Shown here: in pieces, positions 1-64,000 of the stretch
Layout of the letters: each line of letters begins with the position of its first letter
Position numbering within the stretch: position 1 is the stretch's first letter
Source: Lineolata rhizophorae
Taxonomy: Eukaryota > Ascomycota > Dothideomycetes > Lineolatales > Lineolataceae
Reading direction: 5' to 3'
DNA length: 64,000 nucleotides
Assembly: GCA_010093515.1 (NCBI GenBank)
Contig: MU001672.1
Span: forward strand, 1,493,562 to 1,557,561
Notes under the pieces: model-generated
What the model was told of the DNA's origin: nothing
The model's database searches: none
Seen by the model: only the letters and a program-made list of their open reading frames with translations
Translations under genes and position numbers: made by a program

Positions 1-484
1 TTTCTAGGTAACTTCTAATGGCTTATCAACATACGGAGCACTCGTGGTCCAGTCTTGAGAGAACTCGACAGACCAAACGTACTGTCACCAATTGTTAGCC
101 GGGATATGTACTATGGCGACAAAGTGCGATCACCCAACATGGCGCAGAGGCTTAGCGCGACGTGTGGCGGTGCCAGCCGATTGGCCGCGCATATCGCTGC
201 CGCATCGGGCAATAGAGGAAGAAGCTTAACCACGCAAAACCACAACACCCCCGCCGGCCCCCACCCAACAACTCGGCCTCGGTTGGGGAAAGGAAAGGCC
301 CTCGCGATAAAATCCGCACTTCTGCTGGACCGCTGCGGACAAGGTCAAAGCGAAACGGTTCGATCTCCGAGGACCGATGCGGAGAGTATCATGACGTCAG
401 CCCTTATACGTATGGCTCCCGACCCTGCGCGCATTCTGCAAGGGAGCTATGTGGGTACACGGCGCCCTCTTCTCCCTCTCTTTC
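1..484. other. Intergenic, no gene seen
   Basis: This stretch lies downstream of the cyclophilin gene. The one longer open frame here has no recognisable domain, no splice-supported continuation and no codon pattern I trust. It probably holds the cyclophilin 3' untranslated region and part of a neighbour's flank beyond the window. Confidence 0.5.
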
Positions 485-1196
485 TTAGGCCAGCGGGTTA
501 GCGTGTATGGTGACGTTCTTGATGGTGACTTTTTCCTTCGGCCGCGACTTCTTGTCGACCTCGAGGGCCTCGAGGGCGTCCAGTGTGTCGAAGCCGTCGA
601 TGACGCGGCCGAAGACGGCGTTCTTGCCGTCGAGGTGCGGCGCGGCGGCGTAGGTGACGAAGAACTGCGAGCCGTTGGTGTCGGGCCCCTTGTTGGCCAT
701 GCTGACGATGCCTCGCGCGTTGTGGCGCAGCGCCGGCCGGAGCTCGTCCTCGAACAGGGCGTCCGGGGTCGGGTAGATGGACGCGCTCGTCTTGGATTTG
801 GCGTCGGATGCCGGGGAGCCGGTCTGGACCATGAAGGTCGGGATGTTGCGGTGGAAGGGACTGCCGTCGTAGAAGGATGAAGCGCACAGGGCCAAGAAGT
901 TCTGGAGGATTGACGGTGCTGTTCAGCTCCTTGCTCGCTACGTGGATTGCTGCCAAAAGGCGCATCCGGCGCTTCTTCACGTCGGGCACTGGACGCTAGT
1001 TACCTCGGCAGTCTTGGGAACGCTTTCGCAAAAGACCTCGATCTTGAGGTCGCCAAGATCGGTATGGAGCTGGGAGACACGTGGTCAGCGGAGCGATTAC
1101 CAAGTGCTGAAACACTCGGGGCCAGTGGCCGTTGGTGGTTATTGGCGAGGGCGCGTAGCGGGGAGCAGGACGGTGGGTACGTACGGTGACGGACAT
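485..1196 (-). CDS. ppil3: PPIL3-type cyclophilin (peptidyl-prolyl isomerase)
   Basis: Single-domain cyclophilin of the PPIL3/Cyp10 class, a prolyl cis-trans isomerase whose animal counterpart is found with spliceosomes. Exons are complement(485..901, 1004..1069, 1185..1196), giving 164 aa, the usual length. The first exon is only 12 nt and encodes MSVT; it joins to LHTDLGDLKIEVF, which matches the conserved PPIL3 start. Introns have GTACGT and GTAACT donors. Conserved blocks are FHRNIPTFMVQTG (active-site Arg and Phe), MANKGPDTNGSQFF, and HLDGKNAVFGRVIDG. The loop after FMVQTG differs from the usual GTGRGG-like loop and is Ser/Ala-rich (SPASDAKSK), so peptide specificity may differ. The gene diverges from the arrestin-like gene across a 1.4-kb C-rich interval. 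The family is secure; the cellular role is inferred from homologues. Confidence 0.93.
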
Positions 1197-2593
1197 GCTA
1201 GGTGACGAGTGCTGGTCTCCGCTCCTCTGCCGAAACAGTCGAAGGAGGCCAGGCTTCTGCTTAGCGCGGAGGGCGAAACGGCGAGAGCTTGCCAGTCGCG
1301 CCAGAGGCGGGTAGATAGGCGAGTTTCCCCAGGCGGTCGTGGCCCAGAACGCTGCGGGGACGGCGACCGGTAGCGGCGGGCAGGGCTGGCGCCCGAAGAG
1401 CACACAAGAGCCTCCCGGCGGCGCGGGGGCCCAGACTCTCTCTTGTGGAAACGCTCGTCGGTACGGGCGAGGGCGCACACGGCAATAAGAGGTGGTGATT
1501 GTGCGCCGCCAGCTAGCGCTGGTGTCCGCCTGGAGGCGGAGCGCCGGCGCAAAACGGGCCACTCAGGGCGGACCGCGGGGGCCACGCACAAGTGCAGCGC
1601 AGACCGCCCTCGCCAAGCCCCGCGAATCCCTCCCCAGGCAACACCAGGCACTGCTCGCTCGCCGCCGCGCCCGCCGGCCTCGTCCTGCCTCCTCCGCCCG
1701 CGCGCTGCCGTGGCCCTCGCCCACTCCTCCACTCTGCTCCTCCCCGCCCTTCCTCCCACCTCGCCGCGCGCGCCTCACCCGCACGCCCTAGCCGCACGCG
1801 TCCAGCGGGGAACCTAGCAACCAAGCCCGCCCGCGGCCGTGCGCCGCGCCCGCCTTGTGATTGACCCGGCCTGCGGGGACCTGGACACCCCAAGCCGTCT
1901 GCGTATGGGCGCTTTGGTGTAGCTGAGCTCCTCGCATCATCAGCCGCGCCAACCGTTTTTCGACCCCGCCGCCCGCGGCGCCGCTCGCTGCCACCTGCTG
2001 GCGGCTGCCCTTGCGCGCCCAGGCCACCGAAAAGCCCTCGCTCCTTTGCCGGGCCCTTAGCACACGCCCGTCCGCCTCAGCCCTGCATCTCGCACCCACA
2101 CACACCACCTCGACCGCTGCCGACCGCACGCCTCTCCGCCTCTCGGCCGCGACTTCCGGCTGCCATCGCCGCTCGTCCATCACTCTCGCCAGACTCTCGC
2201 GCCTCGCCTCATCCCGCATCTCGCCCCTCTCCGGACTTTTATTGCCGTCGCCCGGTGCTCGCGCCGGGGCTCCAGCACGTTGACGGGACCCTTCGCCGGC
2301 TCCAAACGCACGAAGCGAGCTGCAGCTGGACGCGAGCTGCAAGCGCCTCCGGTCGACCTCCATGCGGCCGCTTTCCCGCGAGCCAGGCCAGCGCCAGACG
2401 CGACGACGCAGTCCCGCGCAACCGGAGCCACATCAGCGCGCCATCACCAGCAAGCGCCTCAGTACGAATCGCACCGTCGCCGGCAGGAACCGCGTCAGCA
2501 GCAGCTCTTGCGCCGCCAGCGACTGCAGTATCCGGCGCGGTTGTCTAGGCTCACCCGCGATTCTGCCGCCTCGCGCTCCGCCTCGCTGCCACC
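1197..2593. promoter_or_regulatory. Divergent intergenic region, C-rich
   Basis: This 1.4-kb spacer separates the head-to-head cyclophilin and arrestin-like genes. From about 1590 to 2590 the + strand is strongly C-rich with many pyrimidine runs, as in long fungal 5' leaders. Several open frames on both strands are explained by this composition. No domain was recognised. Transcription starts cannot be placed from sequence alone. Confidence 0.5.
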
Positions 2594-4024
2594 ATGGCCG
2601 CGTTCGTGCGGGTCTCCGGACCCCCGAACAGCAACTTTCTCGTCGGCTATCCGGGCATATCGGCGACCTTGGTACGTGTCTTGCCGTCCCGTTTCAACCA
2701 GTTCTGGTTGTTCTGGTTTCAAAATGTGTTCGCTATCACTTATGGGTTGCGTCTAGAGGACGATTTGTCCATCAGTGATAGCCGTTGTCAAGAAGTAACT
2801 AATCTGTGCGCCTCCCGGCGATGCGTATGTAGCCACGCGTAGAAGGCAAAGTTGAAATCCGACCTGCCGTCGGCATCAGCGCTCCCGTTCTCGTGTCGCT
2901 CGTCACCATCGCCCTCCACCGCCGCGAAACCATCCACCCCCACGCCGAGTCCGTCGCCAAGCGTTCTCTCGCCGCCCCGCGAAAAGAGATCATTGATATC
3001 GTTGGAAAAGAGATGCTCTTGTTTCGTTGTCCGGCCGGGAAGGAGTGCGACAGTGTCTTGTCAATGGACCTTCCCTTCGTTATCTTCATACCGTACGGCC
3101 GAGGCGGGGAAGAAGTCGCGCGGCGAGTCCCTCCCGCGAGTCTCCAGCTGCCCAGCAGGACGGCCGAGACGTTCTACGAGTTGGTGGTGACGGTGCAGCA
3201 AGGCCCGCAAGAGCAGCGCAAGTACGCCTTCCCGGTACCGATATGCCGATACGACACCCTTTCCACTTTCGGCATGTACAACCGGCCCGAGTCCGCGGAG
3301 CGCGTCACCGACCACCTGGTCACACTAGGCATCTCGCTACCGCGGTGGTCCTACGGCCCGCTCGACCCGGTCAGCGTCTACATCAAGCTCAGCCCGAACC
3401 CGGACTGGATGAACAAGGCGCGCCGAGTGACGATCCAGAAGATCACGGTGGGCATCGACGAAGAGATCATCTTCAACCACGAAGGGGACGAGCCGCACCG
3501 CAAAGTCAAGGTGCTGACCAGGACGTCGCAGAATGTCGGCGTCAAGATGCCGGAGGCCGGCTACTACACCAACCTTGGCTTTGTGTTCCCAGCCAAGGAC
3601 CACAGGGATACCGAAGGCATATTGCCGCGGGGTAGGAAGGAGTTTCCCATGTACGCGGTCGCCGGCTTCACCACGACGGCCACGCTGTACAAGATCGAGT
3701 ACTACTTGACCGTTAAGGTAGGCTATAGAAGCCCACTCCCTTCTAAACGGATTGCTTCGTTGACACTTTTTGCGCTCACAGGCTCGGATGAGCAACGCAA
3801 AAGACATCCTCTTGCGTCAGCCCATTGTCGTCTGCCCCTTCGACCACGCCGGCTGCAAGGAGGAAATGGAGGCCATAGAGCAAGCGGCAAAGGACGCGGC
3901 GCACGTCAGCCCAGACAACCCCATGCTGCCAGCGCCGCATATAATCAGAGCGGACGACTCGAATGGCTATCGCGCGCTCGGAATGACGTTCGTCGGCGGG
4001 GTGCGCAAGCCGCTGATCGAGTGA
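2594..4024 (+). CDS. Arrestin-fold protein (possible Ldb19/ART-like)
   Basis: Three exons, join(2594..2671, 2833..3717, 3782..4024), encode 401 aa. The start has a good context (ACCATGG). All junctions are in phase, and the protein reads GISATL|PRVEGKVEIRP at the first one. The beta-strand-rich sequence (KVEIRP, LVTIALHRRE, FYELVVTVQQ, PVSVYIKL, KVGYR-side strand) and the overall family pattern fit an arrestin N-terminal-like fold. Such proteins act as adaptors that bring ubiquitin ligases to membrane transporters. No PPxY motif is visible, and the protein is much shorter than yeast Ldb19. It may therefore be a distinct conserved fungal arrestin subfamily and not a canonical ART. The conserved C-terminal segment CPFDHAGCKEEMEAIEQAAKD is encoded across the second splice. 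The arrestin call is from pattern recognition; the Ldb19 link is tentative. Confidence 0.75.
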
Positions 4025-5249
4025 GGAGCGCGGCAAGTGGCTGCGGCGGGACTCATGTTCGCCGGAAAGCTGCTGGTGGTTACTGCATCCGCTGGGGCGT
4101 AGAACATACTTCTGAAGCCACGAACATCGCGCGGGCATCGGAACGGAAGACGAAATCACAACTTGGTTTTCGGACTGCTAGGCGCCGGCGTGCTTGGCAC
4201 GGGCATATGAGGTCACAGCCTTTCTACCTGCGTGGAATATCAGGTAGAGTACGTATCCGTAGTGTCTACTTTTAACCTATTTGCGTAACGAGTTTCCTTC
4301 AGTTAGGAGTTCGCGGCGTTGTTGGCAGTCGGGAGAAGTTCCCGTCTCATCTTGTCTCGGTTTTTATGGCAACAGGGTCTTGGCGTCTTTCCGATTTCAC
4401 GGCGTCATTTTTTGGGTGGACGGGTTGGGCTGGGCGAGTAATTTGCAAATTTGTGCTTAGTCAGACAAGGTCGGAGTACAAATGCTGCAACTTTGTCGGC
4501 AATGGAACCTGGAAACTTGGCAACGGGGATTGGGGCATCGGTATATTCTATTCTTCGAGGGTTGTTGTTGTTGCTTCTCTTCTATTCACTGGGAGGGGGG
4601 AACGGGTAGGACACGAGTCGCCGAGCGAAGTCGTTGACCATTGTCCCATGCGGCTCGTGGGAGCACGCCAGGTAGCTAGGTGGTCCGGTCCGCCTCTCTT
4701 GCGCGCTTCGGGCGTTCATGCATTGCGGCGGAGTTGTTTTGGTTGCTTGCCCAGAACGCGCGCAACTGCTGAAAGTCGAAAACTCCCGTCCGGAAGATGC
4801 GTTTGCCTTTACTTTTTCTTATTGCGCCGCTTGTGTTGCGTTAGGTTTGTACGCTTATACCGGGGGGTTGTGGGTTGGTGGGCTTAGGTGTTGTGATGGT
4901 CGAGGTTGAGGTGTGTGGGCATGGGGATACCAACGCCTTCTAGGGCGGAGAAGAAATGTGAAAACCTCTCCTGTTTGGTATGGACTTGTGGCTTTGTTCT
5001 CTCTGACTTTGTTTGTGATGCTAGTCGTACATGGGCACCGTAAGTACCTATCTTCGGTAAGACATGCAGGCGGCACACTACCTTAAGAAACATGATGTGC
5101 CGGCGCCTCTGCCCATCTATGGACGTCTGGTGACAGAGTGCGCTACGTAGTAGACATTACGGACTTCGCTAACACCAACCAGCACAAGCAACCACGGTCT
5201 TCTTATCTACCACCAACCCACCCTCTTCGAGCAAAGCCCCGCCTCCTCC
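4025..5249. other. Intergenic, no gene seen
   Basis: This is a 1.2-kb spacer between convergent genes (arrestin-like on +, small protein on -). It holds 3' untranslated regions of both. The 173-aa open frame starting at 4366 is Gly/Arg/Trp-rich with no domain and looks like chance. Confidence 0.5.
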
Positions 5250-5594
5250 CTACTGCGGCTTTGGCCGGATCGCCAGGTCACCAAAGGCGTGGTGCAACGT
5301 CTCGCCGACGTGCTCGGAGAGCCGTTCACTCTCGCTCCCAGCCCCGGCCTCATTGTTGCTATGGGCAGCCTGCTGCTGCATGGCATGTGCCCTGGCTCCG
5401 GCGACGTACTCGTCGATCATGCGCTTCAAGGAGGCGTACTGCGGGCTGGCCTCGCCGAAGGTGTTGCGAGCGTTGCGCAGGTTGGTGGCGAGCTGTTGGG
5501 AATTCTCTTTTTTTAAAAAATGGCAAGCCCAATGGCAATGGGATGTGAAGAAAAGTGACCTGCGTACCGAGATGAGGAGCTCGTTGTCCATCAT
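5250..5594 (-). CDS. Small conserved-looking protein of unknown function
   Basis: I do not recognise this gene. The model is complement(5250..5504, 5568..5594), 93 aa. The first exon is nine codons (MMDNELLIS) followed by a GTACGC donor. A 63-bp intron ends in an AG, after which the frame continues NSQQLATNLRNARNTFGEAS. The second exon has an amphipathic helical look (QLATNLRNARN, YASLKRMIDEYVAG), then a Gln/Asn/Ser-rich linker and a short conserved-looking tail (HHAFGDLAIRP). It has no membrane segment or signal peptide. The coherent helix and in-phase splice favour a real gene, possibly a coiled-coil subunit of a complex. Further 5' exons or the ATG at 5681 are alternatives. Confidence 0.55.
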   Translation of the reverse strand: MMDNELLISVRRSLFFTSHCHWACHFLKKENSQQLATNLRNARNTFGEASPQYASLKRMIDEYVAGARAHAMQQQAAHSNNEAGAGSESERLSEHVGETLHHAFGDLAIRPKPQ

Positions 5595-6219
5595 TTTGTT
5601 TTGGGAGGAAGCGGAACTGGCTCTCCTCCTTTGAGGGAGATACTGGGCTCGAAAAGAAATCAGACAGGGTTCATTTATCAAAATAGATGGTTATCAACTA
5701 ACAGAATCTCGTTCAGCCCTAAAATGTACAGATTCTGCGTATATATTAAGCAGCAATGCTTCGTAAGTACGCTCCGGTTCCCTCGACGTGGCTTGTTGGA
5801 AGAGGTGACGGAGATGTGGCTGAAGAAACTCAGGGTCCACTGCTCTGTGGCGTCGCGAGCGGACGCACTAAGCCAAATACCCACTAGCTTTACCTCGGCA
5901 GTCCCGCGGGGCTGGACTGGACGTCAACCTCGGGAGCTCAAGCGACAAGGGGGGGTTAAAGAAGCGGGTGTCATCTCGAGCAATTAGGGCGTTTAGAGGC
6001 GTAGTGAGACAGATATTCCGCGAACCTGTTATTGAAATCGTACATATGCACTAGGCGCTTTCTCAAGAGCCTGCTGTACTTTTAGGATCTAAGCTCAACC
6101 AAAGCGTGCTGAAGTTCCGAAGTCGTCGCTGCGCCCGCTTCTTCACTTCGGGTCCCAGTACCCATCTCATAACCGTCGTCGTGAGCTCCACACGAAAACA
6201 GCAGCAACACCCACCAACC
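5595..6219. other. Divergent intergenic region
   Basis: This is the spacer between the small - strand gene and the + strand dehydrogenase. It would hold both promoters. The 128-aa frame starting at 5601 has no recognisable features. No confident binding site was identified. Confidence 0.45.
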
Positions 6220-7383
6220 ATGGGCGAAGCCTACAAGCTGGACGAAATGCCCGACGGTGGCGCGGGCACCCTTGAAGACATGCCCAAAATCCAGCAAGTC
6301 GCCGGCGAATCCGCCGGACCGTGAGCCCCCTCTCCCCAACGTTTCCACTACGCATCCATCAGGTCCAATTCAACAGCGACCACTCCACACGAATCCCGCA
6401 ATCGAATCCCCAACCGCGTAACAACACTAACCGACTTCCGCATCCCGCCCCGCAGCCGTGCCAAAGACAAAGTCGTCATCATCACCGGCGCCAACTCCCT
6501 CCTCGGCATCGGCCGCGCCGCCGCCCACCAATTCTCCCGCAACGGCGCCCGCGCCGTCTTCGTCTGCGACTTCGCGTCCACGCACCTCGATGCGCACGCG
6601 TGCGAGATACGCTCCTTGTACGCGGGCGTCGACGTGCATGCGCGGCGCTTCGACGCGGCCGACGAGGACGCCGTCCGGAGCGTCGTCGACGAGGCCGTCG
6701 AGATGTACGGCCGCTTGGACGTGTTCTTTGCGAACGCGGGCGTGGCGACAGGAAGGGTGTTTGGGGATGTGTCCGCGGAGGATTTTATGAAGACGTTGAG
6801 AGTCAATGCTTTGAGGTGAGTTTGAGGTTCGTTGTTTTGTTGGTGAGTGGATGTGAAGCCGGTCGACTCTTTAGTCACGTTGGTAGGCTGGATATGAAAC
6901 ATCTGACAATACATCCTTCCCGCCAGCGTTTTTCTCGCCGTCAAGTATGCCTCCAAAGCCATGCAGCGTACCAGCGCCAGCAAACTCCAACCAGGTGGTT
7001 CCATCATTGGTACCGCCTCTGTCGCCGGGCTCCGTTCCAACGCCGGCTCCACCGATTACAGCGCCTCCAAGGCTGCCGTCGTGTCCATCGCCCAAACGTG
7101 CGCCTTCCAACTGGGAGGGACGGGCGTTCGGGTCAACGCCATTTGCCCTGGCCTGATCGAGTCGGGGATGACAAAGCAGACGTTTGACTACGCGCGGTCG
7201 CGTGGAACGACGGGGAAGCTCGGCCAGTTGAATCCGACCAGGAGGCCAGGCGTAGCGGATGAAGTCGCGAGGGTTGCATTATTCTTGGGGAGCGACGAGG
7301 CTAGTTACGTGAATGGCCAGGCTTGGGCCGTGTGTGGAGGGTTGAGCGCAGGACACCCGTTTGTACCCGGCAAACTAGCATGA
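6220..7383 (+). CDS. Short-chain dehydrogenase/reductase (SDR)
   Basis: A classical SDR of 305 aa, an NAD(P)-dependent oxidoreductase with unknown substrate. Exons are join(6220..6320, 6456..6815, 6927..7383); codons split at both junctions restore correctly. Residues 44-53 carry the cofactor motif [10 protein letters not shown]. An Asn-Ala-Gly motif (FANAGVA) is near 128. The catalytic Ser lies in GTASVAG near 182 and the active-site Tyr/Lys in YSASK near 200, followed by RVNAICPG. The first ~34 residues are a non-conserved, acidic leader encoded by exon 1 and lack an obvious targeting signal. The ATG at 6220 has a strong context (ACCATGGG). Neighbours give no pathway clue, and the closest specific subfamily cannot be named. 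Confidence 0.92.
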
Positions 7384-7658
7384 GAATAAAGACAACTGAA
7401 TTGCACAGAAAAGTATTCTATCTCGATATTGAGCGCCAAAGGGGGTAAAAAATAGATTGCAAGAAGTGATTAGTAAAGATAGTTGAAGCTTCAATCGGTA
7501 AGTCTTAGTGGTCGAAATGAAGAACCCAAGAGACATGCTGACGTTCAAAAATAGTAGCTGCCAATTGGAACAATAAGGGCTTTCCTGGTCTATTGTTCCT
7601 CCAAAATAAGGTATTGTAACTTACGCCAATAGAATATGTGAGGCGTGGGCTCGAAATA

Positions 7659-9006
7659 CTACAGAAACATATTGCTTCCTCCGCTAAGTCCTCTACGAGT
7701 AGAGCTTCGGTGAGGAGATCTTGAAATCTTTGACCCGGCTCGCATTCCAGCGCTGATTCCATAGTTCGCCCCACCAGAAGATCCTGATCCCGATCCAGAT
7801 CGTGCGTGTGTGGTCAGGCCACCCAATGGCTGGCGGAGAGACGGGTTTGGTCGAGATCTGCGGGCGAAGTTGTCTTCTCTTCGACTATTTGTCGTTGGTA
7901 CGGGAAGACGTGTCCTGTGCGATGGAGTTGCTGCGATGGATCCGCTCACCACTATGTGTCATCAGTGCGGATCGAGTCAGGATATATGACGGGCACACTC
8001 ACAGGACCCTAATCCCAATCCCCTTGTCGAATTACAAGACGGTCCGCTAGGGTTAGCTAATGGTACGCGTTGGCCTTCATTTGCAAATAGTCCGCTGACT
8101 CGCCTCCGGGGCTTGCTGCCTTCTGCAATGCGCTCGTCCCGCAATTTTGTTGTGGAGTGGCCGGTTCGAGACGCCAATGAACGCGATCCGAGTGCGTTCG
8201 CAAACGGATTCTCATGCCCACCGGCTTCTAGCACTTTGTCCACGTTCTCAGACGCCGCCGTCGCTACGTTCGACTCAAGGACTTCGCTCTTAAGCTTGTT
8301 GTACATCTGTTGGATGAATGAGTGGCTTTTGCTTTTCTCGCGGAATGCGTCGACGAGCTCTTGATTTCGCTTCGTGAGGGCTTGCTGGTCAGCCGTCACT
8401 GCTGTTTCGTTTGTTAGTGAATGGACCAGTGGGCTTGGTGGATGGGGTTGAATGCCTTCTAGTTTGGACTGGAGCTTCTTGATCTCAGAGTTTGCTTCAA
8501 ACACGAGTTGGTCTAGCTGTTGGTTAAGTCCATGGTACTTATCCGACAGCGCTTTTGAAATGTGCTCCTGATAGATGCTAGAGATTGTTAGTGGCGAGCC
8601 TGTTGTATTTTGATGAGGATCGTGTAGCGTACATTTCCTGGGTTGTCTGATACGTATAGAATTGAAGCGCTCGTCCGGCGCATTCCATGATGACAGTGGG
8701 ACTGAGGCCGCTGAGGATACTGGTCTTGTAATCTTCCGAAGGATTGAGCACCGACTTAACGACATCGTCGGGATTGTTGAGTCTGGTATCGCAAGCAGGG
8801 CATATTCGTCGATCGAGCGTGGCATTCGCGAGACCTTGGTTCTCCGCGCATTGGAGACAAAAAATATGACTAGAGTTTGATGGTGGGTATGCAAAGTGTG
8901 TGACATCAAGAGACTTCTGGACCACTAACCTGCATGTTGTTACAATGGCGCAGTCGTCGAGAACCGCGCGGCATTTGAGGAAATTACAACGGAAAGTGAA
9001 GTCCAT
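7659..9006 (-). CDS. hei10: HEI10/CCNB1IP1-type RING protein (meiotic crossover)
   Basis: Four exons, complement(7659..7951, 8003..8577, 8633..8869, 8930..9006), give 393 aa. Splicing the first intron completes an N-terminal RING: Cys7, Cys12, Cys25, His27 (CSHIFC), Cys30, Cys33, Cys49 and Cys52 (CPAC). Downstream the sequence follows human CCNB1IP1: PSEDYK, LSGLSP, RALQFYTYQ, then IYQEH and a long coiled coil (about residues 105-225). The C-terminal tail is Ser/Gly/Arg-rich (SRREDNFARRSR, HARSGSGSGSS). The family acts as a SUMO or ubiquitin ligase on meiotic chromosomes and marks crossover sites. All four splice phases agree. The gene suggests that the organism keeps meiotic machinery. Confidence 0.93.
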
Positions 9007-9459
9007 AGTCGAAAGATTGAGGCAATTGGGGCGAGGCAGGTGGCTAGCGACAGAATCTGAAAATGTTGTCGGCGTAATTATGACTCCCCTGTAAGGTTCT
9101 GATCACTTGACTAGACCCAAGGTTCCACTGTATATGGCTGCCCTTTTGGGAAGCGGCATCTCTTCGCGTAGGCCGCAGCGGAGAATCATTGATTCCCGTG
9201 TTGGACGCTCAGACATGTCACACTCAGACTCGTACTAAATGTAATTAGGGCCCAACGAACATTAGCATTATATCAGCTGCCCTTAGCATGCGGGGACGGA
9301 ATTGTAACGTGGCGGTGCATGGTGTTGTGGCTGGGCCTCGAAACTGCCGGCCAATCACATCGCTTCGTCTCGCTACCTCGCCTTCCACAACTTCCTCCAG
9401 CCATGTCTAGGACTCTAGGCCTCTTCCACCTCCAACTCACCGAATTCTCACCGCCCAGA
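9007..9459. promoter_or_regulatory. Divergent promoter of HEI10 and XAP5 genes
   Basis: A 450-bp head-to-head interval. An in-frame ATG at 9403 could extend the XAP5 protein by 19 residues. No other coding signal was seen. Confidence 0.45.
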
Positions 9460-10719
9460 ATGTCGAATCCTTCTTCCGCCGATCAGTCTCGCACTTCCAC
9501 TCCGAATCCAAATGCCGCCGCTTCCCGCTTCACGTCGCAGAATACCACCGCCGAAGATCTCCTCAAGTCGCAGACGGTCGGCCTCGTTCACCTGTCCGAC
9601 TTCCGCAAGCGGCGCGCCGAGGCGCTCGAGCTGAAGGCACGCGAGGAGCAGGAACGTTCGTTGGGCCGATCGCCAGGACCGCCTGCTCCGGGTACACCAG
9701 GTGAAGGGTAAGCTCGCTGCGAAAACACTTTGTGTGCCAGCGTACACGCTAACTGTCAAAGTACAGAGGCGCGACGCCACAACCGGTGAAAAAGAAGCGC
9801 AAGAAGGTCCCCAAAGGCAAGCTGTCATTCGCTTTCGATGACGAAGAAGACGGCGAGTTGGCAGAAACATCAGCAGCGCCGTCGCCGCGTCGCTCCAACA
9901 CCCCGGACGAGCGAAAGAAGGACGTGAGCGAAGATGACACGGCAACCGCTGCTCCGCTAAAGAAACGGCTCGGTCCGAATTCCGGCGTAACGGTCACTCC
10001 AAAGGCCATGACGAAGTCAATATTGCTGCGCGAGGCGCAGACGCGTGAGCAGTTGCGAAAGGAGTTTTTAGTGATGCAAGCCGCGGTCAAAGCGACGGAG
10101 ATTGCAATCCCTTTCGTGTTCTATGACGGTACTAACACTCCGGGCGGCGTCTGCAGGATGAAGAAAGGGGAGCAGGTCTGGCTGTTTCTTGACAAGGCGC
10201 GCAAGACCGGTGCGCGGAGGAAGGTGGGAGGTGAACGGAGCCAGCGCGAGTGGGCAAGGGTGGGCGTAGATGATCTCGTGCTGGTCCGAGGCGAGATCAT
10301 CATACCTCACGTAAGTGGCTGAGACTGCACTTATAGGGTTCTCGCAACTGAATTGGCTGTAGCACTACGATTTTTATTACTTCATTGTCAACAAAACTAT
10401 TGGTTTCGACGGCCAATTGTTCAAATACTCCGCGCAGCCAACGGCAGCATCACCTGTCATTGCTGAAGAAGATGAGGATGCTGCTATCGCCGACCCTCTT
10501 GCACGAGCGGATAAGTCCAAGGAGAAATCGAGCGTAAAAGTCGAAGAACTCGAGGGCTATCACGACGAGCCGACTCTGACTAAGGTTGTTGATCGCCGTT
10601 GGTACGAGAGGAATAAGCACATCTTCCCTGCGAGCCTTTGGGAAGAATTTGACCCGGGCAAGGACTACAGCAAAGGCATCCGCAAGGATCCTTCCGGCAA
10701 CGCATTTTTCTTCTCTTAG
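9460..10719 (+). CDS. XAP5/FAM50 family nuclear protein
   Basis: Exons join(9460..9707, 9767..10310, 10363..10719) encode 382 aa; starting at the in-frame ATG at 9403 would give 401 aa. The N-terminal half is low in complexity with a basic patch (KKKRKKVPKGK) and an acidic stretch (DDEEDGELAE). The XAP5 domain occupies roughly residues 170-380. It includes IPFVFYDGTN, MKKGEQVWLFLDKAR, DDLVLVRGEIIIPHHYDFYYF across the last splice, KTIGFDGQLF and VVDRRWYERNKHIFPASLWEEFDP. FAM50/XAP5 proteins are nuclear and linked to spliceosome function and chromatin in other eukaryotes; the role here is inferred from the family. The gene is head-to-head with HEI10 and convergent with the beta-galactosidase gene. 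Confidence 0.93.
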
Positions 10720-10919
10720 CCGAGTTGAGAGGTTGAATTTGGTGTCGGTGTAAGGGTTTCTACAGTAGATTTACGGAGTTCAGGGTTCAGGTTATTGGTA
10801 TGTACACAAGGTCTACATGCTCGAGCGCTAGGCTTTTAGGACTTTAAAGGAGCATTTGGTAGCACAAATAGAACGTTAATGGACGTTCAGTTTGACAATA
10901 TTACACGCAGACTACGTCC

Positions 10920-13900
10920 CTAATATGCGCCGGTACGTTTCTCCCATGAACTCATGGGTGCCATTCCAACAGGCCCAAAACCCGTTTGGATCGGAGGACC
11001 AGCGACCATTTTAATTGGATCAATCATGACCGGACCGGGCTCTAGACTCCAAACAGTCATGCCCACATAATTTGTTCCGTGAAGATTAAGGGTTCCCGGC
11101 GGGACTGGGAATCTTGTTTGCGGTCCGATGTTGTTCAGGTACTTGCCAAACTGAAAGCCATTGACGAAGATCTGGCACCGAAGGGCTGCGGCGCGCGATT
11201 CCCCTTCTTGTACCGTGACGTTGCTGAAAACGAACGAATACGTCACATCGTAACCCTCCGGGACGTCCAGTTCGAAGGACGTCGCGTGGAACTGTGCTCC
11301 TGGGCCAACGATATCAGACGCCGGCCCGACGCTTTCGGTCCATTCTCCACCTTCGAATGCGGTAAAGTCGCCCGTGTCTGCGGGAGAGCCGGGGAGAATG
11401 AGACCCTGACGTTCGACCCAGAAGGCGCCCTCGTTGAGGGGTCCGCGACTGCTGTCGTAGTAGTCCTCACCGCCAAGGTTCCCCGTGAGCTTCCACGTCA
11501 CGTCGGCCTTGTCGTGGCCGGCGAGGTCATAGTCGAGGATACCGCGCGGGTTCTTCATCGTATCGGTGCCGACGGTCCAGTCCTCATCGAGGCCCATGTG
11601 GTCAATGATGACTGTGAGCACGTAGTTGGTCTCCGCCTCGAGGTCGGGCAGCGTCAACGTCGTATTTGCCGTGTCGTCTGTTCCTTTACCTGGTGCGGCA
11701 CCGAGGAACGAGGGCCCGAGCCAGACCGCCATGCCGAAGGCTAGTCCGCCAGACGTGGATAGGTAGAGTGATGACTCGTCGCCGTTTGCCGTGAAGTGAC
11801 CCCGGTAAATGAGAGAACCAGAGTGGTAGCCGTAATCGTCAGCATAGAGGCTCATCGGCGTTGTAAGCGCGCGCACCGTGTTGTTCGTGGATGGAAGGTC
11901 CGCGGCAGTCCACATGCTGTCGTCGTAGCTTGGTTGGAGTTCTGGGAGAGTGTCGATTGCGTGCCAGGAAAATTCGCTCAGGTCCTGCTCGGTGATGCTC
12001 AATGTGGGTTCATGGTATGTTAGAGTAGCGGATACGACTCCAAACGAGTCTTGGGTGAATGGTAGACTTTCACCATTGAACTTAAGACTACCTAGGTCGG
12101 CGGGGGCACCGCTAATGATTTCGAGTGGAGCTGTAGTGTTAAGGTCGCCTGTGAGAGATAATGTTGTCCCATCAATTTCAGCCGTGCGGATGAGGTAACC
12201 GGCTCTCATAATCAATTTTGTATCTCCCGTGGACGGCGAGTTTACGACCCAGTAGTCGTATGCGGAATTGCGATCTATGATTCAAAGTTAGCGTGAAGAC
12301 AATAATTTTAAATCTACTGAATGCGCACCCAAAATGTAGACGAAGAGCGACCCGCCCACATTTACAACGCGACGCAAGCTACTCGTAACCCAGTTCAGAA
12401 TGGTTGAGCCATTTTGCTGCATCATCGCAAGGTCTTCCCCCTCTGTCAGTACAACATCGGGAGTGCTTGTAAATGCAAGTTCGTGGCGCTCTCCAGGCCC
12501 GCCATAAACGACCAGGACGGCTTTGTCAGCATACTGTCCCCTGTTGGAAGTCAGTATCTGGTAGTCGCGACTGCTCACTTTCTGTACGCACCATGTGAAA
12601 ACTTCGGCGGAAGAATAAAGCAAGCTATAATCGCCGACGTTGTAGTCCGCCAGATGGATTTTGGAGTCGCGGCCGTTTAGTGTCAATGATCCGCTCAATT
12701 GCGGAATAGTAATCGTACCGGAGGAAGTAGGAAGAGAAAGCTGGTAATCAGTAGACTCAACTGAATTGTATACAGTATGCCTACAACAAAGATTGTTAGC
12801 AGTGTGTTTGGTTCTTGAAAGTTTTGAAGTCTTACCTTATCACGAAAAACTTCGTCTCAGCAGAATATAAAGGAGTAACCAGTAAGGCATCTGTATCAGT
12901 GAAGCTTGTGCTATTATCACCCGTCTCCGCGGTAAGATACGCCGGAGAAGACATGATGAAGTTTGCTTGCAGCTTAGCTTCACTGTACTTCTCACGAGAC
13001 ACATATCGCTCTTCGGTTATGACGGCGCCGTAGTCGTAGGACGTATAGCCTGGAAGCACAACAGTTAGATATGGGACATTCATTCCATGCAAGGGAATGA
13101 TACCTCCAGGATGACCCAAATTTCCCCAGTTAGTTCCGCCATATGTCTACGTGCCGATTAACATCTCATGAAAACTAAGTTTTGATCGCAGATACACACC
13201 ATGTAAATGTTGAAGATCGTAACGTCGAAACTGTACAGGTTCTTGTAGAACACGCGTTCGAACTCTGAGTTCACTAGCGAAAGGCACTTGCTAAAGCCAG
13301 GACCACCCCAAGGGTCAAAAGATCCTCCTTGAAACTGTACGTAGTCAGCGGTTAGAATGTGACGGCCCCGGTGGCCTCGCCCTCAGGGTTCTCACCTCTA
13401 AGATAGAGTAAGGTGTCGATGGGCTCTGTTCTTGATGCAGTTCTGCCCAATTCGTCGGCAGCGCGCCATCCGGCCAAACAGAAGGGTTCGCACAGTCAAA
13501 TCCTAATGGATATCCGTCGTGGCCGTAGATATCAACAGCGGCAGGGCCCGTTCCAGGAGCAAAGTAGCCTTGAGGAGAAGCATCGTTATTGATGAATGGG
13601 ATGATAATGCCGGCGTCACGGAATTGCTGCTCAACATAGCCAAAATAGTCTGGGTCGGGAAAGTCCTCGAGGTTGTCGATAGCGCTTGTATACTCGTTTT
13701 CGGGTTGGAAGAGAATGACAGGGCCCCCATTTGTTATTTGGGCATCTGCAATGATGGAACTTATTTCGCGGACATAGCTGTGGGCGTTTAGTTGGCTTAC
13801 GGGTCTTTTGAAATTTTGGAGGCCAAATGGGAAATAAGCTCGAAAGCTACTCACTTTTCAGTGGCGTCCAGATAACTTTGATCGGCTGTTCTTAGCATGC

Positions 13901-14466
13901 CATGAATTCGCTGCAGCCAGCCGGGAAAGCCGCCCCCAGAGACCTCTGCATTAATATAAGGACCCGGCCGCGCAATCAAATAAATCCCAGCTTGAGACGC
14001 GGCATCGAAGAACGGCTCCCAGGCAAAAACCCCTTCCGCAGTGAAGTTTCCTGGTTTACCTTCGTGCAGTGCCCAATCTACATAAAACGACATGCAATTG
14101 TAGCCCATGGCACGGATCTTTTGAAAGACATCAAGCCACAGGTCTGGCACTGGTAGTCTGTTAGGAACTTTATTAGCTGTGGAAGCTGAAAGAATCAGAG
14201 GCGCTACCAACCTAAAAGGATGAAATTCGCCGCTAAAAAGCATGACGCGCTCTCCGCGAATGAACAGTGAATGTTCGTCCCATGTGACCTAAAAGTGTTA
14301 GAAATTTTCTGGACGAGACGGAGGGCCGGAAACAAACAATATCCTGAAGCGGATCTTCATCGTATGTTCTGATCCATTGTCGCGGCTGACCACCGATTGC
14401 CAGACCGAGCGCGTGCAGCGCCAGCAACAGGCACACGAAAAGTTGAAACACCGCAACGAACATCAT
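10920..14466 (-). CDS. lacA: Secreted beta-galactosidase, GH35
   Basis: Eight exons, complement(10920..12274, 12329..12780, 12836..13146, 13200..13334, 13396..13777, 13855..14157, 14212..14288, 14338..14466), all in phase, give 1047 aa, close to fungal LacA (about 1000). It would hydrolyse terminal beta-galactosides outside the cell. The chosen ATG gives a clean signal peptide ([19 protein letters not shown]); an upstream in-frame ATG at 14613 would add 49 residues and turn it into a signal anchor. The catalytic acid/base is Glu198 in QPENEY and the nucleophile is Glu297 in [14 protein letters not shown], matching the spacing in characterised fungal enzymes. The nucleophile codon is the last codon of exon 4. 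GH35 beta-sandwich domains follow, ending in the conserved [11 protein letters not shown] and GPVGMAP segments. It lies beside a Zn2Cys6 regulator and a transporter. Confidence 0.95.
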
Positions 14467-15324
14467 CGTGGTGCGAAGAACGCCGAAGCGAGTAGCCGAC
14501 GCATTCTGAGCTTTCACACCGTTTAAGTGGCACCTGTCGGTACATTGGCCGAGGCTTACATCCTTGCTTCTCCGCATTGCTGGTGCCGGCGGTGAATTCG
14601 AGTCATTAAACATTTCTCCGTCCAGGGCGCTCGAACCTACGGCGTGGGAATAAACTGGGCAGGAAGCCCGGCTTTGGCTGGCGGTGATTGGTGTGCGCGG
14701 CGGAGGAACGGCCTATGCTCCAAGCTTTTGCGGGGTTGGTTGCATCGATCTGCCTGAGAGCTTCGGCACACTGGCGTCGATCGTTCGCGTCAAGGTACGA
14801 TGTCGAATACGGAGACAACGCTTGCAGAGTTTTGCTGCATTAGTATCCCAGCAGAGAACAAGGGGCGCTAAATCAAGACCCAAAAGATTTTTCAGAAGCA
14901 AACAGATGACGAAACGCTTGTGGAACGAGAGAACCTATGTCCTACTGATTTCAACGCAACATCAGTACCCCGTACTACTAGACTAACCATATTCCGCCTA
15001 GTTACTTAGCCACTATGCATAGTTTTGGTAGTTTGCATCCTATCAGCATTTGACAAATCGTGCTTTTACGCACTGCTCGCTATCAACCAGACTTACTCAC
15101 ATCCGTAGCTAGACACTCCAAGTAATTCTCTATAGCCTTGGCTCGCTCGGCCAAAAGGCTGACTCAATCTACCTTATGATTTGCGCACCCGTAGCTAGCA
15201 CCTATACGCTAGTCGATACTCAAGCCTCCCCTAACAAATCACTGCAACACTTTGAGATACGAAATTTTTCAAACGGGCTTAGCAGAACTTCCCACACACA
15301 AATGGCAGCCGTCCTTTATTGCGC
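14467..15324. promoter_or_regulatory. Beta-galactosidase upstream region
   Basis: An 860-bp spacer between tandem - strand genes. It contains the beta-galactosidase promoter and the regulator's 3' untranslated region. Around 14990-15240 it is AT-rich and pyrimidine-rich. No coding signal and no confident operator was seen. Confidence 0.45.
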
Positions 15325-18300
15325 CTACGACGCCCAGTACCTCGGATCCGACTCCGGCATCGCCATCGCAAAATTCCACGCGCCCTAAAATGAGAAGCAA
15401 AAAAAAGTACGTGTCAGTACCTGATCCGCGCAGATCCCATAAAATCGCTTGAAACCACCATTCTCTACTCACCCACTCCAATTCCATGCTATGGGGCCCC
15501 AACCCGAACCCCATGCCCATCCCGCCCAAACCCATCGGCTCCCCCTCGAACCCAACGTGACCGGTCCCTGCCCCCATGTCTGCACCGACGCCCGCGCTCA
15601 ACCTCGGATCCACCGGGATCCCCCCAAGCTCCGGCACCGAGCCCGCGCCCACGCCCGCGCCATCACCATGACCGAACCCGACCTCGCTCCCATGCAGCAA
15701 CTGCGCCTCCGGCGCGTCCAGCGACGGGACCTGCAGCGCGCCGTGGCCCTCGACCATTTCCGCCACGTTGGCCGCGCCTGCGGCGGCGTGGCCCGCGGCG
15801 TCGGCGTCGGCCGCCTGCAGGTCGCGCTCGACGCGCTCGGCAAGCGCCGTGACGGCGCGCCAGTTGCGGTCGGGGCTGTCGGCGTGGGCGGCGCGGGCGG
15901 CGCGCAGCGCGACCAGGGCGCGGGGTCGCAGCAGGAGCATCTCCTCGGGCTGGCGCTGGTCGGGAGGCGGGACACAGGCGGCGGCGGCAACGCCGCGGCG
16001 GAACCGGGTGGGCAGGTGCAGCTCCGAGAGGATGTGCATGATGGCGGTGAAGGTATTGTGGGGGCCGGCGTGGTAGAAGAAGTGGGCGCGCTCGTCGGGG
16101 TTGCGGGCGACGTAGATGTTCTCGATGAAGAGGACGGATTTGAGAAAGACCCTGGAGGGCAGAGAGGGCGTTTCGGAAGATATGGTTAACCATTTGCTCT
16201 CTGTCGGTCATACAAGGGGCAATTGTGATCGGAAGGTGTCGACAACAACTCACATTGTCCGAATGTCCGGGCCCAGGATGGCCTCGCGGAAATTCCGCGG
16301 AATTTGTGTCCAGAATAGGATCCAGAACCGCACCTCGAGCAGGCTATGTAGCAATATGGCAAAGCTCTGGTGCATGACTGCCCCGTCGCAGTGTCTGAGG
16401 AGCGCGTCGAACGTGTGCAGCTCCTTTTCGATAATATCTTGCATCTCGCTGAATAGCGCGCGGAACTCGCGTGTCCGCTCCGCCGAACTCATCGGCGGAT
16501 TAGCGTTCGCGATGTATCGGTACACCTGCTGAGTTCGCTTCAACAGCGAGCGAAAGCATAGGAATCCCCTAAACCGGGCTAGCTGCGTCGTCATTAAGGT
16601 GAAGCGATCCGTTTCGACGATTTCCTCCGTAATTACGCTCATACCCTCAGTAAGGTCTTCGTCGTCTATATTGCGCGGGAGCTCGGTAGTGAACTGCTCT
16701 TCCGATATGGAAAAGTCGAGGCCTTTGCCCTCGGACGTGCGAAAGTCCAAGTGGTACAGCTGATGCCATACTCGCCGTCGAACCTCGGCGTCAATGGCGT
16801 CCATTGTGCCTGGCGGGAAAGATGATGGATCTCTGTGAAGCCCCTGAGAGAAGGCTAATTTGATTGCCAAGCCCATCAACGACCAGACTCGGGAAATGTC
16901 GCCTTCGCAGTAAAGAATTGACTAAACACCCCTTAGAACCCGAACAATGGCAACGCATCAAACGACAGGTGACCTACGAGGAATAACACGAGCGCCTGTA
17001 AGACCTCGAGTTTTGCTGTGACCACGAAGTCTTCACGGGCAAGTGAAGCCTCCAAGCCTCGCCGCAGTCCGGCCCAAATTTGGTCCTTTTCAACCACGAA
17101 CTCGGCCCTGACCGCCTCGGGCGTCAAACTGGCGACTGCTGACCACATAATTGCAAAAGCCAACGGCTCGAAGGATTTGATATTTGCCTCTGCTAGTCGA
17201 GAATCTTGATTTGTGGGGATTGCTCGCGGCGTCTTGGACTTGACATAGGCATCAAACCGTTTCTGGACCGTGGGGAGATGGACAATATGAATCATCGGGT
17301 TGATGTTGTTCTTGAATACGCTGAAGAGCTTGTAACAATCATCGGAAGTATTGGGAAGGAAAAAGGAGACATCGTCAAGATACTCCCCGAACAGTATTGA
17401 ATGAAAGTGAGGTTGCGAGTGAACGTGAGTATTAGCGTTATACCACTTTCTCTCGGCGTCATCGGAGATGGACGTCTCACTCAGAAGAGCTCTTAGCTCT
17501 TGGATCTGGCACGAAAGCACAAGCTTAGTAAATAACATACTCAGCCCACACTCCCGTGCAGCCATCTCACGCCCCTAAATAGTCCCCCGGGAGCGTCGGT
17601 TTCGCGCAAAAATAAAGTCAAACGCACCTCATCTGCCACCGAGCTCCAATGCGTCGAAGACACGAAATGGGCCTTCCCATCATGCATGTACAACGTCCCA
17701 TCGCTAATGTTCGAGTCCGACGAACCCCCCTCTTCGCTCCACGCCGACTTGGCCGGCGAAGCCCTCGGCCGACCCTGCTGCTGCTCGGCCATCGCCGGTT
17801 CTCCTTCCTGCCGCTCTGCCACCTCCCTACCAGACGCGCCGCCGCCGGCACCAGCACTGGCACCACCCGCAACCGCGCGCTCGAGCATGTCCTCGAGTCT
17901 CCTCAACCGCTCGCTCAGCTCCGCATGCTGCGCCGGATGCGGCTGGCCCCCTGCCGTCCCCGCCGCCGCACCCTGCGTGCCCGCCGCCGCCGCCGCCGCC
18001 GCCGTCTTGGCGACGCGCGACCCGCGGCCGTGGCCGTGGTGCGCGTAGCCGTGCGTGTAGCCGTACGCGTGATGCGCGTAGCCGTGCGCATGGCCGAGGG
18101 CACCGACGCCCAGCGCGGAGGCGGCGGCGCGCGCGTTGGCGTACACGCAGGCGTGGTTGCCGCGCGCGCAGGCGCTGCACACGGGTTGCTCGTGGGTGCA
18201 GCGCACCTTGCGGCGGCGGCAGGTCAGGCAGGAGGTGATGGCGCGGACGCGGCCGCCGGCGCCGCCGACGCCGCCGGTTGGGCCGGAGGAGGCGGAGGAG

Positions 18301-18350
18301 GAGGCTGGTGCGGGCGGAGAGTGCTGGTGGGACCGGTGGCGCGCGGCCAT
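15325..18350 (-). CDS. Zn2Cys6 transcription factor with fungal_trans domain
   Basis: Five exons, complement(15325..15384, 15473..16151, 16254..16921, 16978..17505, 17628..18350), give 885 aa. The binuclear zinc cluster CLTCRRRKVRC...CSACARGNHAC (Cys-x2-Cys-x6-Cys-x6-Cys-x2-Cys-x6-Cys) is near residues 41-68. It is followed by a His/Gly/Tyr-rich repeat (GYAHHAYGYTHGYAHH), an Ala-rich tract and a short leucine-rich coiled coil (LSERLRRLEDMLERAV). The central region (about 300-560) is a fungal-specific regulatory domain: MIHIVHLPTVQKRF, LQALVLFL, GLAIKLAFSQGLHRD and RRRVWHQLYHLDF. The C-terminal half has a Gly/Met/Pro-rich linker. The last exon is 20 codons and restores a tail reading GAWNFAMAMPESDP. 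Targets are unknown; its position between a beta-galactosidase and a transporter makes local control plausible. Confidence 0.93.
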
Positions 18351-19523
18351 GGTGGTGCTGGCGGAGCTGGCAATGGTGACGGTGGTGGTGGTGGTGAATG
18401 GGGGAGGCTCGGCGACGCGTGCGGATCGCGGGGATTGCGCTCGAGGTTGCCGCTTGCGGTGGTGGTCGCGAGTCCCGCTTTCCCGAATAGGCTCCCGTTG
18501 CGAGTTGCGACGGGGTCCGTCGCGCGGTCGTGGGGGGGCACGAGAAGAGCTCGCGGCTCTACTGCTTCACACGAGTGCTCGGTCTGTCTTCGCGGCCGAA
18601 CAGCAATGCCGCCGCAAGCCTTTTCTTTATGGCCGGGGCCGGGCAGAAACTTTCGATTGGAAGGGGGAGGCGACTCAACGATAGGATGCAACCCAAAGAA
18701 GCATTTGCGCTTTCGAGAAACGATCCAGGTCAGTATGCAACCGGTCGAAAAACGGCGGCGGCCTCCCCCCTGCGCGCCCCGCGTTTGCGGTGTCCACAGG
18801 GATCCCCGGGGAACCGTCTCTCACATGCGCCGCGTGCGTCGTAGGGCTGGTCCCGCCGAAAGTTACCGCGCCCGCGCTGCTCGCGGGATAATCTACCCCC
18901 ATCTGACACTACCGTCAGCCAATGGCCGCGCTCTTCGATGCATGGCCATTGCGGAGGCCCACCGCCGGCGTATCGGCCCGAGACGAGAGGCTAACGGAGG
19001 CAGATCGTCGTCCGCAGGGCGCAGCTCTCCAACTGAAGTTTCCCGAAGCGGTGGGGACGGCGTCTGTAGGGTGCTAATGTTCAAAGCTTTGGATCTGTGG
19101 GCTGCTAGGATCAATCGTCTTTGCTGTTGCATGAAATCCCCTGGTAGACAAGGATCAGGTTACTAATAAAGAAGAGACGGGACGAGAGTCCAATTGGACC
19201 TTGAGCACTGGCCACCCGGAGTAGCCCGTAAAGTTCTGACCACTAGCACGATCTACTGCGATCTGAGTGACAATTGCAGATTCTCTGTTGTTTAGCCTTG
19301 TCCCTGCTATTCAACTACGGCCCACGACTCGCCTATTGAGCACGGAGCCCTTTGCTCTAGAACCAAGCCAGACCAACCCCACTTCCGCCCCTGAGAAGTG
19401 ACTCAACAATCTGCAGGAGCCCGGCCTCTTAAAAGGAGGAACATCCAACAACACCGTCGTTTTCCAATGAAGAGTCACCTCATTGTGTTTGTTTCTCGTT
19501 AAGTGGGACCACCAGCTACTGCC
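18351..19523. promoter_or_regulatory. Divergent region between regulator and MFS gene
   Basis: A 1.17-kb head-to-head spacer shared by the Zn2Cys6 regulator and the transporter. Open frames from the regulator's antisense strand run into it but are composition artefacts. No confident CGG-triplet operator pair was fixed by eye. Confidence 0.45.
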
Positions 19524-21340
19524 ATGTCTCTCCGCTCACATCATCATGGCGGCGGTTCTTCGACAAATGTGATTGAACTGCAAGAGCGGAAGCCCTCCGA
19601 TAGTGCTGGTGGTCCAGCCAGGGGATCGTCTCAGTCACTGCGCATGAGCCTGTCAAATCAGAATTGCCAGCCCGAAAGTGCGAATGACGACCGTAACGAG
19701 ACTCTTCCCTCTCCCATCACCTCCGCGGAGCAGCCAGTGAGATGGAATCAACCGCGGATAAACGTTTTTAGGACATTTGCGGCCTTTTTTAGCCTATTCG
19801 TGCTCGGCGCAAATGATGCTGCATATGGTGTGAGTTCTCTAAGGGAAACAAGATCTGAGTTGAAAAGACTGAGTGTTGACTTTCCATACTAGGCATTGAT
19901 TCCCTACGTAAGACCACAGCAAAATCACTCTCAGATTAGAGATAAAATTAACAGTCAACCAAATCACAGCTTGAGGAATACTATGACTTGTCCTATACCG
20001 TCATTGCGCTGGCATTCCTGTCACCTCTCGTCGGCTACACACTTTCCGCCCTCCTCAACAACTGGATCCACCTGACCTTCGGCCAACGAGGCGTAGCCAT
20101 CATCGGCCCGGGACTGCACGCGGTGGCCTACGTGCTTGTGGCGATCCACCCGCCATGGCCGGTGCTCGTCGTGGTCTTCATGCTAGCGGGCTTTGGTAAC
20201 GGCTTGCTCGACGCTGCCTGGAACGCGTGGATCGGCAACATGGCCCAAGCCAACGAGGTGCTGGGCTTCCTGCACGCCTTCTACGGGCTCGGCGCCGTGC
20301 TGGCGCCGCTGACGGCCACGACGCTCGTCACCAAGGCGAGGTGGCCCTGGTACACGTTTTACTACTTCATGGTGCGTGTTTCGGACGGCTTGACACCCCG
20401 CTCATAGCAGCAACAACATCGACAACATCGTCAGTGACTGTGAAAACGGTAATACTGACTCTCCTCCCCATTTCTTTCGGTCTCTAAGCTCGGTGCCGCC
20501 GTAATTGAACTCGGCATCTCCGTCGCCGCCTTCTGGACCGCGACCGCGACCTCCTTCCGCGAGGCCAATGCCCGCACCTCGGACAAGAAGGGCAGCCGGA
20601 TGAAAGAGGCACTGACGACAGCGCCCGCCGCGCGCGTCACATGGCTGTGCGCGCTCTTCCTGCTCGGTTACGTCGGCGTCGAAGTCGCCCTCGGCGGCTG
20701 GATCGTGCTCTTCATGATCCGCGTGCGCGACGCCGACGCCTTCGCCTCCGGCATGACGGCCACGGGCTTCTGGCTCGGCATCACGGTCGGCAGGGTCGTG
20801 CTCGGCTTCGTCACGCCGCGCGTTGGCGAGAAGTTGGCTATTTCGGTAAGTGCGGAGTGGACTTTTTTTGGGCAGATAGTGGAGTGCTGGGTCGTGACTA
20901 AGGAAGCTGACGGCCGGGTTGGCGCAGATTTACCTACCCATTACAATGGGCCTCGAACTGCTGTTCTGGCTCGTGCCCCAGTTCTACGTCTCGGCCGTCG
21001 CGGTCAGCTTCCAGGGCTTCTTCCTCGGGCCCCTGTTTCCTGCCGCTGTCATCGCGGCAACGAAACTCCTGCCGCGTCATATGCATGTGAGCGCCGTGGG
21101 ATTCGCGGCAGCGTTTGGAGGTGGGGGGGCCGCAATATTTCCCTTCGCCGTAGGGTATGCCTTATCACCCGAGCTTTGGAGGTGAGAGAGAAGTCATCGC
21201 AGATACTAACCTAGACCGATAACAGAGCGATAGCGCAAGCCAAGGGCGTCCAGGTGCTGCAGCCAATTATTCTTGCGCTTTTAGGCGTCATACTTGGGCT
21301 TTGGCTGTGCCTGCCCAGAATGAATCGGAAAGCCGAATGA
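19524..21340 (+). CDS. MFS transporter (FHS/fucose-permease-like)
   Basis: Six exons, join(19524..19829, 19893..19907, 19970..20371, 20489..20845, 20928..21181, 21226..21340), give 482 aa. Exon 2 is a 15-nt microexon encoding ALIPY. It is needed to join GANDAAYG to LEEYYDLSY and complete the first membrane-segment motif. The cytosolic N-terminus (about 80 residues) is Ser/His-rich and precedes about 12 hydrophobic segments, e.g. FAAFFSLFVLGAND, LAFLSPLVGYT, FGNGLLDAAWNAWIGN, GFLHAFYGLGAVLAP and GVILGLWLCLP. The motif order suggests a sugar or small-solute transporter of the FHS-like branch, but the substrate is not determinable. It is transcribed divergently from the Zn2Cys6 gene, and the GH35 gene lies just beyond. 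Confidence 0.88.
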
Positions 21341-22247
21341 TCATGAAATGCGTTTAAATTATTAACGATAACATCGAAAGAGAGGCGTGAGAGACTGGAC
21401 AAAGGGATCAGTAAACTTCTAGAAAAGGAATATGCCGCTCGTGTTATATAAATCAGTCCATGCGGGGTGCCTGATTCTTTCTATTGATGTCCTAACAAAT
21501 ATATGAGTCTGTTCCTTCTAATTATGTCTATGGTCTTTGGCATTTACTTATGGTGAGCAGTCTATTTTACCCTTATGGAAATTCATTCGCTTGGCGTTTT
21601 TTCATGCACTTGCATCCGATCGATACGATGCCAGTGTGCTCTTCTGGTTGTGTGGGTTCCGGTGGGTGTTAGAACTAGCATGCCCCAGCCTGCAACAAGC
21701 CAACTTGACCAAAAGACTGGCATAGTATCGCATCTTGGTGCGATGTTGCTGGCTAGGAACTATATACATGCCAACAATGGGCCCTGGATCCCCACAATAC
21801 ATAAGATCACTGCCGTCTCTAAAGATTACTTTTTTTTTGAAGATACGAATTGTTCACGAGTTCATCTCACTCATCAGGCCTTCATTTCCATATCTGAATA
21901 ATGAACTTGCTTTAATCTGTAGTCCATTCCGCTTTTGAAAATCGGGCAGAATTCTACAATAAAGATACTCCGTAGTAAAACCTTGGTTTTGAGTGGAATC
22001 TTTGCAAAAGCCTTCGGTCTAGAGCAAAACTTTTTGACACGAAATTAAGAATAATCGTAATGATCTGGTCATTACAGTCGCAACCCGCTAAGTTGTCAAG
22101 GACTTCCACTCCTTACTGACTTACAGCCATTAGCTAACTGAAACCATCGACCCCATTCCACCCTCAAATCAACCACTATCCTTAAACTCGACTACCATCC
22201 ACTTCGCTCTTCATAACCAACTCTCTTCCCACTCCACGAAAACCCCA
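21341..22247. other. Intergenic between convergent genes, AT-rich
   Basis: This 0.9-kb interval holds the 3' ends of the MFS and PRMT5 transcripts. It is AT-rich with A/T runs and no supported frame. Confidence 0.5.
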
Positions 22248-25082
22248 TCACATTAGACACCCGCTCTTCTTGCTAGAATGCAGGTCCGATACACCCAACC
22301 TAACCCTTCGCGCGTCCAGTACGACAAACGACTCGACCAGCCACTCGTACCACACCTTGCGGTCGTCAGTCATACGCCACATGCAAACGTCCAGCTCGGC
22401 GTTGTCCGGGAGGTAAATCGGCTCCTGCAAATTTGCGTCAACAGCGACCCCACACTGCAAGGCTAACAAGCTCATGCGAACATGACAGAAAAAAAAAAGA
22501 AAAGAGAGTGGGCGGGAGAAGAGAAGCTCCCTAGGCCGTACGTACCTTTAGAGGGAAGAAAATCGGAAACCAACTCGTCATATCCCGACTCTTCCTCTCC
22601 ATGGTCCGAGGATTCGTACTCAGTTCCACCTTCCCCCCGTCACCCTCGCCAGCTTCACTGTCATTACCATCACCATCGCCTCCGTCATACAACACCGCTT
22701 CAAAGTACCCCGCCAACCCATGACACACACCCCTCTGCCCGACCCTAAACCTCATCCTTGCCACTCTTGCATTATGCTCGTTCCAGCCGTCGCCGCCCAT
22801 AGCGCCGCCCGCCCCACCGCCCCCGACCCCGCCGCCCTTGCGCGTCGCCGCCTGCTCCAGCACCGCCGCCGGCAGCGGGTGCGTAAACGCCCAAGCCTCG
22901 TGCACGACGGGCAACGCGGCGGCCGCGTCGACGGCGAGGTTGTTGCTCACGCCGGTGCCGGGCGCCGGATCCGCCGGATCGGTAATGAGCTCCGTGGCCA
23001 GGTAGTCGGCCGCGTGCAACATGACGACATAGGGCGTCTCGAAGGGGTCGGGCTCCGAGGCGGGGGCGCCAGCCGGCCGGCCATTCAGGTCCGCGTGCAG
23101 TCGCGGCGCCGCTACGGGCGTCAGGTGCGCCGAGTACCGGCTCGGGATCGATATGCCGTGCGTGGGCGCCAGGACGTGCTGGACGCCGTCGAGGCACTCC
23201 GGGGAGAGCTCGTTGTCGGCGAAGGAGCCGAGGAGCTCCGAGACGAGGATGTCAACAGTGCCGTGGGTTTCGGTGTGGGTTTGTTTGCCGGGATCATCGT
23301 CAGAAAACGGGTCGTCGGAGATGGAAGGACGGAAGGACGAGGAAGGCAGGACGGGCCCACGCCACGACCGCATGTCCGACTTGACGAGCTCGACGCGGCC
23401 GCCCCAGACGGTCGCGTTGTGCCGCTGAAGTAGCACGAAGGCGTTCGGATTCTTCTCGACGGCGAAGACCCGGACGGGAACGCCGGCGCTCTCGCCCGCG
23501 CGCAACGCGCGCGTGACCAAGGGGCCCCTCCCGGCGCCTACGACGGCGATCACGACGGCGTCGTCCGCCGGTGACGACGTGGACGTGCCGCGCGCGCGCC
23601 AGTCACGCAGCGCGCGCGCCATCGCGTCCTCGTACCACGCGTACTTGACCGGATCCTTTTCGAACACCTCGTACGTGATGCTCTCAAGATTGTCCGTGAG
23701 CGGCTGCAGCGGGCTCTGCAGGTAGTCCTGGTAGCCGCCGCCGAAGCGCTCCATGGCGGACCGCGCCGGCTGGTTGCGTTGCAGGTGCCGCAGGTAGCTC
23801 AAGTGCGGTGTGTGGTCTTTGGCTTTCTTCGTGCTGCTGCCGCTCTGGTGCAGCCGCGCGGCCTCGGCGGGCGTGGGGGATGTGGGTGTCGCCGGGCCGG
23901 AGACTTTGGGCGAGTCCCCGGCGCCGGGGGAGAGGATCCCGCTGGCGAAGTCGACCCGCATCTCGGGGTCTTCGAGACCAGGGATGGGGCCCACGTCGCT
24001 GAGGAGAATCCAGGGGGATTGTTTGAGGCGCATGTATTTGGAAATAAGGGCTTGGTGGGGCTTGGAGAGCACAGGGTAGCCCTTAGCGTTCTTGAGGAAC
24101 GTGGTGCCCGGGAAGATGAGCAACCGGAGTGGCTCCGAAAACCATCTCGTTTGGACGGGAGTTGGCGGGAGCTGGCGCGGCAATAGAAGCGCTGTAGATG
24201 CAAAATGTTAGAGAACCTTGAGTTCGCGTAGATGCCAGTTGTTCTTAACGGGCAGGGAGCCCAGGAGAATCACGCTATGGGTCCAGGAACGGAAATAAAT
24301 CAACTCACCAACCGAGATGCGCGCATTGTATCTAGAAACAGTACGGATGACGTTCCAAGCATCCCATTGAGCTAGAGGATCAGGCCTTGGCTCCGTCGTC
24401 TGCTCCTCTTCTGGGACCGTTGCAAAGCTGGAGAGGTCACCAATCTCTTCGTCGAGAAGAGCGGGATCGGCAAAGGGCATCAGAATCTGCAGGTTCAGGC
24501 ACAAGCTCACATTGAGCGCCTCTTGAATGATGCGCGCATACTGGGCGACGCCATCCTGGCCGCTTCCGCCACCGCGGCCGTGGAGCCTGGGCCCGCGGAC
24601 GATGACGTTGCTGATGCCGCAGAAGCCCGCGTAGGCGACCTCGAGGCTGAAGACCTGGCGGGATAGGCTCGCGATGACGGGATCCGGGGACGTGAGGTCA
24701 ATCCAGGGGCTAGTGCAGGCCAGAAGCTGGGTGACGTGGGGCTCGGGGGCGAGCAGCGAGTCGTCAGGCTGGAGCGGCGGGACCAGCGGCGCGGGCAAGT
24801 TGACCGGCGCGGCGCCGGCCTCCAATTGCGCCTTATGGCGCGCAAGCAGCGACAGCACTTTGGAGTGGAAGGCCGCCGTCGTGATGGGCGTCGTGAGCAT
24901 GTCATACTGTGGCTACGGTAAGCGCGGGTGTTTGTGGATGCCGCTCGGCACAGGGCGCATACGTTGCATTCCTGGGCCTGGCGCAGGATGTGCTCGCTCA
25001 CGGGGAGCTGCCGGCTCGTCTCGTGCTGCCCGATATAAAAGGTGGGCATCACGTCGCCCGTAGCGCTCATGGGCGAGTCCAT
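22248..25082 (-). CDS. prmt5: PRMT5-type protein arginine methyltransferase
   Basis: Four exons, complement(22248..22424, 22546..24191, 24309..24906, 24963..25082), give 846 aa. The enzyme makes symmetric dimethylarginine on Sm proteins, histones and other targets. The N-terminal TIM-barrel part starts FYIGQHETSRQLPVSEHIL and continues across the splice to YDMLTTPITTAAFHSKV. The SAM-binding motif VVGAGRGPLV is near residue 455. The double-Glu loop SELLGSFADNELSPECLDG, with both catalytic Glu, is near 554. The short last exon encodes the conserved end EPIYLPDNAELDVCMWRMTDDRKVWYEW. Species-specific Gly/Asp-rich insertions occur near 730-780 (GGVGGGGAGGAMGGDG, DGGDGDGND), and a Pro/Ser-rich insertion lies before the catalytic domain. 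Fungal names include Skb1 and Hsl7. It is divergent from prp43. Confidence 0.96.
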
Positions 25083-25931
25083 CCGGAGATGATGCTTGCC
25101 TGGAGCGGAGGAAATTCGGAGCTGGGACTTGTGGTTTGCGAGACTATGAGCGCAGTGTGCGGAGGCTGGCCATGGCAACGCGGACGTGGGCGATGAGTAA
25201 AAGATAATGGGCGTTGCTTGCGGAAGAAGGGAGAGGCTGAATGGGTCGAGCGGTCGCGACGGGGCTACGGGAGTGACATTTTTGCGGTGGCAGCAGCAAA
25301 CGAAGGTGGTGGAGCGAAGGCGAAGGAGAGGTGCCGGGCACGACGCGAGGGACGCACGTCGAAAAGTGGTGTCCAGGTGCTGATCGCCGGCAAATCAGAA
25401 CGGACCAAGCGGCAAGGCTCTTTGCGGCTAGCCGCGCTTGCTCCCGAGGCCTTTTGAGATGGGGACGCCACGCGCATGCGAGAATCCAAGTGTCGCGATG
25501 CGATCATCGGGGCTTCGATGGAGTTGCGAGAGCTGTATCCAAAGGATATAGTAAACCAACGGGGGCGCGCCCTTTGGTCAATCCGGTAGGAGAGACAACC
25601 AACTTGGCTTCTCGAACAGCCAAAATACACGGACTACCTAATCCTTGCAGAGCGCTGCAGACCGCCGACTGGGCTCGCGGCCATCGTGATGTGCAGCGCT
25701 TGGAGGTGGACATGCCTCGGGCCCCGCGCTAGCCCCGATCTGGCTTGGCGTCTCGCGTGCGGGCAACCTTCCACCGCCTCGGGCGCCGGGCTTGGCGCGC
25801 CGGGGCTTGGCGCGCCGGGGCTTGGCGCGCCGGGGCTTGGCGCGCCGGGGCTTGGCGCGCCGGGGGCTCAACTTTTTCCTCGTTCACGCCTGCGGTTCTT
25901 CCGTCGCCTTCCTCCCCCCTCGTCCACCGCC
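25083..25931. promoter_or_regulatory. Divergent prmt5/prp43 upstream region
   Basis: An 849-bp head-to-head spacer. It contains a 15-bp minisatellite 66 bp before the prp43 ATG. From the ATG at 25689 the frame stays open into Prp43, so an 81-residue extended form is possible. Confidence 0.6.
25791..25865. repeat. 15-bp minisatellite, five perfect units
   Basis: The unit CTTGGCGCGCCGGGG is repeated five times head to tail, starting at 25791, 25806, 25821, 25836 and 25851. A partial, slightly diverged unit precedes it. Each unit contains the palindrome GGCGCGCC. The unit is a multiple of three, so the + frame leading into prp43 reads Gly-Leu-Gly-Ala-Pro repeats without interruption. Confidence 0.95.
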
Positions 25932-28415
<2,484 letters not shown>

Positions 28416-29102
28416 AGAAGACGGCGTGAGCTTCTCTCCTGCATGCTTTTCAAATCAACAATGGATGGCATAGATTTAGCATCTTTCTCTCTATTCTGTT
28501 TTTTCTTCCCTTCCCCCCCGCCCCCGGGAGTAATTCATCTAGAGGAGTTATTAAAGTGGGCACGTATCCATTCATGCCTGGCGTTTGTTTCCCAACTAGA
28601 TGGAGCGTTTGTGATTTGGTGCATCCACAGCCTCATCTCGGCTCGGCTTGAACTTGAATCAGTTGTGATCGAGCGGTCGGGAGTGCATGGGGCGGGCTCT
28701 AGAACGGGCGCAAGTAGGTAGAACAGGGTTCGACAGGTGAGAAGCGCGTGGGTGCCATGAACCATTCTTCGATAACCAAGTCATGGAAGGAGAGGAATGG
28801 GCTTCGGTGGGGTTCCCGTCGCCTATGTCAGGCAGCTTGTTGAAAAAAAAAAAAAGAAAAAAGAAAGGTGTTGCCATCACACGCATGCATGGGAAAGATT
28901 CATTTGTGAAGTTGATCTTTGTTTCTTACTAAGAACATGGCGCTGTTTATCTACACTCACACAAGCTAGGACTCCGGCGAGATTAACAAAAGTAGTTCAC
29001 TCCGGAGCCATGAACACCATTCAGCCATGATGCTAAGTTCATATAGGACTTCCATAGACACCATCAAAAGAAACATTTAGCTATCTACTTCTATCTACTC
29101 AT
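28416..29102. other. Intergenic between convergent genes
   Basis: This 687-bp stretch holds the 3' ends of prp43 and erb1. It includes an A-rich run near 28843-28866 and pyrimidine tracts near 28498-28525. No gene was seen. Confidence 0.55.
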
Positions 29103-31532
29103 CTACGTCCAAAGCCTACACGTTCCGTCCGCGCCCGCGCTCACGCACCACGGCTCCCGCGGCGCCCAATCCAGATCCATCACGCCTAGCTCTTTAACCA
29201 CTTTGTGGCCCCTCAGCACCTTGAGCGGGACAATGGTCGCGTTCTCCAAGAGGTCGCCGACAACGCTGCCGTGGAACACCTGGACGGTGCCGTCGTCGCT
29301 GGCGTCGGCGAAGAGCGGCAAGGTCCCTCCTTGGTGGAACCGCGCCGCGCGCACACCCTTGGAGTGGTACCGCATCGTCTTGTAGGGCCGCGGCGATAGG
29401 TCGAGGTCATGCCAGAGCAGGCGCCGGTCGTAGGCGCCCACCAGCACGTTGGAGCCGCCCGGGTGCACGTCGAGGCTCGAGATCCAGCGTGCGCCCGGCT
29501 GCAGTGTGTTGGTGAGCGTCTGTGCGGCTAGGTCGTACGCTCGCACCGCCTGCTGCGTCGCGACGAAGAAGATGGGCTTGGACGGGTGGAAGCGCGCTGT
29601 TTGCGGGAGGCCCCGCAGCCGCCGGAACGGCAGCTGCGTCTTGTGCGAGGACAGCGTGTGGATGGCGACGGCATGAGACTGGCCTCGGGGCGAGACGGTG
29701 GCGATGTGATCACCGCGCCTGTGCCAGGTGAGCACCTTGACAGTGGACCGGACGGTGACGGTGATGAGGACGCCCGCGTCAACGAGTTTGGCCGATGGCC
29801 GTTCCCATTTGCCAGGTTGTTCCTTCGTCTCGCCGGTGGCGATATTGGAGTCATTCGTTGCTCCATGGCCCCACCCCGCGTCCAAAACCTGGTGACTGCG
29901 TTGCGCAACATCTGGAGGGGCGAGTTGCAGAGGGATGGCAAAGTATACGATCTCGCCCGCCGCGGCGGCCAGGATAAGCGTGTCTTTGGTAGGTCGCCAT
30001 CGCACCGAATCTACGGCCTCACCGTCCTTTTCCCGGCCAGGAGTCAACCTGACCATCCACAGCTGCCTTCCAGTCAGCAGTTCCCAGACACGGACCGTGC
30101 CGTCGTCACCACCGCTGGCAAGATAAATGCCGTTTGGATCAACGGAGCAGCTACGTACGCGACCTTCGTGGCCCCGGAACACAGCCGCGCAAGTGGTCGG
30201 GAAGGGGCGTAGTTCGTCCGGCTTTGGGAGGTTGGGCAGGAGAGACTCTGGATCGATGTTGAGCTTGTTGCGGCGGACACGAGGTGCCAGATACAGGTCG
30301 AGAGAGCGCTCGAAAATCTCCTTGATGAAGCGAGAGTAGCCAGGTACCTTGCGCAGCGCGTCGTACTCTGTCGGAAGATACTCCTTGTCGCGGTCTTCCT
30401 CGTCGGCCGTCTCCCACACTTCGCGCTCCGCCTTATTGGGCAGATATTCACGCGGCGGTCGGTAGGAAAGGTCGAATCCTGGTCGTGGAAGTTTGGGCGC
30501 CGGGATGTGCATTGGGTGGTCTGCCCGTGGTGCTTCGTTCTCCCAGACATCATAGTTAAACACATCCTCCTCTTTGTCTTCCTGCTCTTCCGGCGGCCTG
30601 TAGGGCTTTATCCTGCCTTCTCGAATGGCCTTGACCATCTTCATGATTCGCTTATGCTCATATTTCGACGGCACGAATCGTCGCTTGGGCTCCGGCGCCG
30701 CGCTCAGTGGCATTATTTCGGTCTTGCTCGTAAAGTACTCCACCATGTCAGGATAAGGGTCGTAGCCTTCCTCGGGGACCTCATTTCGAGTCAACTTTTT
30801 CAAAACTTCCAGCTCTTCCCGGCTGAGTTCGAGCGGCTTCCCTGTCTCCGGGTCGGTCAGACCTGTCCACCCCTTCGGCAGCTCTATGCTATTGAGTAGT
30901 GCGTCCAAGGCCTCGCCCTTTGCCGGTCGCATAATCTTCTTGCCGTTGATGTCGTAGCCTATGTGCGGGTAACCGTCGTAAAAGGAAAGCGGGATGTTAC
31001 CGATGGTGTTTGTCATAGTAGGTGCATCCGAGTCGTCTGAGTCGTAGACCGGTTCAATGTCCTTGTAGACGTAGCGCGGGTTGCCATTGGCGTCGGTAGT
31101 AACGGTGTAATTGGGCTTGTCGTTCTCTTCCTCGAGGTTACCGCCATGTACGCCGTTCGTCTTAGCATCCTGCCATGTACCATTGCGTTGATTTGCGTGT
31201 ATTGATGTCTTGTCATCGGACTTTGACGCTTGAATGGGCGACGATAGTTTTCCGAGATCTTTTCTAACCAGCACTTCCTCCTCGTCTTCCGAAGAGGGCA
31301 CTTCCTCCGAACCTAGTCCCTCCTCTTCTTCCTCTCCAAAAATTTCACTCTCTTCCTCGGAGCTGCTCACATCCTCTTCGCTGACCTCGTCCTCGCCTTG
31401 TGATAGGATACCCTCGAGATCAGCATCGAGCTCTTCGTGGCCTTCCCACTCTTGCTGTGTAGTTAACTCTGGCGCCTCCGGCGAGACGACCTTGCGTTTT
31501 TGACCCGTATGATTCGGCGTGGCCATGTCCAT
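29103..31532 (-). CDS. erb1: Ribosome biogenesis protein Erb1 (BOP1)
   Basis: An intron-free gene of 809 aa. Erb1 works with Nop7 and Ytm1 in pre-60S maturation in the nucleolus. The N-terminal ~130 residues are highly acidic ([20 protein letters not shown]). The BOP1 N-terminal domain spans about 145-410: [59 protein letters not shown] and [17 protein letters not shown]40 propeller fills the remainder, beginning [24 protein letters not shown] and ending [14 protein letters not shown]. The first ATG in frame is at 31532; an ATG two codons on (31526) is equally possible. Length and order of domains match the family. Confidence 0.96.
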
Positions 31533-32068
31533 CAACGTAGAAGGGATTGGATTTGTGGTCGGGGACCGGTGAGGCTGGGCAGGATTTTTGCACTGTCTAA
31601 AAAGGCCGTGAATAAAATTGTTCCTAGCGAACTTTCGTGCAGTCCGGAACTTGATGTTCGCTAGTCTATTTGCGGTAAGGTTTCACTTGCACCATTCTTA
31701 TCTGCACGTGATGTTGGGCTCTTGGTGGCTCGTGCTGTCCATCCGTTCATGACTGAAAGAGGTAGCTTGTGGAAATGCTAAATGGATTTGGATTTGAAGA
31801 GTTTTGATATGGATTGGAAAGGTCTACATGTGAGTGTAGCGGCAAAGCCTGTATACTTAAACAGGCCACCATAAGAGTTGGCAATCGGCCACATGACTTC
31901 ATTTCATATATAGCCCTCTGCTTTCATAGATTGTACTCCAACAGGACCTCGCCTAACGCATATCGGATACCCAACTCCATCCCAATGCAGGCCAAAAATA
32001 TCATCTCTCAGACCACCGTCATAACTGCACCAAAAAACATTATCATCACCGTCCATCCATCCACCCAC
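31533..32068. promoter_or_regulatory. erb1 upstream region
   Basis: A 536-bp spacer between tandem - strand genes, containing the erb1 promoter and the dad3 3' region. No coding signal was seen. Confidence 0.45.
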
Positions 32069-32518
32069 TCATAACCCACCCGAGAACCCTCCCCCACCAC
32101 CACCAACCCCCCCTCCCCCTCCTTCCCTCTCTTCCCCTTCTAACTGCTGCTGCAAAATAATGCTGTACACACTCGCCTTCAGGAGCGTAAACACCGTGCT
32201 GGTCTTGCGCTCGAGGCCCCTTAGCGCATCCAGGATCTCCGCCGCCGGCGCGTCCGCCAGCGTCGACAAGAGCGACGACATCTACCAACCACGCAAAAAG
32301 GGAAAAGGAAAATCTCAGTTAGCTTCTCGGTCCCTCGGAATCGCTCGGCGCGAGGGAAAATACGCGTAAAGAGGACGACGTACATTGTTCAGATTCCCGA
32401 CTAGCCTCGCGTACTCGTCCAGCACCTCTTGCTCCAACGGCGACAGCTCGGCTCCGCCGGCGGGTCCGGCGCCAGTGCTGCTGTTGAGCGGCGGCGGGTC
32501 CGTGGGCGTGGACGTCAT
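32069..32518 (-). CDS. dad3: DASH complex subunit Dad3
   Basis: Two exons, complement(32069..32281, 32384..32518), encode 115 aa. Dad3 is part of the DASH/Dam1 ring that couples kinetochores to microtubules. Exon 1 ends ELSPLEQEVLDEYARLVGNLNN with a GTACGT donor. Exon 2 starts MSSLLSTLADAPAAEILDALRG and continues RKTSTVFTLLKASVYSIILQQQ, the conserved helical core of Dad3. The start is the first true ATG of the frame. The N-terminal Pro/Ala/Gly leader and the C-terminal poly-Gly tail (GGGGGVGGGGGG) are not conserved. Length fits the family (about 95-120 aa). Confidence 0.92.
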
Positions 32519-33131
32519 GGTCACCTTGGTGGCTAACGGTTACGCGTGATCGAGTGCGTGCGTGACGGCAATGAAGGGGAGGTAGACTGGGCGCAGCACG
32601 TAGCGGTCGTCGCTTGAGGCACTTGGCAGGGTGGGGCCGTAGGTCCGCGAGGTCGAGTATGGCACGATAAATGCAGGAGGCTCGATTTTAGTGAGTAGGG
32701 GCAGTAGTCATAGATAGTTGTGATTTGTGCTTGTTCGGTGAACGACGCGGGAGCGCGACGGTGGGGACGACGCGCCAAGACGCGCGCGGTGGGCTCGTGG
32801 ATTGGATGGCGCTAGAGCCTAATCGGGAAATTGGCGAAGGGCCCAACTGTTTTCCTTTGAGCTCTTCGAGTAAGCCGCGGTACAATATAAACTTTTAGGT
32901 GATTACTGCCTGAAAACTCCACCCAAATAAATTGTTTCTGCTAGATTCTAACGGTCTCCTATCAATCTGCTGGAATCAAGTCGTTTGCACAGCAGTACAC
33001 GCGTTCCACCGTCTAATGACCAAAGAATAACAGATCCATTGTACTTCGATTCTACATAAGGACTACTAGCTATCGGCGTACATGGTACACATACTCTCGA
33101 TAATCGTTCAAGTAAAAGGAAAAAGACACGA
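32519..33131. other. Intergenic
   Basis: A 613-bp spacer upstream of dad3 and downstream of the small membrane-protein gene. Short frames on the - strand have no recognisable features. Nothing else was seen. Confidence 0.45.
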
Positions 33132-33522
33132 TCAGAATCCAGAGAGTCCTACAATACCGCAGATAATTATACCAAGCAGCAAAGCACTGACGCAAGCAAC
33201 AAGCCGAACGATCGTTTTCCAAAGAAGCCTCGACGGGCCGTAAGACCTAGCATATAACCAACTGTACATAAAACACCCCATAACAAGTAAGAAAAGCAAA
33301 GAAGAAAGAATACATTCACCCGAACACGCCTCCCACTCCAAGAAGTGCAAGCTTTTGCTTCCAACCATATGATATGCCATTGGTGGTGAGCCAGGTCCAT
33401 GTAACCGGCGGGTTAGTGAGCGTGTTAGATGCCAAGCGATTCATAAGGAAAGCAACAAGGGAAGAGGGATTAGAGAGATCACAGATAGAAGGAAAAGGAG
33501 AAGGATCGACAGGAGGAGGCAT
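33132..33522 (-). CDS. Small predicted membrane protein, unknown function
   Basis: I do not recognise the family. The model is complement(33132..33261, 33320..33522), 110 aa, with a 58-bp intron (GTGAAT donor, TGTACAG acceptor). Splicing joins LALLGVGGVFG to WLYARSYGPSRLLW in frame. Two hydrophobic segments result: a weak one around the junction (residues ~58-72) and a strong one near the C-terminus (LVACVSALLLGIIICGIVGL). Basic residues lie between them (ARSYGPSRLLWKTIVR). The N-terminal half is soluble-looking, with SLVAFLMNRLASNTL and VTWTWLTTNGISYGW. No signal peptide was seen. Each exon alone would be dismissed as noise; the clean splice is the main support. Confidence 0.6.
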
Positions 33523-33937
33523 CGAGGAAGAAAATTGAAACGTAAGAAAACAAACCAAGGACCATAGGCACGGAAAACACTAGTAAATAAGCATCTAAGA
33601 AACACAGAGGAGAGTACCGGACACCCTTATCGCTTCACTTCGTGGCCCTCCTCATTTCCCCATCCACTTCTTTTCTTCTATCAAGTCCTCATCAGCCATG
33701 CTAGAGCAAACAAAAAATGATGAGCCAAATGAAACAAAGACGGTCGTCTCATGCGTAATGTCTAACAGACGTAGGTTGTAGGTTCTGCCACGTACGTACG
33801 TTGTGCTGCACCATAAGTCGCATTCGGCTTGCAAAAGTTGTAATGTGTTTCTCAACACCACGGATCAAGTCCACAACACCCGAAAACCACTGCGACTCCA
33901 GCACTCCACATCCCCACCAGCTACTCTGATAGCTTCC

Positions 33938-33993
<56 letters not shown>

Positions 33994-34214
33994 CCGAGGC
34001 CTGCTTCTCGCCTACAGCCGCCTCCACCTATTGCCCTTTCCTCCCCCATATCCGAAACCAAGACCCGTTCCCCTCTCTACCGCAGAAAACAAACCAGACG
34101 CACGATGACACCTCCTTACCCACAACATCCCCACGCTTCCCAACCACCTTCAAACCCTTCATCCCCATCCCTCCTTAATATTCACCCCCTCTAAAACACG
34201 ACATCCCACTCTTT
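33523..34214. other. Intergenic with long poly-C tract
   Basis: A 690-bp spacer between two - strand genes: the promoter side of the small membrane-protein gene and the 3' side of nrc-2. A 53-bp C homopolymer divides it. No gene was seen. Confidence 0.55.
33940..33992. repeat. Poly-C homopolymer, 53 bp
   Basis: An uninterrupted run of 53 C residues, far longer than the other C runs in this window (13 at 39723 and 19 at 62768). Exact length is unreliable, as homopolymers this long are prone to sequencing and assembly error. Confidence 0.9.
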
Positions 34215-36740
34215 TTACCTCTTCTGCTGACCCCCAAACGCCTCATCCCCCTCATGATGTAGTGTAACCGAATTAAACTCCAAAAAGGGGTCCGTGATCT
34301 CTCCTCCGGGCGTCGCCAAACCCGAATCCAGCGGTACGCCCTCCAACTGGCTCGGATCGACCTGGGGCGGCGGAGCGCCCAACCCCAGCCCGTTGATGGT
34401 ACCGCCGCCCCCGCCGCCGCCCTTGTGGTGCCCCCCCTTGGCGCCCTTCTTAGGCTTCGCGTTGCCCGTCGAGTTAGGCGCCCCGATATCGACGCTCTGA
34501 CTCTCCTTGACGTTGCGGAAGTTGACCGTGTCGACGCCGGACCGGCCGACATGCGGTATGATGGGCGGCTTCATGTGTCTGAGGAGCGCCCACTGCGTCG
34601 ACTTGAAGAAGGGGTGCTGCTTCACGTCCGAGGCGCCGGCCCGGCTGCCGAGCCGCTTCAGTTCGTCCTTGGTCAGCAGCTTGCGGATCAGGCTCTTGCA
34701 AAGCCCGGACACCTGCGGCGAGCCGCTGCTGTCTGGGAATGGTACGTCGTCCTTTAGGATGTTGGCGAAGGTCGCGTTCCGGTTCTTGCCCTTGAAAGGT
34801 GTCGTGCCGTACAGCATCTCGTAGATGAGGATGCCGAGAGTCCACCAGTCAACGGCACTCGTGTGTCCGCAGCCTTTGATCACCTCAGGCGCGATGTACT
34901 CCTCTGTGCCGACAAACGAGTTGGTGCGGAAGTTGGCAATGCAGGACTTCGTGTCTATGGCTGGAAGCGCGCCTCCCGAGGACGAGCCCGCGCGGCCAGT
35001 GCCGAGAATCATGGTCGGCCTCCCGCCTGGGTCAGACTGCTTGCTCAGGTCGAAGTCGGAAAGCATGATGTGGCCGGATTGATGGAGAAGAATGTCTGGC
35101 ATATTATATCAGTCCCGTTCTTCCGATTTCACGGAGACATACCGCGCCAGACTCACTTTCAGGTTTCAAGTCGCGGTAAATGAAGCCCATGAGGTGGAGG
35201 TACTCGAGGGCTGCCGTCACCTCAGCTGCGTAGAAGCGAGCCGCATCCTCATCGACGCATTTGTTCGGGCGAGTTTGAAGAGCTACAAGAAGCCGAATAT
35301 TAGCAAAAAAAAAAAAAAAACCCCCACTGACACATCAAACACTGCTAGCTTACCTCTAAAGAATTCCCCTCCACTGCAATATTCCATGCAAAGATAAAGA
35401 TAATCTTCCGACTGGAACGAGTGATATAGCGTAACAATAAAAGGGTGATTGCTCGTGGCTAGGATTTCTTGCTCTGCCAGGGCGCGTTTGATCTTGTTGC
35501 GCTTGATCATCTCCTTCTTACTTAGGACTGTGAACATGTTAGCTCAGACCCTTACAGAACACCCAATTCTTCATCCGTCGCTTCTAACGGGAAGCTATAA
35601 CCTACCCTTCATGGCATATAACCGACTGCTCTTCTTCTCCCTCACCAGATACACCTTCCCCACATCTCCCTTCCCGATCAACTTGATCTTATCGAAGCTC
35701 CCCGGCCCCACCTCCACATTCCTCACCTTGATCGAATTCGAGCTGTACGTCCTCCTAAACGCCACCGAATTCCTGATCTGTCCTGGGCTTGGCACGCTGC
35801 CCGTCGCCACCGCCACCGCCGCCGCTCCCGACTTCGGTAGCGGCAGCAGATGCTGCGATGCTGAGGCGACCGGCCCTTCAAGCTTACCGTCTGCCGCCAT
35901 GCCCGACATTGTCGTCGTCGTTTCCACCATGCTAAGCGTCGAGTGGTTGGCGTGCTGCACGAGCAGCGGCTGCTTGCCGAGCTCCGCCGTCTGCGGCCTC
36001 GACGGATCCGTCGACGCGTCTTCGGCGGCGCCAACGGCGGCCCCACCGGCGGCGGCTGTGCGGCCCTTGCTCGAGCTAAAGAGGCCTTGGGCATTTGGCG
36101 CCGACGCGACGCGGCGAAGCTTGCGCGCGAGCTCTTCCTTGCCGGCCGTCGTAGTCGTCGGGTCCGCGTCGCCGGGCACGGCCGTGACTTTCGTCGTCGG
36201 CACGTTCTGCAGCATGGGTGGAGTGTCCGGGGGCGAGGGCGGGACAGAGCCCTCGTTGTGGTGGCGCAAGGCAGGCGGGCCTTGGTGGATGAAGTAGGGG
36301 TTCGCGTTCGCCGTGGGCGACATGCCGATGTCGTCGGCGAGTGGGTTGCCTTCGGAGGCTACCGTCGTGGAGCGGTTGCGGCCGATGTGCAAGAAGCGAG
36401 ACTGGCGGAAGGTCGACTTGCCGATGGAGCCACCTCCCGTGTCGGTGCGTATCGTCGGGGGCGGCTGATTCGCCGCCTCCGCCTTTTCATTGCCGTTATG
36501 TTGCTGCAGGTGTTGAGATTTCGTTGACGAAGGCGATGGTTGCGCGTGGTGGCCATGCTTCTTGTCGTCGTGTTTGTGCCCGTCACTGCTGTTGATGCGG
36601 AAGAAGTTCTTGATCTTCTGCGAGACCTGGCTGTTGGAGCCGGCGTTGACCTGGCGGTTCGCAAGCGGGATCCCGGTAAAGGTGCGCTTCTCGGCCAGCG
36701 ACGTCGACGACGGCGTCGACGAGTTGAAGAATTGCGTCAT
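34215..36740 (-). CDS. nrc-2: NRC-2/KIN82/Fpk1-type AGC protein kinase
   Basis: Four exons, complement(34215..35095, 35157..35282, 35354..35527, 35606..36740), give 771 aa. It is a Ser/Thr kinase of the flippase-kinase class; relatives phosphorylate phospholipid flippases, and Neurospora nrc-2 controls growth and conidiation. The first ~340 residues are Ser/Thr/Pro-rich and disordered. The kinase domain starts about 350 with [18 protein letters not shown]; then come YAMKV (catalytic Lys at the exon 1/2 junction), YRDLKPEN (~472) and DFDLS (~492). DFD replacing DFG is usual in this branch. An insert follows before [15 protein letters not shown], and an AGC-type tail follows the domain. A Lys/Gly-rich tract ([17 protein letters not shown]) lies near the C-terminus. 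The second intron has a 16-nt homopolymer T run on the coding strand before its branch site. Confidence 0.95.
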
Positions 36741-39700
36741 GGTGGGTACGAATCGCTACAGCGGCGGACGAGGGGCCCGATTCACCCTCTCCCACTTGAC
36801 TGCGTGAGGGCGGGTGCGACTGCCCTCCTCTATGCAGAACGAACGGCGGAATTAAAAGCGAGAAAGCTGCTGAAATGCCGACGACAGTAGCTGCAGGCTA
36901 GGTGAAGCAAGATGCGGTGCAAAGATGCGAGGACCTCAGCTCAGTTTGAAGGAAAGAAAAGTGGCGCACAAAGGTATCAGGCCAAGGGCGGGCGGATGGA
37001 GAAGCAACTGGAGGAAAGCAAGTGCCGCAGCAAAGGCAGGCAGGCAAAAGTGAAGCCAGATCACTGCACCATGTCTCGGCCCGCCGAAGGGGTGCGGGTT
37101 GTGGGCTAGGTGTGGGTGAAGCGCGAGGAAGGGGAACAAGACACGAAGCCCCGGTAGCGTTCGAGTTGGTGGCGGTCGAAGGCGGTGGGGAGACTACTAG
37201 TAAGACTTCGAAACACGGGCGCCGTGCAGCTTACCCCAGCAGTGCCGCCGAGCGAGCGGAAAGAAAGGCACGAAGCGGACAAGTGTGGGTGATGGATGAT
37301 GAAGCGGCTCGCGAGGCAGGGCAGAGGAAGAAGAATGGGAAAGGTAGGTGGTGGACTGGCAATGGGGCTGCAGGAGAGGAATGATGATTGATCATCCGGT
37401 GGGGAAGGGTCGGCCGGGCAGCCTCGCTCTTGCGCTCTCCGCTGCTGCGCCTGCCCTGGGCTGCTGCGCCGCTACCGAAATCGCGCCCGCCACGGCCTGA
37501 TTCCCCACGCCTCTTTCGCCCGCCCCGCCCGGCTTTAGGAACAACAGCAACCCCCTCACTACGGAGTACCTCCGACTGGATTAGGTGCCGACGAAGATGG
37601 CAGTCTTCTCCGTGAATCTCTTCGCTCTGCTCCGGCAGAAAGTACCTTCGTACGTGCTCCGTACTGCCTATCTTGATGCTATCGAGTCCGGGCCCGATAG
37701 TAGCCCAGGCGCGCCTGCAAACAGCCGGCGCGGGCCACCCCTCTCGAGATTTGACGCAAAGTTTCCACGCGGCCCAGCCTACATAGAAAGCGCCCGCGCT
37801 ATCTACAAAATCTAAATATGCCCGGAAAGCTGGAGTCCGGGGGCGAAAAGCGCCCTTTGGTGGCTATATATATGTACGTAGCAGTGGACCGAGAGGCACG
37901 CACTGTGCGGCCCACTGTAGCCAAAACACCAAGAAGTGCCAACCATGACGGAAATTCCCCCCGGCCCTCACTGCGCAGCCTCCCTCCACAATTGCGCACG
38001 CAAGGCTCTCCTCAGAAGTACTCGGACTCTCGTCGCAGCAACACGTACGCACCATCTTAAGAAATGAGGATTTTGCGGCCGTGATGATTATGGCAGCCGC
38101 GCCCGTGTTTCAGTGGCGTCATCGGTTTCGAATCTCCGATGTCCAACGCGCCGCGATACAGCCAATTGGGGGTTGACTCGGCGCCCACCCAACTCCCCCC
38201 GGCCGCCGGGGGTTTCCACGCAACGGGGTGCCTGAGCATAGAAGCACCCCCGAAAACCCCCGGAAGAAAACCCAAGAGGACAAGAAAAGCGCGCAAGCGC
38301 GTTACGCGGCCCTTTCCGCTCTCCTTTATGTACATGCTAAGACAAGCGCCGCCCCCTTTACGGAATCCATGGATGCGCAGAACTTACTTCCGGCAGCCAC
38401 GAGCCACCCATAGATAGGGGTTCCCGTTCCCGCGGCTGGAGCGAAGCGCGGCCGCCCGGTGCGAATCGAGCCGCATCTGGCAGCCCACGTGCCCGCCCCG
38501 GCGTTGGCGCTGGCCGGGGAACACACCCGCGGAAAAGGCCTGCGGACCCCTGCCGGTCCTGAATGCATCCTACCTTCCATCTCCATATTCGCCCAGGCCC
38601 CAGGGAAAAAAGAGAGAGAGAGAGAGGGACCAAAGTCTTCCGATCGCACCGCCCCGCGCGCCGTCCTCGCCGGCCTAGACCGCGATCCGGCCGCGCGGGT
38701 TAAAGAGGTATGCACATACTCCGTACATACCCAGGTACTAGCACGGGCGGCCAGTTCGGGCCCCATGTCTGCCGCCTACCCGAAGCGGCAGGTGTCTTTC
38801 CCTGAGCTACGAGGGCGCGGTTTTGCCTTGGTCCGGCCTAGTCTGTCTAGCTTTTAGAAGGCGAAAGGAGAAAGCGACTGCGCGAACGGGATTAAAAGTT
38901 AGGCGTCGGGGATACGATGGAGAGAAGCACGCGATGGGCACGAGATCGCCGGAGTGTATGTAAATGCTACCGTTCCATGCGACTGGGATATGCAATTTGG
39001 TGTCAAGGTGCGACTGCTGGGCGGGCAAGTTGTCCAGGTGAATGGGTAAGCATCGTCCCCAAACTGCGGGGAGAGGTGGTCAGCCCTATGGCGCGTCCAG
39101 GCACCTATGGGGGGCAAAGAACCACCACCCATGGGTCTCGTGAGCGGCTATTACGCGCAGGTACCGACCGACCTCACTTAGCTGCGGAGGTCCAACGTCT
39201 CCCATCAGCTCATCACATGAAGCGCACGACAAGTTTAAAAGCAAATCACCATTTTAGTAGCTACCGCCATGCTGCTGCTGGCCATCAAGTCTGCCTGTCA
39301 AAGTCTGTTTCCGTACACCTATCCTCCCATTGACTCGCCTCCTCCATACAACCGCTGCCCCAGCCACCACCAATCCTCTGATAAGACAAGACCGAAAATA
39401 ACCAGCTGCTGAAAAGGGTAACAGAGTGTGACTTGCTCAGAGAGACAAAAGGAAAAGAAACTGAAAAGAGGAAAACATGCTTGCTTGCCGCAGACCTGAC
39501 ATCTGGTGCCGACCGATCATGATGTCGAGGACGAGCGATACCTAGGAAAGGGAATGGGAACAAGGAAGACATGTTAACGAAACACATGCTTTGGGTATTG
39601 AAGTTCCAGCCATCCGCCTGGTTCCATGAAGCTCGTCGATAACAGAGTTCACCTATACCACTTGAGCCGCATCTTTTTTTTGTCCTTTTTTCCTTTTTAA

Positions 39701-39994
39701 GTCCACCAGTTGTGTTTTCGTTCCCCCCCCCCCCCAAATATTACAATACCTCGCTCCGATTTCACAACCCCACTATCACCAAAAACTTGAAAAGGCAAGG
39801 CCACCTGGACCAACGTTGGATGATAAAAGTCGAGGTTGTGTCAAGATGGAGACCCGTTTAAAGTAGCCAACACAGAATTATGCCAGTTGACTTACGCGCC
39901 CCGGATGAGTGGATCCAACGTGTCCGATTTCCAAGGCTTTCAAGGGACATTCAACCACGGCTGCCAGCCACTGCACCCATCATCTGTTGAAATT
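36741..39994. other. Long intergenic region, no gene supported
   Basis: 3.25 kb upstream of nrc-2, reaching the 3' end of the next - strand gene. Several short frames occur on both strands (the longest about 140-150 aa), but none has a recognisable domain or a convincing splice partner. The first part (36.8-38.8 kb) is GC-rich. The part near 39.2-39.8 kb is AT-rich with pyrimidine runs, including a 13-bp C run at 39723. A long nrc-2 5' leader or a non-coding transcript is possible. Confidence 0.5.
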
Positions 39995-42900
39995 TCAAGC
40001 AGGGCCAGGAGCGCCCTCCTTTTCCTTCACATCGCCGAAGCGCTTGCGCCAATTGGTGGCACGCCATCTCTTTTGCTTCTCGTCCGGCGGGGTGGCGGGC
40101 TTGTACATGTGGTGGCTCCCATAGCGGACGCGCTCTGCAATCTGCTCGAGCTTCACCTTGGCCGGCGAAGGAGGCTTCTTGTTGGGGGAGGTAGGAACGG
40201 TCTGGATGTTGGCCAATTGTTTGACTGGAGAGCCGCCGCCAGGGATGACCACGAGAGTCTTCTTTTCATTCATGGTAGTGGCCATGGGAGGACTATTGCC
40301 GGCGGCGTTAGCGCGCGCAGTCAAATCCTCAGCAGCACCGTCGAAGCCCGAGCGATGGTTGGCGTGAGTAGCCTCGAACCTCTGGGCGATTTCGGCCGGC
40401 GACGATCCGGTAATGTTCATATCTTTTAAAGGCGAAGAGCGGAAGCAGGCCTTGTTTCCACTGGACTTGGAACGTTGGTGCAAATGGATCGGACTAACAT
40501 TGGTTCCAGGAACCTGGTTGCCAGCAAGCTTCTTGACCGACGGTGGGGTGTGCTGCTCCGGAGTTTTTGGTAGGCTGCCAACAGCACCGAATGGATTTTC
40601 CACGGGGCGATCGTCACTGCCTTCGTCGATAACCGAACCGCGCTGGAGTTCGGCGCAGGAGCTGCCTGTATAAAAAGGGTTCGCCATGATGCGCTTGAGG
40701 GTCGCACCGCCATCAAGCCCGTAGACGTTCTTTAGGCTCGGAGGGCTCGAATCAGGCGACAATTTGGCACCATTCTTGCGAATCTTCAGGCCAATAATGT
40801 ATCCCTCGATGTAGAGGTCCTCGCCGTCCTTGGCGATGGCTTCCATATTCAAACCATGGCGAACACCTTCCAAGAAGTCGGGATCGCTGCTGCGACGGTG
40901 GTGGGTACGAGGCTTCTCATCTGACCTATCCTGATCGCCCTTCTTATGATTGGGAGGAGTCGTAACGCCTGCCGTAGGATCACAGTCTCTATTCCACGAT
41001 GGAACGCGAGCGTCGGTAGGGGGGCTGGCCGCACAACCTTTCTGTGCATGCTCGTCAGATGGAGTGCGCCTGTGCGCGGGATAGCCACTCTGAGCCTGCT
41101 GCACCGGAGGAGTGATAGGGCCTCCATTGCCATTTGCATGAACGGTAGGATAAACGTGGCGACCAGCAGCCTGCGGCTTTGGACCGGTGAACTTGGTAGC
41201 GGAATGCTCGTCCGGGTTGTTCGGGAAAAAGTCGGAAGTGTTCAACGTCGTGTCGCTCTCCTTTTTCTTAAAGTCAACATCGTACTGTTCAGAAACCCAC
41301 TTTTGAGTCATAACAGCAATGGTGTTCCGCTGGGACACGGTAAGCTCTTGGTGCGAGTCTGTAGGAAACGACAAATTCCTTACTTCTGAGGGACGCTTTT
41401 CGGGAGCGTCAGAGGGGTGATACTCGGGAGACGTAGGGTTGAGCGACGATTTTTTGACATGGTTGACAGGCTGCTTGGAACGCGGATCCCGAATTTCAAT
41501 CGCATGCGAGCGACGGCGATCGACGCTACTATGGTTGGAGCCCGGAGATTTATTCTCGTTCGCGGAAGGTTGAACAACAGGAGTTGCGACAGCTCCGAAG
41601 CCGTTCATTCCGTACTGCTTTGGATACGCCGAGGCGTATTCATTGGCGAACATTCCCGGATAGTAGAACGGCTCGAAATTGCCTCCAGCCTGCTGAAAAG
41701 CAGGCATAGCCGGCATGGTACTTGTGCCGTATGGCGCCAGATGCGAGGGGAAAGCTGCGCGCGCCTGCTCAGAGGGGAAGTGGACGCTCGGAAGCAATTG
41801 AGGGCCGATGTTGGCCTGGTTGTTCACCGTAGTCGCCATATTTCCAGGCCTCATTGTTTCGCCGGGACCATAAGCAGCCTTTTCCAGCTCTTTGACCTGC
41901 TTGCGAACGTTGTCGAGCTCGACTGTGCGACACTTCTTCTCGGCGATGACATTCGCACGGCGAGGGTCCTCAACGGGGAGGTCCATGATGACCTCACGGC
42001 GCTCAAGATCGCGAAGTTCCATTTCCTTCTGCTTGTACTCCCTACGAGCGCGCTCGAGCCTTATAGCCGCAGGGTTGTCCATGGCCGGAGTCTGTGGCGC
42101 CGGACCGCCAACAGGTTGAACGGGTGCAGGAGCATTACCGGAAATGGCGGACGGAAAGCTAGACTGGCCATCAAAGTTCATGCCAACAGGTCCCCAAGGT
42201 GGGACGATGAGCGACGGCACGTTGAGAGCAATTGGCTTGCCATCGTAAATCTGAAAGTAGCGATTATTGCCGTCGGTAATGACAGTGCCATTAGCGTAGG
42301 CATTGCTGGTCCTGGAGCCGTTGAGACCAAAGGCAAAGTTTGCACCGGTCGGCGGGACGTTATAGCCGCCACGATTCTTGTTCGGGCCAGCCATATTGCC
42401 GCTTTGGTAGCGTGGCGAACTGATAGGTGGAATATCGGTCGGTACAACGCGTCCACCAGCTGTGACTCTCATTCCTGGAGGAGAACCGTGCTCTTTGAGG
42501 AGCTTCTCCGCCTTGCCGCGCTTGACAGAAGGCGATGGACTTGGCTTCTTGTCGGAGCGCGCTGGGTTTGCTGATGATTGCAACCCTGGAGGCCGAGGAC
42601 TCGCTTTGCGAAGCGCCTCTGAGCTTTGCTTTCGGCGATCGCGCTTAAGGTCTATGCCGTTGGCGGAGACCGACGGGCGTAGAACGTGCTCTGGAGAGAG
42701 AGAGATATTCAACAACGTGTCGAGACGATGGAGGAGTGGTATGAAAGAAGCTTTGGAGCAGTAGAGTGGGGGCAAGAGCTTGAAGTTGCGTGGATGAAGA
42801 GGGTTGAAGGAGAAGTGTAGAGGAAGAAACGCGTGGAAGAAAAATGTGGAAATGGTTTGATGCGGCACGGTGGCCTACGGTTAGCCACTAGCAACTCGTG

Positions 42901-43108
42901 GGCACTTTGGAGGGATGAAGGTACGGAAGGTCCATCGTGCCTTCCCGGATTGGTATCAAGTGGCTGGAGGCATGACAGCGGAGCTTGAAGGGCGTCGGCA
43001 CTCACCCTTGATAGCGTCCTCATCCCCGAACTTGTCAAATGATACAGCAGACTCCGAAACAGAGTCGCGCAACGCGAGGAGTTCTTCTACTTTGTACGCC
43101 GGTGCCAT
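39995..43108 (-). CDS. Low-complexity protein with eIF4E-binding motif
   Basis: Two exons, complement(39995..42690, 43006..43108), encode 932 aa. Exon 1 begins MAPAYKVEELLALRDS. Residues 5-11 (YKVEELL) are a perfect canonical eIF4E-binding motif, Tyr-x4-Leu-hydrophobic, followed by acidic residues and KFGDEDAIKEHVLRPS across the splice. The rest is mostly disordered (Pro, Ser, Asn-rich), with a charged coiled-coil stretch (RLERARREYKQKEMELRDLERRE, in part) around residues 285-345. A conserved-looking block near 690 reads GEDLYIEGYIIGLKIRKNGAK. I infer a translational regulator of the 4E-T/Eap1/4E-BP type, acting by binding the cap-binding protein; I cannot name a family. The 315-bp intron is long for this window and stays open in frame, but the donor (GTGAGT) and acceptor (TCTCTCCAG) are strong. 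Confidence 0.75.
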
Positions 43109-44713
43109 TGGGAGCTTTGTCGCTGGTCTAGCCTGATGCTGCGAACCTGCCGGTGGTTGCCGCCAAGCCCGCCGGCCGGTGCGTAAAGCCAGCAAACCTA
43201 ACACACCGGATAGGACCGCAAAAGGGGTGTCAGAATGAAACAGACGACTGGGGAGACAGCGAACGGGATATCTGGTTGCCGGAGCAATCAATATAAGTTG
43301 CGCTTATTTCTCAGCTCGAATAATTGGTGCTCTGAGATACAAGAACCGGGTGCCTAGAGAAGCCACCTAATCGCGTAAACAGCAAGAAACGGTTATATCT
43401 TACCAGCGATGATAGTGCAGCTGAGCGAACGAAGTTATTTGGCGTCCTATCCAAACGACGAGCCGTATAAACGAGTGAAAACGAGAAAACTGGTGACTGG
43501 GACAGCACAATTCCAATGAGCGACGAAGAGTTGAATGTGGCGTGAATGCAGAGACAAAAGACAACAGAAGATGCCTGCGAGGGATAACTCAACAAGAACG
43601 AAGGTTGCTCGCCTTCCATCGCTAGGAAGCCACAAGCAGGATTTGAGAGTGGTTTCCGACTATCATTAGGACCGGATATGCAAGTGCCCTTCAGATCTCG
43701 GGGCTCGCGATTCGATTCTCGGCTCCGGCCGTGCATCGCCTACACCAGGGGAAGCCATGAGCACGGCAGCTCTGAGTTTTAAAACGGGGAAGCTACCTTC
43801 CAAGTGTTCCACCTATAAGGAGCATGACATGTTTGGAAAAGGATATCCATTTTGTGAAACCATACTGGGTGGAAGGGGCTCAAATAACCAAGCCTGATAG
43901 CGACTTCCACGAAACCGCTATGTGCCTGACACAGCCACGCTCAGGAACGGAACCAGATCGATCTAGGAGACAAGAACAAGCTTCTGGGGCCTGGAAAGGG
44001 CCTTTCATTGTGGTTCGGGGGCTAGGCTGGCCTTCTTGAAGGTAGAGGACAGATGAAGAAGGGCGAATAGAGCGAAATGGAAGAGGGGTCTCGGACCAGC
44101 CGGTCAACTAGCGAAAATGAAATTGGCCTTGCTGCGGCCGGATGATGTCCAGGCAATGGCTCAACGACTGCGCAGGTGCCTGACAGCACTAGCGAAGGAA
44201 AGCAGGAGACACATTATATCCCGGGAAGCAGCTTGAGACTCAAGCTGAAAATCGAATGAACTATGGAATTTGGAAACTCTACATAGGTACTAGGTCTGTG
44301 GCTATGGCGAGCAACTAAGAAGAGATGTACTTGGATCTTGCGTGGCAGACACGGAGGTGAAGAGATTCGATTACTTTGATGTGCGCTGAGCGGCTGGCGT
44401 GCATGGGTGGGAAGGTGGCAAGGCGCGCTATTGTGAAACGCTGACGCAACTCACGAGGAGGTGTGGTACCATGGGCGAACTCACGTCGCTACTTCCGTTT
44501 GACAACCTTTCTACCTACCTCATGGATATCAAGGCACAACCTTCATGGGAGCTTGCTTCCTCGACGTCAAGTTCCCAGCACAACAGGTCGCCCGTCGAAA
44601 GGCACATCACACAGTGATACAGCGCGCTTGCATTCATGCAGCTAGGCCTCATTGAAACCCTTCGCACCCTATCCCATACCTTCATCGCCGCTAGTAACCC
44701 CTTGCCACCCAAC
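43109..44713. promoter_or_regulatory. Intergenic, upstream of eIF4E-motif gene
   Basis: A 1.6-kb spacer between tandem - strand genes. It holds the promoter and leader of the eIF4E-motif gene and the mre11 3' region. Short frames show nothing recognisable. A TTCGATT-containing stretch near 43712 was tested as a tRNA arm and rejected. Confidence 0.45.
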
Positions 44714-47224
44714 CTACCTTTTCCTCCCTGTTCTCGACGGTGGCGGCGCAGGCTCAAAGGCATCATCGTCCGAGATCTCATCATCACTCTGTCAACCATG
44801 ATTAGCATTTCTAGCGCAACTACAAGCGTTAGTATCAACCAAGCCGGACATACCGGTTCGACCACGGCTCTCCCTCTCCCCTCCGCCCGCGGTTGCGCCT
44901 GGCTCTGCGACGGTTGCTGCGAGACGAAGTCGAGCCTCGTTTGCCTCGAGGATGCCGCGGGCACCGTCCTCGCGGGCGTTGCACGCTTCTTGGGCACCGC
45001 CTTGGATGCCGCCGTCGAGGCCGCGGCCGCCTTGCCAGCTGTAGCGAGGCGCGACGCGCGCTGCGGCGCCGGGGCAACTGGCGCGGGCTCCTCGTCATCC
45101 TCATCCATCTGGTCGTATTCCTGATCGAGCATAATGACGTCGTCATCATCATCTTCTTCGACTGGTGCGGCGCGCCGACCCCTGCCTCTGCCTACGGTCG
45201 TGCTTGAAGCAGACGCTTTTTTGGATGCTGCTGTTGTAGTGCGGCTTGCCGCGGCACCGCCACGACCACGGCCCCGGCCACGGCCACGACCTCGCGTCGT
45301 GGTAGTGGTACGGGAGGGGGCAGGGGCTTCCTCCTCCTCTACATCGTCATCTTCATTGTCACTGTGAATGAGTGCGCCAGGCTGGTCGGCCCAGTCACCA
45401 TCAAGGTCCGTGTCCCAGTTGTCAGGCTTGGGTTTGAGGCGCAGGTGTTTCCGTTTATTCTTTAGGTGGCCCGACGAAAACATCTCCTCTAGTTTGGTGC
45501 GGTATGTCTCCATAGCCTCCGCAATCTCGTCCTCATCAACATCCTCGGATGATAGCAGGTGCTTCATCTGGCTGGCTAAGCTCTCGTTGACGAAGATTTC
45601 CATGGCGTGCTTGTCGTCCTTGTCCACGAACTGGGTGACGGCGTCGCCGAAAGAGTTTTGCGGCAATATCGTTAGGGACTGCGCGGTTAGGAACTCGCGC
45701 ACGAGCTTCTCTACTTTGACGGTGTCGATGGACATCTGCGCTAGGATCGATTCCTCTGGCAAGTTGGTGTTCTCCCGGGCCCGGCGGCCAGCATTAGTCT
45801 TTTTGCGGTAGAATTGAATTACGTCGTTTACGTTAGCAACCTTGCCTACGAAGCGATTCGAGAAGCGTTGCGGGTTTTCGCAGTCGAATCGGCCTCCTTC
45901 TGGCGCCGAATACTCGACGCGTAGCCGTATCAGGGGTAGCGGCGGCCCTTCCTCCTCTTCATCATCGTGCTCGCTCGCCTCTTGCGATGAGCACCATTCC
46001 GCTTTCGCTTGTTCGATTAGCTCCTCCACAATCTCCATTAGGTGCCGAGTTATCGTGGCACGATTGTTGTCATGGCGCCAGACGCCCTTGAGAGCGCGCT
46101 CCTCTTGCAGAACGAGCTCGCGCATCACGAACGGCCGCACTGACCGCAAGCGTATGGGCTCTGATGTAAACGATTTGCCTGTGATGTTGAGGATGGAGAC
46201 CTGTTTCGCCACAGCTTCACCGGGCATTAGTGACGTTGCGACGGAGGAGCCCGGTTGCATGACGTGGAATCCAGTCTCTGGGTTGTAGCGTGGGTCGATG
46301 AGGCATTCGTGCTCATGGCCCCAAATAACAAGGTCAAGGAACTCGGGGAGGAAGTTCTCTGGCAGATAGCCCGTCTCCGTATAGGCATGGTGGTTCTGGT
46401 GGACGCTCATGAGGTTGAACCAATCGTCTTTCTGCACGTTGGGCTGGAAAAACCGCACTTTGCCGTCGCGAAAGGTTCTGAAGAGCCGCTCGTCCCGGAC
46501 ATTACTCATGCCGTAGAGGGCGAGCTTCGTGCGGCCCTTTTGCAGGAGCACCGGTTTGATGGAGATGTTGTCGGACTCAGGGATGCGGCCATAGTAGTTC
46601 AGTAACCCGGAGATCTGAAGTAAGTCAAGGGCAGCCAAATGACCTTCTCCAGAAGGATCGTCATGGTTTCCATGTATGGAAAACACCGGAATGGCGACGT
46701 TAATGTCCGGGTCTTCATAATTCACGTGATCGAAAGCCCTAAATCAATCTCGTGTTAGACAGACTAGAGAACAGGGAGTTGAAAGTGATCAAGCCTGAAC
46801 CTACCCCTGGAAATTTTCGCTCGCGTCGCTCAGCATCTCGAGCTCGCAGGGCTTCTCGCCATAGCAGTTCATGCGCAAGCTGCGCATCACCTGGTACATG
46901 GACTTTCGCGACGGCTTATTCTCGTGGAAGAGATCGCCGGCTAGCAGCACCATGTCGACGTCACGCTCACGCGCCAGACACATGACCTCGTGGAAGCTCT
47001 TCCAGCTGTCGTCGCCCCGGATGGGGTCGCGCTCGTTGTAGCCGACATGGTTGTCCGTCGCAACAAGGATGCGGATCGTGTCGGCGCCTGCGGATGCCCC
47101 GTCAGCCAAATCAGCACAGCGGACAACTTTTTGAAAGAATAGGTGCGTTTTGGGAAGATCGCGCAAGTTGGCCGAAAACGGCCGAAACGCGCAATATCGG
47201 CAGCTGACCTGTCAAGCTGGGCAT
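44714..47224 (-). CDS. mre11: Double-strand-break repair nuclease Mre11
   Basis: Four exons, complement(44714..44788, 44854..46738, 46805..47087, 47209..47224), give 752 aa. Mre11 is the Mn-dependent nuclease of the Mre11-Rad50-Nbs1 complex. Exon 1 is 16 nt (MPSLT plus one base) and joins to [17 protein letters not shown]. Phosphoesterase motifs are DNHVGY (~19), GDLFHE (~55), GNHDD (~125), VHQNHH and WGHEHE (~245). The Mre11 DNA-binding region follows, then an acidic and [13 protein letters not shown]-type C-terminus. The last exon restores a typical tail, [24 protein letters not shown] in part, ending at 44714. If the 65-bp last intron is kept, the frame runs on to 44515 with an unrelated tail. 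The gene is head-to-head with a regulator. Confidence 0.95.
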
Positions 47225-48007
47225 GGCGCCGTTGGCTGGGCTATGGGGCTTGCTGTGTAGGTAGGACGCGGGCTGGCTGAACGCGGACCTCAAAGATACA
47301 TGCGACGAGGACAGCTTCGGACTAGACGCCGCGACGGTGACATTCCCACTTCCGTCCCGCTGGCAAGATCTTTAAAGAGGACGGAGCTCCGTCAAATCCA
47401 CCTCCCACCTCGCACGCGACTTCTCGACGTCTTTTGCCCGCGCGCGTCACATCACGTCGCGCCAGGTCACGTGCTGGGCTTCTGTCTGGCTGGGACGGGA
47501 TAAAATTTATTACGGCGGTAGCCCGTCTCGACGCTAGCAACGCGCGGCCGCGCATCGCCTGCAACTCCCGCTCGCTACCCGGTCGATCGCCCACCACCTC
47601 GGCTCCTTATCGCAGCCCGGTACGGAGTACAACATACATACACAGCCATGATTACGAACCGCTAGGCGAGCGCGCCAACCGCAGACACGGCCGCCAAGCG
47701 CTCGTCCAGGCTCCGCCTGTTCACCTCCCGCTTGAAACCCCCCCAACATCAAAACCACTCTACTATATACGTAGTACCGCGCACTGATCGCCATTCCTAC
47801 CTGGTCAGACTGCAGCCCCCGGCGACCGGCCTCCCTAGCTACGTAGTACTGTACTCGAACTCCCCTTGGCTTCGTTGCTCTCGTCCTCGGGCGCGTCACG
47901 CATCTTCACCGGCTGCTTTCCCAGCTCGCCCGCTCGCAGCCAAGGGCTGTGCGCCCCGGGTTCCACGGTCCCAGCGGACGGGGAGCCCAGGCCGTCCGTC
48001 CGCGGCC
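47225..48007. promoter_or_regulatory. Divergent mre11/regulator region
   Basis: A 783-bp head-to-head spacer. The part next to the + strand regulator is pyrimidine-rich, as expected of a leader. It contains a five-codon upstream ORF at 47648-47665 (ATG to TAG) in a fair start context, which would lie in the regulator's leader if transcription starts before it. Confidence 0.45.
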
Positions 48008-50365
48008 ATGGAGTACGGGACCACCGCCGTCGGGGCGCTGGGGCAACACCACCGTCCACAGTCGCAGACGCCGCTCCGGCAGCATCCGCAGCATTACCGG
48101 CACGACGGTAGCAACGCGTCGGGCGTCGTTCCACCCGCTGGAGCCGCGCCGGTAACATCGTCGTCCGCAACGCCGACCTCACAACTCCAGCAACGGCAGC
48201 ACGCGCTGCCGACGGCATCGGCCGCCGGGCCGCCGCATTGGACCGTCACCTCCACGCCTAATCCTCCGGCTCTTGCGGTCCCCGCTTCAGGCTCGCGGTC
48301 GCGCTCTTCCAAGGATTCCAGCAACACCAGCGATGTTTATTACTACGTATATAGTCTCGACGAGTTCGAAGACCACCTGCGTGCATACTTGTCTTGCCCA
48401 CCCGAAGATCCGGAACATGCGGCGTGCCACATTAACTTCTGGTGCGGGGCTACATTCGTGGTAGACATCTCGGGGTACGGAGCTGGGGGAGGAGGAGGGA
48501 CGGTACAGCAGAGACCGCAGTCTGGAGGTAGTGGGAATGGACAGGCACAGGGCGAACGAGAGGGTCAGAATGACTCGGCAGAGCATGCGGAAGAAGCCAG
48601 AAATACAGCAGGTGACCAGTCGGGCGGAGGTGGCATGTCCCAGCAGCTCACGGTGTTGGAGGCATTTGCAGAGACTCCGGAGCCATCGGTGCGGCAGCGT
48701 CGGCAGCGCGCTATTGGTAAGGTGATCGTTGATGCCGTGGAGCGCGTTGACGGATTCCGGTACAGTTTCCATAACAACTGGCTCAGCCGCGAGGATAACG
48801 CTTTTCGCTTCTCGTATTTTTGCAACGATTCTTTGCTGAACAAGGGGAGGAAGAACAACCATAAGAACCAAATATCGGGTACGTTTCTTCGCACTTCACG
48901 AAATGCGTCAGAATTTCTAACCACCGGATTGGCTTGCCCAGGCGGGGACCCGACAAAACGTAGCAAGAAGCCGGTGTATGACTGCCGCGGGCTCATTGCG
49001 GTGAAGTTCTCCGAGACAAAGCAGGCGCTCGAAGTTATATATAAGCACATTCCACTTCACCAGACGTACGAGGAGCGGGCACCTATTCCACGGAAGGATT
49101 CAAAGCGACGACAGTGGCTGGAACAACATGAGCCCGACAAGTAGGTTGCTAAAACTTCACTTGGCTTTGACCTTGACGATCTGACAACATGAACTTGATC
49201 AAGACTTTCGAAGAAGCGCAAATCACTCCCACCAGATGACTTGGAGAAGCAGAAGGGCCTGATGAAGCCGAACTCATTCAAGACCAAGGACGAATCAATG
49301 GGCTCCGCCGAGCACGAGCTGCGAATGTCGAGCCTCCAGTCGCTTCTCACTCTAATTCAACGAGACGATGGCTCGGTCGAAGAGCATCAGCAGTCGCCAA
49401 CCCTCGGTAGCTTTGAGTCGCCCAATGCCCAAGCCCCCCTCACCGCCATTTCTACCAACAAGTCGAATAATAATAATAGCAACGCCAAGAACCACGGCAG
49501 AACTTGCGATGTGTGCCGCGAGAAGCGTATTAGGGTGGGTTGACATTATGAGTTCGAGCTTCCAATTTATATGTGCTAATGTGTCTAATCGTTGCCCATA
49601 TAGTGTGATGCGACGCGACCTCGATGCAAACAGTGCGTCGACCGTGGCCGGCCCTGTACTTACAACCGCGCCTCGCGTGTCGATGCCCCGGAACTAATCG
49701 AAAGCGGGTTCGTCGCCATAAACTCATCTAATGCGCCTACCGGGTCTTCCGAGCTCGTTCTCACAAAGTCCGAGCTTGATGAGGCGCGGGGGGAGATCGA
49801 AGGCCTCAAAGCACGACTTGCCGAGGCGGAGAGTCGTGTCGAAGCACTCGACGGCGAGAAGGCAACCCTCGCGACCAACAATGCGCACCTCGAGAAACAT
49901 AACTCGAAGCTGTGCTCAGAGAAGACGGCGCTCGAGGCGCAGCTGCTCCAGCTCGACACGGAGAAGACAACGCTAGCCGAGCAATTGCAGCAGGTCCAGG
50001 CGCAGCTCGAGGAGGCCAAGGCCAAGGTGCAGCAGGCGCAGCAGCAAGCTCAGGCTCACGGCACGGCGGCCGGCCTCGGGAGCGGAGGTGATCAAACGGG
50101 GGGTCTGAGCGGGTACGGAAGAGGCATGGAGAGAGACGGGGGCCATAGTCGGCGTAAGTCTGGCCTTGTTTGTTTTGCTATTGCAAGTCTAATAGTATAC
50201 TGACCGGTTTATGAAGGTTCGTCAACGTCGACTCAGCAGAGCAACTTATTCAACCAGCAAATGCCCTGGTCGCCAACGAGCTATGCGTATTCATCGCAAC
50301 AGATGCAGTTCCCGCAGCAGAACTCGTGGGGCTATACGGGACAGGGCTCATCAATTAGGCGGTGA
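48008..50365 (+). CDS. Regulator with N-terminal Cys/His domain and Zn2Cys6 cluster
   Basis: Five exons, join(48008..48878, 48942..49140, 49204..49534, 49604..50153, 50217..50365), give 699 aa. The N-terminal ~105 residues are Gln/Pro/Ser-rich. A folded region at ~110-330 contains YYYVYSLDEFEDHLRAYL, FRYSFHNNWLS, SYFC (~270), VYDCRG (~302) and YKHIPLH (~323). Its Cys...Cys...His...His order and flanking strands recall WRKY-GCM1/FAR1-like zinc folds, a tentative reading. A complete Zn2Cys6 cluster lies unusually far C-terminal, at ~457-485 (CDVCREKRIRC...CKQCVDRGRPC); its second and third Cys are joined by splicing. A ~70-residue coiled coil follows (LTKSELDEARGEIEGLKARL and on), then a Gln-rich tail. 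Intron 1 is exactly 63 bp and open in frame. Probably nuclear; targets unknown. Confidence 0.85.
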
Positions 50366-51227
50366 GGGCTGGGACAATTCCTGGAAAGCTAAGGCTTTGA
50401 GAATCGAACAGAATTCTAATCCGGTTCGGGCCCTAGCTCGCTTCCAAGTATATAATTCTAATGCCCGTCATGCGAGATTCCTCTTTAATTTTTATCTAGT
50501 CTCTTAATCTCCCAGGATTTGCGCCGGAACGGGGTTGGGTCTCTCGGTGCACGGATCCTTGGAGGTTTGGTATTGTGCTATTTGCGTTTTCGCGTGCTAT
50601 ACCCCCTGCAACTCTTAGTGTCTTTTCTTTTTAATTTGGGCGGCACAAAGCAATTTTTCTGCAATACGGATGTGTCTATTTGTTGTAAATTCCTTTGGAG
50701 CTGGTGTGTGAATATTTTTTATCTATGGGCGAATAAGCCGTGGGCCGTTTCGGCTGTGGCTGTGATATCTAGCGGTAACTGGATTGTTTTGGACTAATGG
50801 TGTTTTCTTCTGTCGCTTTAAGGTATTTAAGAATGGATAGTTAAGCTTGAGAGGATGCAAACTATGTTTTAACGGTTTTGTTCTCTGTGATAGCGATTTT
50901 ATACCCACTTCCCCAAATACATTAGAAGTTTGTCGTGTTCTTAGGGGAGCGTCCGTCCACGCAGCGACATTGTAGGTCATATGGCGCTCGGTCACTTTGA
51001 CCCAAATCTGTAGGTTTTCCTTTTTCCGCTTGGCGACAACCACATACTACTAGCCTCGTAGCCTTGCGATGCTCGTGACACCAAGAATAGGTTTCAGCTT
51101 TCTTCTCCGCACTCTCAAATTGATTTTTTTCTTAATGCCCGTGATAGCAGCACAGGAATTTTACTGTTCGTTCCACTGTCGAAGGGTTCACAGATTTTCT
51201 GTAAAGCATCGCTACTTCACCATTGCG
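50366..51227. other. Intergenic, AT-rich
   Basis: A spacer between tandem + strand genes, containing the regulator's 3' region and the HET gene's upstream region. In-frame ATGs at 51069 and 51135 could extend the HET protein with a hydrophobic stretch (LKLIFFLMPVIAA). Confidence 0.45.
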
Positions 51228-52994
51228 ATGTCGTCACGAGAATTTCAGTACACAGCTTTACAGAATCCGCGCTCCATCCGGCTTATAAGTTTACAGCCCT
51301 CCTCCCAGCCTTCAAGTCCGGTCTTAGTGCGCTTTTCGGAGGCGTCTCTACCTTTATTCAATCGGTACCTCCGGTCCAGTCCTAAATATGAAGCTCTCTC
51401 CTATACCTGGGGCGACGCCCTGGACCGGCACTCAATCGCCTGCGAAGGCAAAACCATCCGTGTCACGGCGAACTTGCTATCCGCATTGCAGCACCTCCGA
51501 CAGCCGGATGTCACTCGCATTTTGTGGGTCGATGCCGTCTGCATTAACCAAGGCAACATCGCCGAGCGCGATGCCCAAGTTCGCATGATGGGCGACATAT
51601 ATCGCATGGCGGCGCGGGTGCTCGTCTGGTTGGGCCCGGCCGCCAACGGCAGCGAGGCAGTTCCGCCACTTGTCAAGTGTCTGGTGTCGCTTTGGGGCGA
51701 GCGAGAGGAGGAGAACGACTCAACCGCCATAACGAAAGCGGAAATGGAACAGCACTCTATCCCGTCCAAGGAAGATCCTATTTGGTCCGCCTTTTTTGCG
51801 CTTCTCCGCCGTCCATGGACCACGCGCGTCTGGGTCATACAAGAGGTCGCATTGTCACGTGATGCGATTGTACTATGTGGGCGCGCAGAGATGGCTTGGG
51901 ACGAGCTAGCGGTCGCGGCAATTATCATTCAAAGGATCAAAATGTTTGAAGGGTTCGAATTAGCTGGGACCGGCGGCGTTTCCGCAATTGAGGAGATGCG
52001 TGTCCAGTCTCGAGACAACGAGGAGCATGGCCTACTGGAATACTTGCGCTCTACGCGACACTATAGAGCGACAGATCCGCGGGATAGGGTATACGCACTG
52101 CTCGGCGTCGTCCATCCGGAGGATGCGGCGGCAATGCGACCAGATTACAGCATTGACCCGAAGGAGCTGTACAAACGAGTGGCACTGTATCTCATCGAAG
52201 ATCGAAAAAGCCTAGACGTACTCGGATACGTTGGATTCAGGGGTACGTTGCATGGACTGCCGTCCTGGATTCCCGACTGGAGTGCCGTTGTGCCTGAAGA
52301 ATATATGGCTCTTGCAGACGTCTCACACGGCGCCTATTGGCTAGACCAGCATAAACATCCGCCAGTTATTGATGAGATCGGATATAATAGCCTGGTTCTG
52401 GAAGGCAAGCGTATTGATGCTGTGATGATAACTGGTAAAGAAATGGGCACTTCACCGATCGGCCATGATAATAGCGAAGCTTCACTTTCCGTATACAAAG
52501 ACTGGGAAAGCTTAGCATTGTCGCTAGACTGCTATCCGGCGAATCCTGACGGCGATGACGTGATCAATGCGTACTGGAAGACTTTGATTGCCGGTGCTAC
52601 AGAAAATAACGAAGAGGTGGATGCAGACTACGGAAGACACTTCATTAATTGGTATGCCAAGTTCGGCGCTGGCTTGCTTGATACTTCGGGGGTGCCTAGA
52701 ATTGATTCGGAAGTGACCAACGAAGAGGGAGTGTTGATTTACGGCGGCTGCGTTTTCGACGCCACGGTTGGCAGGAGGTTAGCTTTGACAAACAAGGGTT
52801 TCTTGGGCCTCTTTCCAGCAGGATCCAAGGATGGAGACGTTATAGTTCTCCTCTCTGGTGCAAAATTTCCGTCCGTGGTGAGGTTGTTATCGGACGGACA
52901 TTTATTGTTAGGGGAGTGCTACGTTCATGGAGCCTGGCCAGATGAGCTCATGGACGATAAATCTTTGCGCAGGGAGCGGTTTCAATTCAAATGA
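51228..52994 (+). CDS. HET-domain protein (heterokaryon incompatibility family)
   Basis: An intron-free gene, 588 aa from the ATG at 51228. The HET domain spans about residues 55-215 with its three signature blocks: YEALSYTWGD, ILWVDAVCINQGN...GDIYRMAARVLVWLG, and RPWTTRVWVIQEVALSRDAIVLCG. The later part (DPRDRVYALLGVVHP, YSIDPKELYKRVALYLIED, LPSWIPDWS) is typical of long HET proteins. The C-terminal region has no NACHT, ankyrin or WD40 part. HET proteins mediate non-self recognition and regulated cell death in Pezizomycotina, but most are uncharacterised. An upstream start at 51069 would give 641 aa with a hydrophobic N-terminus. It borders the gene-poor stretch at 53-56 kb. Confidence 0.93.
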   Translation: MSSREFQYTALQNPRSIRLISLQPSSQPSSPVLVRFSEASLPLFNRYLRSSPKYEALSYTWGDALDRHSIACEGKTIRVTANLLSALQHLRQPDVTRILWVDAVCINQGNIAERDAQVRMMGDIYRMAARVLVWLGPAANGSEAVPPLVKCLVSLWGEREEENDSTAITKAEMEQHSIPSKEDPIWSAFFALLRRPWTTRVWVIQEVALSRDAIVLCGRAEMAWDELAVAAIIIQRIKMFEGFELAGTGGVSAIEEMRVQSRDNEEHGLLEYLRSTRHYRATDPRDRVYALLGVVHPEDAAAMRPDYSIDPKELYKRVALYLIEDRKSLDVLGYVGFRGTLHGLPSWIPDWSAVVPEEYMALADVSHGAYWLDQHKHPPVIDEIGYNSLVLEGKRIDAVMITGKEMGTSPIGHDNSEASLSVYKDWESLALSLDCYPANPDGDDVINAYWKTLIAGATENNEEVDADYGRHFINWYAKFGAGLLDTSGVPRIDSEVTNEEGVLIYGGCVFDATVGRRLALTNKGFLGLFPAGSKDGDVIVLLSGAKFPSVVRLLSDGHLLLGECYVHGAWPDELMDDKSLRRERFQFK

Positions 52995-55957
52995 TGCAAG
53001 CACGACTCTATATCAGCCAAGCTAGCGAATATTAGCGCCGTTTCACGTGTGATTTTCCCATAATGAGCGTACTAGATCAGATTGAGTCTCTAAATATGCT
53101 CAGTATCGCTTTCGTAAATCAAGTACGAGTGACAAAGCTAGTATGAGTCAACGTTACAAGAAAGCTCTCTATGCTTTCAATCTATTGATGGATCCAGGAA
53201 GGGCCTTTCGCCGCCTCTTCTCTATATATATTGAAAGTTACTGTAGCTATTAGCTAATATCTCGAGCTACTCGTACTTATAGTAGTACCTTGTTCATCTA
53301 CTGGTGAAGAATTCGCGCTAAGCGCGACTAACAAGGAGCCAAATACTGCAGTACTTGGTTCGTTAGGCTGTTGCCGAATTAGTCGAGCGGCATCCAGCAG
53401 CCAAGGTCAAGCACGCGTCCTACGTACGCACGACCCCTCTATCCCGGTTAGGGCCCTGCACTCCCACGTGGGCATTTCCATTGCTATGTAAGTGTGCCCG
53501 AGTCCACAGCGCCGGTCGTGCCGATCAGGGCCCACAGGGACGGTAGTCCTGCGATATCGGGAGATGGCCATTTAGAACTAGCTGACTGGCCACAATCCCG
53601 TCTAAAAATAACGGCCTCATTAGTTTTTCTGTTAAAACTGGAGGAGATTTGTCTAGATCAGGTCTCCACTGAAAATGCACAAACCTTGATGCCATGGGCT
53701 TTAATTACCGCCGGGAGTGAAGCAGACCCGCTAATGTAGCGCAACACTGTTCAATGGCGCTTTTCAAGTACTAGACTTCATAAATCAACTTAATTGAAGT
53801 CAGTTTTTGCCGAGTGTCAGTCCTATGAGCCTGTGACGCACTAGCAGCTTGGTTTCTATAAGGTCAGCTCCTATGGCTGGAAAAAAAATATTTTAGTTAG
53901 ACTGCTTTGGTAGCTACTGCTAAGTGATTTCCCATTGTAGGGTCAGCTAGTAGTTTGGGAGCTATGTGCAAATTAAAAACACGATCTTTCACGTCCTACT
54001 CCCTTAGGATGCGTAGCACAGGCGATTTCCGTCAGTCATACAGGTTATTCCAATTACACTCCTGTCCAGAAATCTTTATTCTTATCAGACCTGTATGGGC
54101 TATCAAATCTAATGTGGGGCAAATTTGCTTGGAGTGCTAGGCTAGATGATATCAATGTTGGAGTGCATGAAGGGCCCAAGAGAATTGGACAATAGCCAAC
54201 GTCGCCGGCGAGGACGAGGTGATTTGTACATGAGGCTTGAATATTCCGTATGCTTCCAGATCGATACTCAATTCTTGAATGCTTATAAATTCTGCTGATA
54301 TGGTGCCCGATGGGGAAAGGCAAATGCGGGAAAGTGTGCGGAAAAGTGTGCGGGAAAACAGACCCTGTATTCACCTGCATGATGAATTCGTTAAAGCCTA
54401 CTCGTGTTGTCTCACTCCATGTGTGCTTGTCCCGTGAGGGCGCCAAGCGGACGCAAAAGGCGGCGTCGCAGCGGGAAATTTGAAGCTAGCTACCTTTGAA
54501 CAAAATAATTTGGCGACCGTCGCAATGCAATTATTCAAGAACCTGAGGCACTCAAAAGTTATCCGAAAGACCTTCATGTCCAAGGGAAACGGCCTGTGGT
54601 CCCCAAAACTTGACCGGACTGCAGCTCTAAACCAGAAGCATGACGCAAAAATGATATGAGTAATGAAAAGGAAATTTTTCGATCATTCTGCAAGGCGGCG
54701 ATGCGAGAACCAGGAGTTTATGGGCAAAAGTGTACCCGAGTCCTTTGGAGCTCCCCACGTTGATAGCATCATGTGGGTGAAGTGCAGACTGGCCGCCGCA
54801 GCCGTAGTGTGAAATGCGGGGAATGCGCACAAACCATCGCTATTGGACCAAGAACAGAAGATCAAGGACAGTCGGAGCCCCGACGATACCTATCCGAAAG
54901 GGCGCGCTAGACACCCAAGTTGGACGGTCAATACGAACACTTCGGCGGGAATAGCCTCCGCGCGATCGTGGGGGCGTTCGCAACAACTGTCCGAAAGAGG
55001 GATGGCACTCAGACCCCAGTGCTGAAATGCTTCTTGTTGTGCAGAGCGTTCTTCGGAATGTACAAGGCTTGGCGCCGCCCGGCGCCCGGCCCCCAGCCGG
55101 AACCGAAGTGAGGTCGAGCCTGAGGCGGGTGTGGGGCCAAGCATCCGAGATAAAGCGGGTGTGGCGGTGCGCCCGACAGCTGGGTGGAACGGCGGCCTCG
55201 CTCGAGTCGTTGGCGCGCGTCGATCGAACGCTCGCTGCACTTCAAGTCCACAATGTGTCCGATTCAGCAACTCCATCCCGCCGCGGACCAGCGATTCGGG
55301 CCCGCCGCTCGGCGTGGCGCGGTGTCGGCGGTGTTTGGTCGGCAGGATGCCCGCCAAGACACACACGTACTACGTAGCCACGGGAGAACGCCTTGGCAAC
55401 GCCAAGGGTCGCTGCGATCATCGTCTTGGCTGCAGCGATAGCGGCGGGGTTTCCGCAGAGCTCTCCAACGACCGTGGCCTTCCAAGCTTTCCACACGTGC
55501 TGGTAGCTGCGGAAGTTCCTTGCATCCCACTCTTTTGCTTTCGAGGAGACGAGATACTACCATGGGAGCACTGATAAGCACCGATTTTCAATTCCAATTG
55601 CATTCCGTCCGCCTTGGCGCTGCTACTCGCACATCATTCCCAGCCCGAGCGAGTGGGCATGGCTACCTCGAGCCCCTACTACTTGCATTGCCTAGGCTCC
55701 ACGACTCCCGAGGGCCGGGGAATTCCAGCCAAGGCTTGCCGGTGAGCCTGGTAGGAGCTGCCTGATACGGACCCAACAGGCAGAGCTTCCCCGCAATTTC
55801 CAGGTTGGTGCGCGTGCCGAAAATGACGTTCCTGGTCTCGTCTCAGTGGTTGTCCGGGACTCGTGTGCCCGTGCAAGTTCTTGAGGCCAACGCAAGCAAG
55901 ATTTGGATATGAAGGCTATGTTATGAAATGTTATTCCCGCATTTACTAAGAGCTGTC

Positions 55958-55963
55958 CTTATC
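55958..55963 (-). promoter_or_regulatory. GATA-factor site (GATAAG), distal
   Basis: CTTATC on the + strand, i.e. GATAAG on the - strand, about 400 bp upstream of the copper amine oxidase ATG. It matches the HGATAR core used by AreA/NIT2 nitrogen regulators. A single six-base match is weak alone; a second site lies 200 bp closer. Confidence 0.35.
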
Positions 55964-56156
55964 AACAGCTCTTCAATGGTCGCCCCTGGAGCTTGCTGAC
56001 ACGTCCTGTTCCTTTTGAATGGCTGCAGGGTTAGCGGATACAACCCTAGCCATGAAAGCGAGCTCGGCCAGAGCTCGCCTTCTTGGCAAACAAAGCCGAC
56101 TCCGTGGATCCCAGAAACCTCAAGCACCCTGTTAGTACCAGGGCTTTGTCCAGGAT

Positions 56157-56162
56157 CTTATC
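56157..56162 (-). promoter_or_regulatory. GATA-factor site (GATAAG), proximal
   Basis: A second CTTATC/GATAAG about 200 bp upstream of the copper amine oxidase ATG, in the same orientation as the distal site. Paired sites in front of an amine-catabolic gene fit nitrogen-catabolite control; this is inference. Confidence 0.35.
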
Positions 56163-56271
56163 AAAGTCGTTCGCCAAGCTCAATGGCTTGAACTACACTG
56201 CAGGATGATGGTGATGGCGTGTGGGGCTGCTGTGAGAGCTCGACTCATCTTTGGCTGAGCTCCGGGAACCC

Positions 56272-56278
56272 TATAAAT
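56272..56278 (+). promoter_or_regulatory. TATA-like element of the amine oxidase gene
   Basis: TATAAAT lies 83-89 bp before the start codon, a usual place for a fungal TATA box with a short leader. Confidence 0.45.
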
Positions 56279-56360
56279 CGAGGCGCAGCTCACCTTGGGA
56301 CGCTTTCATGGCCGTTGTCCTGGTTCTTGGATCCTGCGGCATCCGTTAATTCTTGTCGAT

Positions 56361-58812
56361 ATGCATCAGACGCGGTTCTTGGGCGTTTTCGGCCTCTGCG
56401 GCCTTGCACCTACAGCGACTCTCGCTGCAGTGGTCAAGCCCGCAATTGGCCTCGAACGCCGCCTTCTTCATGAAGAAATCGACAAGCGTGGATGGTCACC
56501 CAATGACACCTGCGTCTCCGAAGAATCTGCACCCGCGACCACCGCGCCGAAAGCCAACATCTGGAGTGCCATCACTCCCGAGGACAATGCCGCTGTTTGG
56601 GACCTCCTTCACGATCCCGCCACTGGGCTCAACCTGACGGCCCCAGGAGACGCGGTCCTCACGGACAACTACGTGTACTGGATCGACACGGTCCCTGTGA
56701 ACAAGTCTGATGCCCTACCGTACATTGACGGGGACGGGCCAATGCCTCCAAAGTACGCTAGAGCTATCATCTTTGAGGGTGGAAAGGAGCCTCCGATCTC
56801 TCAGGAGTACATGGTTGGCCCCCTGCCCGTCTGCGAAGAAACCACCGTCGCCCCGCTTGATTATATCTATAACGGCGGAATGGGGGGTGCGGTCCCGTTC
56901 AACGGCCGCCATTTTGACTCCAAGCGATCTGCTGCGACGGAGCCTCTTATTACCGAGGTCATGTCTTCCATTGCGGATATTACGGTGGCCATGTTCAATG
57001 GCGCCTACTACGGCTCGGACGACGACAGAACCAATCTAACTACAACGTCTGGTACTCCGTTGTCGTTCGACGGCACCCAGGCGTTCCGCAACATCATGTT
57101 CCGCTACCCCGGCGAGCCGCATGGAACGGCCTCGTACATGATCCCGCTTGACTTCTACATCCTCATCGACTGCACGGGTACGGATGCTTCCAAGTACTTC
57201 CTCAAAGGCATCGTCACCGGCGAAATGTTCTATCCGTCGGTAGACGAGTTTCGTGCCGCCTATGACTCGGGCGAGGTGGCGTTCGCCTTCCAGCAGACCC
57301 GGGATGACAATTGGGCAATGGTGGACTACAAGCCAGAGCTAGGCGAGCGTGAGCTCGAGGAGCGCTTCTCGCCTAGTAGCTTGGAACTCGACGGCAAGCG
57401 CTACAAAATCGATCCGGAGGCTCGCTATGTCGAGTACATGGGTTGGAGCTTCTACGTTCACTTCACTCGCAGTTTGGGCATCATGTTCTATGACATCAAG
57501 TTTAAGGGTGAGCGTATCCTGTACGAGCTCTCGCTGCAGGAGGCCGTTGCACAGTACGCCGGAAACCAGCCCAAGGCTGCCAACACCGTCTACCACGACA
57601 CGTACTACGATCTCGGGACTTATATGACTTCAATGGTCGAGGGCTTCGATTGCCCGTTCGGCGCCACGTTCTGGGACGTTTCCTACTACGAGGAGAACCT
57701 GAAGGTTAGCAACCCCGATGCTGTGTGCATATTCGAGACCGACATGACCCACCCCCTGTCACGCCACCGTGCTGGTGGTGGGTCCACGGACTACGACTTC
57801 CAGAATATGGGCGTCGTTAAGGGATCTTTCCTGGGCGTCCGTGCCATCGCCACTGTAGGAAACTACGACTGTAAGTGGCGCTGAATTCTTAGAGCTTGTG
57901 ATCGTAGCCATTAACCGCTCTGCGACAGATGCCTTCACCTACCAGTTCCACCTGGACGGTACCCTGCAAGTTGAGGTCCGCGCCAGCGGTTACTTGCAGT
58001 CGAGCTACTACTATCCGGATCAGCAGGCCTGGGGCCCGCGCATCTACCAGGCAACCATGGGTTCGCTGCACGACCACGTGCTGACGTGGAAGGCCGACTT
58101 TGACATCGTTGACACCGCGAACTCGCTTCAAGTCAGCGAGCTCAAGGCAGTCAACCAGTCACAGCCGTGGTTCCCCGAGCTCGGCGAGTTCGAACAGCTC
58201 CAGCTCGACATTTCGTACATGGAGGAAGAGAAACAGTTCAACTGGTTTCCCAACCAGCAGGGCATGTACGTCGTGGTGAACAAGGATGCGCTCAATCAGT
58301 GGGGCGAATACCGTGGCTACCGCCTTGTCCCCGGCATGTCGGACATTCATCTTTCAGTGCTCAATAGCCCCTTCAGCCTGAAACAGAACGAATTTTCCAA
58401 GTCGCACCTGGCCATCTCGCAGCATCACGACACGGAGGTCTTCGCCAATAGCGTCCAGAACGCCAATCTGCCTTGGAAACCGCAGCAGGACTTCTCCATG
58501 TTCTTCGACGGCGAGTCAGTCGAGCAGGAGGATATCGTCCTCTGGTTCAACCTGGGCATGCATCACTTCACGCGCTCCGAGGACGTGCCCGTTACGCTGT
58601 TCACTGAAGCTCACTCGAGCATCTTGCTCGCGCCGCAGAATTTCTTCGACCGGGCTCAGGACGGCGACCTCAAGAACAGGCGCTGGCTGGTGCCTGACGA
58701 GGACACCGGCGAGCTTATGGTTGAGACGTACGGAATCGAACTGCCGCAGTGCCCGGTGATACTGGAGGAGCCGGCGGACGCGCTGGGAACCAATACGGAG
58801 ACGGAGTACTGA
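56361..58812 (+). CDS. Copper amine oxidase, secreted
   Basis: Two exons, join(56361..57870, 57929..58812), give 797 aa; the intron is 58 bp. The enzyme oxidises primary amines to aldehydes with release of ammonia and hydrogen peroxide. A signal peptide is visible (MHQTRFLGVFGLCGLAPTA). The topaquinone precursor is Tyr502 in GNYDY; the intron falls within the codon just after Asp503. The catalytic Asp is probably in YYDLGTYMTSMVEGFDCPFG, and a second conserved block reads WFNLGMHHFTRSEDVPV with copper-ligand His. QHHDTEVFANS likely carries the other His ligands. The N-terminal domain is short of some motifs seen in peroxisomal fungal enzymes, and the protein fits the secreted fungal branch. 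Two GATAAG sites and a TATA box precede it. Confidence 0.94.
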
Positions 58813-59568
58813 GCTGGCGCATGGAGCGCAAAGCAAAAGGTCGGATTGACGAGAAATGAAACCTTTTAATGTCCAGGGTTAGGAGGAACGGGTTTTGTAA
58901 ATAGGCCACGATCGTTATGAAAACATAGTAAAGCCGAACCAAAATGGCGATAAAATTTAGAGTTCGATTTGTCACGCGCCTCAAGCTTGAGAGGAGTGAT
59001 ACGACTTGGGAACACGGAGCGTCCAAAGCAATTTGAAAGTTTGGATTGCTTACCTTCTCCCAAAGCGCTACCGGCATTTTCGGAACGCGCCCGAGAGCTC
59101 GCGCGAGTCATGCCCGGGTGCGGACAGCGAATGGTGGCGCCGAGCCAGGCGGCTGTGTGAAGGCGAGCCGCGGCCGCCAGCCACTCGCTCCGCCCGCCGC
59201 AGCGTCATCGGGCAAACGCGCCAAACTCCGGCCGGAGGAGCTCCCGCGCCGCGAGTCCGTGACAGCTCAGCCAACGGCTCCGGTTCCTCCGTTGCGCGGC
59301 TGCTTCACCGAGCCGCACACCGCACGCCGTTGCCCGCAGTTTTCCTTCTTGTTTTCTTTTGTCGGGGCATGTGTTGTCCGTGCATATATTCGCCGCCTCG
59401 GGTTTGCGCGTCCTCTCCTTTCCTTCGGCGCGGGCAGCTGCCGTGCGCTGCTTCATGCGCTAGTCTGCCAGCATCCGAGATCGGACGAGCCACCTAACCT
59501 CACCTAAGCTACCTCGATCGCCACTTCATTTCTCTCAGTTAACATCCTCCTCGAACCTGTCGGGAGCC
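58813..59568. promoter_or_regulatory. Intergenic, mch1 upstream region
   Basis: A 756-bp spacer between tandem + strand genes. A GC-rich segment near 59060-59310 yields overlapping chance frames. A pyrimidine-rich leader (ATTTCTCTCAG) precedes the mch1 ATG. Confidence 0.45.
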
Positions 59569-61692
59569 ATGCCCGAGCCCAGCTGGTCCGGCAACGCGCG
59601 CATCGACAAGCTTGACTTCCCCGGTCCCGATGCGCGGCGGCCGCTGCTGTCGCCGGACCGTCACGCGGGCGAAGGGGGGAGTTCCAGCGCGGGCGAAGAG
59701 TCAGGCGGGAGGCCGAGCAACGACACGAGCTACGCGGGGAGCTTTTTCGAGCATGTGGCCGTGGGGATACAGGAGCGGGAGAGGAAGAAGTTGACTAGGA
59801 AGATCGTGCGCTATGGAAGTTTCGCCTGGGCAATTGTGAACTGGTGAGTGTGTTCGGCCGCAGTTGGACCGTATTACCGGGTTCACTTTGAGCGTCAACT
59901 GTAACCTTGGTCGCAAAGCCTCGAGGGACGAGATGGAGCTGACAGTCTCCTCACCTTTAGCCTTTGCGCCGGTTCTATCACTGCCTACTCGCTTTACGGC
60001 CACCTCTTCCAGTCTCGACTCCACTACAGCCAATTCCAAGTCAATATGGTTTCCATCGCCGCCGAGCTCGCCATGTATCTCCCGGTGCCTGCCTTCGGGT
60101 ACCTCTGCGACCGGCTCGGGCCGGCTATACCATCGATGCTGTCCGGCGCCTTTTTCGGCGTCGGCTACCTGCTCGCCGCCTTTTCGTACAAGAGTGGGCC
60201 GCCGCCCAGCGCCGACGGCAACGGCTGGCCGTTTGCCGTGATGATAGTCGGTTTCGTTGGGGTCGGGATGGGTACTAGCTGCATGTATCTGTCTGGCGTG
60301 ACGACGTGCGCCAAGAATTTTGGCCGCGGCAAGCACAAAGGCTTAGCGCTGGCCATGCCCATTGCGGCGTTCGGCCTGAGCGGGATGTGGCAGAGCCAGC
60401 TCGGCAGCCGACTGCTGTACGAGCGGCGGCCTGATGGGTCCAAAGGCGACGTTGATGTACACAGGTACTTCCTGTTCCTAGGCATACTGCTGTTGGCGGT
60501 GGGGTTGATTGGCGGGGTCGCGCTTCGCATCGTCGACGAAGAAGAGCTCATCGACGCGGCAGTCGAGGACCTTGCGCGCAGTGGGCTGCTGGCCGAGGAG
60601 GCCCGCGGCGGCGAAGAAGACGGGGAAACGCAATTCTTTCTGCGCGCCGCGGCGCATAGGCACGGCTACGGGTCTATCGTGAGCGAGGATGGCTCGGTGG
60701 CGGCAGGCGACCTGTCGGACTCGACGCGCGAGTTTCTGCGGTCCGAGGCTGAGGAGATGAAGGCGCACGCCGAAGAGGAACGCCGCAAGAAGAATTGGTT
60801 GCTAAACGGCGAAACGCGGCGCTTCTTAGCCGATCATACCATGTGGTGGCTGGCGGCAGGTTTCTTCCTAGTGACCGGGCCTGGCGAGGCGTTTATAAAC
60901 AACCTGGGTACCATCATTGGGACTCTATACGCATCGGAACGGACAAAAGTGGGCGACGGCGAAGTTTCGGGGAACCAGACTTCTGCCGCGACACATGTTT
61001 CCATCGTAGCCATCACGTCCACGGTCGCGCGTCTCGTAACAGGCACATTATCGGACCTGCTCGCTCCGCCAGCCACCTCCGAGCGACCCTACACGCAGCC
61101 CACATCGCAGCCCACGACACCCGCGTTTGAGCGCCCACAACCTTTTACCCACGCGGCATCATCCGTTTCCCCACCCCCCACCAAGCGCCGTTTCCGCTTC
61201 CAGCTGCCCCGCATCTCACGCCTTGCCTTTTTGCTCGCATTCTCGCTCCTGCTGTCGTTTGGACAAGTGTGCCTGGCTACGGGCCTCGCGCAGCAGCACG
61301 GCGAGCGCTTCTGGGTCGTGAGTGCATGCGTCGGTGCCGGCTACGGCGCTGTTTTCAGCCTCGTGCCCATCGTCGTGTCTGTCGTGTGGGGTGTCGAGAA
61401 CTTTGGCACCAATTGGGGCATCGTGGCTATGATGCCGGCCATCGGCGCTGCCGTCTGGGGTGTGGTTTACTCTGGGGTGTACCAGGCAGCGTCTGGGAAG
61501 GGCGACGATGCTGGCGGTGAGAAAGTAGGCATGTTAGTGGTGAAGCAGGAGGAAGACACGCTATGTTATGGCAAGGATTGCTACGCGCCTACCTTCTGGG
61601 CTATGGCTGTTAGTGTGTGGGTGGCTTGCGGGCTGTGGACATGGGCTTGGAGGGGCCCAGGCGGGTGGAAGAGGCGTGGAATTGCGGTTTGA
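59569..61692 (+). CDS. mch1: MCH1-type MFS transporter (nodulin-like)
   Basis: Two exons, join(59569..59843, 59961..61692), give 668 aa. It belongs to the MCH1 branch of fungal monocarboxylate-permease-like proteins, probably in the vacuolar membrane; its substrate is unsettled in any fungus. The cytosolic N-terminus (about 85 residues) ends RKIVRYGSFAWAIVN. After the splice comes CLCAGSITAYSLYGHLFQSRLHYSQ, and then the first membrane segments. Further motifs are GVGMGTSCMYLSGVTTCAKNF, HKGLALAMPIAAFGLSG, a long charged central loop (residues ~270-345), WWLAAGFFLVTGPGEAFINNLGTIIGTLY and ENFGTNWGIVAMMPAIGA. A second Pro/Ser/Thr-rich loop is near 445-480. The start ATG has a good context (GAGCCATGC). 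Confidence 0.93.
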
Positions 61693-63405
61693 ATAGTGCG
61701 TCGGATGAATCCTGAGCTAGAGGTAAGGTGATGGGCAACTCCATAAGAGAGTGTCAGATGAAAGATCTACGGCGTCTCTTCGATATACTTCATATTACTG
61801 TTCGGCACCGTTTGGATATTCTCTTTATGGACTGAAGTATGAGCGATATCTAGCATTTGCTTTTACACAATATAACCTATCTCTCATCACCTAGTTCATA
61901 TACCGCCTTGTTATTATTTTTTCCTAACTCTAACCCTTTAGATCCTTCGACTTCATGCTGTACATAACTTGACCGTAACGGATATAATCTTATGTCCGGG
62001 CGTCTGCTCTGGTAGCCAGTACTAACCTAGCCGATAGAGATATTCTAATCCAATGGATACGAAGTCTGTAGTAGAGTAGGAAATCCTGAGCCTTGTTTTC
62101 CTTTGCTTTCCTTTTGATAATCACATACGTGACTCTCAACCCCTGGCATTGTGTATTTAACCTGCTCTCCCCTCACTTTCCTTTCACAACACACACAACA
62201 TCACGAACCACCCTGAAGTTGTCATTTTGCCTTGCTAACCTTACTCACACACGCACCTAGATAATAAAAGCGGACGAATCCCAAGATGCTGTGTTGCTAC
62301 AGTCAGTGAACGTACAGTTGAAATCCCGAGCCTCCCTTTGGCGTTACTATTTGTAATACCATCGAGACTAACACCTAATCCTTGTGCCCCCGAGGCCACG
62401 GCTGGATCTAGAAAGGGCAAGAAAATAGCAGTGTTGCCCGGAGGACAAAAGACCAAGAAAAGTCATCAGGTCGACTACTACTCTGCGATGGGCAGGTGCT
62501 TCAGTGCTGATCTAACAGGTAATTTAGCTCCCAGCGAACGAGCTGATGGCTCTGTTTCCCGACTCTGCAGAAGAATGGAATGACAGAAGTGGTAGCGCGT
62601 ATATACAAGACTACAGAAGACTCTCAGCGTGCTGCTGTCTGTTAGCCGCGAGCGGTCAGCCTCAGAAGCTTTCTTGAAAACAAGATCGGATGATCTCGAT
62701 AGTCTCAAAAAGGTCCTTCGCAAGCGGAGCTTCGCGCTTAAATACGCTGAATGGGCGCTAAGCAAAGCCCCCCCCCCCCCCCCCCCTTAAAAAAAAAAGG
62801 CAGAAATGAGAGCCGACCAGCTCTCGTACAACACTGTTTTGCGCGGATGCTCTTTGTTTTCATCGAAACGTGGCAAACTCGAGGCTAGCACGGATGTTCA
62901 ACCCACGCACAGCAAAATAGCGGAGGCATGTTACCCTTATGTCTGAACTTATGCTGGTTCCGGCTGGAATCAATTACATCCGAGGTCGGCAAGCACTTCA
63001 CAGATTTCAAGGCTGCTGCCAGCCTGCAGGTCTTGTCAAGAATGAAAGGAAGTCGAGTATAGCCCTCATAAATCATTATACATCTTCAACGCGCGAATTT
63101 TGCCCAATGCCCAGGGTGCGGCCGAATAATGTCGATAGTACAATAGCACAATTAGTAGCAGCCTCGCCGTACAATAGATAGACTTCGGCTTTGAAACTTA
63201 GGACATGAGATGTTTAGTAATTTCAAGATTTGTAGCATCTAGTGCAGAATACGTAACTATAGGTTGATATAAAAGGGGTGGATGTGCATGCTTAGTAGAC
63301 GTGTTATATATGGTAACTTTGGACCTGAGTTAGACCTCAGAGAATTTGACACTCATTAATTTGTTTATATATATTATTTAGATCAAATTATGGAGTTAAA
63401 ATCAA
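61693..63405. other. Intergenic, AT-rich, no gene supported
   Basis: 1.7 kb downstream of mch1. It contains a 19-bp C run at 62768-62786 followed by an A run. Frames near 62.3-62.8 kb on both strands (81 and 95 aa) have no recognisable domain. The last part leads into a tRNA gene. Confidence 0.5.
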
Positions 63406-63442
63406 GGCAAGGTGGCCGAGTGGTTATGGCGTTGCGTTTAGG

Positions 63443-63469
63443 TCTAGCTAAACGTTTGAGCTTATCTTT
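63443..63469 (+). other. Canonical tRNA intron (27 nt)
   Basis: It lies right after position 37 of the anticodon loop, where the tRNA splicing endonuclease cuts. The intron has CTA (63444-63446), able to pair with the TAG anticodon, as is usual for fungal tRNA-Leu precursors. Confidence 0.85.
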
Positions 63470-63495
63470 CCGCAATTCGAAAGAGCGTGGGTTCG

Positions 63496-63553
63496 GTTCG
63501 TCAATATAACGCCTTTCTGGTCTGAATATGCCCGTAACTAACACATTGCGCAG
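63496..63553 (+). other. 58-bp GT...AG insert in the tRNA T-loop
   Basis: The insert sits between TTCG and AAT of the T-loop. It starts GTTCGT, contains TAACTAACA near 63535-63543, and ends GCGCAG, the arrangement of a fungal spliceosomal intron. Its length equals two protein-gene introns in this window (58 bp each, in the small membrane protein and the amine oxidase). Removing it restores a perfect T-arm and B-box (GGTTCGAATCC). Confidence 0.75.
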
Positions 63554-63574
63554 AATCCCACCCTTGTCAACATA

Positions 63575-63583
63575 TTTTTTTTT
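63575..63583 (+). terminator. Pol III terminator (T run)
   Basis: A run of nine T residues beginning six bases after the tRNA discriminator base, the usual Pol III stop signal. Confidence 0.75.
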
Positions 63584-64000
63584 AATCAACTCTGATTATT
63601 GTATTATATTTTTAGTCTACGCCTTATGAAGAGCTAGTTACGTTTTAGGGGGTAAGAGTAGCACGTGCGTGCAGGGTTAGCAACGATACCAATAGTATTA
63701 CATAAACCGATAGATAGCCGACCGATAGTTGGACCAATAGATACCAATACTATTGATTAGCTAATCAATACTTATCAATACCCCGCTTCACCAAAGAAAA
63801 ATTTTTACGATGCAGCCTACCAAGTACGGCCAATAAGCAATTAGCTAATAAAATCTAGACCAGCTGCTACAAGTACATATTATTTAATTGCAAAACTAAA
63901 TTTTCGTACGAAAATAAAGCAAGATAATTTTTAAAGTAACGTGTAGCACCCCCTGGTCGGTCAGACCCCCTGGTCGGTCAGCTTCCATCATCACCACCAC
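63584..64000. other. AT-rich tail of the window
   Basis: No gene. It is rich in short repeated words such as GATAG, CCAATA and TTAGCTAAT between 63700 and 63860, and ends with a 17-bp tandem duplication. Confidence 0.5.
63948..63981. repeat. 17-bp direct repeat, two perfect units
   Basis: The unit ACCCCCTGGTCGGTCAG occurs twice back to back (63948-63964 and 63965-63981). It is GC-rich against an AT-rich background and may mark the edge of a repeat array or element continuing past the window. Confidence 0.85.

Follow-up and report, generated by a model that had tools for sequence, protein, structure and literature searches.

The removal of introns from nuclear tRNAs is held to rest on the tRNA endonuclease, and mRNA-type introns in U6 genes occur in other fungi besides fission yeast. 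In the fission yeast Schizosaccharomyces pombe, U6, which is a Pol III transcript, carries an mRNA-type intron (PMC10484740, accessible text), so that the statement in the preliminary description of the present locus, that Pol III transcripts are not normally spliced by the spliceosome, needs qualification. Like S. pombe U6, the three tRNA genes described below would be Pol III transcripts with a U2-type intron, and the U6 case indicates that Pol III transcription and splicing are compatible (PMC10484740, accessible text). However, the S. pombe U6 intron lies near the catalytic nucleotides and is thought to be a product of reverse splicing (same source, same portion), whereas no comparable connection with the spliceosome exists for the tRNAs. 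The U6 gene of the genome under study (C17:515728-515827) is uninterrupted, with no intron; thus, there is no in-house Pol III precedent besides these tRNAs. A second, sub-threshold U6-like match (43.6 bits) lies at C17:441854-441958.

For ascomycetes, including lichen fungi, Bhattacharya reportedly described spliceosomal introns in nuclear rRNA genes in 2000. The accessible part of PMC6652019 likewise places mRNA-type introns in these structural RNA genes of ascomycetes, and spliceosomal introns are occasionally present in noncoding RNA genes (PMC2586383, accessible part). The ascomycete rRNA introns reside in Pol I transcripts, whereas the hosts considered here are tRNA genes with tiny exons and internal promoters. 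A search of the assembly with an ITS-primer pattern gave no match.

Introns that lie off the anticodon position, including in the D and T arms, are described for tRNAs of archaea, nucleomorphs, and Cyanidioschyzon merolae, and in this respect they resemble the inserts reported here (PMC4090602, accessible text). In C. merolae, a bulge-helix-bulge is given as the critical determinant of splicing, and the splicing mode of the nucleomorph tRNA introns is described as unknown (PMC4090602, accessible text). In contrast, the present inserts carry GT..CTAAY..YAG and no strict bulge-helix-bulge. Fungal introner-like elements also represent spliceosomal intron gain, but the Leu insert differs from them in that no repeated copies of it were found. 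Among the literature matches listed, none described a spliceosomal intron in a tRNA gene, in a search that did not extend to bioRxiv preprints or to the majority of subscription journals.

A tRNA-Leu(TAG) gene with two interruptions

The window, i.e., the whole stretch of 64,000 nucleotides of Lineolata rhizophorae DNA that was analysed, is part of contig C3 (1,578,392 bases) in a genome of 31 Mb and 48 contigs. A complete tRNA-Leu(TAG) gene with paired acceptor, anticodon, and T stems and two interruptions occupies positions 63406-63569 of its forward strand, and all features of this gene given below are on the same strand. The acceptor stem is formed by GGCAAGG (63406-63412) and CCTTGTC (63562-63568), and the anticodon TAG lies at 63439-63441. 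The first interruption (63443-63469) is a canonical anticodon-loop intron of the tRNA endonuclease type, 27 nt long and located at position 37/38, as called by ARAGORN. The second (63496-63553) is a spliceosomal-type intron of 58 nt, which divides the T-loop between G57 and A58 (TTCG / AAT), downstream of the 5' strand of the T-stem (GTGGG, 63487-63491). The 3' exon (63554-63569) consists of AAT, the other T-stem strand CCCAC (63557-63561), the acceptor strand CCTTGTC, and the discriminator A. The coordinates and anatomy reported earlier, from the 27-nt anticodon intron to the GTTCGT..CTAAC..CAG insert in the T-loop, are in full agreement with this layout.

Excision of the T-loop insert restores GTGGG-TTCGAAT-CCCAC. 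On the native locus, ARAGORN calls no gene, either in a scan of the window without introns or on the locus itself with anticodon introns allowed. With the insert taken out, the program reports tRNA-Leu(tag) (score 112.1; 27-nt intron at 37/38), which bears out the earlier claim that precise removal restores the tRNA. Rfam at the gathering score has no match in the 64-kb window, and with permissive filters it gives 13.3 bits at the Leu locus, in an alignment (63406-63472) that ends before the real T-arm. Since both ARAGORN and Rfam are silent on this locus, standard tools are likely to miss the gene.

Two further interrupted tRNA genes

Two other tRNA genes of the genome carry inserts with the same kind of ends. 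The first is a tRNA-Gly(CCC) gene (L043; C12:520229-520362, reverse strand), which has a 9-nt anticodon intron and, in its D-loop, an insert of 54 nt (GTAAGT...GACTAATTTCTTCTAG; C12:520289-520342, reverse strand) with the branch motif GACTAAT and the acceptor TAG. In the Infernal alignment, its D-loop holds 57 bases compared to 3 in the model, and its anticodon loop holds 12 compared to 3. The second is a tRNA-Arg(TCT) gene (L053; C3:411461-411585, reverse strand; 38.5 bits), the sole copy found, which is interrupted between positions 26 and 27 by an insert of 53 nt (GTATGT...AACTAATATTTTCTTAG; C3:411508-411560, reverse strand) with the branch motif AACTAAT and the acceptor TAG. Here the alignment shows 58 unaligned bases after the D-loop (1 in the model), among which the 3' strand of the D-stem is lost.

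Removal of the inserts leads ARAGORN to call tRNA-Gly(ccc) (114.0, with a 9-nt anticodon intron) and tRNA-Arg(tct) (120.3, with no anticodon intron). On the native sequences, ARAGORN instead proposes Ser(aga) for the Gly locus (106.3; intron of 65 nt) and Ile(tat) for the Arg locus (106.8; intron of 32 nt); both calls appear forced and have lower scores than those obtained without the inserts. The scores of the three insert-removed genes (112.1 for Leu, 114.0 for Gly, and 120.3 for Arg) fall inside the range of 105.5-123.3 spanned by 42 ARAGORN scores from this genome, a set that is not free of duplicate loci (two) and mis-assigned calls and that also contains the Leu gene and the Gly locus in its native form.

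When 43 tRNA bodies (42 loci and the Leu gene) were scanned for an intron pattern, it was present in three, which are exactly the Leu, Gly, and Arg genes. The pattern is greedy, starting within the T-stem in Leu and extending to a second AG in Arg, and the boundaries used here were taken from tRNA structure. According to blastn, the three introns have no similarity to one another. A pattern search for an intron at the same T-loop site in other tRNAs returned only the Leu gene and two matches without tRNA context; L045, a match to this T-loop pattern, was rejected as an interrupted tRNA, as it is a coding-supported intron without tRNA context. The locus L054 (C9:852242-852364, forward strand, 33.9 bits) is tRNA-like, with an intact B-box, a long T-run after it, and a long middle part; its anticodon loop is not assignable, and it was not counted as a fourth interrupted tRNA.

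Splice signals at structure-fixed boundaries

In each of the three genes, the tRNA structure fixes the boundaries of the insert, leaving one alternative register, which in Leu is a shift of one base. A U2-type donor (GTNNGT-like) stands at the exact 5' boundary in all of them: GTTCGT in Leu (63496-63501, beginning with the first base of the insert), GTAAGT in Gly, and GTATGT in Arg. Each insert also contains a CTRAY branch motif, namely AACTAAC in Leu (CTAAC at 63538-63542), GACTAAT in Gly, and AACTAAT in Arg, the putative branch A being followed by 12, 10, and 11 further intron bases, respectively. Each insert ends exactly with a YAG acceptor, which is CAG in Leu (63551-63553) and TAG in both Gly and Arg. 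The presence of donor, branch, and acceptor at structure-fixed boundaries in three genes supports their reading as spliceosomal introns, and the two additional genes make this reading stronger than it would be for Leu alone. The proposal in the preliminary description that an intron of spliceosomal type lies within a tRNA gene is well supported. The Leu donor GTTCGT, however, deviates from GTAAGT and GTATGT, which counts against it.

The rate at which such ends arise by chance was estimated from sampled genome DNA. GTNNGT..CTAAY..YAG was found exactly at the ends of 4 of 402,148 stretches of 58 bases, 2 of 402,558 stretches of 53 bases, and 2 of 402,476 stretches of 54 bases, which corresponds to 5 to 10 per million random genomic stretches of 53-58 bases. 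The four 58-base stretches include the Leu insert itself and the coding-supported intron L045, and one of the 53-base stretches (L050) is a coding-supported intron as well, so that the chance rate is, if anything, lower. With two registers counted, the chance of an insert with exact splice-site ends is ~1e-5 each, the three being taken as independent. Where boundaries are not fixed by structure, the intron motif proves little, as it occurs at 62 places in the sampled DNA versus 26-62 (mean 42.4) in ten Markov controls.

The inserts were also compared with introns in protein-coding sequence. Of 37 candidates proposed by an ab initio intron finder, several are clearly false, and the reference set was limited to the 11 coding-supported introns that combine GTNNGT with YAG. 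These are 47-99 bases long, with 6-21 bases after the branch A, ranges that include the tRNA inserts (53-58 nt; 10-12 bases), and one of the 11 (L019) also uses the donor GTTCGT. Since the reference introns were selected through a filter that includes the motif, this comparison shows compatibility and not frequency. Within the window, the copper amine oxidase gene has a GTAAGT..CAG intron of 58 nt (57871-57928) that splits its domain into two ORFs. Excision of these bases yields a single frame open to the final stop of the copper amine oxidase ORF; the branch-like motif of this intron is ATTAAC, which is not CTRAY.

Pol III signals and the partly rebuilt B-box

A TATA-like stretch (63366-63378) is located ~40 bases upstream of the tRNA-Leu(TAG) gene, and a run of nine T (63575-63583), the presumed Pol III terminator, follows it; within the gene and its introns there is no run of 4 or more T. 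A TATA motif is present within 60 bases upstream of 37 of the 43 listed tRNA genes. The Leu, Gly, and Arg genes all have TATA-like sites 40-47 bases upstream, T-runs downstream, and no internal T-run longer than 4. The Arg intron contains a T4, which may be a weak terminator, and T4 is also found inside six other tRNA bodies. Thus, with the inserts removed, the three genes combine a cloverleaf, T-runs, and TATA-like sites as functional tRNA genes do.

The Gly and Arg introns sit between the A-box and the B-box and leave both uninterrupted. In Leu, the B-box is partly rebuilt over the exon-intron junction (GGTTCG|GTTCG, 63490-63500), consistent with the earlier remark that the first bases of the insert partly recreate it. 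With a matrix derived from 42 of the genome's own tRNAs, in which the Pro row (L056) is one base out of register and slightly affects the scores, this junction scores 8.86. This is the best score of the locus (the next is -0.95), as compared to a median of 17.27 and a ~5th percentile of 7.72 (the third-lowest value) among the 42 genome B-boxes. A score of 8.9 is reached by 26 of the 127,980 11-mers of the window. The rebuilt Leu B-box is therefore near the 5th percentile and clearly weaker than a normal B-box. Among seven donor hexamers tried, GTTCGT rebuilds the box best; this donor would then serve both splicing and the B-box, and the unusual hexamer would have been kept for that reason. The Leu donor would be a natural case of a splice site that may also supply one half of a promoter box for Pol III.

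The tRNA gene set and the need for the interrupted genes

With 63 of 640 candidates scored, the Rfam tRNA model matches at least 39 genomic loci at E <= 0.001 and at least 41 at E <= 10. Few tRNA genes were located (41 family matches, the Leu gene, and two more), and as read from their anticodon loops they are mostly one per anticodon, many with anticodon introns, with two copies for Gly(GCC). Several isoacceptor names come from manual reading of the anticodon loop and not from ARAGORN, which mis-assigned some. A pattern for widely spaced A- and B-boxes matched 10 places, including Asp and Pro(AGG) genes missed by the family search, which by our own reading are ordinary except for their anticodon introns; a pattern with still wider spacing found no further tRNA genes. 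Genes for Glu (two), Tyr, Pro(TGG), and Gly(TCC) were not located in the genome; the search may have overlooked ordinary genes for these tRNAs, or the genes may be interrupted as well.

Leu-type 5'-half patterns (3 mismatches; one of them up to the anticodon) matched Leu(TAG), Leu(CAG), and Leu(CAA) in the genome, one copy each. They detected no second Leu(TAG), though a diverged copy could escape them. Likewise, a 3'-half pattern for Arg(TCT) matched only the interrupted gene and Arg(CCT) in the genome and hence no second Arg(TCT), though a copy with an anticodon intron could escape it. Under established decoding rules, AGA is decoded only by tRNA-Arg(UCU), and this codon makes up 92 of the 17,686 codons in 41 long stop-to-stop ORFs. 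Since AGA is in use and no second Arg(TCT) was found, the Arg insert at least should need removal. On the other hand, anticodon-loop reading identifies a Leu(AAG) gene (L037) and a second CCC Gly gene (L029), so that decoding does not strictly require Leu(TAG) or Gly(CCC), and the argument from need is weaker for them than for Arg.

Proposed processing of the interrupted tRNAs

Very probably, the locus is a working, probably single-copy Pol III tRNA-Leu(TAG) gene that has gained a U2 spliceosomal intron in its T-loop, and at least two other tRNA genes have been interrupted likewise. TFIIIC would bind the intact A-box together with the partly rebuilt junction B-box, and Pol III would transcribe the gene through to the T9 run. 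The spliceosome would then excise the 58-nt intron via GTTCGT, CTAAC, and CAG to create the continuous T-arm, and the precursor would fold as a tRNA only once this intron is gone. The tRNA endonuclease and ligase would subsequently take out the 27-nt anticodon intron as usual. For the Leu precursor, we infer transcription, splicing, and the order of the splicing steps from sequence features. The Gly(CCC) and Arg(TCT) genes would likewise have acquired spliceosomal introns, which are unrelated and occupy different positions. These data suggest that at least three tRNAs can be produced only with the help of the mRNA-splicing machinery. It is likely that several tRNAs, including the only AGA tRNA found, are routinely made by the spliceosome and then, for anticodon introns, by the tRNA endonuclease.

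If so, translation would be directly dependent on spliceosome activity, and tRNA supply would be tied to mRNA splicing. The spliceosome would also be able to act on Pol III precursors that are short and have very small exons. Spliceosome-dependent tRNAs would explain the absence of such genes from annotations, as exemplified by the Leu gene, which neither ARAGORN nor Rfam reports, and more tRNAs invisible to standard finders may carry such interruptions. These genes could also provide an exceptionally clear system for studying intron gain, since the exact point of insertion is given by the structure of the tRNA.

Alternative origins and modes of removal

With regard to origin, a copying family of introners could have hit these tRNA genes, which would not conflict with removal by the spliceosome. 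Introner-like elements are known in fungi and other eukaryotes (PMC4457414, PMC9860276; accessible parts of both), three unrelated tRNA genes were hit, and the preliminary description had proposed a mobile intron or introner for the Leu insert. However, a whole-genome search with 241 bases including this insert returned the insert only (best candidates scored, very common words skipped), and blastn found no copies of the three introns beyond chance 12-base matches in the sampled DNA (218,459 bases with overlaps), to which the search for the Gly and Arg introns was confined. The many near-identical copies per genome that characterize introners were thus not found for Leu genome-wide or for Gly and Arg within the sampled DNA. 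The mobile part of the earlier proposal is not supported, and an introner origin is unlikely.

The inserts could also be ectopic bulge-helix-bulge introns that are removed by the tRNA splicing endonuclease, as in Cyanidioschyzon or nucleomorphs. D- and T-arm introns in nucleomorph tRNAs and introns at non-canonical sites in a red alga provide a precedent (PMC4090602, accessible text). Under relaxed criteria, Leu admits a bulge-helix-bulge in the other register (10 of 10 pairs) and Arg admits one in the splice register (8 of 10), but Gly admits none. A strict bulge-helix-bulge (3-nt bulge, 4-bp helix, 3-nt bulge, at both cuts) is absent from all three genes in both registers, compared to a background of 4 in 5000 random sites. 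The relaxed form is passed by 31% of random sites (15% if at least 8 pairs are required) and by 8 of the 23 anticodon introns called by ARAGORN, duplicates and mis-assigned calls included (4 if at least 8 pairs are required); at these rates, the relaxed test decides nothing. The eukaryotic tRNA endonuclease is described as choosing its sites in a ruler-like manner (PMC4090602, accessible text), and its action would leave the donor, branch, and acceptor motifs at three sites unexplained. Removal by this enzyme is therefore quite improbable.

Still less probable is that the three are dead copies, in which decayed genes received an insertion by chance while functional copies exist elsewhere, for although D- and T-arm insertions in eukaryotes are generally deemed pseudogenes where synonymous copies exist (PMC4090602, accessible text), the stems in Leu, Gly, and Arg are intact after insert removal, the Pol III-type signals are retained, the pattern searches, which diverged or anticodon-intron copies could escape, revealed no second Leu(TAG) or Arg(TCT), and ends as exact as these have the ~1e-5 chance per insert given above. 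Between the two fates envisaged earlier for the Leu gene, unusual processing is favored over a killed gene. To our knowledge, there are no self-splicing introns of 53-58 nt.

Other features of the window

The ORFs of the window encode, among others, a HET domain, a DUF1965 copper amine oxidase, and BOP1/Erb1. The best PDB match of the BOP1/Erb1 ORF is 8i9p (1048 bits), which we take to be a Chaetomium structure, and the next ones, at 771 bits, are presumably from baker's yeast. This domain content, together with the ranking of the BOP1/Erb1 matches, indicates that the DNA probably belongs to a filamentous ascomycete. Two ORFs had no match in the PDB. ARAGORN also calls a tRNA-Ala(GGC) at 29265-29343, which lies inside the BOP1/Erb1 ORF on the opposite strand; this call is probably a false positive. 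Upstream of the tRNA-Leu gene (62768-62798), a run of 19 C is followed by TT and then by 10 A. Two head-to-tail copies of a 17-base unit, ACCCCCTGGTCGGTCAG, were seen by eye at 63948-63981.
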